Shown: in pieces, positions 1-55,354 of the stretch
Layout: every line of letters begins with the position of its first letter
Numbering within the stretch: the stretch's first letter is position 1
From: Nitrospira sp.
GTDB lineage: Bacteria; Nitrospirota; Nitrospiria; Nitrospirales; Nitrospiraceae
Length of the DNA: 55,354 bases
Assembly (NCBI GenBank): GCA_029881435.1
Contig: JAOUMR010000011.1
Location: 1-55,354, forward strand
Reading direction: 5' to 3'
The notes under the pieces: generated by a model
The model's database searches: none
Told to the model about the DNA's origin: nothing
Seen by the model: the letters and a program-made list of their open reading frames with translations, nothing else
Program-made: the position numbers and the translations under genes

Positions 1-177
1 ATCCGATCGAAATGGTGTTCTCCAAACTCAAGGCGCTCCTGAAAAAGGCCGCCCCCCGAACCGTCGACGCCCTCTGGAACGAAATCGGCACACTCCTCGA
101 CACCTTCTCACCAACCGAGTGTGCCAATTACTTCAAACACGCAGGATATGCTGCATGACTAAATAGAAAATGCTCTA
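1..177 (+). mobile_element. Right end of an IS630-family insertion sequence (truncated by window edge)
   Basis: The element enters from the left window edge and holds the end of a transposase gene. I place its right end at the TA dinucleotide at 176-177, because IS630-type elements duplicate a TA target, the transposase stop lies about 20 bases before it, and the aldolase coding frame resumes directly after it. The boundary is inferred; the other end and its inverted repeat are outside the window. Confidence 0.6.
3..158 (+). CDS. IS630-family transposase, C-terminal fragment
   Basis: Fifty-one codons of an open frame run from the window edge to a TGA at 156-158. The fragment begins PIEMVFSKLKALLKKAA and ends ECANYFKHAGYAA. 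This matches the C-terminal end of IS630-type DDE transposases, where the NPIE-like motif carries the last catalytic acidic residue and is followed by a helix ending in a Cys-Ala-Asn-Tyr segment. It is too short for the ORF cut-off used elsewhere. The rest of the gene lies to the left of the window, so I cannot say whether the copy is intact. Family assignment is by recognised motif only. Confidence 0.75.
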   Translation, partial: PIEMVFSKLKALLKKAAPRTVDALWNEIGTLLDTFSPTECANYFKHAGYAA

Positions 178-179
178 GG

Positions 180-692
180 ATGAAAAAGCGAGACGGGAGA
201 TGCCTGTACATTACTCCATCCGGCTGGCGGAAGACGATCGTGCATCCGGAGCATATCGTTCGATTGGAGATCATTATCGATCCAGCAACGGGCTTGCGAG
301 TGCCAAAAGTCAACGAGCTACAAAAGCCGTCCGGCGAACTGTGGATGCATTGGAATTTGCAGCGGGATTCAAAACGGACACGAACCGTGGTGCATGTCCA
401 TGCGACACATGTAGTAGCCGCGATCTATGCAGGCATAGATTTACGGGCCATCAGCGCAGAATTTCCTGAAATCTCGCGGTACACACGAGTAGGGCGTTCC
501 GTTCCTCCCCTCCCGGCATTGTCCCGAGAATTGGCTGATGTCACCGCCGAATGTTTGAACTTACGGAAAGATGGGACCCTTGAATTTGATATCGTCGGCC
601 AGTCCAATCACGGGGTATGCGCGGTTGCAATGGACCCTTGGGCAGCCTACGAGCACATTGAGCGACTTGATCATATCGTGAGATCGTATTAA
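180..692 (+). pseudogene. Class II aldolase/adducin family protein, N-terminus removed by IS630 element
   Basis: The 170 codons carry the hallmarks of the FucA/AraD aldolase fold in the correct order: an ITPSG segment near residue 11, a KPSGE segment near 50 whose Glu matches the catalytic Glu, an HVHAT segment near 72 giving two zinc-binding His, and SNHGV near 143 giving the third, followed by a helix rich in His and Glu. The normal start of the family, the first 25-35 residues with the GN(L/I)S motif, is missing. The ATG at 180 stands two bases after the inferred end of the IS and has no ribosome-binding site, so it is probably an internal Met. After the TAA the same frame stays open to a TAG at 795-797, which could be a lost tail. 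Members cleave or epimerise sugar phosphates; the substrate cannot be told. Probably non-functional. Confidence 0.7.
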
Positions 693-803
693 AGAGCGGT
701 GTTGGGGGCCGAGGAGCAGTTCATCCGCCTGTTTCTGCCTGAGGGCGAGATACCTTTGACGGTGAAGGGAGAGCAGAGAGTGAGCCAGTCGTTTTAGATG
801 ACT

Positions 804-879
804 TGGCTCCCCGGGCAGGACTCGAACCTGCGACCAGCCGGTTAACAGCCGGCTGCTCTACCAACTGAGCTACCGGGGA
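804..879 (-). tRNA. tRNA-Asn (anticodon GTT)
   Basis: The minus strand folds into a complete cloverleaf: acceptor TCCCCGG with CCGGGGA, D stem GCTC/GAGC, anticodon stem GCCGG/CCGGC with loop CTGTTAA, and T arm GCAGG-TTCGAGT-CCTGC. The anticodon GTT lies at 844-846. The discriminator base is G, as expected for tRNA-Asn, and the CCA end is encoded at 804-806. Confidence 0.97.
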
Positions 880-941
880 ACTGAGCCGCACACTGCAATA
901 ATGCCTATATTAACAAAACTGTTCTTGGAATAGGGAAGTTT

Positions 942-1211
942 TTAAACGTCGAAATCATCAGTTTCGTCTTCGTCGGACGACGCATCTGTATTGCCTTTAG
1001 CCATCGCAGCATAATGTTTGGCCCAGGTGAGATAGAGATTCCCACTGTCCCGCATTGTGTCAGCGGCTTTGACGAGTTTCTCGACAAGCTCCGGGTCTTT
1101 GCCCGTTGCTTGGAGGAGCCCAGCCTGCCGTTCAATGGCGATTGGATACTGGTTAATCAAGCCGATAATATCACCCAATAGTTCGTCCAGCGTGTTATCT
1201 TCGTTTTCCAT
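942..1211 (-). CDS. Small acidic hypothetical protein behind the por operon
   Basis: This 89-residue protein starts at the ATG at 1211, which is preceded by AAGGAG at good spacing; a longer reading to 1325 would run through a terminator hairpin and is unlikely. The sequence is helical in appearance (MENEDNTLDELLGDIIGLI at the start) and ends in an Asp/Glu tail, ASSDEDETDDFDV. No signal peptide, membrane segment or cysteine pair is seen. It follows the oxidoreductase operon by 76 bases, but the terminator between them suggests separate or read-through expression. I do not recognise the family. A role linked to the oxidoreductase is only suggested by position. Confidence 0.7.
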   Translation of the reverse strand: MENEDNTLDELLGDIIGLINQYPIAIERQAGLLQATGKDPELVEKLVKAADTMRDSGNLYLTWAKHYAAMAKGNTDASSDEDETDDFDV

Positions 1212-1233
1212 ATTGGCTCTCCTTGATCCCAAT

Positions 1234-1268
1234 AAAAAACCCCATAGCGACGGCGCTATGGGGTTCTT
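1234..1268 (-). terminator. Intrinsic terminator of the 2-oxoacid:ferredoxin oxidoreductase operon
   Basis: A 10-bp perfect stem CCCCATAGCG/CGCTATGGGG (1240-1263) with a four-base loop is followed on the minus strand by six T (1239-1234). It lies 20 bases after the ferredoxin-subunit stop codon. Confidence 0.85.
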
Positions 1269-1287
1269 TGATTCTAAACCTACTAGC

Positions 1288-1566
1288 CTAGCCTTGATAG
1301 GCTTGCCCGAGCGCAGCCGACTCACCCTTCTTGGTCATCAGCTGTCCTGTAGCGCTGACGGCCTGCATGGTAATCGCAAAGTGCTTGGCTGCGTCGCAGA
1401 CGATCACGCAGAGTTCGCAGCCTTTGCAGCGATCGATGGTAACTTCCGCCACCATCTTACTGGTATTCAAGTCCAGGCAATTCGCCTCCGGGCAATACAT
1501 AATACAGAGACGGCACCCCTTCTTAGCAGTGCACTTTTCGTCGATGACTTGAGCAACGTTATACAT
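1288..1566 (-). CDS. porD: 2-oxoacid:ferredoxin oxidoreductase, delta (ferredoxin) subunit
   Basis: This 92-residue protein carries two cysteine clusters for [4Fe-4S] centres, which pass electrons between ferredoxin and the thiamine-diphosphate site of the complex. The second is the usual CxxCxxCxxxC (CKGCELCVIVC). The first is spaced C-x5-C-x2-C-x3-CP (CTAKKGCRLCIMYCP), wider than the common CxxCxxCxxxCP, with another Cys four residues later. It is the last gene before the operon terminator, 18 bases after the gamma gene, with AAGGA upstream. Whether the enzyme acts on pyruvate or 2-oxoglutarate cannot be read from the sequence, so the por symbol is provisional. Confidence 0.88.
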   Translation of the reverse strand: MYNVAQVIDEKCTAKKGCRLCIMYCPEANCLDLNTSKMVAEVTIDRCKGCELCVIVCDAAKHFAITMQAVSATGQLMTKKGESAALGQAYQG

Positions 1567-1584
1567 GCAACGTAATTCCTTCTC

Positions 1585-2292
1585 TTAGGCAGCGACAGCT
1601 GGATTCCCGACACGCAGTTCGACCTTGTTCTTGTCGGCCCATTCGCTGGCGATTTCGTAAGCCGCTTTCACGGTTGCCAAGTTTTTGGCTAACAGCATTT
1701 CTTTCTTGGCGAATTTCTTCTTAATGGCTTCGTCCAAAGACGCTGTTCCTCCGGAGGCCACGAACTTCTTGCCGAAGCGCTCTTGGAGTGCACCGTCTAA
1801 GGCCTCCATTGAGACACATTTTGTAATGCCCGAGACAGAGCCGATCATGGCCATATTTGTCGAAAGCTCGGTGCCAGCCACCTCAATGGCTAACTCGGTA
1901 CCTGCAATATAAAACACGGCGACGTTCAAGTCCTTAAGCCGTTCCACGTCCTCTTCAGACAGCAACGGCTGGGCGGAGTTGATGACCACCACGCCGCCTT
2001 CCTTCACGCCGGAGTAGAATGGCATGGTGTAACTCTTCCCCATAGTGATAACTTGGGGATGAAAGACCTGAATAACATCGGGAAATACTAACTCACCCCG
2101 GTCGTAAATTCGTTCGATGCCGATCCGACAATAACTCTCTGCCGGCGCCATACGTTTCTCGGCACCGAAGAATGGGTTGGAGATGGAAAACTTACCATCC
2201 CGGTTTGCTGCCATGGCCAAGACGTGTGCGGCAGTGACTGCTCCTTGTCCGCCTAAGCCTGACATCCGGATATTCAATCGTCTTTTAATCAT
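1585..2292 (-). CDS. porG: 2-oxoacid:ferredoxin oxidoreductase, gamma subunit
   Basis: This 235-residue protein opens with the family signature RMSGLGGQGAVTAAHVLA, typical of the gamma domain (POR family, catalytic domain III). It is expected to sit at the interface of the alpha and beta subunits, near the CoA site. The ATG at 2292 has GGAGG six bases upstream. It lies 18 bases after the beta gene and 18 before the delta gene, so translation is likely coupled within one mRNA. Length and motif fit a stand-alone gamma subunit. Substrate class is not resolved. Confidence 0.9.
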   Translation of the reverse strand: MIKRRLNIRMSGLGGQGAVTAAHVLAMAANRDGKFSISNPFFGAEKRMAPAESYCRIGIERIYDRGELVFPDVIQVFHPQVITMGKSYTMPFYSGVKEGGVVVINSAQPLLSEEDVERLKDLNVAVFYIAGTELAIEVAGTELSTNMAMIGSVSGITKCVSMEALDGALQERFGKKFVASGGTASLDEAIKKKFAKKEMLLAKNLATVKAAYEIASEWADKNKVELRVGNPAVAA

Positions 2293-2310
2293 GTCGCGCC
2301 TCCGGTCTGA

Positions 2311-3219
2311 CTATGCTGATGCTTGGCCCGCCAGCTGCTTGGCGGCTGCCTTCCGTTCCTTGTCCTTCGCCGCCAATTCGGCAAGCAATTGCTTGGCCGG
2401 CTCGCTGACGTATTCCTTGTAAGCGAATCGCTCAGCTGGCTTCTCCGAATCGCGCATTTCTTGCAGGCCTTCCATGCTGTTTTTCCCAATCTCAAGAATG
2501 CACGGAGTGTAAAGCTGGAGATAGGTTGGCCCGATTTCGCGGGCGATATGTACCGCATTACGGATGACTTTTTCGACCAATGATGGTTTGCTGACGGTGC
2601 AATTCACGACATAGTGGCACCCGGACTCGCGGGCGATTTCTGGCAGCCGAACCTTGTCGAACAATTTTCCGACTGGTGCCATCTTCGCGACAAAGCCTTT
2701 CTGCATGAGTCCGCTCTCCTGACCACCAGTGTTGGCATACAGTTCATTGTCGAAGCAGATAGTCGTAAATTTTTCTTGGCGGAACCATGCTTGAAGGGTC
2801 ATATCCAGGCCGATGTCCACGGTTGCGCCGTCCCCGGCAAGAACGACGACATCCTTGACGCGGTCTGGGAATCGTACACTAAGGGCACGCTTAAGGCCTG
2901 AGGCGATCGCGTTCTGGTTGCCGAACAGCGAGTGGATATTGTGGACTGCGACCATTGGAAACACCAGGCTTGTGCAGCCGGTTGAGCCAACCATGACCGT
3001 ATCTTCGGGGTTCGGCAGCGAAGCCAGAATGTACCGGAAGGCCATGGACTCTGGACAGCCAGCGCAGAGCGAATGCTGTTCAATGAGTTCTTTCGATGTT
3101 CCAATGTCTTTCCAGCCCCGATCTTCCTTGCCGTACGTTGCGTTTTTTACAAGGTCCTGATAGTCGGACGGCATGATGTCGTACAGGTCTTCTGATATTT
3201 GAATACGCTCTTTGCTCAT
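2311..3219 (-). CDS. porB: 2-oxoacid:ferredoxin oxidoreductase, beta (TPP-binding) subunit
   Basis: The beta subunit binds thiamine diphosphate and an Fe-S cluster. The sequence shows a CAGC motif in HSLCAGCPESMAFRY, VGSTGCTS, and the TPP-binding segment LAGDGATVDIGLD, followed by NELYANTGGQESG, which fits the magnesium and cofactor loop. I chose the ATG at 3219 (302 residues) because GAGGAGG stands six bases upstream; a start at 3285 would overlap the alpha gene and adds a region unlike the family. The C-terminus is Lys/Ala-rich. It sits between the alpha and gamma genes of the five-gene operon. Confidence 0.92.
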   Translation of the reverse strand: MSKERIQISEDLYDIMPSDYQDLVKNATYGKEDRGWKDIGTSKELIEQHSLCAGCPESMAFRYILASLPNPEDTVMVGSTGCTSLVFPMVAVHNIHSLFGNQNAIASGLKRALSVRFPDRVKDVVVLAGDGATVDIGLDMTLQAWFRQEKFTTICFDNELYANTGGQESGLMQKGFVAKMAPVGKLFDKVRLPEIARESGCHYVVNCTVSKPSLVEKVIRNAVHIAREIGPTYLQLYTPCILEIGKNSMEGLQEMRDSEKPAERFAYKEYVSEPAKQLLAELAAKDKERKAAAKQLAGQASA

Positions 3220-3274
3220 ATTGGCCTCCTCAGTATCGCTCGCGAGAGCGATTAGATTCACAGTCGATGTAGTT

Positions 3275-4486
3275 TCAGCTTCCACGACCGGCTAGGGAGA
3301 AGGATTTCATCCCAAGGGCCGTCTTGATTTCTGACACAATGATTTCCGGCGGCATCGTCATGCCGCCGCACACATGGGGACCTGCGTGTACCCGGGCATG
3401 GTTAGGAATCGTCGCCTTAATTTCTTTTGCCAACCAGCCAGTCACGTTGAACTCCGGCACAAAAATATGTTTCGCATTCTTCGTGGCCTCTCGAATTTCT
3501 TCTTCCGGCCAAGGGCGCAGAGCCTTTACCTTCACAAGGCCGCAGCGGACGCCTTCATCTTCCAGCAGGCGGATCGCTTCACGCCCTTGGGATACAGCCG
3601 TCCCGGATGCAACGATCATGATTTCGGCATCGGTGTTTTCGGTGTCGATCAGGCCGTTCAGCCAATGGATGGAATGCTTCCGAGAGCGTTCTATCGCGGC
3701 CCAGATTTCTTGCTGCCAGCTGGCGTGTGTTGCATAACTGATGTAGTTGCTCTTCATGACAAACGGATCACGCATCATGCGGACTGGCGGGCATTCCATG
3801 TCCATACAGGGAACAGGCGAACGATACGGATCGTACGGAGGCAAACACATGTCGGCTGGTGTTAGGTTGACGACGTCCTTTGTGTGCGTGACGAAGAATC
3901 CGTCGCAGCAGAGTGCGAGAGGAAGATGCACATCCGGCTCCTCCGATACAATATAGCCTTTAAGAATCCAGTCGAAAAAGTCCTGTGCGGTTTCCGCATG
4001 CCACACCAACATGCCTGTATTTAATAAATAGGCGATCTCCAGTGTGTCCGGTTGAATCGACAGCGGTGAGTTAATGCCTCGGCAGGTGACAATCATTTGG
4101 ATGGGCAATCGTGCCCCGGCCCACATGGGGAAGTTTTCCATGGCGCGCATCGTTCCTGGCCCGGCAGTCGTGGTAAACACACGGGCTCCACCGAATGCGG
4201 CACCGGCGCATTGCGACATCACGGCAAATTCGCTCTCGCCACGGAAGTAATCGCCGATATATCCCTCAGCAAATAATTCGCCGATGAGTGCCGCCGCTTC
4301 GCTTTGTGGCGTGATCGGGTAGGCGATCATCACGTCACAGCTGGCTCGTCGAAGCGCTTCCTTGATGACTTCGCTGCCTGTGTAGAACGATGGCGTACGT
4401 GGTGCCTCGTTCATCATCTTCCATGTATCAGTATATATTTGACCCTTCTTATTTTGTGTTCCAATGACGGACTTAGTTTCTGCCAT
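3275..4486 (-). CDS. porA: 2-oxoacid:ferredoxin oxidoreductase, alpha subunit
   Basis: The 403-residue protein has the alpha-subunit order: a pyrimidine-binding N-terminal domain (GSEVIKEALRRA, IAYPITPQSEAAALIGE), the TTTAGPGTMRAMENF segment near residue 110, VTCRGINSPLSIQPD near 135, and a C-terminal transketolase-like domain with EIMIVASGTAVSQGREA. It works with beta to form the active site that carboxylates acyl-CoA with reduced ferredoxin, or runs in the oxidative direction. The start at 4486 is set by AAAGGAGG eight bases upstream; the in-frame ATG at 4507 overlaps that site. Neighbours are epsilon upstream and beta downstream. Confidence 0.92.
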   Translation of the reverse strand: MAETKSVIGTQNKKGQIYTDTWKMMNEAPRTPSFYTGSEVIKEALRRASCDVMIAYPITPQSEAAALIGELFAEGYIGDYFRGESEFAVMSQCAGAAFGGARVFTTTAGPGTMRAMENFPMWAGARLPIQMIVTCRGINSPLSIQPDTLEIAYLLNTGMLVWHAETAQDFFDWILKGYIVSEEPDVHLPLALCCDGFFVTHTKDVVNLTPADMCLPPYDPYRSPVPCMDMECPPVRMMRDPFVMKSNYISYATHASWQQEIWAAIERSRKHSIHWLNGLIDTENTDAEIMIVASGTAVSQGREAIRLLEDEGVRCGLVKVKALRPWPEEEIREATKNAKHIFVPEFNVTGWLAKEIKATIPNHARVHAGPHVCGGMTMPPEIIVSEIKTALGMKSFSLAGRGS

Positions 4487-4525
4487 GGTCCCAGCCTCCT
4501 TTCGCACATATAGGGATCGAACGTG

Positions 4526-5161
4526 CTAGTTCGAAGCCCCGCTCTTAGCTGTCGACAGCCGTGGTTGAACCGTTCCTTTTAATCGTTTAACGGTCTCAGC
4601 CAATCGCATGATTTTATCGACGGATGCATCACGGAATGAAAGCATGGCATCTTCGTGACCGGCCTGTGCACACATGGCGATAGTATAGCAGGAAGTTCCT
4701 CCGCGGATGATCTTGAGCGAGAGGTTCGCTTGATGACAATGCACGCCGACAAATATGCAGCAGTCGATCTTATTATGCCAGATGGTCAAATTTGGATGAT
4801 TCGGATTAATCTCAACTTCAGGGTTAATTTTTGGGTATTTGGGCCGGTAGTCTGGCATGGGTATCAGCATTGGCTTCTGGCCAGTCTGGACACATTCTTT
4901 CAAGGTGTTAAAAAGATGTCGAATAGCTGTAGCTTTCTTTGCAGCCTTCTCATTCCAGGCCCAGAGCACGAGGGGGCCTGGGAAGATGGTCGGCACCCTG
5001 GCCATCAAGAGCTGACGAGCCGCTTCCTCATAAGCCTTCTCCTCTGGAGCAATCACGCCGTTAATGTGGGCTTCCCCAGGATTCGGTAATCGAATTCCCA
5101 TGCTAGCGGCGGCTGGTGGAAGAAAGTGTTCTGGTCCTGGTAGCACGCGATAGTCGCTCAT
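4526..5161 (-). CDS. porE: 2-oxoacid:ferredoxin oxidoreductase, epsilon-type fifth subunit
   Basis: First gene of the operon; 211 residues from the ATG at 5161, which follows AGGATTATTGTG. An earlier ATG at 5287 would place coding sequence over the long leader and is rejected. The protein contains LPGPEHFLPPAAASMGIRLP near the start and a Cys/His-rich stretch (IDCCIFVGVHCHQAN, SCYTIAMCAQAG) in the second half. I recognise it as the extra small subunit found with five-subunit enzymes of chemolithoautotrophs such as Hydrogenobacter and Nitrospira. Its exact role in the complex is not shown by the sequence. The assignment rests on operon position plus general resemblance. Confidence 0.75.
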   Translation of the reverse strand: MSDYRVLPGPEHFLPPAAASMGIRLPNPGEAHINGVIAPEEKAYEEAARQLLMARVPTIFPGPLVLWAWNEKAAKKATAIRHLFNTLKECVQTGQKPMLIPMPDYRPKYPKINPEVEINPNHPNLTIWHNKIDCCIFVGVHCHQANLSLKIIRGGTSCYTIAMCAQAGHEDAMLSFRDASVDKIMRLAETVKRLKGTVQPRLSTAKSGASN

Positions 5162-5363
5162 CACAATAATCCTACACTCCGAGAAAATTGAGGTTGATGA
5201 AAATACGATCCTCTGCGGTACTCTAAGCTGTCCTCTTGTTGTCCCGCAACATCTCAGAAGGCCCACCTCAAAGAGCTTTCGGGCCACGATTTCGCAGAGA
5301 GCTTAGGTCTTTTGCCCCACCACCACAGGTGGATTAGGATAGTGAGGCGTAGTTAGCAAATCC
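5162..5363 (-). other. Untranslated leader of the por operon (about 200 nt)
   Basis: The span between the mapped promoter and the epsilon start holds no convincing gene. It contains a short hairpin CCACC-aca-GGTGG (5320-5332) and two pairs of complementary 7-mers, CTCTGCG (5211-5217) with CGCAGAG (5293-5299) and CTAAGCT (5223-5229) with AGCTTAG (5300-5306). These cross each other, so they can form only a pseudoknot or two alternative folds. No known riboswitch was recognised. Confidence 0.4.
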
Positions 5364-5369
5364 CTTCTC

Positions 5370-5399
5370 ATTATAAGTATCGCGCTTTTCGATTGTCAA
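5370..5399 (-). promoter_or_regulatory. Consensus sigma-70 promoter of the por operon
   Basis: On the minus strand a perfect TTGACA (5399-5394) and a perfect TATAAT (5375-5370) are separated by 18 bases. Transcription should begin near 5363, about 200 bases before the first start codon. Both hexamers match the consensus exactly, which fits a highly expressed central-carbon operon. Confidence 0.85.
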
Positions 5400-5498
5400 A
5401 TCAGTGTTTGGAGAGTCCCCGGTAGTTATCCGTTCTAAAGGTCAGTACAATTCTAAAGACCGGGGAGATATTGAGAGTGAATCGTGGTGAGGAAACTC

Positions 5499-6770
5499 TT
5501 AGGGCGACTGCTCGCAGGCCTCTGCTGAGCCGAGCATGCACGCATGTTCGAAGTCGTCTTTTGCTAAGCGTCCTTGAAGTTGGTCCTGGTACAGTTTGGC
5601 TCTGGCCAGTAGCGCCGGTTCATCGGCTGGGTCGACTCGCAGGATTGCGCTAAGATCGCCGATCGCCAGGGTCGGTTGCTTCAACGCCTTGTAGATCTTG
5701 CTTCTGAGAAAATAGGCTTCTTTCTGGTGGGGAAGCCAACTGTCAGAAACGAATGGAGGTAAACACTTTTCCAAGGTTGTAAGGGCGGAGTCCCACCGTT
5801 TCAGACCTACTAGCTTGCGGGCCTCAGCGGTATACAGGCTAATGAGGCGATGGCGGGCCAGGTCGAAGAAAGGATTTATCTCAAGCGCTTGCTCGAAGGA
5901 GTGAGCTGCCTGCTCAGGACGATGGAGCCATCTGTTGACATCGCCTTGTCCAAGAAGGGCCCAAGTATTCTGAGAATCCATGAGGAGCGCGCGGTCGAAA
6001 TCCATGCGGGCATTATCAACATACTCAGAATACTCGCTTGGTCTGGAGCTGCTCGAGTACGTTGCAGATGCGAGTCTCAAGTAGGTCTGGCCGCGTACGA
6101 TCAGAGGCTCGATAGAATTGGGGTCCAGCACTGCAGCCTGGGAGGCCAAGCTAAGTTTTTGGGAAAGATGTTGGGTCAATATTGCTTTTTCGACCAACTT
6201 TCGAGCTTGTTCACGGGTGTTATTCGTGCGACCGACCGGCTCAATGACGAGGGTTCGCACTCCAGTACGAGAGGCCCTCAGCTCGTCAAGCTGAACTTTG
6301 AGCTCCGCGTTTTCCTTTTGAAGACGGCGAAAATGGTCGCCCAGTCGTTGCTCAGTCTGCCACCGCTGGATCGCTACGTGAAGATTGTCGAGATCAACAA
6401 CTGCGCGGATACGGACGTAGAAGCTTGGTCGATCGTTTAAAAAAGAGCGGCGTGTTTCTAGGATTTCGGTTCTGGTGATCGCTGCAGCAATTGTCCGTAC
6501 CTCTAACGAGCTTATCTGGATGCTCCTGCCCGCCTCAGACCGTTCCATATCGCGGAAGGTTGATTCGATGTACAGCCCTGCCTCCTCAACGGCTCTACGT
6601 TGCGCCCGCTGGAGCACTCGTTCTTCAGCTGTGGCAAGAGTGTCACCATCTCCCATCACATAGCTAGCTTCAGCCACAATTGTGGTTTCTGAAGCATGTG
6701 CTGGATAGTAGAAAGCAACGAGAGAGACGCTGAGGATCGATAGGGATCGTACAATATGACGTAAGTTCAT
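5499..6770 (-). CDS. Exported TPR-repeat protein
   Basis: The 423-residue product begins with a Sec signal peptide (positive MNLRHIVR, hydrophobic ILSVSLVAFYYPAHA, cleavage after AHA near residue 27). Residues 30-130 form an N-terminal domain with repeated Arg/Glu and VRIRAVVDL, resembling the LPP20/FlgT-N type. A short coiled coil (RLQKENAELKVQLDELRAS) follows, then at least four tetratricopeptide units from about residue 190 (such as GQGDVNRWLHRPEQAAHSFE). TPRs mediate protein contacts, here in the periplasm. It is not part of the por operon, which lies downstream on the same strand with its own promoter. No ribosome-binding site precedes the ATG; see the promoter entry. Function unknown. 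Confidence 0.8.
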   Translation of the reverse strand: MNLRHIVRSLSILSVSLVAFYYPAHASETTIVAEASYVMGDGDTLATAEERVLQRAQRRAVEEAGLYIESTFRDMERSEAGRSIQISSLEVRTIAAAITRTEILETRRSFLNDRPSFYVRIRAVVDLDNLHVAIQRWQTEQRLGDHFRRLQKENAELKVQLDELRASRTGVRTLVIEPVGRTNNTREQARKLVEKAILTQHLSQKLSLASQAAVLDPNSIEPLIVRGQTYLRLASATYSSSSRPSEYSEYVDNARMDFDRALLMDSQNTWALLGQGDVNRWLHRPEQAAHSFEQALEINPFFDLARHRLISLYTAEARKLVGLKRWDSALTTLEKCLPPFVSDSWLPHQKEAYFLRSKIYKALKQPTLAIGDLSAILRVDPADEPALLARAKLYQDQLQGRLAKDDFEHACMLGSAEACEQSP

Positions 6771-6776
6771 AACAAA

Positions 6777-6805
6777 ACTATACCGCTCGGCTTGAAGTTG
6801 GACAA
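6777..6805 (-). promoter_or_regulatory. Putative promoter of the TPR gene, close to the ATG
   Basis: On the minus strand TTGTCC (6805-6800) and TATAGT (6782-6777) are spaced 17 bases apart. The predicted transcription start falls at about 6770, the A of the ATG, which agrees with the lack of a Shine-Dalgarno sequence and suggests a leaderless mRNA. The -35 box is weak. Confidence 0.45.
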
Positions 6806-6862
6806 TGCTTCAAAAGGCAGGTAGCTGAGGTCGCTTTTCTGAGAAGTTATATGAGGGATTTG

Positions 6863-7141
6863 TTACTGAGGTTTGGGGAAAACCTGCATAAACGGATGAA
6901 TTTCAACTCTATCGAAGACGCCATGAACCGTGTAGGGGTCATGACGGGCGAAGTCTTCAGCATCTTCCTGAGTTTCGAGTTCTAGCACCAGCAAGCTTCC
7001 GGCTTTGTCGGTCAGAGGGCCAGCGAGGACGACTCGCCCTTGGCTATCTAATGATTCAAGATTACTCAAGTGAGCTGATCGATAGACCTTTCGTTTGGCT
7101 TCTCCTTCCGGGCCGTCATAGCCGATGATCACAAACTTCAT
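6863..7141 (-). CDS. YciI-like protein
   Basis: A 92-residue ferredoxin-like-fold protein of the YCII family. It shows the usual order: MKFVIIGYDGPEG, a conserved His in RSAHLSNLESL, GRVVLAGPLTDKAGSLLVLE, then DAEDFARHDPYTVHGVF, where the His-Asp pair is the conserved putative active site. Family members are small cytosolic proteins, some with peroxidase or hydrolase-like activity, most of unknown role. AAGGGG precedes the ATG. It lies 61 bases after the DUF2203 gene on the same strand, so the two may share a transcript. The biochemical function here is unknown. Confidence 0.85.
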   Translation of the reverse strand: MKFVIIGYDGPEGEAKRKVYRSAHLSNLESLDSQGRVVLAGPLTDKAGSLLVLELETQEDAEDFARHDPYTVHGVFDRVEIHPFMQVFPKPQ

Positions 7142-7202
7142 ATTTCTAGCCCCTTGCGGTACTTCAGTGTTTAGCTACAAGATGCTGTTGGGGTGGGGCT
7201 AG

Positions 7203-7619
7203 CTAAATAGGCTCTTCTTCAATCGGACAACGATCTTTATAGCCAGTTGTGACTTCGTGCCACCACCGAACTTCGTTCTCACCAAGTTTCCAACACAAAT
7301 AGACGACGCGGCCGTTGCGGATATGCGGGAAATCACAGAGCCCCATGTCGATATCCTTCACGACCACTCCCATCTCCTGAATAGCATGCAGATTAGCACT
7401 GATGTTCTGGAGACTTTTCACGTAGCGAGCACCCACTGGTGTCCCGCCTCCTGAGGGGGCATTGGCGGAGGCTTTGCCTACTTCCTCGCGGGTTCGTATG
7501 AGTACGGTTTTACACTCCTGGACTGTTGACAAGTGTGACTGGAGTTGGGGGATCAGTTGGTTAGCTTCAAACAGGGAGAAGACGCGGTCGGGGCTGGTTT
7601 CGTTTTCGTCGCGTGCCAT
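7203..7619 (-). CDS. DUF2203 family protein
   Basis: This 138-residue protein has the DUF2203 layout: an N-terminal DRVFSLFEANQLIPQLQ segment, a helical middle with a Gly-rich SGGGTPV turn, and the conserved end VKDIDMGLCDFPHIRNGR followed by VYLCWKLGENEVRWWHE. The Asp-rich and Trp-rich end suggests a small ligand or metal site, but no activity is established to my knowledge. I set the start at 7619 since AGAGGAAG stands eight bases upstream; the ATG at 7649 overlaps an inverted repeat. It precedes the YciI-like gene on the same strand. Confidence 0.85.
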   Translation of the reverse strand: MARDENETSPDRVFSLFEANQLIPQLQSHLSTVQECKTVLIRTREEVGKASANAPSGGGTPVGARYVKSLQNISANLHAIQEMGVVVKDIDMGLCDFPHIRNGRVVYLCWKLGENEVRWWHEVTTGYKDRCPIEEEPI

Positions 7620-7637
7620 TATGAAGCTTCCTCTCTC

Positions 7638-7652
7638 ACTGTGTAACACAGT
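7638..7652. repeat. Perfect 7-1-7 inverted repeat upstream of the DUF2203 gene
   Basis: ACTGTGT and ACACAGT flank a single A, 19 to 33 bases upstream of the DUF2203 start codon. Size and position fit a regulator binding site, but it could also be chance. Confidence 0.35.
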
Positions 7653-7713
7653 TCAGATTCGTTGAACAACCCTAACGCGGCCGATGTGATCAAGTACAAA
7701 TTCAGGTTGCTAG

Positions 7714-7742
7714 TTGACAACTGGGTGGTGCCTGGGTATCAT
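7714..7742 (+). promoter_or_regulatory. Sigma-70 promoter for rho and downstream genes
   Basis: A perfect TTGACA (7714-7719) and TATCAT (7737-7742) are spaced 17 bases apart. Transcription would start near 7749, leaving a leader of about 320 nt before rho. Confidence 0.7.
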
Positions 7743-7748
7743 CACTCC

Positions 7749-8069
7749 AACATCTAGGGCGAGCTGATTCTCTCCATTCAAAGAATTCAACTCCGGAACC
7801 CATCTCGAATCAAACCTGTGCAGCAGTGAGAACAAAGCTGGATTAGTTAGCCGAACAAAGGCTTTGCTGGGGCATCGGAGATGCCATAACAATTTGAGAC
7901 GATACCATTTCTCCACATAAAGAAGCAGATAGCGAACTTCCATAAGTTTTCCCAACCCAACGGACCAAGATCTAATCTCATCGTCAAGGTAAAAACACGT
8001 TTCGCATGGTCACCCAGTCCGAGCGAATTCTTCTAAACAGTAACCGAGTCAAATCTCGGGAGGAGTCGT
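7749..8069 (+). other. Long untranslated leader of rho
   Basis: No credible gene is visible on either strand; an 81-codon minus-strand frame here lacks a ribosome-binding site and family features. In enterobacteria rho is autoregulated by Rho-dependent attenuation in a leader of similar length, so this span may act the same way. No intrinsic terminator hairpin was seen. Confidence 0.45.
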
Positions 8070-9341
8070 ATGTCAGTAGCTAAGGGGGAAGTAATGCATC
8101 TCGCAGAATTGAAGCAGAAGTCCATTGCCGACCTGAACGATGTGGCTCGTGAACTAAAGATAGAAGGTGCCGCCAACTTACGGAAGCAAGAGCTTATCTT
8201 TGCGATCCTCCAGGCGCAAACCGAAAAAAACGGTTCGGTTTACGGAGAGGGAGTGCTCGAAACACTTCCTGATGGATTTGGCTTCCTCCGCGCCCCTGAT
8301 TCCAACTACCTACCGGGCCCCGACGATATTTATATCTCTCCATCACAAATTCGGCGGTTCAACCTCCGTACGGGCGACATTGTGTCAGGCCAAATCCGCC
8401 CCCCCAAAGAAAGTGAGCGGTATTTTGCCCTGCTCAAGGTCGAAAAGGTCAACTACGAAGATCCTGAGGTGGCGCGGGATAAAATCCTATTCGACAACCT
8501 CACCCCATTGTACCCCGAAGAGCGACTCAATCTGGAATTTGACCGCGAGGAGTATTGCACTCGTGTGATGGATCTGACGACTCCGATCGGTAAAGGTCAA
8601 CGGGGATTGATCGTGGCGGCTCCGCGTACTGGAAAGACGATGTTGTTGCAAGCTATTGCTCGAGCCATCCTGAAAAATCACAGCGAAGTGACCCTTATCG
8701 TCTTGCTCATCGATGAACGGCCGGAGGAAGTTACAGACTGGCAGCGACAAGTGAAGGCGGAAGTGATCAGTTCCACCTTCGATGAACCGGCTCAGCGGCA
8801 TGCCCAAGTCGCTGAAATGGTTTTGGAAAAAGCAAAGCGGCTGGTTGAACACAAAAAGGATGTTGTCATCCTGTTGGATAGCATCACGCGTCTGGCCCGC
8901 GCCTACAACACCATTGCCCCACCGAGCGGCAAGGTGCTCTCTGGTGGTCTAGATTCCAACGCCCTGCAACGGCCGAAACGCTTTTTTGGAGCGGCTCGAA
9001 ATATTGAGAACGGCGGGAGTCTGACCATCATGGCGACTGCGCTGGTGGATACCGGTAGTCGTATGGACGATGTCATCTTCGAAGAATTCAAGGGAACCGG
9101 CAATATGGAGGTTCACCTGGATCGTCGTCTCGCTGATAAGCGCCTCTTTCCGGCCATCGATATCAGCCAGTCCGGGACGAGAAAAGAAGAATTGCTGGTG
9201 GATAAGGATCGGCTTAACAAGATGTGGATTCTTCGCAAGGTGCTCAGCCCCTTGGGCACCATGGAAACCATGGAGTTCCTCATGGATAAGATCGGTGGCA
9301 CCAAGAATAACCAGGAGTTCCTACAATCAATGAATCGTTAG
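8070..9341 (+). CDS. rho: Transcription termination factor Rho
   Basis: Rho is the hexameric RNA-dependent ATPase that ends transcription at rut sites. The 423-residue protein has the N-terminal helical Rho_N domain (residues 9-50), the cold-shock RNA-binding domain (55-130, with [14 protein letters not shown]), a Walker A motif APRTGKT at 184-190, the Walker B region [16 protein letters not shown], and a Q/R-loop region [16 protein letters not shown]. There are two in-frame starts with good ribosome-binding sites, 8070 (GGGAGGAG) and 8094 (AAGGGGGA); the second removes eight residues before MHLAELKQ. It heads a long co-directional run starting with rpmE. Confidence 0.97.
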
Positions 9342-9435
9342 CGGCGCTTGTATCTTGTGCGTCCTTCAGATACAGTGCTCCCCCTTGGCGAATGGGCTAG
9401 AGCGATTGTCATTCCTTGGTAAGGAGTTGTAGGTC

Positions 9436-9642
9436 ATGCAGAAGGGTATACATCCAGTCTATCGAGAGGCTGCCGTTCATTGCGCGTGCGGGAATTCATT
9501 CAAGACCCGTACGACTATCGGTAACGTCAGTGTTGACATCTGTTCAAACTGCCATCCGTTCTTCACCGGTACACAAAAGATTGTCGACACCGAAGGGCGG
9601 GTCGAGCGGTTCAAGAAGAAGTACGCGAAGAAGGGGAAGTAG
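9436..9642 (+). CDS. rpmE: 50S ribosomal protein L31 (zinc-binding form)
   Basis: The 68-residue protein starts [16 protein letters not shown] and carries the C+ type zinc ligands CAC near residue 16 and CSNC near 36, followed by the conserved HPFFTGTQK and a basic C-terminus. L31 binds at the subunit interface of the ribosome. AAGGAG precedes the ATG. The gene lies 94 bases after rho, an arrangement seen in many bacteria, and is followed by a strong terminator, so rho and rpmE likely form one unit. The cysteines imply the zinc-dependent version rather than the zinc-free paralogue. Confidence 0.95.
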
Positions 9643-9662
9643 CGCACCTTATGGGCCTAAAA

Positions 9663-9701
9663 GAGACCCTGCTTCGTGCTTGAAGCAGGGTCTCTTTTTT
9701 T
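9663..9701 (+). terminator. Intrinsic terminator after rpmE
   Basis: A 13-bp perfect stem GAGACCCTGCTTC/GAAGCAGGGTCTC (9663-9694, six-base loop) is followed by a run of T to 9701. Confidence 0.93.
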
Positions 9702-9729
9702 GTGACCCTCTCGGGTGGAGACCGACACC

Positions 9730-10809
9730 GTGGAAGCTGTTTTACTCAAAAAGTGGGAGGGCCTCGCGTCGAGATTTCAGGAGCTGACCGATCAGCTCAT
9801 GGATCCGTCTGTCGTCAGCCAGCCAAGCCTGTTGCACAAGCTCAGTAAAGAGCGGATCGATCTGGAACCGGCAGCCAAACTGTTTGAGCTTTACCAGGAC
9901 TATGCGAAACAGCTTGAAGACGCGATTCAGATTCTTGCCGATCCTTCGTCCGGTGGTGAACTGCACAAACTCGCAGCGGAAGAACGAAGCGAGCTGGAAC
10001 AATATCGGGCAAAGGTGGAGGAACAGGTCAGAGAATTCTTAATTCCCAAAGACCCGCGAGATGAGAAGAGCCTGGTACTCGAAATTCGGGCCGGGACTGG
10101 CGGTGATGAAGCGGGGCTATTTGCTGGTGAGTTGTTTCGATTGTATGCCAAATATGCCGAGAAACAAGGATTCAAAGTCGATACGGTTGAAGCGTCTGAA
10201 ACGGGCATTGGTGGCTATAAAAACATTGTTGCGTTAATTGAAGGCAAGGGCGCCTACAGTCATTTTAGGTATGAAGCTGGCGTGCATCGGGTTCAACGGG
10301 TTCCTGTCACAGAAGCCAGTGGTCGCATTCATACCTCGACCGTCACGGTGGCAGTCATGCCGGAGGTCGATGAAGTGGACGTGCACATCGATCAAAAAGA
10401 CCTGCGAATCGACACCTTTTGCTCATCTGGAGCGGGTGGACAAAGTGTCAATACCACCTATTCGGCCGTTCGTATCACGCACATTCCGACTGGTGTGGTC
10501 GTGACGTGTCAGGACGAACGCTCTCAGTTAAAGAATCGAGCCAAAGCCATGAGGACTTTGCGTGCCCGTATTGTCGAAGCTGAACGGGAACGACACGAGG
10601 CAGAGATCGCTCAGAATAGAAAGGCACAGGTGGGGAGTGGGGAACGAAGTGAGAAGATTCGAACATATAACTTCCCACAGAACAGAGTGACGGATCACCG
10701 CGTCGGCATGACGCTCCACAAGCTGGAATTAGTGATGGAAGGCGATCTCGATGAGATTGTCCAGGCTTTGAAAGCTCAACAACAGCAAGCCGAAACCGCG
10801 AAGGTGTAG
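9730..10809 (+). CDS. prfA: Peptide chain release factor 1
   Basis: RF1 reads UAA and UAG and releases the finished peptide. The 359-residue protein has the PxT codon-recognition tripeptide as PVT at 192-194 and the catalytic GGQ at 236-238 (SGAGGQSVNTT). PVT, not SPF, separates RF1 from RF2. The GGQ glutamine is the target of PrmC, encoded next. A GTG at 9730 is preferred: GGTGGAG lies nine bases before it and the length matches the family (about 360). A GTG at 9715 is possible but would overlap that site. It begins 28 bases after the rpmE terminator. Confidence 0.95.
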   Translation: MEAVLLKKWEGLASRFQELTDQLMDPSVVSQPSLLHKLSKERIDLEPAAKLFELYQDYAKQLEDAIQILADPSSGGELHKLAAEERSELEQYRAKVEEQVREFLIPKDPRDEKSLVLEIRAGTGGDEAGLFAGELFRLYAKYAEKQGFKVDTVEASETGIGGYKNIVALIEGKGAYSHFRYEAGVHRVQRVPVTEASGRIHTSTVTVAVMPEVDEVDVHIDQKDLRIDTFCSSGAGGQSVNTTYSAVRITHIPTGVVVTCQDERSQLKNRAKAMRTLRARIVEAERERHEAEIAQNRKAQVGSGERSEKIRTYNFPQNRVTDHRVGMTLHKLELVMEGDLDEIVQALKAQQQQAETAKV

Positions 10810-10815
10810 TCACGG

Positions 10816-11703
10816 ATGACCTTCATGTCAGGAGATCCGAAAACTGTCGGCGCTCTGCTTGCCTGGGCGCGACAGTTGCTGGATAACACCGGAACAACGA
10901 ATGTTGCCCAAGAGGCCTTGTGGCTGTTGGCCTCCGCGCTCGAGATGGAGCATCATGCGCTCGTGAGCCGAGCGGAGCAGCCAGTGACTACTGATCAGCT
11001 GGCACGTGCAAAAACATTCGTATCCAGGCGGATAGCACGAGAACCGTTACAGTATATTCTGGGGACGCAAGAATTTTGCGGGCTCGACTTTGCCGTGACC
11101 TCCTCGGTGTTAATTCCCAGACCAGAGACAGAGTTGTTAGTCCATGCGGTGCTCAAGGAGGGTGGCCTTGCAGAAGGTGCGACGCTGGTCGATGTGGGAA
11201 CCGGATCGGGATGTATGGCTGTGACGTTTGCGACCATCCTCGAGGGAATTCGAATTGTGGCGGTCGATTGCTCAGTCGAAGCGTTAGCGGTCGCAAAGAG
11301 CAACGCTGTAAGACACGGCGTGGGAGAAAAGATTGTGTGGAGTGAGGGAAATCTGTTGTCGCCATTGCGAGACCGTATCACGCTCGGAACAGTCGATGTC
11401 ATTGTGTCGAATCCTCCGTACATCACTGAGGAAGAATGGGAAAAACTCCAACCAGAAGTGCGAAATTTTGAGCCACGACTAGCTTTGATTGCTGGACCGC
11501 GAGGGACTGAGTTTCATGAACGATTGTTCCATGACGCGAAAGAGTTTCTTGCTCCTGACGGATTACTGGTGATGGAAATCGGTCTAGGACAGCTTCCGCT
11601 CGTGCAACACGCGGCAGAACAGGCCGGAGGCTACACGCGACTTCAAACTATCAAAGACGAAGCTGGCATCGACCGCGTCATAATCGCTCGGCGGGCAGGT
11701 TAG
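10816..11703 (+). CDS. prmC: Release factor glutamine methyltransferase
   Basis: PrmC methylates the GGQ glutamine of release factors using S-adenosylmethionine. The 295-residue protein has an N-terminal helical domain, the LIPRPETELLV segment at about 99-109, the SAM-binding VGTGSG at 127-132 and the substrate-binding NPPY at 199-202, all in the expected order. It starts six bases after prfA, its usual partner; a second ATG at 10825 is also possible. Only ten bases separate it from murA, so the three are probably cotranscribed. Confidence 0.94.
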   Translation: MTFMSGDPKTVGALLAWARQLLDNTGTTNVAQEALWLLASALEMEHHALVSRAEQPVTTDQLARAKTFVSRRIAREPLQYILGTQEFCGLDFAVTSSVLIPRPETELLVHAVLKEGGLAEGATLVDVGTGSGCMAVTFATILEGIRIVAVDCSVEALAVAKSNAVRHGVGEKIVWSEGNLLSPLRDRITLGTVDVIVSNPPYITEEEWEKLQPEVRNFEPRLALIAGPRGTEFHERLFHDAKEFLAPDGLLVMEIGLGQLPLVQHAAEQAGGYTRLQTIKDEAGIDRVIIARRAG

Positions 11704-11713
11704 GTATTCAGAA

Positions 11714-12979
11714 ATGGATGAGATCCTTATCAGGGGCGGCAAGCGGCTGTCTGGAGAAGTGCGGATTAGCGGTGCCAAGAATTCTGCGCTTCCACTCCTG
11801 GCTTCGACCATTCTGGGCGGTGGGGAATGTATCATCACGAATGTTCCGAGGGTCGTTGATGTTTTGACGATGGGAAAACTCCTGGGGATTCTAGGGGCCA
11901 AGGTATCGCATGAGGGCAATCGTGCGGTCATCCACGCTGAGGTGATCGAATCAACAGAGGCTCCGTACGATCTCGTCAAGACCATGCGTGCATCTGTGCT
12001 TGTGTTGGGACCATTGCTTGCGCGTTGGGGTGAAGCTAAAGTTTCTCTTCCTGGCGGTTGTGCGATTGGATCCCGACCGGTCAATCTTCATCTGGCCGGA
12101 TTGGCCAAATTGGGGGCCGACATCTCCATTGACCATGGCTATATCACCGCCAAAGCGAAACGGTTACGAGGTGGACGCATTTATTGCGATACGCCGACGG
12201 TGACTGGCACGGAAAATCTTATGATGGCGGCGTCACTTGCCGAGGGTATGACCGTGCTGGAAAATTCGGCCAAAGAGCCGGAGATCGTGGACTTGGCCGA
12301 TTTCCTCATCAAGCGTGGGGCCAATATTCACGGAGCAGGAACCGATGTGATCACAATAGAGGGGGTGCAAGAACTCCATGGAGGAGATCACGAAGTAATC
12401 CCGGATCGTATCGAGGCCGGCACCTATCTGGCTGCGGCTGCCATCACTCGAGGTGATGTGACGGCGACCCACTGCCGCCCTGGCCATCTTGAAGCGGTGC
12501 TGATGAAATTACGTGAAGCGGGTGCGGAAATACGGGAAGAGAAGGACACAGTGCGTTTGACAATGCCTGGCAATCTACGAGGAACTGACGTGAAAACCTT
12601 GCCGTTCCCTGGATTCCCCACGGATATGCAGGCCCAAATGGCTGCGGTGATGAGCCTCGCCGAAGGCACGAGCGTCGTCACCGAAACCGTCTTTGAGAGC
12701 CGGTTTATGCACGTGGAAGAATTACGACGGATGGGAGCCAATATCCGTGTGGAAGGCAATCGGCTGGTAGTGACCGGATGTAAGACCCTCACTGGAGCTC
12801 CTGTCATGGCCTCTGATCTGCGTGCAAGCGCAGGTTTGATCGTCGCTGGATTGGCGGAAGAGGGGACGACCCAGGTTCAGCGGGTCTATCATCTTGATCG
12901 AGGATACGAGCGGATCGAAGAAAAGCTCAGAGCGTTAGGGGCTAACGTTCAGCGCCGACAGGCTGCGGCTACTCATTAG
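11714..12979 (+). CDS. murA: UDP-N-acetylglucosamine 1-carboxyvinyltransferase
   Basis: MurA transfers enolpyruvate from phosphoenolpyruvate to UDP-GlcNAc, the first committed step of peptidoglycan synthesis, in the cytosol. The 421-residue protein shows the N-terminal [14 protein letters not shown] with the conserved Lys-Asn pair and the loop [10 protein letters not shown] with the catalytic Cys at 116. Cys rather than Asp implies sensitivity to fosfomycin in principle. [11 protein letters not shown] and [16 protein letters not shown] mark the C-terminal lobe. It is placed between prmC and hisG, with nine bases to the latter. Confidence 0.96.
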
Positions 12980-12988
12980 GAGCAAGCT

Positions 12989-13684
12989 ATGTTGACGATC
13001 GCGCTATCCAAAGGAAAACTCATCGACGCGGCGCTCAAACTCTTCCACCGAGCCGGCTATACAATTACTGGATTGTTGGGGGATAGCCGACGGCTGATTT
13101 TTGTCAGCCGCGAGATCGATATGACCTTCCTCATCGTCCGCCCCAGCGATGTCCCGACGTATGTGGAATATGGTGGGGCAGACGCCGGAATTGTTGGGAA
13201 AGACGTCTTGATGGAACAGGAAAGTGACGTATACGAACCATTGGATTTAGAGTTCGGAGCGTGTAGAATCTCCGTCGCCGCGCTCCAGGGAGAGGGGTCG
13301 AATGACCGGCTGTCCTCGAAGGTGCGGATCGCGACAAAATACCCTCGGATCACGGAGCGCTACTTTAACAAGCGCGGGCTTCCGGTCGAGATCATCAAAC
13401 TGTATGGGTCGATCGAGTTGGCGCCGGTGGTGGGACTCGCTGATCGGATTGTAGACTTGGTCGAAACCGGCAGCACGCTCAACGCTCATGATCTGGTCGA
13501 AGTGGAAGTGATTGCCAAGTCGTCTGCGCGGTTCATCGTCAATCGGGCGAGCTTTCGACTGAAACAAGAGCCGCTGATGGCATTGATTCGAAAGCTTCGA
13601 TCTGCGGTACGGAGCCAGGCGCTTGAATCCGGGAATGGCCATGCATCGAATGTAACGAGTCGGAAGAAAAGAGTCGTTCGCTGA
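12989..13684 (+). CDS. hisG: ATP phosphoribosyltransferase, short form
   Basis: HisG joins ATP and PRPP in the first step of histidine synthesis. At 231 residues this is the short form: it has the catalytic lobes (LTIALSKGKL, YGGADAGIVGKDVL, and the PRPP-loop VETGSTLNAHDL) but no C-terminal regulatory ACT-like domain. Short HisG normally needs the HisZ partner for activity and feedback control. No hisZ is found in this window. AGGAG precedes the ATG. Its stop overlaps the hisD start (TGATG). A Lys/Arg-rich tail of about 20 residues (SRKKRVVR at the end) extends past the domain. Confidence 0.95.
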   Translation: MLTIALSKGKLIDAALKLFHRAGYTITGLLGDSRRLIFVSREIDMTFLIVRPSDVPTYVEYGGADAGIVGKDVLMEQESDVYEPLDLEFGACRISVAALQGEGSNDRLSSKVRIATKYPRITERYFNKRGLPVEIIKLYGSIELAPVVGLADRIVDLVETGSTLNAHDLVEVEVIAKSSARFIVNRASFRLKQEPLMALIRKLRSAVRSQALESGNGHASNVTSRKKRVVR

Positions 13685-14967
13685 TGAAAATTATCACACA
13701 AGCAGATCGCAGTTTTCTTCCATCCTTGAAGAAAGCCGCGCTCCGAGGTCGCACGACCGGGGCTGCGGTGGAAAAAACCGTGCGGACGATTCTGCAGGCC
13801 GTCGAACGGGGCGGTGACAAGGCCGTCCTGCGCTACACTAAGCAGTTCGACAAAATTACACTGAAAGCAGAAGCCCTGCGCGTCACGTCAGATGAGATCA
13901 AGAATGCCTACTTTCATATCAGGAAAGACGAGGGTGATGCACTCCGCCTGGCTGCTCGGCGGATTACGTCCTTTCATGAGCGGCAGCGGACCAAGACCTG
14001 GATGTATCAAGATGGGGATGCCACGTTAGGGCAGCTCGTCGGACCAGTCGACGCGGTTGGGGTGTATGTGCCTGGGGGGAAAGCTGTCTACCCGTCATCC
14101 GTGCTGATGTGTGCCATTCCAGCTAAAGTTGCTGGTGTCTCGCGAATTGTGATGGCCACGCCACCTCAGAAGGATGGGATCAACCCCTATTTGCTGGTTG
14201 CCGCCGACATTGCCGGGGTCACCGAAATTTATCGTATCGGTGGGGTTCAAGCGGTGGCGGCACTCGCCTATGGAACGAAAACCATCGACCGAGTTGACAA
14301 GATCGTCGGACCGGGGAATATCTATGTCGCCACGGCCAAACGCTTGCTGTTCGGCACGGTTGGGGTCGACATGGTCGCTGGTCCCAGTGAATTGCTGGTG
14401 GTAGCGGACGACGACGCGAAGCCGGCCCATGTGGCAGCGGATCTGCTCTGCGAAGCCGAACATGACGAAGACGCGCAAGTGTTTCTCGTGACAACATCTG
14501 AACGGTTGGCAAAGGATGTCTCCAAGCTGATTGAGAGTCAGCTGAAGGGGCTCCAAAGAGAAAAAATCGCTTCGAAGTCGATCGCGCGTCATGCCGTGGC
14601 CTTCGTCGTCCCCACCTTGGACGAAGCCATCGTGGTGGCCAACGAAATCGCGGCGGAGCATGTGACCCTCTCGGTGGATAATCCCTTTGATTATTTGGAG
14701 AAGATTCGCCACGCAGGAGCCCTATTCTTGGGACGGTACACACCACCGTCGGTCGCCGACTATATTGCAGGACCGAATCACGTCTTGCCGACGGGAGGAA
14801 CTGCCCGGTTCTTTTCCCCGCTGTCCGTCAACGATTATGTGAAAGTCAGTAACATCCTGCACTATACGAAACAAGAATTGGCCAAAGTGAAAGATCCTCT
14901 CATCCGCCTTGCACAGATCGAAGGCTTTGATGCCCATGCTAAATCGGCCCAGAGCAGGTTTTCATGA
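13684..14967 (+). CDS. hisD: Histidinol dehydrogenase
   Basis: HisD carries out the last two steps, oxidising L-histidinol to histidine with NAD and zinc. The 427-residue protein shows the expected [35 protein letters not shown], the signature [11 protein letters not shown], and the zinc/catalytic region [12 protein letters not shown] with AAEHVTL nearer the C-terminus. The start codon overlaps the hisG stop by one base, and its own stop overlaps the hisB start (ATGA). This is tight coupling in the operon. Confidence 0.96.
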
Positions 14968-15572
14968 AGAAGAATGGGTTGGCTCCACGTCAAGCGAATA
15001 TCCACCGCGCTACGAAAGAAACGGATATTCGCGTCGAGTGGGTCTTGGACGGTCGCGGGCAAGGGAAGATCGATACCGGGATCCGTTTCTTCGATCATAT
15101 GCTGGAGCTTCTGGCGAAGCATGGGTTTTTTGACCTGACCGTGCAGGCAAAGGGTGATCTCGACATCGATGAACACCACACAGTAGAGGATGTCGGCATC
15201 GTCATGGGGAAGGTGCTGCATCAGGCGCTGGGTGAAAAGGCCGGTATCAAGCGATTTGGATTTGCCTCGGCACCGCTCGATGAAACATTGGCCCAGGTGA
15301 CTGTGGATCTCAGCGGTCGACCGTTCTTGGTCTACAACGTGAATTTGCCGGACCGGAAGATCAAAGCGTTCGATCTTGGCTTGTTCGAGGATTTTTTCCA
15401 GGCCTTTGTCACGCACGGAGGCCTGAATCTGCATGTGAATCTGCTCTATGGCCGAAATCCTCACCACATCATGGAAGCGATCTTCAAGGCGCTCGCCAAG
15501 GCGCTGGATCAAGCGACGAGGGGGGAAGAACGGCTGGCGGGGAAAGTACTCTCGACAAAGGGGAGCCTATAG
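14964..15572 (+). CDS. hisB: Imidazoleglycerol-phosphate dehydratase
   Basis: The 202-residue enzyme is monofunctional; no histidinol-phosphate phosphatase domain is fused. It dehydrates imidazole glycerol phosphate in histidine synthesis. The manganese-binding His motifs are visible as [24 protein letters not shown], and [14 protein letters not shown] toward the C-terminus. It overlaps hisD by four bases. A phosphatase for histidinol phosphate must be encoded elsewhere. The terminator-like hairpin after it may reduce but need not stop expression of the next his genes. Confidence 0.96.
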
Positions 15573-15606
15573 ACAAGCTGAATCGGCAGTGTCGATTGCT
15601 TGAAGG

Positions 15607-15637
15607 GGGGGTAGGCTGTCGTGGCTGCCCCCTTTTT
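15607..15637 (+). terminator. Weak terminator-like hairpin between hisB and hisH
   Basis: GGGGGTAG (15607-15614) pairs with CTGCCCCC (15625-15632), with one G-T pair and a ten-base loop, and five T follow. It splits the his genes into two blocks and could give partial termination. Confidence 0.55.
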
Positions 15638-15709
15638 GTTTCGCGAATTGGGAGTGGTGAGGTCAGTCCAGTTACGGTATGGTTACGATTCCTTTAGGCC
15701 CCGACAACC

Positions 15710-16318
15710 ATGATAGCCATCATCGATTACGGAATGGGGAATTTGCGCAGTGTCTCCAAGGCCTTTGAGGCCGTAGGCCATCAAGCCGTGGTAACGCGCG
15801 ATAAGGGGACGATTCAGAATGCCAGCCATGTGGTGCTGCCGGGGGTGGGTGCGTTTGGGGATTGCATGGCGAATTTGGAGCAGTATGGACTGATCGAGCC
15901 GATTAAGGCCGCGATTCAGTCAGGAAAGCCATTTTTGGGAATTTGCCTCGGATTTCAGCTGTTGTTTACGGAGAGCGAGGAGTTCGGCAGGCATGAAGGG
16001 CTCAATATTTTTCCAGGGAACGTTCGAGCCTTTTCGAAGGATTGTACCCTGAAGGTTCCACATATGGGCTGGAATCAGGTTCATGTCCAACGGTCTTGTC
16101 CGCTTTTCGAAGAGATCGCCGATGGGGTGGATTGGTACTTCGTCCACTCTTTTTTCGTAGACCCACAGGATAAGCAGATCACCGCCACGACGACGACCTA
16201 CGGGAGGCCCTTTACCTCAAGCATTTGGAAGGACAATGTGGTGGCTTGTCAGTTCCATCCGGAGAAGAGTCAGGCGGTTGGGTTGCGATTGATGAAGAAT
16301 TTTGGAGCATGGAAGTGA
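15710..16318 (+). CDS. hisH: Imidazole glycerol phosphate synthase, glutaminase subunit
   Basis: HisH is a class I glutamine amidotransferase that supplies ammonia to HisF. The 202-residue protein has IIDYGMGNLRSV at the start, the nucleophile elbow LGICLGFQLL with Cys 79, and the HPE triad end at His 183 and Glu 185. The start has only a weak ribosome-binding site. Its 3' end overlaps the possible starts of the lipoprotein gene, and hisF follows after hisA, so the two halves of the synthase are not adjacent. Confidence 0.95.
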   Translation: MIAIIDYGMGNLRSVSKAFEAVGHQAVVTRDKGTIQNASHVVLPGVGAFGDCMANLEQYGLIEPIKAAIQSGKPFLGICLGFQLLFTESEEFGRHEGLNIFPGNVRAFSKDCTLKVPHMGWNQVHVQRSCPLFEEIADGVDWYFVHSFFVDPQDKQITATTTTYGRPFTSSIWKDNVVACQFHPEKSQAVGLRLMKNFGAWK

Positions 16319-16320
16319 AG

Positions 16321-17055
16321 ATGCCAGGGAGGCAGTTCCGCACAATCCTGGTGATCAGTGCGCTCGTGACCGCAAGTATTGCGGCAGGTTGCAGCGGTGC
16401 AAAAGTGGCGACAAAGTCGGCTCCTGAGCTGTCTCGATATCAGATTCGTTCCATTGCCCTTCTGCCGTTTACGTCGATTGCGACGCCTCAAGCCCGGGAT
16501 CATCAGGATATCTTTGTCCCGGCGCCTCAGGGTGTTCGTCAGTCAGACATTTCTCTGGCCATCCCCTCTGATGCCCAGCCTCAGCCAAAGAAGACGATGA
16601 CGGTACCGGGATATGCAGCGGAGAAGGTGACCGAACTGTTTTGGGGGCGTCTCCAGGATTGGAAAGGCGTTCGTGTCTTGTCTCCTGGTGAATCGGCGCA
16701 AGTCTCATTGGGAAATGGTGAGTCGGCGGAGGGGAGGCCAGAGAACGCCGCAGCCGACACTGCCAAGCGACTCAAGGTGGATGCCGTGTTGTTGGGTCTC
16801 GTATCGGCATACCAGGAGCGTGTGGGCAGTCGACTGGGGGCGAGTCCTCCGGCAACAGTTGGGTTCGAGGCCAAGGTGGTGGCGGCGGATGGGCAAGTAC
16901 TTTGGGTTGGGAGATACTATGAACGGCAACGGCCCATGACCGAAGACCTTATCGGATTCTTGCAACGATGGGCATTTGTGACGGCTGGAGAGCTGGCGGA
17001 ATACGGTGTTGATGAAGTATTGAAAGAGTTCCCGTTTGGGAGGGGAGGAGAGTAG
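16321..17055 (+). CDS. Predicted lipoprotein inside the his operon
   Basis: The 244-residue product has a type II signal peptide: MPGRQFRTILVISALV, then a lipobox IAAGC with the lipid-carrying Cys at residue 22. The mature part starts with a KSAPELSRYQIRSIALLPF segment and ends in a domain with ADTAKRLKVDAVLLGLV and KVVAADGQVLWVGRYYE. This strand-helix pattern resembles periplasmic CsgG/GNA1162-type lipoproteins, but I do not claim membership. The start at 16321 is preceded by GGAAG; an ATG at 16309 inside hisH is also in frame. It is wedged between hisH and hisA with no room for separate control. No histidine-related role can be read. Confidence 0.8.
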   Translation: MPGRQFRTILVISALVTASIAAGCSGAKVATKSAPELSRYQIRSIALLPFTSIATPQARDHQDIFVPAPQGVRQSDISLAIPSDAQPQPKKTMTVPGYAAEKVTELFWGRLQDWKGVRVLSPGESAQVSLGNGESAEGRPENAAADTAKRLKVDAVLLGLVSAYQERVGSRLGASPPATVGFEAKVVAADGQVLWVGRYYERQRPMTEDLIGFLQRWAFVTAGELAEYGVDEVLKEFPFGRGGE

Positions 17056-17059
17056 TAAG

Positions 17060-17809
17060 GTGTTGGTCATTCCTGCCATTGATTTGAAGGATGGGCGCTG
17101 TGTCAGGCTACGCCAAGGCGATATGGCGGCCGAAACCATCTATGCTGACGATGTGACAGAGGTCGCACGCAAATGGGAACGGAGTGGAGCCCGTCTGATT
17201 CACGTGGTGGATTTGAACGGAGCCGTCGATGGCGAGCCCAAGAATTTGCGCCACATCCAGTCCATCGTGGGATCGGTCAGCGCCTCCATCCAGGTTGGTG
17301 GCGGCATCAGGACTCTGGATACGGTCCGGCAGTATCTGAACGCCGGTATTGCGCGCGTGGTGCTCGGCACCGCAGCACTTACGAATCGGACGTTTCTCGA
17401 AGAAGCCTGTAGGGAATTTCCTCACCGGGTCCTCCTTGGGCTTGATGCCAAGGATGGCCGAGTCGCGCTCCAGGGCTGGACAACGGTGTCCGAGGTCAAA
17501 GCGATCGATCTTTTAAAAGAGCTGTCGGACTGTTCCATCGGGGCGGTGATCTACACTGATATCGCACGAGACGGGATGCTCAACGGGCCAAATCTGTCCG
17601 CCCTACAAGAAATCGTCGAATGTTCGCCCTTTCCGGTGATTGCTTCGGGAGGTATTACCAGCTTGGAGGATCTGCGAGCGGTGCAATCCCTCGGTGCCCA
17701 GATCGAAGGAGCAATTGTTGGGAAAGCGTTGTACGATGGGAAGTTAGACTATCAGACTGCAATGGCTGCCCTAAGCTCGCACACTTCCCCCGGTCGCCAT
17801 GCTGACTAA
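17060..17809 (+). CDS. hisA: Phosphoribosylformimino-5-aminoimidazole carboxamide ribotide isomerase
   Basis: HisA is a TIM-barrel isomerase that opens the ribose ring of ProFAR. The protein reads (M)[16 protein letters not shown] with the first catalytic Asp at residue 8, and the second catalytic Asp in LLGLDAKDG near 130; phosphate-binding GGGIR and [11 protein letters not shown] are present. I chose the GTG at 17060, with GGGAGGAG upstream and start at the conserved N-terminus (249 residues). The upstream ATG at 17036 lies within the lipoprotein gene and adds non-family sequence. It overlaps hisF by 11 bases. Confidence 0.95.
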
Positions 17810-18578
17810 ACGCATCATTCCGTGCCTGGACGTCAAAGAAGGTCGCGTGGTCAAGGGTGTGAGCTTTGTCAACCTTCGCGACGCCGGGGATCCGGTTGAA
17901 GCCGCGGTGGGGTACGATCGTGAAGGAGCGGATGAGCTGTGCTTTCTCGATATCACGGCCTCACATGAAAATCGGAAGACGATTATTGACGTGGTTGAGC
18001 GGACGGCGGCCCGGGTCTTTATGCCGGTGACAGTCGGCGGCGGCGTGGGGACGCTCGACGATATCCGAGCCTTGTTGAATGCCGGAGCCGATAAAGTGAG
18101 CATCAATACTGCCGCTGTCAGACGACCTGAGTTTGTCAAAGAGGCCGCCCAACGATTCGGTACACAATGCATTGTTGTGGCCATCGATGCCAAGCGCTCA
18201 GCGGCCGGCCGCTGGGAGGTCTTCACGCATGGTGGCCGCACGGCAACCGGAATCGACGTTGTCGAATGGGCTATACGGATGGAGCAGTACGGTGCCGGGG
18301 AGATTTTACTGACTAGTATGGACCAGGATGGCCGACAGACGGGGTACGACTTGGATCTGACCGCTACAGTGTCAGCAACCCTGTCGATTCCGGTGATTGC
18401 GTCGGGCGGAGTCGGGACGCTGGAGCATCTGTATGATGGATTTGTGAAGGGGAAAGCCGATGCGGTCTTGGCCGCGTCCATTTTCCATTTTCGGACCTAT
18501 TCGATCTCCCAAGCAAAGTCGTACTTGCGGGACCGTGGTGTCCCAGTACGAGTGGATGCGCTTTCTGGGGTCGCGTGA
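17799..18578 (+). CDS. hisF: Imidazole glycerol phosphate synthase, cyclase subunit
   Basis: HisF takes ammonia from HisH and closes the imidazole ring, also releasing AICAR for purine synthesis. The 259-residue TIM barrel has the catalytic Asp 11 ([15 protein letters not shown]) and Asp 130 (VVAIDAKR), with the phosphate motifs GGGVGTLDD and [10 protein letters not shown]. It starts inside the end of hisA, and hisIE follows one base after its stop. The cluster thus reads hisA-hisF-hisIE as in many bacteria. Confidence 0.97.
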
Positions 18579-18579
18579 C

Positions 18580-19251
18580 ATGGTGAACCTGGCCACCACA
18601 GACCAGCTCCAATTCGATGGACAAGGTCTTCTCCCGGCGGTCATTCAGGACTGGCTCGATGGGACGGTGTTGATGCTCGGGTATATGAACCAAGAGGCAC
18701 TGGCCAAGACCGTTACCACAAAGAAAGTCCATTTTTGGAGTCGGTCTCGGAATAAACTGTGGGAAAAGGGCGAAACATCTGGTCATACGCTTCAGGTCAA
18801 GGAACTATTCATTGACTGTGACGCCGATACCATTCTTGTGAAGGCGCAACCAGTCGGACCGACTTGCCACACAGGCGAACGAGCCTGTTTCTTTTTCAGG
18901 CTGGATGAACAGGGCCAACTCGTCCATGGAGGTTCGCAGGACGCTCAAGGTGGAATTCTTGAAAGCGTCCTCCGTACGATTCAGGATCGCCGTTCTAACC
19001 CCCAGGCCAGTTCCTATACCTCGAAATTGTTCGAAGGGGGGCATGACAAAATTCTGAAGAAAGTGGCAGAAGAAGCCGGAGAGGTCTTGTTGGCGTCGAA
19101 GGGGGGCAAGAAAGAGGAGATCATCTACGAAGTGGCCGATCTATTTTTTCATACACTCATGGTTCTGGGGTATCACGATCTCTCCTTGCAGGACATTTAT
19201 GGAGAGCTGGGACGGCGATTTGGAAAATCAGGGTTGCGGATGGAAAAGTAG
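18580..19251 (+). CDS. hisI: Bifunctional phosphoribosyl-AMP cyclohydrolase / phosphoribosyl-ATP pyrophosphatase
   Basis: The 223-residue protein fuses two histidine-pathway enzymes. Residues about 1-115 are the cyclohydrolase HisI, with VLMLGYMNQEAL, HFWSRSRNKLWEKGETSGH and the zinc region DCDADTILVKA plus TCHTGERACFF. Residues about 125-223 are the pyrophosphatase HisE, with SYTSKLFEGGHDKILKKVAEEAGE and YEVADLFFHTLMVL. I set the start at the ATG at 18580, one base after hisF; the longer frame from 18460 would overlap hisF by 119 bases. It is the last his gene in the run. Confidence 0.96.
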   Translation: MVNLATTDQLQFDGQGLLPAVIQDWLDGTVLMLGYMNQEALAKTVTTKKVHFWSRSRNKLWEKGETSGHTLQVKELFIDCDADTILVKAQPVGPTCHTGERACFFFRLDEQGQLVHGGSQDAQGGILESVLRTIQDRRSNPQASSYTSKLFEGGHDKILKKVAEEAGEVLLASKGGKKEEIIYEVADLFFHTLMVLGYHDLSLQDIYGELGRRFGKSGLRMEK

Positions 19252-19343
19252 CACACCGCCCCTTCTTCGATGAGCACCGACCACCGATCGGGGATTCAAT
19301 CGGTACACCGTAAGGGGATTCAAACCCGGTTCATGAGGCCAAC

Positions 19344-19688
19344 ATGAGTGATTGTCTTTTCTGTAGGATCGTGGAGAAAAAGATTCCGGCGAGGCTTGTT
19401 CAAGAGGATGAGCACACGGTCGCCTTTGACGACATCAATCCTCAAGCTCCCGTCCATACGCTGGTGATCCCCAAACGGCATGTCACAGCCGTTCAAGACT
19501 TGGGGCCGGAAGATGAGATGTTACTCGCGCGATTGCTGATGAGCTGTACGAAGGTGGCAGCCCTGAAAGGCTTACAGAGCTCCGGCTATCGTGTCGTGAC
19601 GAATACCGGGAGAGATGCAGGGCAAACCGTCCTCCATCTGCACTTTCACGTACTGGGAGGACGGCACATGAGTTGGCCTCCCGGTTGA
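19344..19688 (+). CDS. HIT family (histidine triad) nucleotide-binding protein
   Basis: The 114-residue protein has CLFCRIVEKKIPA at the start, LVIPKRHV in the middle and the triad HLHFHVLGG with His 98, 100 and 102. This is the HINT branch, whose members hydrolyse nucleoside phosphoramidates. The zinc-type Cys pair CxxC at 4-7 and His 46 are seen as in many bacterial HinT proteins. It lies 92 bases after hisIE, a common location in bacteria. An AGG a few bases upstream of the ATG is a weak ribosome-binding site. Confidence 0.93.
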   Translation: MSDCLFCRIVEKKIPARLVQEDEHTVAFDDINPQAPVHTLVIPKRHVTAVQDLGPEDEMLLARLLMSCTKVAALKGLQSSGYRVVTNTGRDAGQTVLHLHFHVLGGRHMSWPPG

Positions 19689-19701
19689 GGGAATTCCGCA
19701 A

Positions 19702-19731
19702 TTGACAGATTTTTAGTCTGTCTGTTAACCT
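19702..19731 (+). promoter_or_regulatory. Putative promoter for dnaG-rpoD
   Basis: A perfect TTGACA (19702-19707) is followed after 18 bases by TAACCT with an extended TGT before it. The -35 is convincing and the -10 is poor. It sits about 80 bases upstream of dnaG. Confidence 0.4.
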
Positions 19732-19808
19732 GAACGGTCAACTCTTCTGACAACTTAGCACCGACTCGGCTGGTTATACGAGTTGAGACTCCAGGAGCTG
19801 AGACTCTC

Positions 19809-21632
19809 GTGGGGCAAGGTTTGATTTCCGATGACACGATCGAACGTATCAAGGGCCGGGTGGACATTACCGACATCGTGAGTCACCACGTCTCTTTGAG
19901 CAAGGCAGGGCAGAATCTCAAAGGGCTGTGTCCCTTTCATCACGAAAAGACCCCGTCCTTTACGGTGAGTCCGTCTAAACAGATCTTCCACTGTTTCGGG
20001 TGTGGCGCCGGTGGCAACGTGTTTACCTTCCTTTCACGCCTGACCGGCGCAAGCTTTCCGGAAGTGGTGCGCGATCTCGGACGAACAGTCGGGATTGAGG
20101 TAGAGGAGAGAGCAGCGACTTCCGGTCATCAGGCCGTGATGGCACAGACAGTTGAGCGGGTTAATCAGGCGGCAGCCGCTTGGTTTCAGCGGAACTTGAA
20201 GGATGAGCGAGCCGGCTCCGAGGCCCGTGAGTATTTAGCACATCGAGGGGTCGAATCGCGCATGGTCGACCAGTTCGGTGTCGGAGTGGCGCCTGCCGAA
20301 TGGGATGGTCTCTTACGGGCGTTGACCGGCAAGGGATTTTCACAAGGTGATCTAGCGGCAGCCGGTTTGGTGATTGCCCGAACAAACCAGTCGGGATTCT
20401 ATGACCGGTTCCGCGCCCGTGTGATGTTCACGATTACGGATGTGCGGAAACGTGTGGTGGGGTTCGGTGGTCGCGCGTTTGGCGATGGGACGCCCAAGTA
20501 TCTCAACTCGTCCGACACGGTGCTCTTTAAGAAAGGGCAGACGCTGTTTGCGCTCGATCAGGCGAGGGAAGCGATTGCACGAACGAGAACGGTCATCGTG
20601 GTCGAGGGCTATTTCGATGCGATTGCACTTCATCAAGCGGGGCTGACGCATACGGTCGCGACGTTGGGGACGGCCTTGACGTCTGACCATGTGCAGGTGT
20701 TGCGGAGATTTGCGTCAAAGGTCGTGTTGCTGTTCGACCCCGATGCCGCCGGGGTGCGAGCCGCGCTGAGAGGATTAGATTTGTTTGTGAACAGTGGGCT
20801 TGGGGTCAAAGTTGCAACACTGCCGGCGGGAGAAGACCCCGACACGTATGTTCGGAAGGAAGGCCCTGACGCCTTGCTTCGCCTGGAGGAACAGGCCCCA
20901 AGTTTGTTGGACTTCGCGCTGGAAGAGAGTCTCAAGTCGACGGAGGCGAGTACGATCGAAGGGCGGATCCGCAGCGTGGATGAACTTCTGCGTATTTTAC
21001 AGAAGAGTGAACATCCGATTGAGCGCGAAGAGCGTCTCAAAGTCGTGGCTGAGCGGCTGGGAATCAATCAATCGTCTTTGATCGAACGGTATCCTGTTCT
21101 CACTCGACAGCAACAGCCTGGTTCGGGACCGTTACGTCAAGCAGTCACCGCTACTCCAATGGAAACGCTGTTTAAGGGGGCACCTGAAGAACGAGACCTT
21201 ATCATTCTTCTGCTGCGCGGCAAGCTTTCGGCAGCCGATGTGCGACGTCTGCGGCCGGAGCAATTTTCAATTGAAAGCTGCCGCAAGCTCGTCGAAGTGG
21301 CGCTGACCTCCGTGGATCGCGATGGTCGCGTTCAAGTTCAGCCTGTGCTGGATCAGTCAGTGGATGATCTGGATTGCGGTGTTCTGGTGACGGAATTAGC
21401 ACTACGCGACGATCATTTCGATGACGAATCGGAGCACGCGAAGGACTGCCTGGATCGTCTGGACCGCAAGCGATCAGACCAGGCGATGAAGGAGATTATT
21501 ACGAAATTGAAAACGGCTGAGCGGGAAGGTCGCGCGGATGAAGTGGAGTTGCTCAACATGCAGATCAATGAAATACGGATACGGAAAGCCGGCACGCCAA
21601 CCGGCGGTATGGTTTCACTGGTGAAGGAGTAG
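19809..21632 (+). CDS. dnaG: DNA primase
   Basis: DnaG makes RNA primers at the replication fork. The 607-residue protein has the CHC2-type zinc finger (Cys 41, His 44, Cys 62, Cys 65, with [10 protein letters not shown]), the catalytic core with the motif [20 protein letters not shown], a Toprim domain with [17 protein letters not shown] and [13 protein letters not shown], and a helical C-terminal region for helicase contact. The start is GTG. It lies two bases before rpoD, the conserved macromolecular synthesis pair; rpsU is not in this cluster. Confidence 0.96.
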
Positions 21633-21634
21633 TC

Positions 21635-23452
21635 ATGCCGAAACAAGAATTGCTCGGTGAGGTAAAGAAGCTGATTACGATCGGAAAAGAAAAAGGCTTT
21701 CTGACCTATGACGAGTTGAACAACACCTTGCCCGCCGAAGTCGTATCGTCAGACCAGTTCGGCAGCATTATGGCCATGTTCGGGGAGATGGATATCGAAA
21801 TCGTCGAGACGGCTGATGGGGAACGGGTGCAAAAGCGGTCAGATGGCGAAGTCAGCGAAGACGCAGAAGAGGTCGAGTCTGACTCCGAGGATGACAACGA
21901 GAAAGCGATCGATCTGACACCTGGTGCACTGAGCCGAACCGACGATCCAGTGCGGCTATACCTTAAGGAAATGGGTAGTGTGGCGCTGCTCAGCCGCGAA
22001 GGCGAGATCGAAATCGCGAAGCGGATTGAGGAAGGCAAGTTCGACATTGCCTCGGTGATCTATGGGATGCCGATGACCATTGAGTTCGTCCTGGCGCTGC
22101 GGGATCAGCTGAAGAACGGCAAAATCGATGTGCGCGAAATCGTGCCGATTCAGGAGACCGAAGAGGACTTTGAGGAAGAACAGCAGCAGCCGGTGGAACG
22201 GGATTACGAAGAGCTGCGAGTCAAGACGTTGGAGGCGTTGAACTCTGTCCGGAAAGTCTCCCTGGCACTGAAGGGGCTCCAGGAGAAGGGCCGGCATCTC
22301 GGTAATGATCCCGTCAAACAAAAGAAATTCAAGAAGCAGTTCGATGCAGTCCGCCAGCAAGTAGTGAATAAGATTGAAACGGTCAATCTGCACGGCGTGT
22401 TGAAAGAGCGAATGGTGCAGCGTGTCCGTGAGCTTGCCCTCCAGATTAGGGTGGCTGAGCGAGAGGCGGTCAGTTGCCAACGGCGCATCGGAGTAGCCGG
22501 AGAGGCAGGGGCAGAGCTGCTGAGAAAGCTGTCCCGGAGCCGTCAAGACTTCTTGTCCGTCAAGCGGAAGACCGGTGTCTCGGAAGAAGGCTTGCTCGAG
22601 ATTCGAAAAGTTTATCAAGCCGCCAAAGCGAAGGTGCGCCAACTTGAAACAGAAGAAGCCTTGGCGCCGGCTGAGGAAATCAAGGATGCGGTCAAACACC
22701 TCGATATCGCGGAAGAAAAGGTCAAGCGTGGGAAGGCAGAGTTGGTCGAAGCGAATTTGCGGCTCGTGGTCAGTATCGCCAAGAAATATACGAACCGGGG
22801 CCTGCAGTTCCTTGATTTGATCCAGGAAGGCAACATCGGCCTCATGAAAGCCGTGGACAAATTCGAGTATAAGCGCGGGTATAAGTTCAGCACGTACGCC
22901 ACGTGGTGGATCAGGCAGGCGATCACTCGGGCCATTGCCGACCAGGCGCGCACGATCCGCATTCCGGTTCACATGATCGAAACCATCAACAAGCTCATTC
23001 GAACGTCAAGGCATCTTGTACAGAAGCTAGGACGAGAACCGATTCCCGAAGAGATCGCCGAGCGCATGGACCTGCCGTTGGACAAAGTCCGGAAGATTCT
23101 GAAGATCGCGCGTGAGCCTATCTCGCTTGAGACCCCGATCGGCGAAGAAGAAGACAGTCATTTGGGGGATTTCATCGAAGACAAGAAGGCGGTGTCTCCA
23201 TTAGAAGCCGCGATTCGGTACGATTTACAGCGCCAGATCAACAGCGCATTGGAAACGTTGACACCGCGTGAGGAAAAGGTGTTGCGGAAACGATTCGGTA
23301 TCGGTGAAGCGACCGATCACACATTGGAAGAGGTTGGACAGGACTTTGAGGTAACACGCGAACGTATCAGGCAAATCGAAGCGAAAGCGTTAAGGAAATT
23401 GCGGCATCCAAGCCGCAGCAAAAAACTCAGGAGTTTTGTCGAGAGTTTATAG
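21635..23452 (+). CDS. rpoD: RNA polymerase primary sigma factor (sigma-70)
   Basis: The 605-residue protein has region 1.1 at the N-terminus ([20 protein letters not shown]), region 1.2 ([21 protein letters not shown]), a non-conserved acidic and basic insert, region 2 ([35 protein letters not shown]), region 3, and region 4.2 with the helix-turn-helix [20 protein letters not shown]. The presence of regions 1.1 and 1.2 marks it as the housekeeping sigma. Region 2.4 and 4.2 fit recognition of TATAAT and TTGACA, in keeping with the promoters found here. Confidence 0.97.
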
Positions 23453-23606
23453 GTTTCACCGATCAAGATGGCGTGATTTGACTCCACTCGAAGGGTCGGC
23501 CTAGAATCTAAGGTTGAGTGGACAGGAATGTTGATACCGAGGCTATGGCGACCGTCAAGCACGTGGCGCTCATTCAGCCATCAGCTTGAGTTCGACTCTT
23601 TCAATC

Positions 23607-23683
23607 GGGCCCATAGCTCAGGTGGTTAGAGCGGCTGACTCATAATCAGCTGGTCCTAGGTTCAAGTCCTAGTGGGCCCACCA
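23607..23683 (+). tRNA. tRNA with CAT anticodon, probably tRNA-Ile2
   Basis: A perfect cloverleaf: acceptor GGGCCCA/TGGGCCC, D arm GCTC/GAGC, anticodon stem GCTGA/TCAGC with loop CTCATAA (anticodon at 23641-23643), T arm CTAGG-TTCAAGT-CCTAG, and encoded CCA. It does not have initiator features. The G-C run C4-G69, C5-G68, C6-G67 in the acceptor stem fits TilS-modified tRNA-Ile2 (lysidine at C34), but elongator tRNA-Met cannot be ruled out by eye. Confidence 0.95.
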
Positions 23684-23733
23684 GTCGAGCGGGCTTCTCA
23701 CGCCTTCAATGCGCCGACATTGATGGAAAGGGC

Positions 23734-24510
23734 ATGTTGAATCAGAAACTTTCCCCGCTCATCGAATTGCAAAAACTTGACCTCCGGATCATGGAGATCA
23801 ATGAAACTCGCCGAAAGATACCCGAACGTCTCCATGCTGCTGAATCTCCCCTTCGAGAGGCGACTCAACTCTTGGACGAAACGAAGGCCGTCGTCGACGC
23901 CGCTGCTAAGGAACGGGGTGCGCACGAAAAGGATCTCGAGGCGCATGAGGTCCAGACCGAGAAGATGAAATCGCACGCAGCGAACCTGAAGACCAACAAA
24001 GAATATCAGGCACATCTGTTCGAATTGGAGTTGGCGAACAAGAAACGAGGAGAGTTTGAAGAGAAGATTCTCTTGTCGATGGACAAGACTGACCAGCTCC
24101 AGAAGACCGCCACCGAACTTCAGGACAAGAAGAACGCTCTGGAGAAAGTCTTTGCTCAGGAGAAGCACGTGCTGGACGCACAAGACAAGGAGCTTGCGAC
24201 GGAGCTTGCGCAGCTCGAAGGTCATTATCGGGAGGCGTCCGCAAAGATCGAGAAAGGTCTACTCGATCGATACAACCAAGCGAAGGCCTCTCGAAAAGAT
24301 CAGCCTCTTGCCGCGGTGCGTGACGGTATCTGCGCCGGTTGCCGCCTCCAGATCCCACCGCAGCTCATCGCGCAAGTCAAACGCTCCGACGATCTGCACG
24401 TCTGCCCCTATTGCCGGCGAATGCTCTATTGGGAAGGTGAGCCGGCGGTGGAAGCGCCCTCAGTACCGGGAGTTAAGTCCTCAGATCTTGAAGTTGGGGA
24501 ATCGGTTTAG
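23734..24510 (+). CDS. Coiled-coil protein with C4 zinc ribbon
   Basis: The 258-residue protein is mostly a long antiparallel-type coiled coil (about residues 5-180, rich in Glu, Lys, Ala and Leu with heptads) followed by a zinc ribbon with CAGC near 203 and CPYC near 227. This is the C4-type zinc-ribbon family (zf-RING_7, once DUF164), found widely and of poorly known role, with suggested nucleic-acid contacts. A segment LKTNKEYQAHLFELE matches the conserved middle motif of the family. It starts 50 bases after the tRNA. The C-terminal tail of about 25 residues is unstructured in appearance. Confidence 0.88.
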   Translation: MLNQKLSPLIELQKLDLRIMEINETRRKIPERLHAAESPLREATQLLDETKAVVDAAAKERGAHEKDLEAHEVQTEKMKSHAANLKTNKEYQAHLFELELANKKRGEFEEKILLSMDKTDQLQKTATELQDKKNALEKVFAQEKHVLDAQDKELATELAQLEGHYREASAKIEKGLLDRYNQAKASRKDQPLAAVRDGICAGCRLQIPPQLIAQVKRSDDLHVCPYCRRMLYWEGEPAVEAPSVPGVKSSDLEVGESV

Positions 24511-24817
24511 GGCGGACGAAAAACTTTGCTGAGCGCTCTTGCCTGGCACAACAAACATCTGACCAAGTGAGTTGGGACCTAATCGAATTCCAATAAACTG
24601 GATTATCCCAGCATCCATTCTGATACATCAGTATCCAATTCGATACTGGTAGCCGCCTAGTCGCGACGCCCCGATCTCCTTCTCAGGTCCCCTGAAAAAT
24701 CAATCGGATCGCCTATATCCTCAGCGAGGCAAGCAGTTTGCCTTATGGCAAGAAGCAAAAGGGGTCTTGTGCGGTTTTCGATCGCTCAGAGACCATTCTC
24801 ACTGAGGGAGGTATCCA
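24511..24817. other. Intergenic region before the IS1380-like element
   Basis: No gene is seen here on either strand. A perfect 7-6-7 inverted repeat CAGTATC/GATACTG lies at 24629-24648 with no T run after it, so it is not a standard terminator. A strong ribosome-binding site GAGGGAGG at 24804-24811 precedes an ATG at 24818 whose frame is broken at once by the element. Confidence 0.5.
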
Positions 24818-24832
24818 ATGAACCGATATTTC

Positions 24833-26288
24833 CCATTAGGGGCTAAAAACAGGCGAGAATTGTACCGGCAAGTCGAAGGTTTTGGCTTGGTTCCAGAGGC
24901 CTTCAAAGCTCTCGCGGTGACGCATCCCCACCGCCAGCTTGAGTATGTTCTTGCGGCCCTCGGTGGTGATGTATCCGGCCTTGGCAAATAGTTTGAAGCG
25001 CAGGGTCTGTAGCGTGTGTTGTATGTCCTTGCCGTGTGAGGCGGTGGCCTCGGTGGTGCTCGCCTTGAGTGCCGCCTGCCGAAACAGGCTCATCAAATTG
25101 TAGGCCAGCATGACGGTGTTCAAGCATGCCTCGGTGGCAAAGAAATCCTTCAAGCAAAAGCTGTCTGCTGCGAAGTCATATTTCAACTCCTTGATCCGAT
25201 TCTCGCAATCGGCGCGCCCTCGGTACGTGCGCCAAATCTCCTGCGCGGGCAAATCCAGACTCGTCACGATCACGCCGTAGCGATAGTGCCCGTACGCTGG
25301 GTCATCGGCAAATAAGGACAAGGTCTTCCCCTTGGGATGGTCGCGATACGTGATGTGTTGACGAATGCCCACCACCTTTCGCGGCGTCTCCCAACTCGGG
25401 CTCTGGTAGTCGAAGCTGACCAGATCGATGCCTTCATCGAGACTCCACCAGCCCGGCTGCGCCACCAGCGCCCGTTGCAGCGGCTGTTGGAGCTTGGTGG
25501 CCACCAGGAAAGGAATCTTCCGGTGCTCCAGGTCTCGCAAGAAGGCGTCATCGCTGAAGCCACTGTCGGCGCGTCGCAGCCCCACACGCTTCGGCCCCAG
25601 TCGCTCCAGCGTGGCGGCCAGAAAGCCACTGACGTTGTTGGCGGTATGACTGTTGCCGGGACGCAGCCAGAGGTTGGCCACCATCCGCGTATCGGCCACA
25701 AACGCCATCAGCGGGTGATGCGCGTTGCGTCCCGGTTTGGCCGGGTTGTATCCCTTGGCCGCCCCGTCTTGCACCCCATAGCGCGTCATCACCGTGGAGT
25801 CCAAATCCAGCGTGAGCACGTCGAGTTGCAATTGCGCAATCAGCCACGCGTAGAGCCTGCCAAATACGCCATCGTTGGTGGGTTGATCAAACTTGCGGAA
25901 CAGGCGGATCACGGCCTTGAAATTGGCCATGCGGGCAAAGCCATACAGACGTTGCAACACGTGGTCGTGACGCGTCACTTCGCCATGCTCGAAACGGTTT
26001 GCGCCACACCACACACCGAGCATGAATTGCATGATGAGCTGCTCGGGTCGATAGCCACGGTTGCTTCCCGGTTGGGGCAGTGCACTGGCTGCCAAGGCCG
26101 CGTCAAAGCCAAGGTGATCGAGCATGCGTTTGATGAGCGACAGACCACCCCAGGGGGTGATTTCTTTGTCGGTAAATTGCAAATCGAAGGTCATGGTTCC
26201 CCCCCTAAAACCGTGCATCCCCGTGCCGTCGTTTCTACCCCCTGCTCATCCATGAAATCAATCACTTGCCGTATTGGCTTCCATTAGG
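24833..26288 (-). mobile_element. IS1380-like insertion sequence
   Basis: A single transposase gene fills the element. Two copies of CCATTAGG (24833-24840 and 26281-26288) flank it as a candidate 8-bp target duplication, which gives a core of about 1,440 bases. The family usually ends in CC/GG and duplicates 4-5 bases, so a second option is ends at CCATTAGGG on the left and its imperfect inverse CCCAATACGG-like on the right near 26278, flanked by TTC. I could not settle the exact ends. Confidence 0.7.
24836..26194 (-). CDS. IS1380-family transposase
   Basis: The 452-residue DDE transposase starts MTFDLQFTDKEITPWGG at the ATG at 26194; an in-frame ATG eight codons upstream is possible. The family features are LTLDLDSTVMTRYGVQ with the first catalytic Asp, GLRRADSGFSDDAF with the second, and IWRTYRGRADCENRIKELK with the Glu in a long helix. 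The gene appears intact, with no stop or frameshift. Its stop codon lies in the left copy of the flanking CCATTAGG repeat, so the last codons may come from the target. It looks capable of producing protein; activity is unknown. Confidence 0.88.
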   Translation of the reverse strand: MTFDLQFTDKEITPWGGLSLIKRMLDHLGFDAALAASALPQPGSNRGYRPEQLIMQFMLGVWCGANRFEHGEVTRHDHVLQRLYGFARMANFKAVIRLFRKFDQPTNDGVFGRLYAWLIAQLQLDVLTLDLDSTVMTRYGVQDGAAKGYNPAKPGRNAHHPLMAFVADTRMVANLWLRPGNSHTANNVSGFLAATLERLGPKRVGLRRADSGFSDDAFLRDLEHRKIPFLVATKLQQPLQRALVAQPGWWSLDEGIDLVSFDYQSPSWETPRKVVGIRQHITYRDHPKGKTLSLFADDPAYGHYRYGVIVTSLDLPAQEIWRTYRGRADCENRIKELKYDFAADSFCLKDFFATEACLNTVMLAYNLMSLFRQAALKASTTEATASHGKDIQHTLQTLRFKLFAKAGYITTEGRKNILKLAVGMRHRESFEGLWNQAKTFDLPVQFSPVFSP

Positions 26289-26313
26289 ATGTGGGGCTAA
26301 GGGAAAATCTCGG

Positions 26314-26510
26314 ATGAAATCAAGAATTCCTAGTAACCATGATCGAGAAGTGTATGAAGGATGGACCAAATGTCTAGCCGACTGTTTGCTGAAGCAGCTC
26401 GACAACCCCAAGCTGTTTATGGATATCGATGTCATTCCAGGGGTGTGGACATTGAGGAGAAAATCGAAGAGTCAGTATTGAGAAGGGTGGCTGGGTTCGG
26501 AAGCTGCTTT
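26314..26510 (+). pseudogene. Decayed TIR-domain gene fragment
   Basis: The frame from 26314 aligns with the start of a TIR domain: SRIPSNHDREVYEGWTKC fits the RIFISYRR-x-D/E-S-x-GW pattern with substitutions, and NPKLFMDIDVIP is the strand after box 1. The next family residues, GVDIEEKIEESVL, are found in another frame beginning at 26442. A one-base loss near 26440 therefore breaks the gene. After SVL the sequence no longer resembles a TIR domain. Its original N-terminus may be the ATG at 24818 across the insertion sequence, with the frame joined through CCATTAGG. TIR domains act in NAD-dependent defence or signalling; this copy is dead. Confidence 0.65.
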
Positions 26511-26567
26511 GCTGTCAGGAGGCAAGCCGTCGGAGCTTATATCGGAGCTTATAGTGGGGGAATAGGT

Positions 26568-27230
26568 TTAGGTCAGCCCAGCCAACACAGATTGGGTAGT
26601 TTTGAAATGCAGTTTTGCCACTAACCCCAACCGCGCTTGCCCGTGCTTTTTGATGATCATCTTCGCCGCAAGCCCAACGGCTGGTGAGGCGCCTTTGGGG
26701 AGGGTAGTCCCTACTTCGCTGGAGAGCCGTTTCAAGCGTGAGAGGAATTCCGCACGAGCGAGAATCGAGGCGGCGGCAACGGCGAAGTCAGACTCCGCTT
26801 TGGTGCGCTGTTCGAGCATGATCGTTCGCCCCTTTTCTTGTAAGGCGTTCAAGATCAGTCGCTCATCTCCGAATTGATCTGAAATGGCCCGCTCACAAGT
26901 CGTCCCGCGTTCCAGCAGATTCTCCAGCGCCTTAGCATGCCCCCAGGCTAGCAGCCGGTTCAGATTCTTTATCTTAGCGTAGAGCTCGTTGTACTTCTGC
27001 GGCCCGATTGCAATGATGCTGTGTGGGCAAATGGTCTTGATGTCGGGGGCCATCTCAAGAATCCGCCCATCCGAAATCTTCTTGCTGTCCCGGACTTGCA
27101 TGAGCCTGAGTTCCCCTTGCGTCGTGGCATCGACGAACACGGCCGCGATGACGAGCGGACCGAAATAGTCGCCCTTCCCCGATTCGTCGATGCCGATACG
27201 CTCGATTGTGTGAGATGGTCGTGCCGTCAT
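26568..27230 (-). CDS. rnhC: Ribonuclease HIII
   Basis: The protein has the type 2 RNase H motif in the HIII form, GIDESGKGDYFGPLVIAA, with the catalytic Asp 15 and Glu 16, then DSKKISD and TKAESDFAVAAASILAR in the C-terminal half. RNase H cuts RNA in RNA-DNA hybrids in the cytosol. At 220 residues it lacks the N-terminal TBP-like substrate-binding domain of about 90 residues found in Bacillus RNase HIII. The sequence begins close to the catalytic domain and upstream bases give no extension. It runs opposite to its neighbours. Class HII is less likely given the GKGDYFG motif. Confidence 0.85.
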   Translation of the reverse strand: MTARPSHTIERIGIDESGKGDYFGPLVIAAVFVDATTQGELRLMQVRDSKKISDGRILEMAPDIKTICPHSIIAIGPQKYNELYAKIKNLNRLLAWGHAKALENLLERGTTCERAISDQFGDERLILNALQEKGRTIMLEQRTKAESDFAVAAASILARAEFLSRLKRLSSEVGTTLPKGASPAVGLAAKMIIKKHGQARLGLVAKLHFKTTQSVLAGLT

Positions 27231-27348
27231 ATGGGTTGTGCGTCTCCCTCTAGAAATTATTCCTAGGGGCGCGGTAATCTACCAATCAGAGCTATAGCGG
27301 TCAATCCATCTGGATCTATCGGGACGCGTTTTAATGGGAGGACCGAAG

Positions 27349-28215
27349 ATGTGTACGTGGCGATTCAAACGAACGACGATAATGCTCTGTCTACTTGCGG
27401 TCTCGGTGAGCTTAGTAGGATGTGAGACCAATCCCTATACCGGTCGCAAGCAGTTGGTGATGACGTCGGTGGGGCAAGAAATGCAAATGGGGGCCCAGGC
27501 ATACAATCAGGTCAAGAGCGACCCGAAAATGCGACCCTCGCAAGATCCTCGTGAGGTTGAACCGGTGAAGCGGGTGGCGGCCCGGATCGTCGAGGCCGCG
27601 AAACGGTCGAAGTATGCCGAGATGGCGAAGCAGTTTCAGTGGGAAGTCACGGTGATTAAGGATGATAAGACGGCCAACGCCTTTGCGCTGCCTGGTGGAA
27701 AGATGGCGGTCTACACCGGTATTTTCCCGATGGCTAAAACGGAAGCCGGGTTAGCGGCGGTGATGGGACATGAGGTTGTGCATGCCTTGGCTCGCCATGG
27801 GGCGGAGCGTATGAGTCAAGGACAGGTAGCAAATGTGGGGTTGCAAGTCGTCGGTGCCGCGATTGGACTCAGTGGCGGAAATCCGATGCTGGGCCAGGCG
27901 ACGATGGCTGCCCTGGGAGCGGGAGCACAGGTCGGCGTTCTGCTTCCCTTCAGTCGAAAGCATGAATCAGAGGCAGACTACGTCGGGATTCTCTTAGCGG
28001 CTGATGCCGGGTACGACCCCCGCGAGTCTGTTGCGCTTTGGGAACGGATGGCACAGGTGTCAGGCGGTGGCGGGCCGTCGGAATTCTTATCGACCCATCC
28101 GAGCCATGACACCCGCATCGACCAATTGAAAGAGTGGATGCCGGAAGCCATGGCCATTTATCAAAAGAGAACCAAGATGCCGGCTACCCCTTTACCAGAA
28201 GTCGGTGGCGGGTAA
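27349..28215 (+). CDS. M48-family metalloprotease, lipoprotein
   Basis: The 288-residue protein starts with a lipoprotein signal (RFKRTTIMLCLLAVSVSLVGC, lipid Cys at 25) and carries the zinc protease motif HEVVH at 141-145 with the third ligand in HESEADYVGILL near 205. NPYTGRKQLVM after the Cys and FLSTHPSHDTRIDQL near the end match the YcaL/LoiP/BepA-like M48 group. It should sit in the periplasm, attached to a membrane, and act in envelope quality control. I chose the ATG at 27349, with GGGAGG upstream; the one at 27334 overlaps that site. Confidence 0.93.
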   Translation: MCTWRFKRTTIMLCLLAVSVSLVGCETNPYTGRKQLVMTSVGQEMQMGAQAYNQVKSDPKMRPSQDPREVEPVKRVAARIVEAAKRSKYAEMAKQFQWEVTVIKDDKTANAFALPGGKMAVYTGIFPMAKTEAGLAAVMGHEVVHALARHGAERMSQGQVANVGLQVVGAAIGLSGGNPMLGQATMAALGAGAQVGVLLPFSRKHESEADYVGILLAADAGYDPRESVALWERMAQVSGGGGPSEFLSTHPSHDTRIDQLKEWMPEAMAIYQKRTKMPATPLPEVGGG

Positions 28216-28262
28216 AGGCTCTGCGGCCTTGGGTCGGTCATAGACAAGACCGATCAGTCCGC

Positions 28263-28292
28263 TTGTTACCGACCGACCTCATTCTCTATACT
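28263..28292 (+). promoter_or_regulatory. Promoter of rnpB
   Basis: TTGTTA (28263-28268) and TATACT (28287-28292) are spaced 18 bases apart. The predicted start, seven bases after the -10, is 28299, which is the first base of the RNase P RNA P1 helix. Confidence 0.75.
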
Positions 28293-28298
28293 GATTCG

Positions 28299-28733
28299 GC
28301 GTGGGTGGAAGATTGGATGGTCGCTCGGTGGGCTTCCATCGAGAGGAAAGTCCGGACTCCACGGGCAGGGCGCTGGGTAACTCCCAGGCGGAGCAATCCG
28401 ACACCAGCACCACAGAAATCAAACCGCCGATGGCCAAGGCGATGGGATCCCATCTGGTCGCTGCGGCTCAGGTAAGGGTGAAACGGTGGGGTAAGAGCCC
28501 ACCGCGGTGGTGGTGACATCACCGGCACGGTAAGCGTCGCCCGGTGCAAGGCCAAATAGGAAGACATGTGTCGGACTCGTTACGGGGTCCTGCACACCGA
28601 CTGGCCCGGTCGAGGTCTTCGGGTAGGTCGCTTGAGGTTTGAGGTAACTCGAATCCCAGAGAAATGATCATCCAGGCAAAGAGGGAAACTTCTTTGCGGG
28701 ACAGAATCCGGCTTACAGGTCTTCCGCTCACGC
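28299..28733 (+). ncRNA. rnpB: RNase P RNA, bacterial type A
   Basis: The 435-base RNA trims the 5' leader of tRNA precursors. The ends pair in a 14-bp P1 helix (28299-28312 with 28720-28733, two G-T pairs). The conserved core is present: GAGGAAAGTCCGGACTCC near 28340, AGGGTGAAACGGTGGGGTAA near 28470, and ACAGAATCCGGCTTACAG near 28701. The ORFs seen in this span are shadows of it. Confidence 0.96.
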
Positions 28734-28837
28734 TTCTTCTGAAACGCCTCGTGGCCGGTACTCTCGGTGATTCACGTGGTGCTGTATTGACTGGTCTTGA
28801 TGGGGATGCTAGGATTTTAAATCTTTCCCCTTGATTT

Positions 28838-28888
28838 CAAAGACATTTCTGCATGATGATGCGTCCTTCGCTGGGCGTGTCTTTTTAA
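28838..28888 (+). terminator. Probable terminator downstream of rnpB
   Basis: AAAGACA (from 28839) pairs with TGTCTTT (to 28886), with an inner short stem CGTCC/GGGCG, and five T follow. The outer loop is long, so the call is moderate. Confidence 0.45.
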
Positions 28889-28939
28889 TAGCTGGCTATT
28901 GTAGGCAAATCGTATCATGCGGTTGGAGGGAGGGTTGTC

Positions 28940-30715
28940 ATGAAACTCACCGGTGCTGAAATCTTCATCGAATGCCTGAAGCGGGAAGGCGTGAAGACCG
29001 TCTTCGCACTTCCTGGCGGAGTTGTCTTGAAGATTTTCGATACTCTCCATCAGCAAAAGGACGTTGAAGTGATTTTGACGCGCCATGAACAGGGTGCGGG
29101 CCATATGGCCGAAGGATATGCCAAAGCCACTGGGAAAGCCGGCGTGTGCCTGGTCACGTCCGGCCCGGGGATGACCAATGTCATTACGGCGTTAGCCGAT
29201 GCCTATATGGATTCTGTCCCGCTGGTCTGTTTCAGCGGCCAAGTCCCCACTAATTTGATCGGGAATGATGCCTTCCAGGAAGCGGACAACGTCGGCTTGA
29301 GTCGCCCCTGTACGAAATACAATTTTCTCGTCAAAGACGTGAACGATCTAGCCGGTACGATCAAAGAGGCGTTTCATATCGCGACGACTGGTCGCCCAGG
29401 GCCGGTGCTGGTCGACTTCCCGAAAGATGTGTCAATGGCCAAAGCGGAATTCACCTATCCGAATTCCGTCTCGATCCGCGGGTACAACCCGACCTACGAC
29501 GGAAATAAGTGGCAGATCAAACAGGCAGCCGAAGCGATCATGAAGGCCAAGAAGCCGATTCTGTATGTCGGCGGCGGTGTGGTGTTCTCCGCAGCCTCAC
29601 AGGAGCTGCTTGAATTGGCCGAGATGACGCAGATCCCCGTGGATATGACGCTGATGGGGCTCGGAGCGTTTCCAGGAGAACACCCTCTCTCCATGGGCAT
29701 GCTCGGGATGCATGGGACGTATCAGGCCAACATGGCCATGCATTATTCCGATCTGGTGATCGCCATCGGCGCACGGTTTGATGACCGGGTGACGGGGAAG
29801 GTGTCGGAATTCTGTCCTTATGCGAAGATCATTCATGTCGATATTGACCCGACATCCATTCGAAAAAATATCCATGTTGATATTCCGATCGTCGGAGACT
29901 GCAAGACCGTACTTCGCGAGTTGAACCACATCTTACGCGCGACGGTCAATGGTGAGCAAAAAGATCTTCGAAGACCGTGGTGGGATCAGATCCAGGAATG
30001 GCAACAGGCCCATCCATTGACGTATCACCAAGAGAAAGATGGGCCGATCAAGCCGCAGCAGGTCGTGAAACGGTTGTATGAACTGACGAAGGACCGGGAT
30101 CCGATCGTTTCAACCGATGTCGGGCAGCATCAAATGTGGGCCGCGCAGTATTTCAAGTTGGCAAAGCCGAATCGATGGTTGACCTCGGGCGGGCTTGGGA
30201 CCATGGGTTTTGGGTTCCCCGCTGCGATGGGCGCGCAGGCGGCCTTCCGGGATCGGCTGGTTCTCTGTATTGCCGGAGACGGCAGTATTCAGATGAACAT
30301 GCAGGAAATGGCGACGGCCGTGGTAAGCAAGTTGCCGGTGAAGATCATCATCCTGAACAATGGATTTCACGGCATGGTCCGGCAATGGCAGGATCTCTTC
30401 TACGAAGGGCGCTATGCGTCGAGTTATCTAGATACGACTCCGGATTTCGTCAAACTGGCGGATGCCTATGGAGCGGTGGGATTTCGGGTCAAGAAGGTTG
30501 GTGATCTCGACGGCGTGTTGAAAGAGGCCTTGTCTACGGACAAACCCGTTATCGTGGATGTGCCGACGTATCCGTATGAGAATTGCTATCCGATGATCCC
30601 TGCAGGCGGGTGCAATCATGAAATGATTCTGGAAGATCCGCCGGAGTTGAAGAAGAAACAATCCGGTTCGACGAAGGTTACACCGGAAGATAAGGATACT
30701 GTGCTCACGGCCTAA
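28940..30715 (+). CDS. ilvB: Acetolactate synthase, large (catalytic) subunit
   Basis: The 591-residue TPP enzyme makes acetolactate or acetohydroxybutyrate in branched-chain amino acid synthesis. It has the N-terminal catalytic Glu in LTRHEQGAGHMAEGYA (Glu 50), the FAD region (IGARFDDRVTG), and the TPP motif CIAGDGSIQMNMQEMA ending in ILNNGFHGMVRQW. GGAGGGAGGG precedes the ATG. It is followed 39 bases later by the regulatory subunit ilvN. The C-terminal tail of about 25 residues is Lys/Thr-rich. Confidence 0.97.
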   Translation: MKLTGAEIFIECLKREGVKTVFALPGGVVLKIFDTLHQQKDVEVILTRHEQGAGHMAEGYAKATGKAGVCLVTSGPGMTNVITALADAYMDSVPLVCFSGQVPTNLIGNDAFQEADNVGLSRPCTKYNFLVKDVNDLAGTIKEAFHIATTGRPGPVLVDFPKDVSMAKAEFTYPNSVSIRGYNPTYDGNKWQIKQAAEAIMKAKKPILYVGGGVVFSAASQELLELAEMTQIPVDMTLMGLGAFPGEHPLSMGMLGMHGTYQANMAMHYSDLVIAIGARFDDRVTGKVSEFCPYAKIIHVDIDPTSIRKNIHVDIPIVGDCKTVLRELNHILRATVNGEQKDLRRPWWDQIQEWQQAHPLTYHQEKDGPIKPQQVVKRLYELTKDRDPIVSTDVGQHQMWAAQYFKLAKPNRWLTSGGLGTMGFGFPAAMGAQAAFRDRLVLCIAGDGSIQMNMQEMATAVVSKLPVKIIILNNGFHGMVRQWQDLFYEGRYASSYLDTTPDFVKLADAYGAVGFRVKKVGDLDGVLKEALSTDKPVIVDVPTYPYENCYPMIPAGGCNHEMILEDPPELKKKQSGSTKVTPEDKDTVLTA

Positions 30716-30754
30716 GATAGCCATCAGTGAACAGTTGTCGGTCGAAAGCTTGCT

Positions 30755-31273
30755 ATGGAACACATCATTTCAGTGACTGTTGAAAATAAGTTCGGGGTCC
30801 TGTCCCGTGTTGCCGGGCTATTCAGCGGGCGAGGTTTCAATATCGAAAGTTTGTCCGTCGCCCCGACGCTTGATCCCTCCATGTCGCAGATGACGATTGT
30901 GACGTCGGGTGATGAGCGGATCATCGAGCAGATCGTGAAGCAGCTGAACAAACTCATTGATGTTATCAAAGTCGTCGACTTAAATGAAACGGAGTTTGTC
31001 TCGCGGGAGACTGCAATCATCAAGGTCCATACGAAGGACCAGGATCGAGCTGAGGCGCTTAGGATTGTGGACATCTTTCGGGCGAACGTGATTGATTCAA
31101 CCCCGACGACCTACACGATCGAAGTATCCGGTGACCCCAAGAAGATCGAGGCGATCATCAACCTGCTCCAGCCTCTTGGGATCAAGGATTTGGTCCGCAC
31201 CGGCCGGGTCGCTGTTGCTCGTGAACCAGTCCGTTCAACTGCTGCTCAAGCGAAGAAAGTGGCTCGCGAGTAG
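30755..31273 (+). CDS. ilvN: Acetolactate synthase, small (regulatory) subunit
   Basis: The 172-residue protein has an N-terminal ACT domain (ISVTVENKFGVLSRVAGLFSG at residue 4 on) and a C-terminal domain (ETAIIKVHTKDQDRAEALRI). It binds valine and increases or inhibits the activity of IlvB. No fused regions are seen. The gene lies between ilvB and ilvC; spacing to ilvC is 59 bases. The C-terminal 20 residues are Lys/Arg/Ala-rich. Confidence 0.96.
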   Translation: MEHIISVTVENKFGVLSRVAGLFSGRGFNIESLSVAPTLDPSMSQMTIVTSGDERIIEQIVKQLNKLIDVIKVVDLNETEFVSRETAIIKVHTKDQDRAEALRIVDIFRANVIDSTPTTYTIEVSGDPKKIEAIINLLQPLGIKDLVRTGRVAVAREPVRSTAAQAKKVARE

Positions 31274-31308
31274 TGCCCTACGGAGTGCGATTCTTTGTTA
31301 TTTACTGA

Positions 31309-32346
<1,038 letters not shown>

Positions 32347-32355
32347 GGCAAGTCC

Positions 32356-33006
32356 GTGGCGGATCGTGCTGTCGGTATCCCATTTGCTAAAGAAGGAATT
32401 CCCTTCATCGTAGCGCCAGCCGGCGTTACACTGCTGGCTGGATGGTTGGGCTGGCCGGTCGTTGCGTTTCTCGGCGCCGTTGCGACGCTCTTTTCTGCCT
32501 GGTTCTTCAGGAATCCTGCCAGGGTTGCGCCACGAGGCCAGAATCTTGTCGTCGCTCCCGGTGATGGGAAGGTCATTGCGATTGAGGAGGAGTTCGAGCC
32601 ACGGTACTTGAAAGAGCGCAGTATCAGGCTCACGATCTTTTTGAATGTGTTCAACGTCCACATCAATCGGATACCTTGTGATGGGGTGATTGAGGATGTA
32701 CAGTATCAGCCGGGTCTGTTCATGGTCGCCAGCAAACCAGAGGCGACATTGAGAAACGAGCAGAACGCTGTGATGATCAAGACTCACGAAGGCATCAAGG
32801 TGCTGTGCGTTCAAGTGGCAGGATTGATCGCTCGGCGTATCGTGTCCTGGGTCTCTCCGCGGGATCAGGCGATCCGAGGTGAGCGGTTCGGGTTGATTCG
32901 TTTTGGGTCACGAATGGATACCTTTCTTCCGATCGGGAGCAAAATTCGTGTGGCGATCGGGGATCAAGTGAAAGGCGGCGAAACGATTGTGGGGGAGTTG
33001 CCATGA
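32356..33006 (+). CDS. psd: Phosphatidylserine decarboxylase (short form)
   Basis: The 216-residue proenzyme turns phosphatidylserine into phosphatidylethanolamine at the inner membrane. The N-terminal 55 residues hold a hydrophobic stretch (two short segments around 15-50). The core has VAPGDGKVIAIEEEF and NVFNVHINRIP, and the self-cleavage site is RFGS near 182-185, where Ser 185 would become the pyruvoyl group. The length fits the short, archaeal-type Psd class. The start is GTG. It overlaps pssA by four bases, giving a two-enzyme unit for phosphatidylethanolamine. Confidence 0.94.
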   Translation: MADRAVGIPFAKEGIPFIVAPAGVTLLAGWLGWPVVAFLGAVATLFSAWFFRNPARVAPRGQNLVVAPGDGKVIAIEEEFEPRYLKERSIRLTIFLNVFNVHINRIPCDGVIEDVQYQPGLFMVASKPEATLRNEQNAVMIKTHEGIKVLCVQVAGLIARRIVSWVSPRDQAIRGERFGLIRFGSRMDTFLPIGSKIRVAIGDQVKGGETIVGELP

Positions 33007-33809
33007 AAACGGCAGGCTTCAAAAATTCGTTTGGGAAGGAAGGGAAGCGGCGGAAGGCCGCCATGCACCTCATCCCAAATCTGTTTACGACCGGCAATTT
33101 GTTTTGCGGAGTGTATGCCATCCTCTCCGTCTTTAACGCCAACTACTTGGAAGCGGCCATTGCGATCCTCGTCGCGATGATTTTTGATGTCCTTGATGGG
33201 AAGTCGGCGCGCCTGACCAATAGTACGAGCCAATTCGGTCTGGAGTATGACTCGTTGTCTGATGTGGTGTCGTTTGGCGTTGCACCGGGTTTGTTGATCT
33301 ATTCCTGGGCGTTGAGCGGTCAGGGGACGTTCGGCGTCGCGGTCATGTTTGCCTATGTGGCGATGGGAGCTGTGCGATTAGCGCGATTCAACTCCACCGT
33401 CGCGTTAGCCGACGGGAAATATTTTACCGGGCTTGCGATTCCAGCCGCAGCCGGCGTGGTGGCTTCGCTGGTGGTGTTTGATCACTACATTCTCAAGATG
33501 GGAGCAGAAGCCAAGCCGATCGTGGTCTTGATTATGACCTTGGTACTAGCGTTCCTGATGGTCAGTACTATCAAGTACCGCAGCTTCAAAGAGCTGAAGT
33601 TTAGGGGCCACCGACAAATCACCTATCTTGTCTGGGGGATTCTCGCGTTGATGATGGTGGCGGCTTTGCCGGCGGTCATGCTCTTTGTCGTATTCGCTGG
33701 GTATGCGCTGATGGGGCCGGCCGAAAAGCTGTTTTCGTTGGTTGCTCCGTCTGCCGGGAAAAAAAGCGCTGGGAAAGTCGATCCATCGCCGGTCGAGACA
33801 AGATCATAA
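33003..33809 (+). CDS. pssA: CDP-diacylglycerol-serine O-phosphatidyltransferase
   Basis: PssA makes phosphatidylserine from CDP-diacylglycerol and serine. The 268-residue membrane protein has the CDP-alcohol phosphotransferase motif DG-x2-AR-x8-G-x3-D-x3-D, seen from DGKSARLTN to YDSLSD at residues 64-86, and about seven hydrophobic segments. It supplies the substrate for Psd, encoded just before it, and the ATG overlaps the psd stop. The gene ends at the start of the T-box leader of leuA. The C-terminal tail is Lys/Ser-rich. Confidence 0.95.
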   Translation: MKTAGFKNSFGKEGKRRKAAMHLIPNLFTTGNLFCGVYAILSVFNANYLEAAIAILVAMIFDVLDGKSARLTNSTSQFGLEYDSLSDVVSFGVAPGLLIYSWALSGQGTFGVAVMFAYVAMGAVRLARFNSTVALADGKYFTGLAIPAAAGVVASLVVFDHYILKMGAEAKPIVVLIMTLVLAFLMVSTIKYRSFKELKFRGHRQITYLVWGILALMMVAALPAVMLFVVFAGYALMGPAEKLFSLVAPSAGKKSAGKVDPSPVETRS

Positions 33810-33844
33810 CAGTAAACAGCTGGAGGAACTCAGAAGTATTGAAT

Positions 33845-34120
33845 GGCTAAGACGAGGAGTAGTAGGCGAACAATCTAGAATCAGGGTAGTGCATATCCTA
33901 TAGAGAGCTGGTGGGTGGTGCAAACCAGCCTAGATCTCGTTGAACTCGCCTCCGAGCCGAATCTCTGAACATAGTAGTAAGAGATTCCGTCCTGCCCCCG
34001 TAAGGGGCCTAACGAAGGGCCTGAGCGACCGAATTGGTTTTCAGGCTAAATCAGGGTGGTACCACGAAGCGCGTGTCGAGCCTTCGTCCCTGTTGGAGTG
34101 GGATGAAGGCTTTTGTGTTT
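33845..34120 (+). promoter_or_regulatory. T-box riboswitch, leucine specifier, upstream of leuA
   Basis: The leader shows the standard T-box parts: GAGGAGTAGTAG at the base of stem I, the apical AGAGAGCTGGTGGGTGGTGC with AAACCAGC, the specifier loop TGAACTCGCC with CTC (Leu) at 33945-33947, and the T-box AGGGTGGTACCACG at 34053-34066. Its TGGT bulge (34057-34060) pairs with the ACCA end of tRNA-Leu (discriminator A). AGGG and ACGAAG pair with CTTCGTCCCT to form the antiterminator, which shares bases with the terminator. Uncharged tRNA-Leu should turn leuA on. No clear promoter was found between pssA and the leader. Confidence 0.93.
34079..34120 (+). terminator. Terminator helix of the leuA T-box
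   Basis: AGCCTTCGTCCC (34079-34090) pairs with GGGATGAAGGCT (34100-34111) with one G-T pair, followed by TTTTGTGTTT. The 5' arm is also used by the antiterminator, so the two exclude each other. Confidence 0.88.
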
Positions 34121-34226
34121 GTGCACGCCGCTGAAAAAGCCTTCCCACCGTGTACACGTCAGGGGTTTCATCCCTTGCGAGCTTCCCGAATGGACTCTCT
34201 CAGTAGCCTGTGATCGGAGGTCAAAC

Positions 34227-35774
34227 ATGGCACGCATGATCAGAATTTTCGATACGACGTTGAGAGACGGCGAGCAATCGCCTGGCGCCAGTATGAACGT
34301 GGAAGAAAAGGTTATGGTGGCCAAACAGCTGGCGAGGCTCGGTGTCGATATCATCGAAGCAGGATTTGCCTATAGTTCCCCTGGAGATTTTGAGGCGGTC
34401 CGGCGGATCGCTCAAGAAGTCGAAGGACCGACGATCTGCAGTCTTGCACGAGCGCGTCCGGAGGATATTGACCGAGCCTGGGAGGCCTTGAAAGGGGCCC
34501 CAAGGGTTCGTATCCACACGTTTTTATCGACATCCGATATTCACCTCAAGCACCAGTTTCGGATGACCCGGGAACAGGCCAAACAACGCGCCGTGGAAAT
34601 GGTCCGGCGGGCTCGCGGCTATGTCGACGACGTTGAGTTTTCCCCGATGGATGCCAGTCGTTCGGATCCATCCTTTCTGTATGAGGTCATCGAGGCGGTT
34701 ATTGCCGCAGGGGCCGGCACGATCAACATTCCCGACACGGTGGGCTATGCCGTTCCTCAGGAATTCGGCGCGCTGATCAAGGGAATCTGCCACGAAGTTC
34801 CCAATGCCAAGCAGGCCGTCATTTCCGTCCATTGCCACAACGACTTGGGTGTCGCGGTGGGGAACAGCCTGGCAGCCATTATCAATGGCGCCGGCCAAGT
34901 GGAATGTACAATCAACGGCATTGGGGAACGGGCGGGGAATACCTCGTTGGAAGAAATTGTCATGGGCCTTCGGACCAGGAAGGATTTCTATCAAGCCGAC
35001 ACCGGAATCAGGACGGAAGAGATTGCGAAGACCAGCCGCTTGGTCAGCAAGATCACGGGCATGGTTGTACAACCCAATAAAGCCATCGTGGGGGCCAACG
35101 CCTTTGCCCATACCTCGGGCATTCACCAAGACGGCTTACTCAAAGACAAGACGACCTACGAAATCATGCGACCGGAATCCATCGGATTGGTTGAGAGCCA
35201 GATGGTGATGGGAAAGCTCTCTGGTCGGCACGCTTTTCGTCAGCGCCTGGAAGAGTTGGGATACCAGCTCAGTGAGGAAGAGGTGAACCATGCCTTCGAG
35301 CGATTCAAAAAACTTGCCGACCAAAAGAAGGAGATTTTCGAAGAAGACCTCGAGGTCATCGTCTCGGAAGAGTTATCGAAGATGGCCGACCGCATCGCAT
35401 TGAAGACACTGCACGTCTCAAGCGGAACAAAACAGGTTCCAACCGCCACTGTAGAACTGGAGGTCGACGGCAGGGCCGTTGTTCAAACCGGAACAGGCGA
35501 CGGGCCAGTGGATGCCGTCTACCGCACGATTGCGGCGATCACGCAGACCAAGAGCAAGCTGCTGATGTATGTGGTGAAAGCGATCACCGGTGGGACAGAT
35601 GCACAGGGCGAAGTGTCGGTGCGGGTTCAAGAGGATGGCCGGACAGTTACCGGGCATGGGGCCGATACCGATATCATTACAGCCTCCGCTCGAGCCTATC
35701 TCAGTGCCTTAAACAAGCTCGCCTACCTCGCGACGAAACAGGCGCAAGGTGAACAAAAGGTGAACTTGATTTGA
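34227..35774 (+). CDS. leuA: 2-isopropylmalate synthase
   Basis: LeuA joins acetyl-CoA and 2-oxoisovalerate to begin leucine synthesis. The 515-residue protein has the HMGL-like TIM barrel with [18 protein letters not shown], metal-binding [13 protein letters not shown], and a C-terminal regulatory LeuA dimer domain (residues about 390-515) with [19 protein letters not shown], the seat of leucine feedback. The ATG at 34227 follows GGAGG by six bases; upstream codons back to 34113 lie in the T-box terminator. A cupin gene follows, then leuB. Confidence 0.97.
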
Positions 35775-35839
35775 CACGGATGCGCACGGTACAGTTTTAT
35801 TCTTTGAGCTGAGTTGCTTCCTCGGAAGGGGGCTTGGGC

Positions 35840-36202
35840 GTGTGGAAGGTTGCGTTGGGGGATCGACCGGAGTTTGTGGCCGGCGACCATACCCGTTTGC
35901 GGGAGATCTTTCATCCAGCGAAGTACCCCCTCGAGCTGGGGTATAGTCTTGCCCACGGAAGATTGAGTCCAGGGCAACGGTCGAAACGACATATCCTGAC
36001 CTCGTCCGAGGTCTACTATTTTATCTCCGGGCAAGGGCAATTCATGGTCAATGACCAGGTCATGCTGATCGAAGCCGGGGTGACCGTCTATGTTCAGCCT
36101 GGAGGGGAGCAGTGTCTCGAAAATACGGGAGAAGTCGATATTGAGTTCCTATGTCTGGTTGATCCCGCCTGGGGTGAGGAAGATGAAACGGTCTTGGAGT
36201 AG
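35840..36202 (+). CDS. Single-domain cupin protein
   Basis: The 120-residue protein is one cupin fold. The first motif is [36 protein letters not shown], in parts: [13 protein letters not shown] with the His and Glu for metal, and GQGQF; the second motif is [17 protein letters not shown], where the usual His is Gln, so a metal would be held by fewer ligands. I chose GTG at 35840, seven bases after GGAAGGGGG; the TTG at 35834 is too close to that site. It lies between leuA and leuB on the same strand. Substrate unknown; a role as a small binding protein or isomerase is possible. Confidence 0.8.
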
Positions 36203-36249
36203 ACCATAGGGTGATTCAAGGGTCGATTGTAGGATCGAAAGGAGCAGCA

Positions 36250-37323
36250 GTGAAGGCCAAGATAGTGGTGTTAGCCGGCGACGGAGTCGGGCGTGAGATC
36301 GTTCCTGAAGCCGTCAAAGTCCTCAAGGTGATCGCTCAGAAATACGGACATACGTTCGAATTTGCAACGGCCGATATCGGCGGGCAGGCGATCGATAAGT
36401 TCGGCGTGCCGTTGCCGAACGATACCTTGGCACTTGCCAAACAAAGTGACGCGGTCTTATTGGGGGCGGTGGGAGGTCCTCGGTGGGAGAGTTTGGAATA
36501 CAGTCTCAGGCCGGAACGCGCCCTCTTAGGAATTCGGGAAGCCTTAGGGCTCTATGCCAATCTGAGGCCGGCTAAGGTGTATTCCAATCTGGTGGATGCC
36601 TCCACATTGAAACGCGAGGTCGTCGAAGGGATCGACATCCTCGTGATTCGCGAACTGACAGGTGGAATTTACTTCGGCAAGCCAAAAGGCATTGAAAAAC
36701 TGCCGAACGGGCAAGAACGAGGGGTCAATACGGAAGTCTATACGACGGAGGAAGTTCGACGCATTGCTCAAGTCGCATTCGAAGCCGCACGGAAGCGGCG
36801 CAAGAAGGTGACGTCCGTCGATAAGGCCAATGTGTTGGAGTCATCTGAGTTGTGGCGCAAGGTTGTCATCGATGTCCACGCATCCTATCCAGACGTTGAA
36901 CTGGGGCACATCTATGTCGATAACGCCGCGATGCAATTGGTGCGGAATCCAAGACAATTCGATGTACTGCTCTGCAACAACATGTTCGGAGACATTCTCA
37001 GCGATGAAGCCGCGATGCTCACCGGTTCGATCGGGATGTTGCCCTCAGCCAGTATCGGGGCTAAGGTTGGGCTGTTTGAACCGATTCACGGAAGTGCCCC
37101 GGATATTGCAGGCAGGAATATCGCCAACCCCATTGCGACCATCGCGTCGGCAGCTATGATGCTGTCGTACGCATTTCAACTTGAGAAAGAAGCGGAAACC
37201 ATCGAGCAAGCCATTGTGAAAACCCTTGATCTCGGTTATCGAACCAAGGACATTCAGAGCCCAGGAGCACAGATCGTCGGGACTGTTGAGATGGGCGATG
37301 CGATCGTCAAAAACCTCAGCTAG
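36250..37323 (+). CDS. leuB: 3-isopropylmalate dehydrogenase
   Basis: LeuB oxidises and decarboxylates 3-isopropylmalate with NAD in leucine synthesis. The 357-residue protein has [19 protein letters not shown] at the start, the loop [56 protein letters not shown] and the metal region [25 protein letters not shown]. The GTG at 36250 is used with AAAGGAG upstream. It follows the cupin gene by 47 bases. leuC and leuD are not in this window. Confidence 0.97.
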
Positions 37324-37339
37324 CCATCGATCTCCAGGT

Positions 37340-38548
37340 ATGGCTCCCATTCTTTCCGCATGGACAATCAGGACATTGGCGGGTAAGGGCACATCCGGCT
37401 TTTCAGGAGATGGCGGACCTTCGGTGCTGGCATGCCTGAATGAACCGAAAGGTGTCGCTCTCGATGGCCATGGCAATGTGTACGTGGCGGACTCGGAAAA
37501 TCACGTCGTTCGAAAAATTGATCGAGCGACCGGGGTCATTTCGACGGTCGCCGGTATGCCGGTCCATGAAGATGTGGATGTGGCCGCGCCGCAAGATATC
37601 GCACCAGAGGTTACTGAGGAGGATCCTCTCGCCGATGATGGTCTTGCGGAGGCCCGCCGGTCATCGTACACCCAACACACGGATTTAAGTGGAACGGTCC
37701 GGTATTGGGCGAATGGGACATCGTCCACAAAGCGATACGGAGGAGATGGGGGACCAGCGCTGAGTGCACGTCTCAGCTTCCCGAATGCGGTGGCTGTGGG
37801 CCGAGAAGGAAATATCTATATCGCCGATACGATGAATCATCGAATCCGGATGGTCGAGGCGGCGACCGGGGTTATTTCAACACTGGCGGGGACCGGTCAA
37901 GCCCGGTTCTCCGGTGACGGGGGGCCTGCCCATCAGGCGACTCTCAATGAACCAGCCGCTCTGATCATCGATGAAAACAACCGACTCTATATTGCCGACC
38001 AATCCAACCATCGTATACGGGTGGTTGACCTGAACACCGGTTTGATTCAGACCGTCGCTGGAACTGGAGCCGCGACATACGACGGAGATGGGAAGCCTGC
38101 GGTTGACGCCGCCCTCGCTGGGCCTGGTGGCCTGACTCTGGTAGATGACCGATTGTTTATTGCCGATACCTTCAACGGTCGAATCCGATGCGTCCAACTC
38201 TCGTCAGGGCTGATCTCCACAGTGGCGGGTGATGGTACAGCCTATCGGTATGAGTCGCCGTCCGACCCTCCCTCTCCAAGTCTTTCACGCCCGACGGGCA
38301 TCGCGATCGATCAAAACGGGGATCTTGTCCTGACCGATTCAGACAACCATCTCATTCGGCAATGGGATTGGGGATCTGGAGTGGCATTCCGCTTGGCAGG
38401 GATCGGTGCTCCCTCGTATTCCGGTGATGACGGCGCTGCAAACGAAGCCGGTCTATGCTATCCATTCGGCATTGCAGCTGATCGCGATGGATCGCTGTTG
38501 GTCGCCGACACCTTTAACCATCGTATTCGCATGTTGGCCTTGGAGTAG
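37340..38548 (+). CDS. NHL-repeat beta-propeller protein
   Basis: The 402-residue protein consists of six NHL blades of the type GxxGFSGDGGPAxxAxLxxP followed by GVAVDxxGNVYIADSxNHRIRxV and a TGxISTVAGTG turn; blades begin near residues 8, 125, 182, 239, 290 and 350. No signal peptide or membrane segment is seen, so it should be cytosolic unless its start is upstream. A linker of about 60 residues with an acidic insert separates blades one and two. NHL propellers bind proteins or ligands. It lies 16 bases after leuB and eight before asd. Its link to amino acid synthesis is unknown. Confidence 0.88.
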   Translation: MAPILSAWTIRTLAGKGTSGFSGDGGPSVLACLNEPKGVALDGHGNVYVADSENHVVRKIDRATGVISTVAGMPVHEDVDVAAPQDIAPEVTEEDPLADDGLAEARRSSYTQHTDLSGTVRYWANGTSSTKRYGGDGGPALSARLSFPNAVAVGREGNIYIADTMNHRIRMVEAATGVISTLAGTGQARFSGDGGPAHQATLNEPAALIIDENNRLYIADQSNHRIRVVDLNTGLIQTVAGTGAATYDGDGKPAVDAALAGPGGLTLVDDRLFIADTFNGRIRCVQLSSGLISTVAGDGTAYRYESPSDPPSPSLSRPTGIAIDQNGDLVLTDSDNHLIRQWDWGSGVAFRLAGIGAPSYSGDDGAANEAGLCYPFGIAADRDGSLLVADTFNHRIRMLALE

Positions 38549-38555
38549 GCGTTTC

Positions 38556-39578
38556 ATGATCAAGAAGAAATCTGGATACACAGTAGCGATCCTTGGTGCG
38601 ACCGGTGCAGTTGGTAGGGAAACGCTCGAAATCTTAGAAGAGCGCAAGTTTCCGATGATAGACCTGAGGGTCTTCGCGTCCACCCGATCGGCCGGAGAGG
38701 TGATGGCCTGTCTAGGTAGAGAGTACACGGTTGAGGAGTTGACCGACTCTTCATCTTTTGACGGCGTAGACATTGCGTTTATCTCCGCGACCGATGCCAT
38801 TAGCAGAGAATATGGCCATCGTTTGGGAGCAGCCGGTATTGCCGTGATCGACGACAGTGCCGTGTTTCGTATGGATGATGGGGTCCCTTTGGTGGTCCCT
38901 GAGGTGAACGCCTCTGCGTTGCATGACATGCCTCGGGGCATTGTGTCCATCCCGAACTGCACGACCACTCCGTTGGTCATGGCGCTCAAGCCGCTTTACG
39001 ATGCCGCAGGGGTGAAGCGCGTGGTGGTCACGACCTTTCAGTCGGTATCGGGCACCGGCGCGGCGGCGATGGATGAGCTCATGGATCAAACGAAGGATTT
39101 GCTGGCGTTCCGCGACGTGACGGCCAAAGTCTATCCCTACCAGATCGCATTCAATCTGTTGCCGCACATCGGTTCGTTCGGCGAGGGGGGCGACTGTTCG
39201 GAAGAAGTGAAAATCGCGAAAGAAACCAGGAAGATTCTCGGCGCCGCGAACCTTCGGGTCACAGCGACAACGGTGCGAGTCCCCGTGCTGCGTTGCCACT
39301 CTGAAGCAATCAATGTCGAATTGGAGCGACCCCTGACGGCGAATGACGCGCGTGCCGCGCTAGCCGCCATGCCGGGGGTGATTGTGTACGACGATCCAGT
39401 GAAAAAGCTCTATCCCATGCCGCTCGATGCAACCGGAAAGGATGAGGTCTACATCGGTCGGGTCCGCGAAGACGAGTCCATCACAAACGGGCTCAATCTT
39501 TGGGTCGTCTCCGATAATCTTCGGAAAGGTGCGGCGCTGAATGCCATTCAGATTGCGGAATGCCTGGTGAACGGCTAG
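38556..39578 (+). CDS. asd: Aspartate-semialdehyde dehydrogenase
   Basis: Asd reduces aspartyl phosphate to the semialdehyde used for Lys, Met, Thr and diaminopimelate, the last feeding cell wall synthesis. The 340-residue protein has VAILGATGAVGRETLEILEE, SIPNCTTTPL with the active Cys at 135, VTTFQSVSGTGAAAMDEL, and VRVPVLRCHSEAINVEL. I chose the ATG at 38556 near GGAG; an upstream frame to 38406 overlaps the NHL gene. It begins eight bases after that gene, so they are likely cotranscribed. Confidence 0.96.
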   Translation: MIKKKSGYTVAILGATGAVGRETLEILEERKFPMIDLRVFASTRSAGEVMACLGREYTVEELTDSSSFDGVDIAFISATDAISREYGHRLGAAGIAVIDDSAVFRMDDGVPLVVPEVNASALHDMPRGIVSIPNCTTTPLVMALKPLYDAAGVKRVVVTTFQSVSGTGAAAMDELMDQTKDLLAFRDVTAKVYPYQIAFNLLPHIGSFGEGGDCSEEVKIAKETRKILGAANLRVTATTVRVPVLRCHSEAINVELERPLTANDARAALAAMPGVIVYDDPVKKLYPMPLDATGKDEVYIGRVREDESITNGLNLWVVSDNLRKGAALNAIQIAECLVNG

Positions 39579-39637
39579 CAGATAGCGCACCGATCTCCCG
39601 ATGTGCTGAGATGCTCTGCCAGTTGGGATGAAAGTTG

Positions 39638-39892
39638 ATGCCGGAATGGGCCACCTTTGGCAAGATCCTAATTGGAATCGGGTTTGGAATCGTTGCGCTC
39701 GGCCTTCTGTTCATCCTTGTCGACCGGATTCCAGGTCTCGGAAACGTGTTCGGGTGGTTCGGGAAGCTTCCCGGTGATATTTCCATCAAACGAGAGAATT
39801 TTAGCGTCTACTTTCCCATCGGGACAAGTATTGCCCTCAGCATTCTTCTAAGTCTGCTATTCTATTTCATAGGATGGCTCTTTCGCAGATAA
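39638..39892 (+). CDS. DUF2905 family membrane protein
   Basis: The 84-residue protein has two hydrophobic helices (about residues 7-27 and 58-80) with the conserved linker DRIPGLGNVFGWFGKLPGD between them and IKRENFSVYFPI before the second. This is the DUF2905 pattern. Function is unknown; the size and topology suggest an inner-membrane accessory protein. It starts at the ATG at 39638 and its end overlaps the SpoIID-like gene by 19 bases. Confidence 0.9.
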   Translation: MPEWATFGKILIGIGFGIVALGLLFILVDRIPGLGNVFGWFGKLPGDISIKRENFSVYFPIGTSIALSILLSLLFYFIGWLFRR

Positions 39893-41109
39893 TCGCAACC
39901 CGACGTTGGGCCTTCGTCCTTGGATTAGGGGTTTGGGTTGGCTCTATCGCCATGCCAGAGGCCGAAGCAGCGCCATCGATTCGCGTTCTGTTGGCTCCGG
40001 ATGTCCAACAATTGGAAGTCTTGAGTGATCAGCCCATTTGGGTGACGGATCGGCACAATGAAGCGTGGTCGTATCGGTCGGCTCTGCAGATCAAGGTTCG
40101 CGGCCGAGCCTTGATTGTTAACGGGAAACCTGTGGTGACTGATCAACTGACCTTGAGGGCGGGAAATCACGACCTGAAACTCTGGATCACCAAAAACAGT
40201 ACTCGGGCCGTGCGCCATGCGGGTGATGAAAAAGGCGCACTGCAAGTCAGTGGGGCGATCAAACTTATCCGGAGAGGTAAAGGGCTGCACGTCGTCAATT
40301 ACGTTGACCTGGAGGAGTATGTGAAGGGTGTGGTGCCTGCTGAGGTTAACTCAACCTGGCATCTCGAAATGCTCAAAGTGCAGGCAGTCGCTGCAAGAAC
40401 GTATGCGCTGTATCAGCAAATGTTGAGTGCCACTCGCGACTATGACGTGGCGGCCGGGACCCAAGATCAGGTCTATCGCGGCAGGCAGGGCCTCGATGCG
40501 CGCGTCGCACAAGCAGTGGAGTCTACCCGCGGACTGGTTGTGACGCACAAGGGGGCTCCCATCTACGCTGCATTCTCCTCAACTGCTGCCGGCGTCACAG
40601 AAGACGCGATGAATGTATGGTCCATGGATCTGCCCTATTTGAAAGGCGTCGAATGCCCGTTCGACCTGGAGTCTCCATTTTATCAATGGAAAACATCTAT
40701 TAAGCTCGACGTGCTGGAGAAGAACTTAGGGAAACATGGATTTGCGGTTGGAACAATCCAGTCTATCTCCCCGGTTGCCTATAGTCGTGCCGGGCGAGTG
40801 GCGACGCTGCGGATTGTGCATTCCGAGGGGGAGCGTATCGTTCGTGGAGAGGATCTACGCAGAGCGGTCGGGTATACAATTGTGCCGAGCACTCAGTTTA
40901 CGATCGAGTCCATTGGGGAGGAACTCATTCTTTCCGGCTACGGAGCGGGCCATGCGGTCGGACTCTGCCAGTGGGGCGCAAAAGAGCTGGCAGAGCTGGG
41001 CTACTCATTTGCGAGCATTCTTCGCTACTACTATCCCGGGACAGAACTTCAGGACGCGTCTTTGACTCAGGCCCCTCCGATGCCCCACGCCCTTCTTCCA
41101 CCCCCGTAA
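39874..41109 (+). CDS. SpoIID/LytB-domain exported protein
   Basis: The 411-residue protein has an N-terminal signal (RRWAFVLGLGVWVGSIAM, cleavage near AEA/A at 33). The SpoIID domain is visible from about residue 135: VVNYVDLEEYVKGVVPAEVNSTWHLE, LKVQAVAARTYAL, and the end LSGYGAGHAVGLCQWGA with a conserved His and Gln. SpoIID is a peptidoglycan lytic transglycosylase of the spore-forming septum, but homologues occur in non-sporulating bacteria. It overlaps queA (TAATG). A Pro-rich tail ends the protein. Confidence 0.92.
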   Translation: MALSQIIATRRWAFVLGLGVWVGSIAMPEAEAAPSIRVLLAPDVQQLEVLSDQPIWVTDRHNEAWSYRSALQIKVRGRALIVNGKPVVTDQLTLRAGNHDLKLWITKNSTRAVRHAGDEKGALQVSGAIKLIRRGKGLHVVNYVDLEEYVKGVVPAEVNSTWHLEMLKVQAVAARTYALYQQMLSATRDYDVAAGTQDQVYRGRQGLDARVAQAVESTRGLVVTHKGAPIYAAFSSTAAGVTEDAMNVWSMDLPYLKGVECPFDLESPFYQWKTSIKLDVLEKNLGKHGFAVGTIQSISPVAYSRAGRVATLRIVHSEGERIVRGEDLRRAVGYTIVPSTQFTIESIGEELILSGYGAGHAVGLCQWGAKELAELGYSFASILRYYYPGTELQDASLTQAPPMPHALLPPP

Positions 41110-42128
41110 TGCAACTGTCCGACTTCGACTTCCCATTTGACCCCTCGCTTATCGCGGCGGAGCCGATCATTCCGCGCGACCGCGCGAGGCTACTGACCCT
41201 CAACCGAAATACGCAGCAGCTCACCCATCGCCATGTCGCTGACCTTCCAAATCTATTAAGGCCAGGCGATCTCCTCGTCGTAAACGACACAAGGGTCTTG
41301 GCAGCACGGGTGCCGGGAATCAAGAGACCGACTGGAAAGCCAGTTGAAGTGTTGTTCGTGAGGGATCTGGGCGAAGAGCGGTGGGAAATTATGGTGAAGG
41401 GCACTTTCCGAGTCGGGCAAGTCATCGGATTCGATCAACACTCCCGTGCCAGGATCGTCAAGCGAGATGCGACGGGAACTGAGGTGATCGTGGAGAGCCC
41501 AGAGCCAATCACACGACTCTTTGAAACCCATGGGATGATGCCGCTCCCACCGTACATCAAGCGCGCGCCGACGGAAAAAGATCACCACTGGTATCAAACG
41601 GTCTTTGCGAAACAGGGGGGTGCGATCGCCGCACCGACGGCTGGCCTTCACTTCACCGAAGAACTATTTGGACGGTTGAACGCATCGCGTATCACCGTTG
41701 CTACCATAACACTCCATGTCGGTCCAGGGACGTTTAAACCGGTCACGACAGAACGGATCGAGGATCACCAGATGGGTGCAGAACGATTCACAATCAGCGA
41801 AGAGGCTGCAAAAGCCATCCAGGAAACCAAACGGGCTGGTGGCCGAGTAGTGGCCGTCGGCACGACGGTCGTGCGCACGCTGGAAACTGTGGCGCTAGAA
41901 AAAGGGGAGATTGTTCCGATGTCCGGCGAAAGTCGGCTCTTCATGACGCCGGGATTTCAGTTCAAGGTCGTCGATGCCCTCATGACGAACTTCCACCTGC
42001 CACGAACCACCCTGTTGATGCTGGTCTCAGCTTTCGCCGGGATCGAGCCGATCCGCAGGGCCTACGAAGAAGCGGTCAAAGAACGATATCGCTTCTACAG
42101 CTATGGCGACGCGATGTTGATCCTCTAG
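41109..42128 (+). CDS. queA: S-adenosylmethionine:tRNA ribosyltransferase-isomerase
   Basis: QueA adds the ribosyl part of SAM to 7-aminomethyl-7-deazaguanine in tRNA, in queuosine synthesis. The 339-residue protein has the start MQLSDFDFPFDPSLIAAEP, PRDRARLLTLNR, LPPYIKRA, the conserved GAIAAPTAGLHFTEEL, and TNFHLPRTTLLMLVSAFAG. The start overlaps the stop of the SpoIID-like gene. Other queuosine genes are not in the window. It is the last gene of this plus-strand run. Confidence 0.96.
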   Translation: MQLSDFDFPFDPSLIAAEPIIPRDRARLLTLNRNTQQLTHRHVADLPNLLRPGDLLVVNDTRVLAARVPGIKRPTGKPVEVLFVRDLGEERWEIMVKGTFRVGQVIGFDQHSRARIVKRDATGTEVIVESPEPITRLFETHGMMPLPPYIKRAPTEKDHHWYQTVFAKQGGAIAAPTAGLHFTEELFGRLNASRITVATITLHVGPGTFKPVTTERIEDHQMGAERFTISEEAAKAIQETKRAGGRVVAVGTTVVRTLETVALEKGEIVPMSGESRLFMTPGFQFKVVDALMTNFHLPRTTLLMLVSAFAGIEPIRRAYEEAVKERYRFYSYGDAMLIL

Positions 42129-42171
42129 CCGCCAGCTAGTCCATTCTGACTCAAGAAAAGCAGTGAGAATT

Positions 42172-42870
42172 TTACAGCAGTTCCCTGCGGATGGTGATGG
42201 GTAACTTGGCTTTCATGGACTGTTGGAATGAGACTAAGGCCCGTTGCTGTTTCTGCAACAGCATGTCATCCATCACTCGTTGTTTGGCTTCGACTGCCTT
42301 GGTGGGATCGGAATCTTGCGGCCTCGTCATGAGGGATTGTCCTTCGGCGATCTCCGCAGGGGTCAGCGCGACAGAATCCCGCACGATCATTCGAGCTTTA
42401 TTCGCCAGGACTTCTTGGTGTTGAATCGCTTCAAACGAAGCCGGTGTCAAATGGTTGGCAGCCAGGATGCGCTGGTATAACTCTGGATCGAAAGCCCCAT
42501 TCTTCTGGAAGACCGGAGTTTGCATGATAGCTTCGCGCAAATCCGCTTGGGAAACCCTCACGCCCATCTCTTCGGCAGCGATGATCCAGACGCGACTCTC
42601 GACGAGTTGCCCGACCACGAACTCCTTGAACTCCTCCTCTTTGAAGTCACTGGTGACATTTTCCTTGTAGATGCGACGCATATTCTCATAGGTTCGTTTG
42701 AATTCATCGAGGGAAACGGTTTGCTCTCCAACCTTGGCGACAAGTCCACCGGCGTCTTCTCCGAATCCCCACCAACCCATCGTAATGACGAAGGCCGCGG
42801 CCAAAGTAATCATGATGGATTTGAGCAACCAGGGATAGTTGTGCGCCGCATCCCGTATTGTCTTGATCAT
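42172..42870 (-). CDS. SurA-N/PpiD-like membrane-anchored chaperone without PPIase domain
   Basis: The 232-residue protein has a single transmembrane anchor (about residues 15-35) and then a SurA_N-like helical domain (KVGEQTVSLDEFKRTYENM, GQLVESRVWIIAAEEMGVRVSQADLREAI). This matches the N-terminal half of PpiD and SurA, which guide unfolded outer-membrane proteins in the periplasm, but the parvulin prolyl-isomerase domain is absent. It starts at the ATG at 42870, with GAGGAAGGGG upstream, and is convergent with queA. The ends fit a complete small protein, so this is more a short family member than a truncated one. Confidence 0.8.
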   Translation of the reverse strand: MIKTIRDAAHNYPWLLKSIMITLAAAFVITMGWWGFGEDAGGLVAKVGEQTVSLDEFKRTYENMRRIYKENVTSDFKEEEFKEFVVGQLVESRVWIIAAEEMGVRVSQADLREAIMQTPVFQKNGAFDPELYQRILAANHLTPASFEAIQHQEVLANKARMIVRDSVALTPAEIAEGQSLMTRPQDSDPTKAVEAKQRVMDDMLLQKQQRALVSFQQSMKAKLPITIRRELL

Positions 42871-43068
42871 CTCGGCCCCTTCCTCGAAAGAGTGGTAGTT
42901 TACTGATGCAAAGGGTAGAAGGCAAGTGCGGTGCATCCCTCATTGCTTGGGAAAGCCTGAAAAACACGTTCCTGGTGCTCGGATACCCACCGTCCAGGCT
43001 TTGAGAAGGTGGTGAACCGGCCCGGTGTAGACCTGAAAAGAAACCTATAAAAAAGATTCGGTCTTTGT

Positions 43069-43097
43069 TTGTGCAAGATGATTCGTTTTGTTATAAT
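43069..43097 (+). promoter_or_regulatory. Putative promoter of the RDD-protein gene
   Basis: TTGTGC (43069-43074) and a perfect TATAAT (43092-43097) are spaced 17 bases apart. The predicted start is near 43104, 19 bases before the TTG start codon, so any start codon upstream of this is ruled out. Confidence 0.65.
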
Positions 43098-43122
43098 TTG
43101 CGACAAATTAGAAGGAGATTCC

Positions 43123-43581
43123 TTGATAGGGGAGGGGCTAACCTCGACGTTGCCGGCATCACAGGTCTATCCGAAGGCCCATGTCCTGAATCGATTCATC
43201 GCGAAGTTGATCGATCTGTTTATCGTGGTCGCCGCAGGCGAAATTGCTCCTCAGGTCGGCTTTCTATCCGGTCTGGCCTACATCTTGATTGCCGATGGGT
43301 TTGCGGGTGGGAAAAGTATCGGCAAGCGGTTGGTGGGCTTGCAAACCATGCGATTGGATGGTCGAGGCACGGTCGGCTTCCGCGAATCCATCATTCGGAA
43401 TCTACCGCTGGGTGGAGCACAGATCGCATATGCCATCCCCTACATCGGATGGCTCGTGTCTCTGGCCATTTTCGCGTTCGAGAGTTTTTTGATCATTGGG
43501 AATGAGCAGGGTCGTCGGTTGGGCGACGAAGTGGCCAGGACCCAAGTATTGGATGCCGGGCAGCTCGCCGTTCCAGACTGA
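43123..43581 (+). CDS. RDD-family membrane protein
   Basis: The 152-residue protein has the RDD signature at residue 25-35 (LNRFIAKLIDLFIVVAAG), then GGKSIGKRLVGLQTMR and RESIIRNLPLGG, with about three transmembrane helices. I use the TTG at 43123: AAGGAG lies five bases upstream, and the ATG at 43078 is upstream of the -10 box and not transcribed. RDD proteins are small membrane proteins of unclear role, some linked to transport. It starts a plus-strand run leading into mreB (67 bases gap). Confidence 0.82.
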   Translation: MIGEGLTSTLPASQVYPKAHVLNRFIAKLIDLFIVVAAGEIAPQVGFLSGLAYILIADGFAGGKSIGKRLVGLQTMRLDGRGTVGFRESIIRNLPLGGAQIAYAIPYIGWLVSLAIFAFESFLIIGNEQGRRLGDEVARTQVLDAGQLAVPD

Positions 43582-43585
43582 GTAA

Positions 43586-44698
<1,113 letters not shown>

Positions 44699-44700
44699 AG

Positions 44701-45585
44701 ATGCCATCCCTCATGCGGATGGTCAATTTCCGCCTCTCCTACAGCGCCCGGCGTGTAGCCCTTGCGCTTGCTGTCATTCTTGTCCTCGGTTTCCTCCTGT
44801 TGCCGGGCCAACTCCAAACGGTATTCCAAACGGTAGGAAGTCCATTTGGGTGGATCGTCAGCTGGCCTCTCCAAGCCGTCGCCGGCATCCATGATCGGAT
44901 TGCCGACGTGTGGAGCCAGTACATGGCGCTCCAGGGGGTTGAAGAAGACAACAGGCAGTTGAGAAGGGAGATGGACCTTCTCCAGGAACAAAACGCACAG
45001 CTACGAGAGTCGGCGGCGGCGACGGAACGACTCGCGGCCTTATTGGAATTCAAGAAACAAGCGCTGTCGACTCTCGTCGCCGCTCAAGTGATCGGCCGCG
45101 ACACCGGCAATTGGTACAAGACGATCATCCTGAACAAGGGGACCTCAGATGGGCTGCAGTCGGACCAAGGCGTGATCACTCCAGCCGGAGTCGTTGGTCG
45201 GATTGTGAAGACGACGTCTTCCACCGCTGTGGTGCTGCTCCTGACGGACCCCAACAATGCGATCGCCGGTTTGATCCAGCGGACAAGAGACGAGGGCATT
45301 GTTGAAGGGACCACGCACGGCGTGGCTAGGCTCAAGTACATTCCGTTGTTGTCCACTGCGAGACCCGGTGATCGGGTCGTCACGTCCGGGTTGGTTGGAG
45401 GGTTTCCTCGTGGTCTGGCGATCGGCACCATCTCGAGAATCGATAAAGAGGACGAAGCGCTGTTCCAATCTGCAGAACTTTCTCCTGAGGTTGATCCGAA
45501 CCGCGTGGAGGAGGTACTGGTCATCCTCCCATCCTTATTTCCCACAGAGGGAGAGCGTCTTGGAGCGCCGAAGCCAAAATCGTGA
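44701..45585 (+). CDS. mreC: Rod shape-determining protein MreC
   Basis: MreC connects MreB to the wall synthesis enzymes. The 294-residue protein has one transmembrane helix (about 18-40), a coiled coil (residues about 75-115, EEDNRQLRREMDLLQEQNAQL), and the beta-barrel MreC domain with NKGTSDGLQSDQGVITPAGVVG and GDRVVTSGLVGGFPRGL. The order fits a bitopic protein with its body in the periplasm. It overlaps mreD by four bases. Confidence 0.95.
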   Translation: MPSLMRMVNFRLSYSARRVALALAVILVLGFLLLPGQLQTVFQTVGSPFGWIVSWPLQAVAGIHDRIADVWSQYMALQGVEEDNRQLRREMDLLQEQNAQLRESAAATERLAALLEFKKQALSTLVAAQVIGRDTGNWYKTIILNKGTSDGLQSDQGVITPAGVVGRIVKTTSSTAVVLLLTDPNNAIAGLIQRTRDEGIVEGTTHGVARLKYIPLLSTARPGDRVVTSGLVGGFPRGLAIGTISRIDKEDEALFQSAELSPEVDPNRVEEVLVILPSLFPTEGERLGAPKPKS

Positions 45586-46082
45586 AAACGCTGCTCTACA
45601 TGGCTCTCATCGCCGCAATTGTTTCAATTCAGTCCGTGCTACTGCCCCACGTCAGCTTGTGGGGGGTGAAGCCGGATCTCGGCTTTGTGGCGGTATGCCT
45701 CATCGGACTCTTTGGAGGGGAGCTCGAGGGATTATTGGTCGGTCTGGCTGTGGGCTGGGCGATGAGTCTATTTTCCGCTCAAGATGTCCTTTCGGCAGCT
45801 ACTATCAAGGGGGCCGTAGGGTTTATCGCGGGCCTCGCCGGTCGGCAGGTTGCCTATCTGAGCCCCGCTGTGCTGGTGGTAGGGCTACTCGCCATCTCTT
45901 GTCTGGTTGGGCTTATCACGCCCTTCGCGTTACAGCTCAATGCGCAACAAAATTGGTGGTGGGCTCTTTGGACCATCGTGCTGCCTCAAGCCGCTCTTGA
46001 TGCGATCATCGGCGGAGCCGTCTACTGGCTGATCAGCAGTCATTTTCGTCTTGAGCAGTGGGTCTCTGAATATCGGATCTAG
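45582..46082 (+). CDS. mreD: Rod shape-determining protein MreD
   Basis: The 166-residue protein has about five hydrophobic helices and little else (SVLLPHVSLWGVKPDLGFVA near the start is the family motif). MreD is part of the rod elongation complex. It begins with GTG overlapping mreC (GTGA) and ends ten bases before mrdA. Gene order mreB-C-D-mrdA-rodA is standard. Confidence 0.9.
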   Translation: MKTLLYMALIAAIVSIQSVLLPHVSLWGVKPDLGFVAVCLIGLFGGELEGLLVGLAVGWAMSLFSAQDVLSAATIKGAVGFIAGLAGRQVAYLSPAVLVVGLLAISCLVGLITPFALQLNAQQNWWWALWTIVLPQAALDAIIGGAVYWLISSHFRLEQWVSEYRI

Positions 46083-46091
46083 GAATTCCGC

Positions 46092-47966
46092 ATGGTACCG
46101 ACGAATTATCCCGAGACAGAGTTTGGCGACCTCCATCGTAGGCTTTTGGGGCTGCGTGTGGGGCTGTTGTTGGTGGTGGGGCTATTGGGCCTTCGCCTCT
46201 GGCATTTGCAAATTCTTGAGGGGCCGTACTATCGAGATTTATCGGAAAACAATCGCACCAGGCAGGTCTTGCTTGAGCCGGCTCGTGGCCTGATCTATGA
46301 CCGGAATGGCATCCTTCTCGCCAATAATGTGTCGAGCTTCAGTCTTTATGTGACGCTGGAAGACGTGAAGGATCGCGAAGTCTTGATTCACCAGCTTACT
46401 GAACTGCTGGGCTTGGACCCCACTGTCGTGAGAAAAAAATTGGAGACCAGGGGCAGTAAGCTGCTTCCACGAAAAATCAAAGACCGGATGACTCTGCGTG
46501 ATGCCACGCTCGTTGAATCTCGTCGGCTTGACATGCCCGGCGTCATGATTCAGGTCGAGTCGCAACGCAACTATCCGGGCGGTCTGATTGCAGCACACAT
46601 TCTGGGGTATGTGGGAGAAATTTCAGCGGATCAACTTGAGAAGCCAGAATTTGGCGATCTTCACCAAGGCAGCATTGTGGGGCAATATGGGATTGAGAAA
46701 TCCTATGATCGGCATATGCGAGGCATGGCCGGCCAAAAGAGTGTGGAAGTCGACGCAGTGGGTCACGTCAAGAAAGCCGCGGTGGTTGAAAGGCCGGAGG
46801 CTGGAAACGACCTCTATCTCACGATCGACGCCCGGCTTCAGAAGCTCGCCGAAGATCTGCTAGGTGAAGAACAAGGCGCCATCGTCGCGCTCGATCCGAG
46901 TAACGGTGACATCCTTGCCATGGCCAGCCGGCCCGCCTTCGATCCGAATATTCTGTCGCGAGAACTGACTTCAAAGCAATGGGTTGAAATTGTGCAGGAT
47001 GAAGGGCGTCCACTGAATAACCGTGCGTCTCAGGGGCAGTATCCCCCTGGTTCCATCTTTAAGATTCCGATGGCTGTCGCTGCCCTGGAAACGAAGACCA
47101 TGGCGCCGTCCAGTACGGTTCATTGTACCGGTGGATATCGGTTCGGCAGACGAGTCTATCGGGACTGGAAAGCCGGCGGGCACGGGTACGTCGATCTACA
47201 CGAGGCCCTGGTCCATTCCTGCGACGTATACTTTTATTCGGTCGGTCAGCGTATGGGCATTGATGTGATGGCAGAATTTGGAAAGGACTTTGGACTTGGA
47301 CGGGCAACGGGCGTGGAGTTACCATCGGAACGATCCGGGATCATGCCGTCTCCTGCCTGGAAGCAAAAGGCCAAGCGAGAATCTTGGCTGCCGGGTGAGA
47401 CCATTTCGGCAGCCATCGGACAGGGCTTTGTGACGGTGACACCGTTACAGATGGCCAGCATGATGGCCACCGTTGCCAACGATGGGGTCAATTATCGTCC
47501 TCGTCTGGTGCAGGCAGTCATGGATCGAGCGACGGGGAACCTCCAAGAATTGCCGGCCGTTCCTCGTGGAAAAATCAACGCGAAACCGGAGACGTTCCGT
47601 ATCATCAAGGATGCCTTGGCTGACGTCGTCACGAAGGGAACCGCGACAAGAGCGAAGTCCTCCATCGTGACAATCGGCGGGAAGACGGGGACGGCGCAGG
47701 TGGCCGCGCTCCGACCAGGGCCAGAGGAAGATATTCCCAAGAAGTTTCGCGATCACGCTTGGTTCGTCGCCTTCGCGCCGGTGCAATCGCCTAAAATTGC
47801 TGTGGTGGTGTTGGCTGAGCATATGGGACATGGCGGGGCCACGGCGGCGCCGCTCGCAAAAGAAGTTATTGAAGCGTACATGCAACTGCCCTCACAGTCT
47901 CCTGTCGTCACATCGGGATTACCTGCTGTGAGCCGACATGATGAGGGTTCATTCACAGAGTCATGA
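46092..47966 (+). CDS. mrdA: Penicillin-binding protein 2 (peptidoglycan transpeptidase)
   Basis: PBP2 cross-links new peptidoglycan with RodA during elongation. The 624-residue protein has a transmembrane anchor (residues 22-42), a pedestal domain (from LEPARGLIYDRNGILLANN), and the transpeptidase domain with the active site SIFK (Ser 321, Lys 324), SCD as the SxN-equivalent motif near 383, and KTGTAQV near 535. It is ten bases after mreD and overlaps rodA by four bases. A Ser/Val-rich tail of about 25 residues closes it. Confidence 0.95.
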   Translation: MVPTNYPETEFGDLHRRLLGLRVGLLLVVGLLGLRLWHLQILEGPYYRDLSENNRTRQVLLEPARGLIYDRNGILLANNVSSFSLYVTLEDVKDREVLIHQLTELLGLDPTVVRKKLETRGSKLLPRKIKDRMTLRDATLVESRRLDMPGVMIQVESQRNYPGGLIAAHILGYVGEISADQLEKPEFGDLHQGSIVGQYGIEKSYDRHMRGMAGQKSVEVDAVGHVKKAAVVERPEAGNDLYLTIDARLQKLAEDLLGEEQGAIVALDPSNGDILAMASRPAFDPNILSRELTSKQWVEIVQDEGRPLNNRASQGQYPPGSIFKIPMAVAALETKTMAPSSTVHCTGGYRFGRRVYRDWKAGGHGYVDLHEALVHSCDVYFYSVGQRMGIDVMAEFGKDFGLGRATGVELPSERSGIMPSPAWKQKAKRESWLPGETISAAIGQGFVTVTPLQMASMMATVANDGVNYRPRLVQAVMDRATGNLQELPAVPRGKINAKPETFRIIKDALADVVTKGTATRAKSSIVTIGGKTGTAQVAALRPGPEEDIPKKFRDHAWFVAFAPVQSPKIAVVVLAEHMGHGGATAAPLAKEVIEAYMQLPSQSPVVTSGLPAVSRHDEGSFTES

Positions 47967-49084
47967 TTGAGCGATTGACTGAGCATCGCGGTCTCGACGG
48001 CTTCGATATGCGCTATGGGAGCCTGATTCTCGCTATTCTGGCGATTGGAGTGGTGTCTATTTATAGCGTGACGCAGGGGCAGCACAAGGGGCTCACTCCC
48101 TATTATCTCAAACAGTTGATGTGGATCGGATTGGGTGCGGCAGCCTTCCTCGTCATGTGGGCGTCGGACTATCACCAGCTTGCCCGGTTTGCGTATCCCG
48201 CCTACGTGTTTATTCTGTTAATGTTGATCTTTGTCCTCTTCGAAGGACGAACGAGTAAGGGGGCACAACGATGGCTCGCGTTGGGCCCGTTCAGTTTCCA
48301 GCCGTCTGAATTCGCCAAGCTTATTCTCATATTGGTCTTGGCGCACTATTACTCGAAAGCCCCTCGTGTAGGATGGCTGCAGCGCGTCATCGTGCCGGGA
48401 CTCTTGGTATTGCCTGGTCTTCTCCTTATCCTGAAGCAACCAGATCTCGGGAGCGGCTTGAGCTTTGTGGCGATCTATGCCGCCATGCTTCTTATGGTCG
48501 GGATTCGCTCTCAAGCTATTGGATTTATTCTATTATTTGGAATCATGCTCTTCCCATTTGCCTGGGAGGGGGTCTGGGGGTCCTTGCATGATTATCAGCG
48601 ACAGCGCATTATGGCGTTCGTCGACCCCGGCTATGACCCAGGCGGAAAAGGCTATCATGCCCTGCAATCAAGGATCGCCATCGGTTCTGGTCAGCTCTTG
48701 GGCAAAGGACTCCATGGCGGGACGCAGAGCCAGCTCAAGTTTTTGCCCGAGGGACATACCGATTTCGTGTTTGCCGTCTTTGCAGAAGAATGGGGATTTC
48801 TGGGTGTCTTGATCCTTCTAGGGCTGTTTGTGGGATTAATCTGGCTCTCGTTGGAGATTGCATCTAAAGCGAAAGATCAGCTGGGCGCGTTGCTTGCTGT
48901 CGGAATCGTGGCGATGCTGTGTTTCTGTATCGTGGTCAATATTGGGATGACGGCTGGAATGTTTCCGATCGTCGGCATACCCTTGCCCTTGGTGAGTTAC
49001 GGTGGAAGCGCTACCGTCATGACCATGGCATCGTTAGGCTTATTGCTGAATATCAAGCGGAAGCGGTTGAGCCTGTTTTATTGA
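47963..49084 (+). CDS. rodA: Rod shape-determining protein RodA (SEDS glycosyltransferase)
   Basis: RodA polymerises glycan strands from lipid II. The 373-residue membrane protein has about ten helices and the SEDS motifs RWLALGPFSFQPSEFAKL, QPDLGSGLSFVAIY, KFLPEGHTDFVFAVFAEEWGF and GIPLPLVSYGGSATVMTM. It pairs with the PBP2 encoded just before. The start overlaps mrdA by four bases. Division-type FtsW is unlikely since the gene sits next to mrdA. Confidence 0.95.
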   Translation: MIERLTEHRGLDGFDMRYGSLILAILAIGVVSIYSVTQGQHKGLTPYYLKQLMWIGLGAAAFLVMWASDYHQLARFAYPAYVFILLMLIFVLFEGRTSKGAQRWLALGPFSFQPSEFAKLILILVLAHYYSKAPRVGWLQRVIVPGLLVLPGLLLILKQPDLGSGLSFVAIYAAMLLMVGIRSQAIGFILLFGIMLFPFAWEGVWGSLHDYQRQRIMAFVDPGYDPGGKGYHALQSRIAIGSGQLLGKGLHGGTQSQLKFLPEGHTDFVFAVFAEEWGFLGVLILLGLFVGLIWLSLEIASKAKDQLGALLAVGIVAMLCFCIVVNIGMTAGMFPIVGIPLPLVSYGGSATVMTMASLGLLLNIKRKRLSLFY

Positions 49085-49244
49085 GTGAACACCGGCAAGG
49101 TAGGGCCGCGAGCATCTGTCTTTCGGAGCACATACTACCGAGAGCCGACGGAAGGCACGGGTGGAGTGAACGCCGGACCTGAGCATGAGCTCGCGTCCAT
49201 CGCAATCCCGATGTCCCGGCGGCTTTCAGATCAAAGGAGTCAGG

Positions 49245-50753
49245 ATGGGAGTTGAGATTGCGATAACAGTCGCGCGCGAGGAAACTCGAGTGGCGGTCCT
49301 CGATGGCGGGGTGGTCACCGATCTATTTGGAGACCGTGCCAAGCATAAAGATTTTGTCGGAAACATTTATAAGGGACGAGTCGCCAAGGTGCTGCCGGGG
49401 ATGCAGGCTGCATTTGTGGATATCGGTCTGGAAAAGGCGGCGTTCATGCACGTCTCTGACCTGCTGGAGGATGCAGAGCCTGGCGATTTGCTGGTTGATG
49501 CGGAAGAAGACGAAAAAGATTCGGACATCCTCAGACCCAAGCGTCAGAGCGCCAAACCTATCGAACAGCTGCTGAGTGAGGGCCAGGAACTGATGGTGCA
49601 GATCTCGAAGGGGCCGATCGGCACCAAGGGATCCCGAGTCACGACCTACGTTTCGCTACCGGGACGCTACCTCGTTTTTATGCCGAACGTCGACCATATC
49701 GGTGTGTCGCGGCGCATTCCGCGAGATGAAGAACGGGCCAGGTTGAAGGAGATCATGCGCCGAGTTCGGCGCCAGGGCTTTGGGTATATCGTGCGGACAG
49801 TCAGCGAAGGTGTCAAAGAGGACGAACTCAAATCAGATGTCGATTTTCTGCACGTGCTCTGGCAGGACGTGTTGACGAAGCGAGAACAATCACCCGCTCC
49901 TGCGCTGCTGCATTCGGACTTGAGCCTCAGCTTCCGGGTGGTGCGGGACTTGTTCGGGAAAAAGGTTGATCGACTCTGGATCGACTCACGGGTGGAATAC
50001 GAGGCTATTCGAGGGTTTGTGCAGCGCTTTTCTCCTGAACAAACGGCACGGATTCATTTCTACGACAAGGAAGAGCCGTTGTTCGATCATTTGGGAGTTG
50101 AGCAGGAAATTGTGCGCGCCTTGAGCCGGAAAGTGTGGCTCAAGTCGGGTGGCTATTTGGTCATCGATCATACCGAGGCTATGACTGTGATCGACGTCAA
50201 TACGGGGCGCTTTGTGGGGAAGCGCGATCAAGAAGAGACCATCGTGCGGAATAATCTCGAAGCGGCGAAAGAAGTGGCCTATCAGCTCAAGTTGCGTGGA
50301 ATCGGCGGCATTATCATCGTCGATTTCATTGATATGGAGCGTGAAAAGAATCGAGATCGTGTCTACCATGCGCTGATGGATGCCATGGCGTCAGACAAGG
50401 CACGGACGAGAATCTCCAGAATCTCGGATCTTGGCTTGATCGAGATTTCTCGCGAGCGTGTTCGGGAGGATCTCTTGCGCTCGCTGTCAGAGCCCTGCCG
50501 CTACTGCGAAGGTCGTGGATATACGAAATCTCCGACGACTGTGGTGTACGAAATCTTTCGGGAGATTCGACGGATTGAGCCCGCTTCAGATCAACAACGT
50601 ATCGTTGTGGGAGCCCATCCGACGGTGGCGGAATTGCTGCAAGATGAAGAACGCAATGGAATAGAAGTACTGGAACGGGATTGTTCGGCAAAGATCATCA
50701 TCACCCCGGATAGCCAGTTGCATCTTGAACAATACGATCTGGTCGTTCTTTAG
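49245..50753 (+). CDS. rng: Ribonuclease G (RNase E/G family)
   Basis: The 502-residue endoribonuclease matures 16S rRNA and decays mRNA. It has the S1 domain (about residues 36-120, YKGRVAKVLPGMQAAFVDIGLEKAAFMHVSD), an acidic insert (DAEEDEKDSD), the RNase H-like and DNase I-like domains with DVNTGRF and FIDMEREKNRDRV, and the zinc-link CRYCEGRGYTKS. It lacks the long C-terminal scaffold of RNase E, so RNase G is the better name. The ATG at 49245 is preceded by AAAGGAG. It follows the rod cluster. Confidence 0.93.
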   Translation: MGVEIAITVAREETRVAVLDGGVVTDLFGDRAKHKDFVGNIYKGRVAKVLPGMQAAFVDIGLEKAAFMHVSDLLEDAEPGDLLVDAEEDEKDSDILRPKRQSAKPIEQLLSEGQELMVQISKGPIGTKGSRVTTYVSLPGRYLVFMPNVDHIGVSRRIPRDEERARLKEIMRRVRRQGFGYIVRTVSEGVKEDELKSDVDFLHVLWQDVLTKREQSPAPALLHSDLSLSFRVVRDLFGKKVDRLWIDSRVEYEAIRGFVQRFSPEQTARIHFYDKEEPLFDHLGVEQEIVRALSRKVWLKSGGYLVIDHTEAMTVIDVNTGRFVGKRDQEETIVRNNLEAAKEVAYQLKLRGIGGIIIVDFIDMEREKNRDRVYHALMDAMASDKARTRISRISDLGLIEISRERVREDLLRSLSEPCRYCEGRGYTKSPTTVVYEIFREIRRIEPASDQQRIVVGAHPTVAELLQDEERNGIEVLERDCSAKIIITPDSQLHLEQYDLVVL

Positions 50754-50852
50754 TATGGTGCCGCGCTCGCCGTCCTTTCCCGCCAGGAGAGTGATTGCCA
50801 AGGTTCTGCCATCCGGCTGAGGCGAATCTCCTATCATTTCAGCGAGACCCAG

Positions 50853-51971
50853 ATGGATGAAGCATCATTGACTGCGTGGCTTACGCTCCAAGCCATTGAC
50901 GGTGTCGGAGATCGTACGCTTCTTAAACTGATCCACGCGTTGGGTTCGGCCGAGACCACTCTCGCGGGGACCACGGATCAGTTGCTCTGCGCCGGCTGCA
51001 GCCTGGAAGTGGCTGAGTCCATACGGCGAGGACCTGATCCGAATATCCGTCGGCAGATTGAGCACCGAGTGAAGATCGTTGAACGCCTCAACATCCGAAC
51101 ACTCACGGTATTTGATCCATCCTATCCATCTCGGCTCCGGGCCATTCCTGATCCGCCACCGTTGCTGTTCATGAGCGGGACGTTGACTCCGCAGGACGAC
51201 GTGGCCATTGCGATTGTGGGTGGCCGACGGGCGACCGCGTCCGGCAGGATTCTCACCGAGGAGATTGCCAAAGACCTGTCAGAGCGCGGTGTCACAATCG
51301 TTAGTGGATTAGCGCGGGGAATCGATGCGGCTGCGCATCGAGGCGCAGTGGCCGGAAAAGGACGTACGATCGCCGTACTGGGGTGCGGTATCGACCGAAC
51401 CTATCCATCGGAACACCAGGCACTGCGTCGGAGCATCGAGTCGCATGGGGTCGTCATCTCGGAGTTGACGATTGGGGCGGCACCGCACAGTCATCACTTC
51501 CCACGAAGGAATCGGATCATCAGCGGCCTTTCGTTGGGTGTGCTGGTGAGCGAAGCCGCAACCAACAGCGGTTCGCTCATTACGGCGAGGCTTGCGTTGG
51601 AACAAGGTCGAGAGGTGTTCGCCATCCCAGGGTCCATCAAGGAGGAAGCGTGCCGAGGATCGAATCGCCTGATTAAGGAGGGAGCGAAGCTTATCGAGGG
51701 AGCACAAGATATTCTCGATGAGATTCTTCCACAAATCGATGCGCGTCAACGGGCCATGATGCGACTTGATGCCGCACCGCTCGATGCGCAGGCAACACTC
51801 AGGCAAGACGATCTGTTGGTGTACGAGGCGTTGTCTTATGAGGCACGATCAGTGGATGCGGTCATTGAGCAAACAGGGTTGAGCGCCGCGCAAGTGTCGG
51901 CGACGCTGCTGTCCTTAGAATTGAGCGGACGGATTCGTCAGTTGCCGGGGCAACAATACATTCGTCTGTAG
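50853..51971 (+). CDS. dprA: DNA processing protein DprA
   Basis: DprA loads RecA on incoming single-stranded DNA in natural transformation. The 372-residue protein has an N-terminal SAM-like helical domain (LTLQAIDGVGDRTLLKLIHA), the Rossmann-type DprA core with IVGGRRATASGR, VSGLARGIDAAAHRGA, VLGCGIDRTYPSEH, FPRRNRIISGLS and EAATNSGSLITARLA, and a C-terminal winged helix (LVYEALSYEARSVDAVIEQTGLS). It stands alone of competence genes and is followed by topA, a common pairing. Confidence 0.95.
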   Translation: MDEASLTAWLTLQAIDGVGDRTLLKLIHALGSAETTLAGTTDQLLCAGCSLEVAESIRRGPDPNIRRQIEHRVKIVERLNIRTLTVFDPSYPSRLRAIPDPPPLLFMSGTLTPQDDVAIAIVGGRRATASGRILTEEIAKDLSERGVTIVSGLARGIDAAAHRGAVAGKGRTIAVLGCGIDRTYPSEHQALRRSIESHGVVISELTIGAAPHSHHFPRRNRIISGLSLGVLVSEAATNSGSLITARLALEQGREVFAIPGSIKEEACRGSNRLIKEGAKLIEGAQDILDEILPQIDARQRAMMRLDAAPLDAQATLRQDDLLVYEALSYEARSVDAVIEQTGLSAAQVSATLLSLELSGRIRQLPGQQYIRL

Positions 51972-52182
51972 TCCAATGCTCAAAGCCCTGCACGAGCGTC
52001 ATGATCAGATCGCGGTGAGGATGGCTCACCCTATTGATTGAGTGGGTAATCGAATCCATTTTGTGTGCAGGCATATATGGGTCCTAATCTCCTGACAATT
52101 GTCGCCGACTGCCATTCTAGTTGCACGAATCCCCAAGATTTGATACGGATGGTAGACTTCTTCAGAGATAGCCGGAGTACGC

Positions 52183-54522
52183 ATGGGAAAATCGTTAATC
52201 ATCGTTGAGTCGCCGACGAAGGCGAGAACTATCACCAAGTATCTGGGCCGTGGCTATACGGTGATGGCGTCGGTGGGCCATATCAAAGATTTACCGACAA
52301 GCAAGTTAGGCGTCGATCTCGAGCACGATTTCGAACCGCAGTACGTCACGATCAAAGGGAAGTCGAAGGTCTTGGCTGAGATTAAGAAGAAGGCAGAAGA
52401 GGCGGACAAGATATTCCTGGCGCCGGACCCCGATCGTGAAGGCGAAGCGATAGCATGGCATCTTGAGCAAGAGCTGCTCGGAAAATCGAAGAAGAAAAAG
52501 AAAGACGGCAAGATCTTCCGGGTTTTGTTCAACGAGATCACCGAGTCCGCCATCAAGCGGGCGTTACAATCGCCTGGCGAGATCGACATGAAGTTGGTCA
52601 ATGCCCAGCAGGCCCGCCGGATCTTGGATCGTATTGTCGGCTACCAAGGGAGTCAGTTGCTCTGGAACAAGGTTCGTCGTGGACTCAGCATGGGGCGTGT
52701 GCAATCGGTTGCCATGCGGTTAATTTGCGAACGAGAAGCAGAACGGGAGGCGTTCCGGGCTGAAGAGTACTGGTCGATTACCGCGCTGCTGGCTGGGGCC
52801 AATCCGCCGTCGTTTGAGGCGAAGCTCCACAGTATCAACAGCGAGGATGCGTCGATTGAAAATGGCGAACAGGCCAGTCGAGTCGTCGCCGATATTCAGG
52901 GAAAGTCATTCGCTGTCCAGTCAATTGAGCGCCGTGAGAAAAAGCGGAACCCCGTCGCTCCGTTCATCACCAGTCGCCTGCAGCAGGAAGCCGCACGGAA
53001 ACTGCATTTTTCACCAAAGAAAACCATGACTCTCGCGCAGCAGCTCTACGAAGGGATCGAAATCGGCGCCGAAGGGGCGACCGGTCTGATCACCTATATG
53101 AGAACCGATTCGCCTCGTATTTCGAACGAGGCGATGACCGATGCGCGCGAGGTGATTCAGTCGCGATTCGGAGCTAATTATCTCCCGGGGACACCGAATG
53201 TCTACAAGACGTCAAAAGCCGCGCAGGAAGCCCATGAGGCGATTCGGCCGACTTCGGCAGCGCGCGACCCCGAATCGATTCGTCAATACTTGGATCATGA
53301 TCAATACAATCTCTATAAGCTGATTTGGAATCGATTCATTGCCTCGCAGATGGTGCCGGCCATTTTGGACGTGACCCGGATCGATTCAGCACCGGTTGGG
53401 ACGAAGGAGCGCTATATGTTTCGCTCGACCGGAACCGTCGTGAAGTTCCCTGGCCATACGATCGTGTATATGGAAGGCGTTGATAAGGAGTTGCCATCGC
53501 AGAAACCAAAGGCCGATCAGGAGGTGGATGACGACGAGCGTCAGCTGCCGACATTGGCTGAAGGCGAACAGTTACGGTTGATCGAGCAGGAAGGGCAAAC
53601 CGTTCCTGGGATGTTGTCCAAACAACATTTCACGCAGCCCCCACCGCGATACAACGAAGCGCTCTTGATCAAAGAGTTGGAGGAAAAAGGAATCGGGCGG
53701 CCGTCGACTTACGCCGCCATTATTTCGACGATCCAGGATCGGAAGTACGTGGAAAAAACCGAAGGACGGTTGGTGCCGACTGAAACAGGGAAAACCGTCC
53801 ACGATTTCCTCATGAAGGGGTTCCCTGAGCTTATCAATGTGGATTTTACATCGCAACTGGAAGAACAACTCGACGAAGTGGAAGAGGGGAACAAGCAGTG
53901 GGTCACGGCGGTGCGCGACTTCTATACGCCGTTCACCAGAGAAATGGAACGCGCGAAGACGATCCCCGGTCCAAAAGATACGGTCGAACCACCAACCGAC
54001 ATTCCCTGCGAGAAGTGCGGCCGGATGTTGGAGATCAAGTGGGGCCGAAACGGAAAATTTCTCGCTTGCCCGGCGTACAAAGATGATCCTCCTTGCAAGA
54101 ATACCCAGAACTTCGAAAAGTTGCCGGATGGCACGATTAAAATCGTCCCCAAAGAGGAAATCACCACCGATCAGGTTTGTGATAAATGCAGTAGCCCAAT
54201 GGTGGTCAAGACCGGTCGCTTCGGGAAGTTCATCGCCTGTTCCGCCTATCCACAGTGTAAGACGACTAAGCCGTTGGCCTTGGGTGTGAAGTGCCCGCAG
54301 CCGGACTGTGGTGGCGACCTCGTGCAGAAACGGACCAAGAAGGGGCGTTCGTTCTTTGCCTGCAGCAACTATCCCAAGTGCGAGTATGCGCTGTGGGATC
54401 GTCCCATTCCGAAGGCCTGTCCGACGTGTCAGGCTCCGTTCCTCGTGGAGAAAGTCAGCAAGCAGGACGGCCGGAGTGTGCAATGTCGCAACCAAGATTG
54501 CGGTTACCGCGAAGCGGGCTAA
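52183..54522 (+). CDS. topA: DNA topoisomerase I
   Basis: Type IA enzyme that relaxes negative supercoils. The 779-residue protein has a Toprim domain (IIVESPTKARTITKYL and DPDREGEAIAWHLE near 82), the active-site Tyr in GLITYMRTDSPRIS near 305, and four C-terminal C4 zinc ribbons: CEKCGRM, CDKCSSP, CPQPDCGGD and CPTCQAP as first pairs. GGAG precedes the ATG. Length and layout fit a full enzyme. It is followed by 180 bases without a gene. Confidence 0.97.
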   Translation: MGKSLIIVESPTKARTITKYLGRGYTVMASVGHIKDLPTSKLGVDLEHDFEPQYVTIKGKSKVLAEIKKKAEEADKIFLAPDPDREGEAIAWHLEQELLGKSKKKKKDGKIFRVLFNEITESAIKRALQSPGEIDMKLVNAQQARRILDRIVGYQGSQLLWNKVRRGLSMGRVQSVAMRLICEREAEREAFRAEEYWSITALLAGANPPSFEAKLHSINSEDASIENGEQASRVVADIQGKSFAVQSIERREKKRNPVAPFITSRLQQEAARKLHFSPKKTMTLAQQLYEGIEIGAEGATGLITYMRTDSPRISNEAMTDAREVIQSRFGANYLPGTPNVYKTSKAAQEAHEAIRPTSAARDPESIRQYLDHDQYNLYKLIWNRFIASQMVPAILDVTRIDSAPVGTKERYMFRSTGTVVKFPGHTIVYMEGVDKELPSQKPKADQEVDDDERQLPTLAEGEQLRLIEQEGQTVPGMLSKQHFTQPPPRYNEALLIKELEEKGIGRPSTYAAIISTIQDRKYVEKTEGRLVPTETGKTVHDFLMKGFPELINVDFTSQLEEQLDEVEEGNKQWVTAVRDFYTPFTREMERAKTIPGPKDTVEPPTDIPCEKCGRMLEIKWGRNGKFLACPAYKDDPPCKNTQNFEKLPDGTIKIVPKEEITTDQVCDKCSSPMVVKTGRFGKFIACSAYPQCKTTKPLALGVKCPQPDCGGDLVQKRTKKGRSFFACSNYPKCEYALWDRPIPKACPTCQAPFLVEKVSKQDGRSVQCRNQDCGYREAG

Positions 54523-54704
54523 CGAGTTCCAGCTCCTTCTATTCGCGTACTTCCAGGCAATCAAGAGTCTCTGTTCAGTCCCGCATGAACCACGAGACTG
54601 ATAAAACGGTCGTTCAGTACACGCACATGTGTATACTACCTCATGCCGTCTCGCTTCATTGAAGCACCACCTGCGTCAGGGCACATGCGTGACTCTGCAT
54701 GCGC

Positions 54705-55326
54705 ATGACCTGGGTGTGTGCAGGGGCACTATTTCTGCCCGGGTTTGGCCTGGTTATCACCAGGTATGGCAGAGGAGACACCGTCGACATGGGTTGGAAG
54801 ACAGGCAGTCGGCGTCATTGTCGGCGGAATGCTGCCGGTGCGAGTGATAGATACACAGTCATCCAAGCTAAACGGAGTGGCTGTGCATCCATCGTGGCAG
54901 ATAGCGTTAACGGACTCAATCGGGCATGAGTGGTGGAGTGGCTCAGTCGCTCTGGGGGTTGAAGCGGCATTCTTAGGGATTGCGGAACCGACCAGCGCAT
55001 ATGGCGTAGGAGTCACGCCGAAGATTGTCTATACGCTTACCTCGTTCGACCGACTGAAGCCCTATCTCGAAGGCGGTGGGGGCCCGCTCTGGACAAATTT
55101 CGACGGCCGCATTCCTGAGCAGGGATCGGATTTCAACTTTCTGGTCTGGGGTGGTGTAGGCGCCAGCTGGGATCTGACCGCACCATGGGCGCTGAACGCC
55201 GGAGTCCGCTTCAATCACATCTCCAATGCTAGGAGCCTGTCCGATATTGATCGCCCCCCTCTTGCAGAGAATCTCCAGATGGGCTATCAGCTGTTCTACC
55301 CGACCCATGCCATGGAGGCCCCTTGA
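54705..55326 (+). pseudogene. PagL-like lipid A 3-O-deacylase with frameshifted signal peptide
   Basis: The protein after about residue 17 is a beta-barrel lipid A deacylase: YLEGGGGPLWTNFDGRIPE and the catalytic RFNHISNARSLSD, with the HxSNA motif, followed by an E that may finish the triad. PagL removes an acyl chain from lipid A in the outer membrane. A signal peptide, MRMTWVCAGALFLPG from ATG 54705, is in another frame. Dropping one G in the GGG run at 54741-54743 joins it to LAWLSPGMAEETPS, giving a normal signal with cleavage after GMA. The gene is thus broken, phase-variable or wrongly sequenced. The in-frame GTG at 54718 gives no good signal peptide. Confidence 0.7.
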
Positions 55327-55354
55327 TGCTGGACCGCACCTTCCGTCCCTACGA
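55326..55354 (+). CDS. Start of a possible next gene (partial)
   Basis: An ATG overlaps the stop of the PagL-like gene (TGATG) and opens nine codons, MLDRTFRPY, before the window ends. The overlap is typical for this genome, but nothing about function can be said. Confidence 0.35.

Follow-up and report, generated by a model that had tools for sequence, protein, structure and literature searches.

A predicted PelC-fold lipoprotein gene conserved between hisH and hisA in Nitrospirales and related Nitrospirota

INTRODUCTION

LpoB activates a class A penicillin-binding protein, and the genes for LpoB, CsgG, TolB, and FlgT usually occur in contexts that differ from a histidine (his) operon setting. 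Another lipoprotein, PelC, assembles as a ring of twelve subunits on the outer-membrane barrel PelB, and passages of the corresponding report name Asp-119 in a D-loop and the membrane-embedded Trp-149 among its features (PMC12141448). The his cluster of Corynebacterium glutamicum includes genes without an apparent histidine role, one of which encodes a putative permease; cg2302-cg2301 lie between hisB and hisH, and two transcription units are reported there (PMC3896937). Passages of PMC10138114 provide a general discussion of “alien” genes in operons. In wild-type Salmonella, overexpression of HisH alone causes filamentation at acidic pH, and in the passages on this effect the authors take it to be independent of HisHF activity (PMC12345169).

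Here we describe a predicted lipoprotein gene that lies between hisH and hisA in Nitrospira sp. (GenBank assembly GCA_029881435.1). The DNA analyzed, hereafter called the window, is a 55,354-nucleotide stretch of contig JAOUMR010000011.1. No description of this gene was found among titles and abstract openings, or in passages of PMC10138114, PMC1963479, PMC3896937, and PMC13001215.

RESULTS

A predicted lipoprotein gene is packed between hisH and hisA

A first-pass annotation of the window, made from the letters alone, had placed a lipoprotein gene between hisH and hisA, and its open reading frame (ORF), strand, and coordinates proved to be right (Table 1). The tight packing within the his operon was also described correctly. 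The end of hisH lies 2 nt before the lipoprotein ATG, and a gap of 4 nt separates the lipoprotein stop codon from a possible GTG start of hisA at position 17060. Upstream, hisB was recognized by its match to Pfam family PF00475. The lipoprotein start is ambiguous, with ATG 16309, GTG 16315, and ATG 16321 as candidates. The first of these overlaps hisH by 10 nt and agrees with the MEVK start at two other loci (L002 and L003), and GTG 16315 overlaps the hisH stop codon.

Table 1. Features of the his region in the window
Feature	Position	Strand	Details and basis
Terminator-like hairpin then T-run, between hisB and hisH	15603..15636	+	RNA fold
Promoter-like motif GTTRCGGTATKGTTAC, conserved, just 5' of hisH	15671..15686	+	Putative promoter role
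hisH, glutaminase subunit of imidazole glycerol phosphate synthase	15710..16318	+	PF00117, E = 2.4e-23
PelC-like lipoprotein gene	16321..17055	+	244 aa; stop codon 17053-17055; ORF list and translation
Predicted signal peptide	16321..16392	+	Ends in lipobox ASIAAGC; read from sequence
Low-confidence loop, about residues 54-92	16480..16596	+	Shorter or absent in distant members
Conserved core, residues 155-229	16783..17007	+	Alignment A4, 65 sequences
hisA	17060..17809	+	PF00977, E = 2.5e-80
hisF	17799..18578	+	PF00977, E = 5.2e-86
hisIE (approximate start)	18589..19251	+	ORF list, sequence, gene order, conserved neighbor in relatives
HIT-family gene, last in the stable unit at most loci	19344..19688	+	Named from sequence

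The lipobox cysteine, Cys24, is encoded at positions 16390-16392 and is followed by Ser at position +2. This cysteine is kept in all 65 members of alignment A4, which comprises the window and 64 of 80 organism-named loci (the 16 left out include L092, with a masked start, and L104, at a contig end; most of the others are apparently redundant). In alignment A2, all 35 members have S, G, A, or V at position +2. By the E. coli +2 rule, Ser at this position predicts the outer membrane. The window protein is a predicted lipoprotein, with putative lipidation read from these residues.

The window's genome carries one copy of the gene, and the proteins of relatives titled Nitrospira are up to 84% identical. 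The window protein matched no Pfam family at E ≤ 1 and no NCBIfam family at E ≤ 10. Among 17 genus loci, the median dN/dS of the lipoprotein gene is 0.145 (126 usable of 136 pairs), compared to 0.053 for hisH (103 usable pairs), 0.092 for hisA (94), and 0.043 for hisF (132). The lipoprotein ORF is a real gene under purifying selection.

The hisH-lipoprotein-hisA order is conserved across the order and beyond

Within the genus, the lipoprotein gene is present in 76 of 79 genomes, and in 49/49 of those with completeness of 90% or more and contamination of 5% or less. No hisA was detected at E ≤ 1e-20 in the three genomes without the gene (G020, G048, and G061; 54, 83, and 86% complete). Profile A2 was also searched against 395 genomes of the phylum, with at least 80% completeness requested. 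In the order to which the window belongs, 147 of 152 genomes match at E ≤ 1.5e-45 by hand count. The profile match is absent or weak (7e-5, 6e-4) in the other five (G337, G421, G369, G425, and G380), which also have no hisA at E ≤ 1e-50, so the contig carrying the his genes is probably missing there. None of the 152 genomes was found to have hisA without the lipoprotein gene, and genomes of about 1.7-2.0 Mb (G030, G223, G227, and G353) retain it.

Gene order was mapped in 85 distinct genomes, 84 of which have hisH-lipoprotein-hisA (74/75, plus 10/10 further genomes). The set of 75 corresponds to 76 loci, with G253 entered twice, and the 10 further genomes correspond to 20 loci, some of them the same place twice. 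The same order is found in 78 of 80 organism-named loci, including those of N. moscoviensis and Ca. N. defluvii, and in 30/30 further loci beyond these 80; the named-locus sets overlap the 85-genome set and are not independent of it. The exceptions are L104, where the contig ends, and the RSF1 metagenome-assembled genome (MAG), which lacks hisH. The scan of named genomes listed 80 of 126 relatives, and among the matches listed, all titles are Nitrospira, Nitrospirae, Nitrospirota, or alike, except for one Nitrosospira (L167).

Thus, the hisH-lipoprotein-hisA position is conserved far beyond chance, across the order and beyond, and the gene is no stray insertion. The first-pass annotation had suggested surveying the his operons of Nitrospirota for the same arrangement, and had regarded absence from this position in close relatives as the mark of a chance insertion. 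The survey recovered the arrangement in the close relatives and well beyond them. Retention of the gene, together with its dN/dS value, indicates that the lipoprotein matters to the cell.

Two loci show local departures. In RSF1 (L144 5930-5960, also entered as L016), hisB is followed by the lipoprotein gene with no hisH between them, and none was found elsewhere in the MAG, which may reflect a real loss or an assembly fault. At L086 5667-6545, a 292-aa ORF with a below-cutoff match to the restriction-endonuclease-fold family Tox-REase-9 is located between the lipoprotein gene and hisA; this locus is still counted as hisH-lipoprotein-hisA.

The lipoprotein gene is a fixed member of a separable his unit

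The hisH-lipoprotein gap has a median of 2 nt (n = 78) and is at most 40 nt in 75/78 cases, and the lipoprotein-hisA gap has a median of 1 nt (n = 80; at most 40 nt in 78/80). The median for hisB-hisH is 198 nt (n = 62; at most 40 nt in 6/62). Gap ends were set by script, and some extreme values are artefacts. When junctions were scored as neighbors within 600 nt in the named loci, hisH-lipoprotein was kept in 78/79, lipoprotein-hisA in 80/80, hisA-hisF in 76/76, hisF-hisIE in 73/74, and hisIE-HIT in 72/72. The hisB and hisH genes are within 600 nt of each other in 37/70 named loci and at least 600 nt apart in 33/70. Because hisH-lipoprotein-hisA-hisF-hisIE holds where hisB-hisH comes apart, the lipoprotein gene is a fixed member of this unit.

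A second stable half of the cluster, murA-hisG-hisD-hisB, keeps its successive junctions in 52/52, 58/58, and 61/61 cases. HIT-dnaG is kept in 61/69 named loci and in 10/27 of a wider set (29 long loci). The idea that the entire murA-rpoD stretch is frozen was dropped in light of the counts for hisB-hisH and HIT-dnaG. At one locus of the genus (L087 7898-9675), hisB and hisH are separated by a nucleotidyltransferase/HepT-like pair and a DUF4238 gene.

RNA folding of positions 15573-15712 gave a z value of -2.2 for the entire stretch, and several of 34 intergenic sequences show a similar GC-rich hairpin and T-run downstream of hisB. With up to two mismatches, GTTRCGGTATKGTTAC is present in 89 of 123 regions upstream of hisH (repeats of the same genomes included), mostly 19-31 nt before the gene. 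The 34 regions where it is missing are mostly from distant lineages, and the close L018 and L148 are also among them. Exact matches were found in 13 of 29 genomes, one in each. A single exact occurrence is expected of any specific 16-nt string and does not speak for a his-specific regulator.

Consensus scans of positions 11400-19900 returned 2 promoter sites (4.3 in shuffled sequences) and 7 terminators (7.7 in shuffles), and the hairpin at 15603..15636 was missed. The boundary of the unit therefore rests on conservation and folding. Rfam gave no match at E ≤ 1 in positions 11000-20000 of the window, and a known RNA regulator at the locus was set aside for this reason.

The hairpin, the GTTRCGGTATKGTTAC motif, and the frequent hisB-hisH break suggest that the his cluster is arranged in two units in Nitrospira. 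One of them would be a separate hisH-lipoprotein-hisA-hisF-hisIE(-HIT) transcription unit, although the consensus scans do not support it. The first-pass annotation had argued that a conserved position would point to a functional or regulatory link. Expression of the lipoprotein gene in common with hisH and hisA is likely. The functional link to histidine synthesis does not follow, because the HIT gene, which encodes no histidine enzyme, is equally stable within the unit; fixed order is therefore weak evidence for a pathway role. Since the lipoprotein gene shares the stability of the entire unit, its conserved position alone is no pointer to such a link.

The protein has a predicted PelC fold without signs of a Pel system

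Single-chain AlphaFold models gave a mean pLDDT of 83 and a pTM of 0.75 for the window protein, and 85 and 0.78 for a distant member that is 32% identical (L088). PelC was the best structural match for both models (Z 14.1 over 134 residues at 2.7 Å for the window protein; Z 15.2 over 137 residues at 2.5 Å for the distant member). The PelC structures 5t10, 5t0z, and 9h80 matched the window model with Z scores of 14.1, 14.1, and 13.3 over 134, 139, and 148 residues. Foldseek likewise returned PelC for this model (E = 4e-7), and PelC 9h80 ranked first in a PDB profile search with a weak E value of 0.012. Other structural matches to the window model were FlgT (Z 10.9), TolB (9.5), GNA1162 (9.0), CsgG (8.8), and LpoB (7.8), with TraT falling between Z 10.9 and 7.8. 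On these models, the window protein is predicted to have a PelC fold. The earlier proposal of a CsgG/GNA1162-like mature domain, for which structure prediction and fold comparison had been suggested, was correct as to fold class, and both proteins appear in the match lists, but PelC is clearly the closest solved structure.

Sequence profiles of the related families reach only some members: PF05643 (GNA1162-like) matches 7/35 at E ≤ 1 (best 4e-4), PF13036 (LpoB) matches 5/35 at E ≤ 1 (best 0.003), and PF03783 (CsgG) matches 1/35 (E 0.033), with no match of the window protein to any of the three families. Residues 61-90 of the window model have a mean pLDDT of 49-64, and the region of the 54-92 loop is gapped in the alignment for L060-L067 and L079. 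Most invariant residues lie within 159-225; the invariant set is G159, V161, R167, G169, G173, A178, G181, F182, L194, W195, G197, Y199, E201, Q203, E208, D209, and L225.

PelG (PF16933), the sole Pel marker searched, was found in 0/76 genus genomes; the control search matched 1/14 named genomes. The equivalent of PelC Asp-119, placed at residue 171 by a hand count on the weak profile alignment (E 0.012), is R in 49, P in 8, A in 4, and K in 4 of the 65 sequences of A4, and is R, K, P, S, A, or N in 35/35 members of A2. For Trp-149, the profile alignment ends at PelC residue 142, and an ungapped extension would lead to residue 204 (R in 58 and K in 7 of 65). Because PelG was not found in the genus genomes and Asp-119 is not conserved, the protein is PelC-like rather than PelC, and the fold occurs without signs of a Pel system.

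Lineages that lack the gene and its possible origin

We identified 23 loci from twelve other Nitrospirota families in which hisH and hisA are present and the lipoprotein gene is absent; another 28 of the 51 lipoprotein-less hisA loci were left out because the fetched stretch contained no hisH. The hisH-hisA gap is -4 to 20 nt in 20 of the 23 loci and 92, 184, and 490 nt in the remaining three. The 490-nt gap (L199 1903-2357) holds a DUF2283 gene and another small ORF; since this lineage lacks the lipoprotein, the site has here received a separate, independent insertion.

A quick tree was built from HisH, HisA, and HisF of 60 loci, 39 with and 21 without the lipoprotein gene. On this tree, the presence label needs four changes, which counts against a single gain. 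However, a single clade of all lipoprotein-bearing loci is not rejected (log-likelihood difference 1.3, AU p 0.48). A single gain followed by vertical inheritance is the simplest reading of these sequences but is not proven, and several gains, losses, or transfer of the operon are also compatible with the quick tree.

A search of 72,556 plasmid records gave no match to the lipoprotein, and on this weak evidence mobility of the gene was set aside. Weak paralogues in other Nitrospirota lineages (L078, L068, L077, and L069) are approximately 190-215 aa long and lie among long ORFs, several of which have signal-peptide-like starts (seen as ORFs only).

DISCUSSION

We propose that the gene product is a secreted lipoprotein with a PelC fold that most likely sits on the periplasmic side of the outer membrane, anchored in the inner leaflet. 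Judging from PelC, the protein would probably act as an oligomer that forms a ring or collar on a partner in the outer membrane. An ancestor of Nitrospirales and related Nitrospirota lineages may have acquired the gene at the hisH-hisA junction, and its descendants would have inherited it as the second gene of the hisH-lipoprotein-hisA-hisF-hisIE(-HIT) unit, translated just behind hisH. The cell would need the protein, and the gene, lacking a separate promoter, would lose its expression on leaving the unit, which would account for its retention. This reading does not require the lipoprotein to have a role in histidine synthesis. An envelope lipoprotein that depends on the unit for its expression is the most economical and most likely interpretation, and we give the explanation as a whole a probability of about 0.55.

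The location directly behind hisH, retained when hisB-hisH comes apart, would also suit a tie to HisH or to peptidoglycan synthesis, in which an LpoB-like protein offsets or transmits a HisH-dependent block of division. Excess HisH alone blocks division of Salmonella at acidic pH, according to passages of PMC12345169, and LpoB belongs to the same fold class by both its Z score and its profile matches in 5/35 members. However, PelC, FlgT, TolB, and GNA1162 all outscore LpoB, murA belongs to the other, separable half of the cluster, and RSF1 retains the lipoprotein gene without a detectable hisH. The passages of PMC12345169 on localization also report no enrichment of HisH at division septa, and a division role for Nitrospira HisH would be hypothetical. 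We consider such a tie unlikely. The protein could also be an envelope arm linking histidine synthesis to cell-wall growth. In that case it would be produced at a constant ratio to HisH and, from the outer membrane, would modulate a septal or peptidoglycan machine to buffer or transmit the division block. This proposal seems to us quite unlikely.

That no genome among the 152 of the order was found with hisA but without the lipoprotein gene is what might be expected of a direct pathway accessory, for example one that in the periplasm would bind histidine, a metal, or a pathway intermediate and report or import it. Yet the best fold matches are lipoproteins with structural or assembly roles, lineages with adjacent hisH and hisA manage without the gene, and the alignments contain no histidine-rich or catalytic signature, leaving this role improbable. 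If the protein were a genuine PelC working with an exporter of the Pel exopolysaccharide, this would explain why PelC is the best fold match by a clear margin and the best PDB profile match. This reading is mostly refuted by the lack of PelG matches in the 76 genus genomes, the other residues found at the Asp-119 position in every member of A4 and A2, and the his genes as neighbors, and we judge it very improbable. A chance insertion or an annotation artefact without conservation is ruled out by the genome survey and the dN/dS values and has a negligible probability.

An envelope lipoprotein held in the his unit for its expression would be of interest for several reasons. The family marks an order that includes nitrifying Nitrospira, and its member in the window has no Pfam or NCBIfam name. 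The locus also lends itself, as a clean natural example, to the question of why one of the best-studied operons should keep a gene without an evident place in the pathway. Moreover, it provides a concrete envelope protein with which to probe why HisH affects cell division.

Among known lipoproteins, PelC is the nearest in structure, and the window protein resembles it (PDB 5t10, 5t0z, and 9h80) in its predicted single-domain lipoprotein fold and, by sequence, in its lipobox cysteine. It differs in that its gene lies outside a pel cluster, among his genes, and in a loop that adds about 40 residues to the Nitrospirales members. The likeness to GNA1162-like proteins (PF05643, PDB 4hrv) is one of fold class, whereas the window protein has no PF05643 match and is 16-17% identical over the structural match. 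LpoB, CsgG, the TolB N-terminal domain, and FlgT have the fold in common with it and score below PelC. With regard to gene context, the passages of PMC3896937 on C. glutamicum describe non-pathway genes within a his cluster, as in Nitrospira, but these encode other types of proteins and the site there is hisB-hisH. The Nitrospira arrangement, by comparison, consists of one lipoprotein gene at the hisH-hisA junction and extends through an entire order and further.

Follow-up and report, generated by a model that had tools for sequence, protein, structure and literature searches.

A leucine T-box between pssA and leuA in Nitrospira, a probable attenuator inside an ilv–psd–pssA–leu operon

The window analysed here, a stretch of 55,354 nucleotides from a Nitrospira sp. 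contig (JAOUMR010000011.1, assembly GCA_029881435.1), contains a run of genes that NCBIfam and Pfam models name, in order, ilvB, ilvN, ilvC, psd, pssA, leuA, a cupin ORF and leuB, with a T-box in the gap between pssA and leuA. The run opens on the + strand with the large and small subunits of acetolactate synthase, ilvB (28940–30715; TIGR00118, 840 bits, over cut-off) and ilvN (30755–31273; TIGR00119 and NF008864, over cut-off), and ketol-acid reductoisomerase, ilvC (31318–32346; TIGR00465 and NF004017, over cut-off). Two phospholipid genes follow on the same strand, psd for phosphatidylserine decarboxylase (32356–33006; NF003678 over cut-off, PF02666) and pssA for CDP-diacylglycerol-serine O-phosphatidyltransferase (33003–33809; TIGR00473 over cut-off). 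Beyond the gap lie leuA for 2-isopropylmalate synthase (34227–35774, with its ATG at 34227, + strand; TIGR00973, 750 bits, over cut-off), the cupin ORF (35834–36202; PF07883) and leuB for 3-isopropylmalate dehydrogenase (36211–37323, + strand; TIGR00169 over cut-off). This order agrees with an earlier note, made from the letters alone, that had placed a T-box with a leucine specifier within an ilv–psd–pssA–leu gene run.

Comparison with all Rfam families (cmscan) yielded a match to the T-box model RF00230 at 33840–34094 of the + strand, which covers the full length of the model (positions 1–219) and, with 99.3 bits (E = 9.7e-21), exceeds the curated gathering cut-off of 93 bits. The window has three other RNA matches, to RNase P RNA and two tRNAs, and the 3.7 Mb assembly has no other T-box. 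The covariance search with RF00230 that the earlier note had proposed thus returned a significant hit above the curated cut-off, and the Stem I motifs, CTC specifier, TGGT bulge, antiterminator and terminator that it had read by eye were each found in place. Judged by its sequence, the element at 33840–34094 is a genuine canonical T-box of the long-Stem-I, class I, transcriptional, leucine type.

Stem I (33845–33958, + strand), placed by the Rfam alignment and covariation, begins at its base with GGCU/AGCC, followed by GAGG/CCTC. Its specifier loop, as aligned in the window, has AGUA on the 5′ side and GAACUC on the 3′ side, and the Rfam alignment puts the specifier codon CTC (Leu) at 33945–33947 of the + strand. 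Distally, Stem I contains an AGAGA bulge and a GGUGGUG loop (GGGUGGUGCAA / GGGTGGTGCAA) of the tRNA-elbow type; these motifs and the specifier loop are kept in 30 loci. Stem II (33959–33987, + strand), with six of seven pairs doubly changed, is followed by the Stem IIA/B pseudoknot (33988–34008, + strand; helices 8 and 9 of the covariation analysis), in which CG at 33988–33989 pairs with CG at 33999–34000 to form IIA and GCCCC at 33994–33998 pairs with GGGGC at 34004–34008 to form IIB. Stem III (34019–34046, + strand) was placed by folding and corresponds to helix 10, which is 71% paired in an uncertain part of the alignment. Beside the AG bulge, alignment and fold also place an extra 6-bp hairpin within Stem I (33883–33899, + strand), seen in only five of the 30 aligned T-boxes (the window, L013, L018, L020 and L025).

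The antiterminator (34052–34092, + strand) is placed by the Rfam alignment, covariation and a fold of −15.5 kcal/mol. Its 7-nt bulge, UGGUACC (34057–34063), lies in the T-box sequence with the UGGN-type bulge (AGGGTGGTACCACG), is invariant and includes UGGU (34057–34060), complementary to the ACCA of a tRNA. An intrinsic terminator, GCCTTCGTCCC...GGGATGAAGGC followed by TTTTGTGTT, occupies 34080–34119 of the + strand (stem 34080–34110), as indicated by folding and by relatives; the segment folds with −23.7 kcal/mol (z = −5.6 against shuffles), and the stem is 93.5% paired across 30 loci. Counted against a functional reading is the T-run after it (TTTTGTGTT), which is interrupted in the window. 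Antiterminator and terminator have the strand CTTCGTCCC in common, so that the two folds are mutually exclusive.

The genome encodes five tRNA-Leu genes, one of them with anticodon GAG. Because the 3′ end of this tRNA-Leu(GAG) reads ...CCTTCGGC-A-CCA (CGGC-A-CCA), with discriminator A (A73) and an encoded CCA, its ACCA fits the TGGT bulge and its GAG fits the CTC specifier; the match of the bulge to the tRNA-Leu discriminator A had been suggested before and holds for the tRNA gene of this genome. CUC is the usual leucine specifier, found in 74% of the leucine T-boxes in TBDB (PMC7778990). Among 52 loci, the specifier loop is GAACTCGCC in 47, GAACTCACC in three and GAACTGGCC in two. The last two, L042 and L045 (genomes G287 and G227, from the sister genera g8 and g10), have CTG in place of CTC, a synonymous leucine codon, and the L042 genome has genes for both tRNA-Leu(CAG) and tRNA-Leu(GAG), so their T-box may represent an isoacceptor switch. 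A change from one leucine codon to another is the outcome predicted by a working leucine specifier and therefore supports this assignment. The alternative specifier frames ACT and TCG were rejected, since leucine agrees with where the codon stands in the loop, with the leuA that follows and with CTG, the sole replacement.

Selection on the structure was assessed by aligning 30 T-boxes of Nitrospirota with MAFFT, the structure being taken from the Rfam match and a fold of the window sequence. Standard pairs make up 88.7% across the alignment, and sliding the partners by 1–3 columns leaves pairing at only 36–47%. Pairs changed on both sides number 46 of 67, against 32.7 in column shuffles, and doubly changed cells number 273, against 95.7. 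Compensatory changes occur in 11 of 12 helices, including all five pairs of the pseudoknot helix IIB; the exception is IIA, which is invariant (CG/CG). Because column shuffles take no account of relatedness, and the structure depends heavily on one of the aligned sequences, neither control is decisive alone; both agree by a wide margin and point the same way, to a T-box structure that appears to be under selection. The earlier note had named a lack of compensatory changes in the stems of homologues as evidence that would count against a T-box, and what was found is the opposite.

T-boxes were found in 75 of 79 genomes of the window's genus, the four without one being mostly incomplete assemblies. 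Two partial matches in genome G072, considered as a truncated class, were rejected as a single T-box split by contig ends. Across the phylum, 125 of 395 sampled genomes contain a T-box; most belong to the window's family (f1), and the others are scattered in families f6, f9, f15, f16 and f19. The gene after the T-box is leuA in all 51 loci that reach far enough, the window included. By tblastn, families f1, f6, f9 and f16 have the ilvB–ilvN–ilvC–psd–pssA–leuA block, and f19 has most of it, psd being undetected there. Named genomes were in addition scanned with a pattern combining the specifier loop and the T-box core; among the matches listed, a T-box precedes leuA in Nitrospira, Geobacter, Citrifermentans, Geomonas, Desulfuromonadales, Omnitrophota and Sumerlaeota. 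The Rfam model confirmed 11 of 12 such loci tested, and a match in Magnetococcales (L171) was dropped as having no T-box at the Rfam cut-off. At the loci from Omnitrophota (L202, L234) and Sumerlaeota (L224), a leucine T-box with the same specifier loop immediately precedes leuA; the ilv–psd–pssA block was not detected there within the fetched DNA.

Taken with the cognate tRNA, the conserved structure and the gene context, the sequence indicates that leuA is very probably under leucine T-box control. From the same evidence we infer tRNA binding, termination and read-through. Uncharged tRNA-Leu(GAG) would pair its anticodon with CTC and its ACCA end with the UGGU of the antiterminator bulge; with CTTCGTCCC held in the antiterminator, RNA polymerase would continue into leuA and probably leuB. 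With charged tRNA-Leu(GAG), the terminator would form and transcription would end ahead of leuA. Since the T-box lies in the gap from pssA to leuA and is hardly set apart from pssA, we suggest that it serves as an internal attenuator acting on transcripts that read through from ilvBNC–psd–pssA, a reading to which we assign a probability of about 0.7. Leucine would then tune the leucine branch only, with no effect on the common ilv steps or on the phospholipid genes, which would make this a clear example of a T-box that probably acts within an operon, controlling leuA with the ilv genes untouched.

The main alternative, which we regard as unlikely yet worth weighing, is that the T-box has a promoter of its own at the 3′ end of pssA and forms the ordinary 5′ leader of a separate leuA transcript, the contiguity of the operon being incidental. 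The spacing bears on it in both directions. In the window, 35 nt separate the pssA stop codon from the first pair of Stem I, and in five Desulfuromonadales-type relatives the distance is 66–179 nt, enough for a promoter. Across 50 loci, however, it ranges from 0 to 150 nt with a median of 5 and is at most 8 nt in 28 (0–62 nt in the window's family), so that an intergenic promoter has no room in about half of the loci; in 16 of them Stem I begins 0–1 nt past the stop, and a promoter would need to lie in coding sequence. One further locus, L036 (genome G099, f16), was left out of this count; there, a 1.2-kb insert made up of several small ORFs resembling one another separates pssA from the T-box. 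No sigma-70-like site was found on the + strand in the 800 nt upstream (33026–33840), a scan in which hits occur at chance level relative to shuffles and the Nitrospira consensus may differ. The earlier idea that the T-box could uncouple the leu genes from the upstream ilv/psd/pssA mRNA gains support, short of proof, from the many relatives in which the T-box adjoins the pssA stop, in line with internal attenuation of read-through transcripts.

A second alternative is that the T-box is decayed or non-functional and merely persists, leuA being controlled in some other way. Within the same order, sister families have retained the operon without a T-box, which is thus dispensable, but compensatory evolution throughout the element, the invariant UGGUACC bulge and specifier changes confined to leucine codons indicate ongoing selection, and we consider decay very improbable. 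The idea that the bin is contaminated with DNA of Firmicutes, or that there was a recent transfer from Firmicutes, in which T-boxes are best known (PMC2494555, PMC3766115), has a negligible chance of being correct: 75 of 79 genomes of the genus and several families of the phylum share the junction, the Nitrospirota LeuA group is separate from Bacillaceae and from Desulfuromonadales, and the T-box precedes ilvB, not leuA, in the Bacillaceae loci.

The closest known systems are the leuA T-boxes published for Geobacter and Pelobacter (PMC2494555; Gmet_P1265 and GSU1906.1 in PMC2700814). Like the T-box of the window, they lie upstream of leuA and have been proposed to read tRNA-Leu(GAG). Loci from Geobacter, Citrifermentans and Desulfuromonadales share the GAACTCGCC specifier loop with Nitrospirota, and several from Desulfuromonadales have the identical order ilvB–ilvN–ilvC–psd–pssA–T-box–leuA, so that the leuA T-box of deltaproteobacteria mentioned in the earlier note and that of the window represent one arrangement; they differ from the window in phylum and in the longer spacer after pssA noted above. 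The ilv–leu T-box of Bacillus, represented by Bacillaceae loci L128, L205, L206 and L240, likewise has a CTC leucine specifier and serves branched-chain synthesis genes, but from its place before ilvB it covers ilv and leu together, whereas only the leu part lies downstream of the T-box in the window. According to a survey from 2013, T-boxes are confined to Firmicutes, Actinobacteria, Chloroflexi and Deinococcus-Thermus, with Geobacter in addition; it did not decide between spread by transfer and descent from a common ancestor (PMC3766115). With a leucine T-box at one operon position in most of the window's family, in several further families and in Desulfuromonadales, Nitrospirota provide an added phylum and a conserved locus for testing these two possibilities. 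We found no paper devoted to T-boxes in Nitrospira, Nitrospirae or Nitrospirota in the open-licence literature, where the terms came up together in a single review, on RNase P enzymes, with one mention of each. As RF00230 scores many Nitrospirota loci above its own cut-off, these may already be catalogued by Rfam or annotation pipelines. The type of switch is ordinary; the informative part is where it lies within the operon and that sister lineages have lost it.

The history of the T-box was traced on a LeuA tree of 53 rows, in which Nitrospirota cluster with one other bacterium, L153 (support 94/89), next to a cluster of Desulfuromonadales (100/99), with Bacillaceae apart. Three families of the window's order, f2, f3 and f4, keep the operon without a T-box by tblastn, and a permissive Rfam scan of seven such operon loci revealed no hidden T-box. 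In the tree these families nest inside T-box-bearing Nitrospirota: f2 lies beside g8/g10 of f1, and f3+f4 are sister to f1+f2. The tree favours an ancestral T-box with at least two losses as a simpler reading than several independent insertions that all hit a single junction and brought the same specifier.

The pssA–leuA gaps of several f2 genomes and two sampled f3 genomes contain a GCCTTC...GAAGGC terminator followed by T residues, near the form found with the T-box. Among the f2 gaps read (L113, L119, L121, L245–L260 and L273–L277), many keep this T-box-like terminator; it was absent from the loci read in g20, g21 and g23. In genera g16 and g17 of f2, a small leucine-rich ORF, for example MDQWQGKGRAPLLLGDATLTLASLLKIAVTP or MRKLQGKGRATLLLCKNHLTLLGLLETSALI, stands ahead of the terminator. 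Its leucine density is reached by 0–0.3% of dinucleotide shuffles in four of seven testable loci and by 0.7–3% in the other three. Variable sites in the small ORF fall on codon positions one to three in numbers of 13, 13 and 19, only a modest third-position lean, and two g16 genomes have frameshifts in it. In g19, ORFs ending in CLFLLGKV, FFCLLLAKD, FLSRLLEKE or CLCLLRKE, mostly of non-significant leucine density relative to shuffles, are followed by GATCGGG...CCCGATC and then the terminator. We tentatively raise the possibility that in part of f2 the lost T-box was swapped for a leader-peptide attenuator that kept the T-box-like terminator. If so, tRNA-sensing attenuation would have been exchanged directly for ribosome-sensing attenuation at the same orthologous site. 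Leucine leader-peptide attenuators (of the RF00512 kind) likewise halt transcription before leuA when leucyl-tRNA is plentiful, but sense ribosome stalling on leucine codons rather than the tRNA directly, and they are a candidate only in the T-box-less sister genera.

At the upstream end of the run, some 200 nt separate ilvB from the RNase P RNA gene of the window (28305–28731; RF00010, 293 bits), which precedes it; such a gene is also found near the operon in L105, L109 and L110, all from the window's family.
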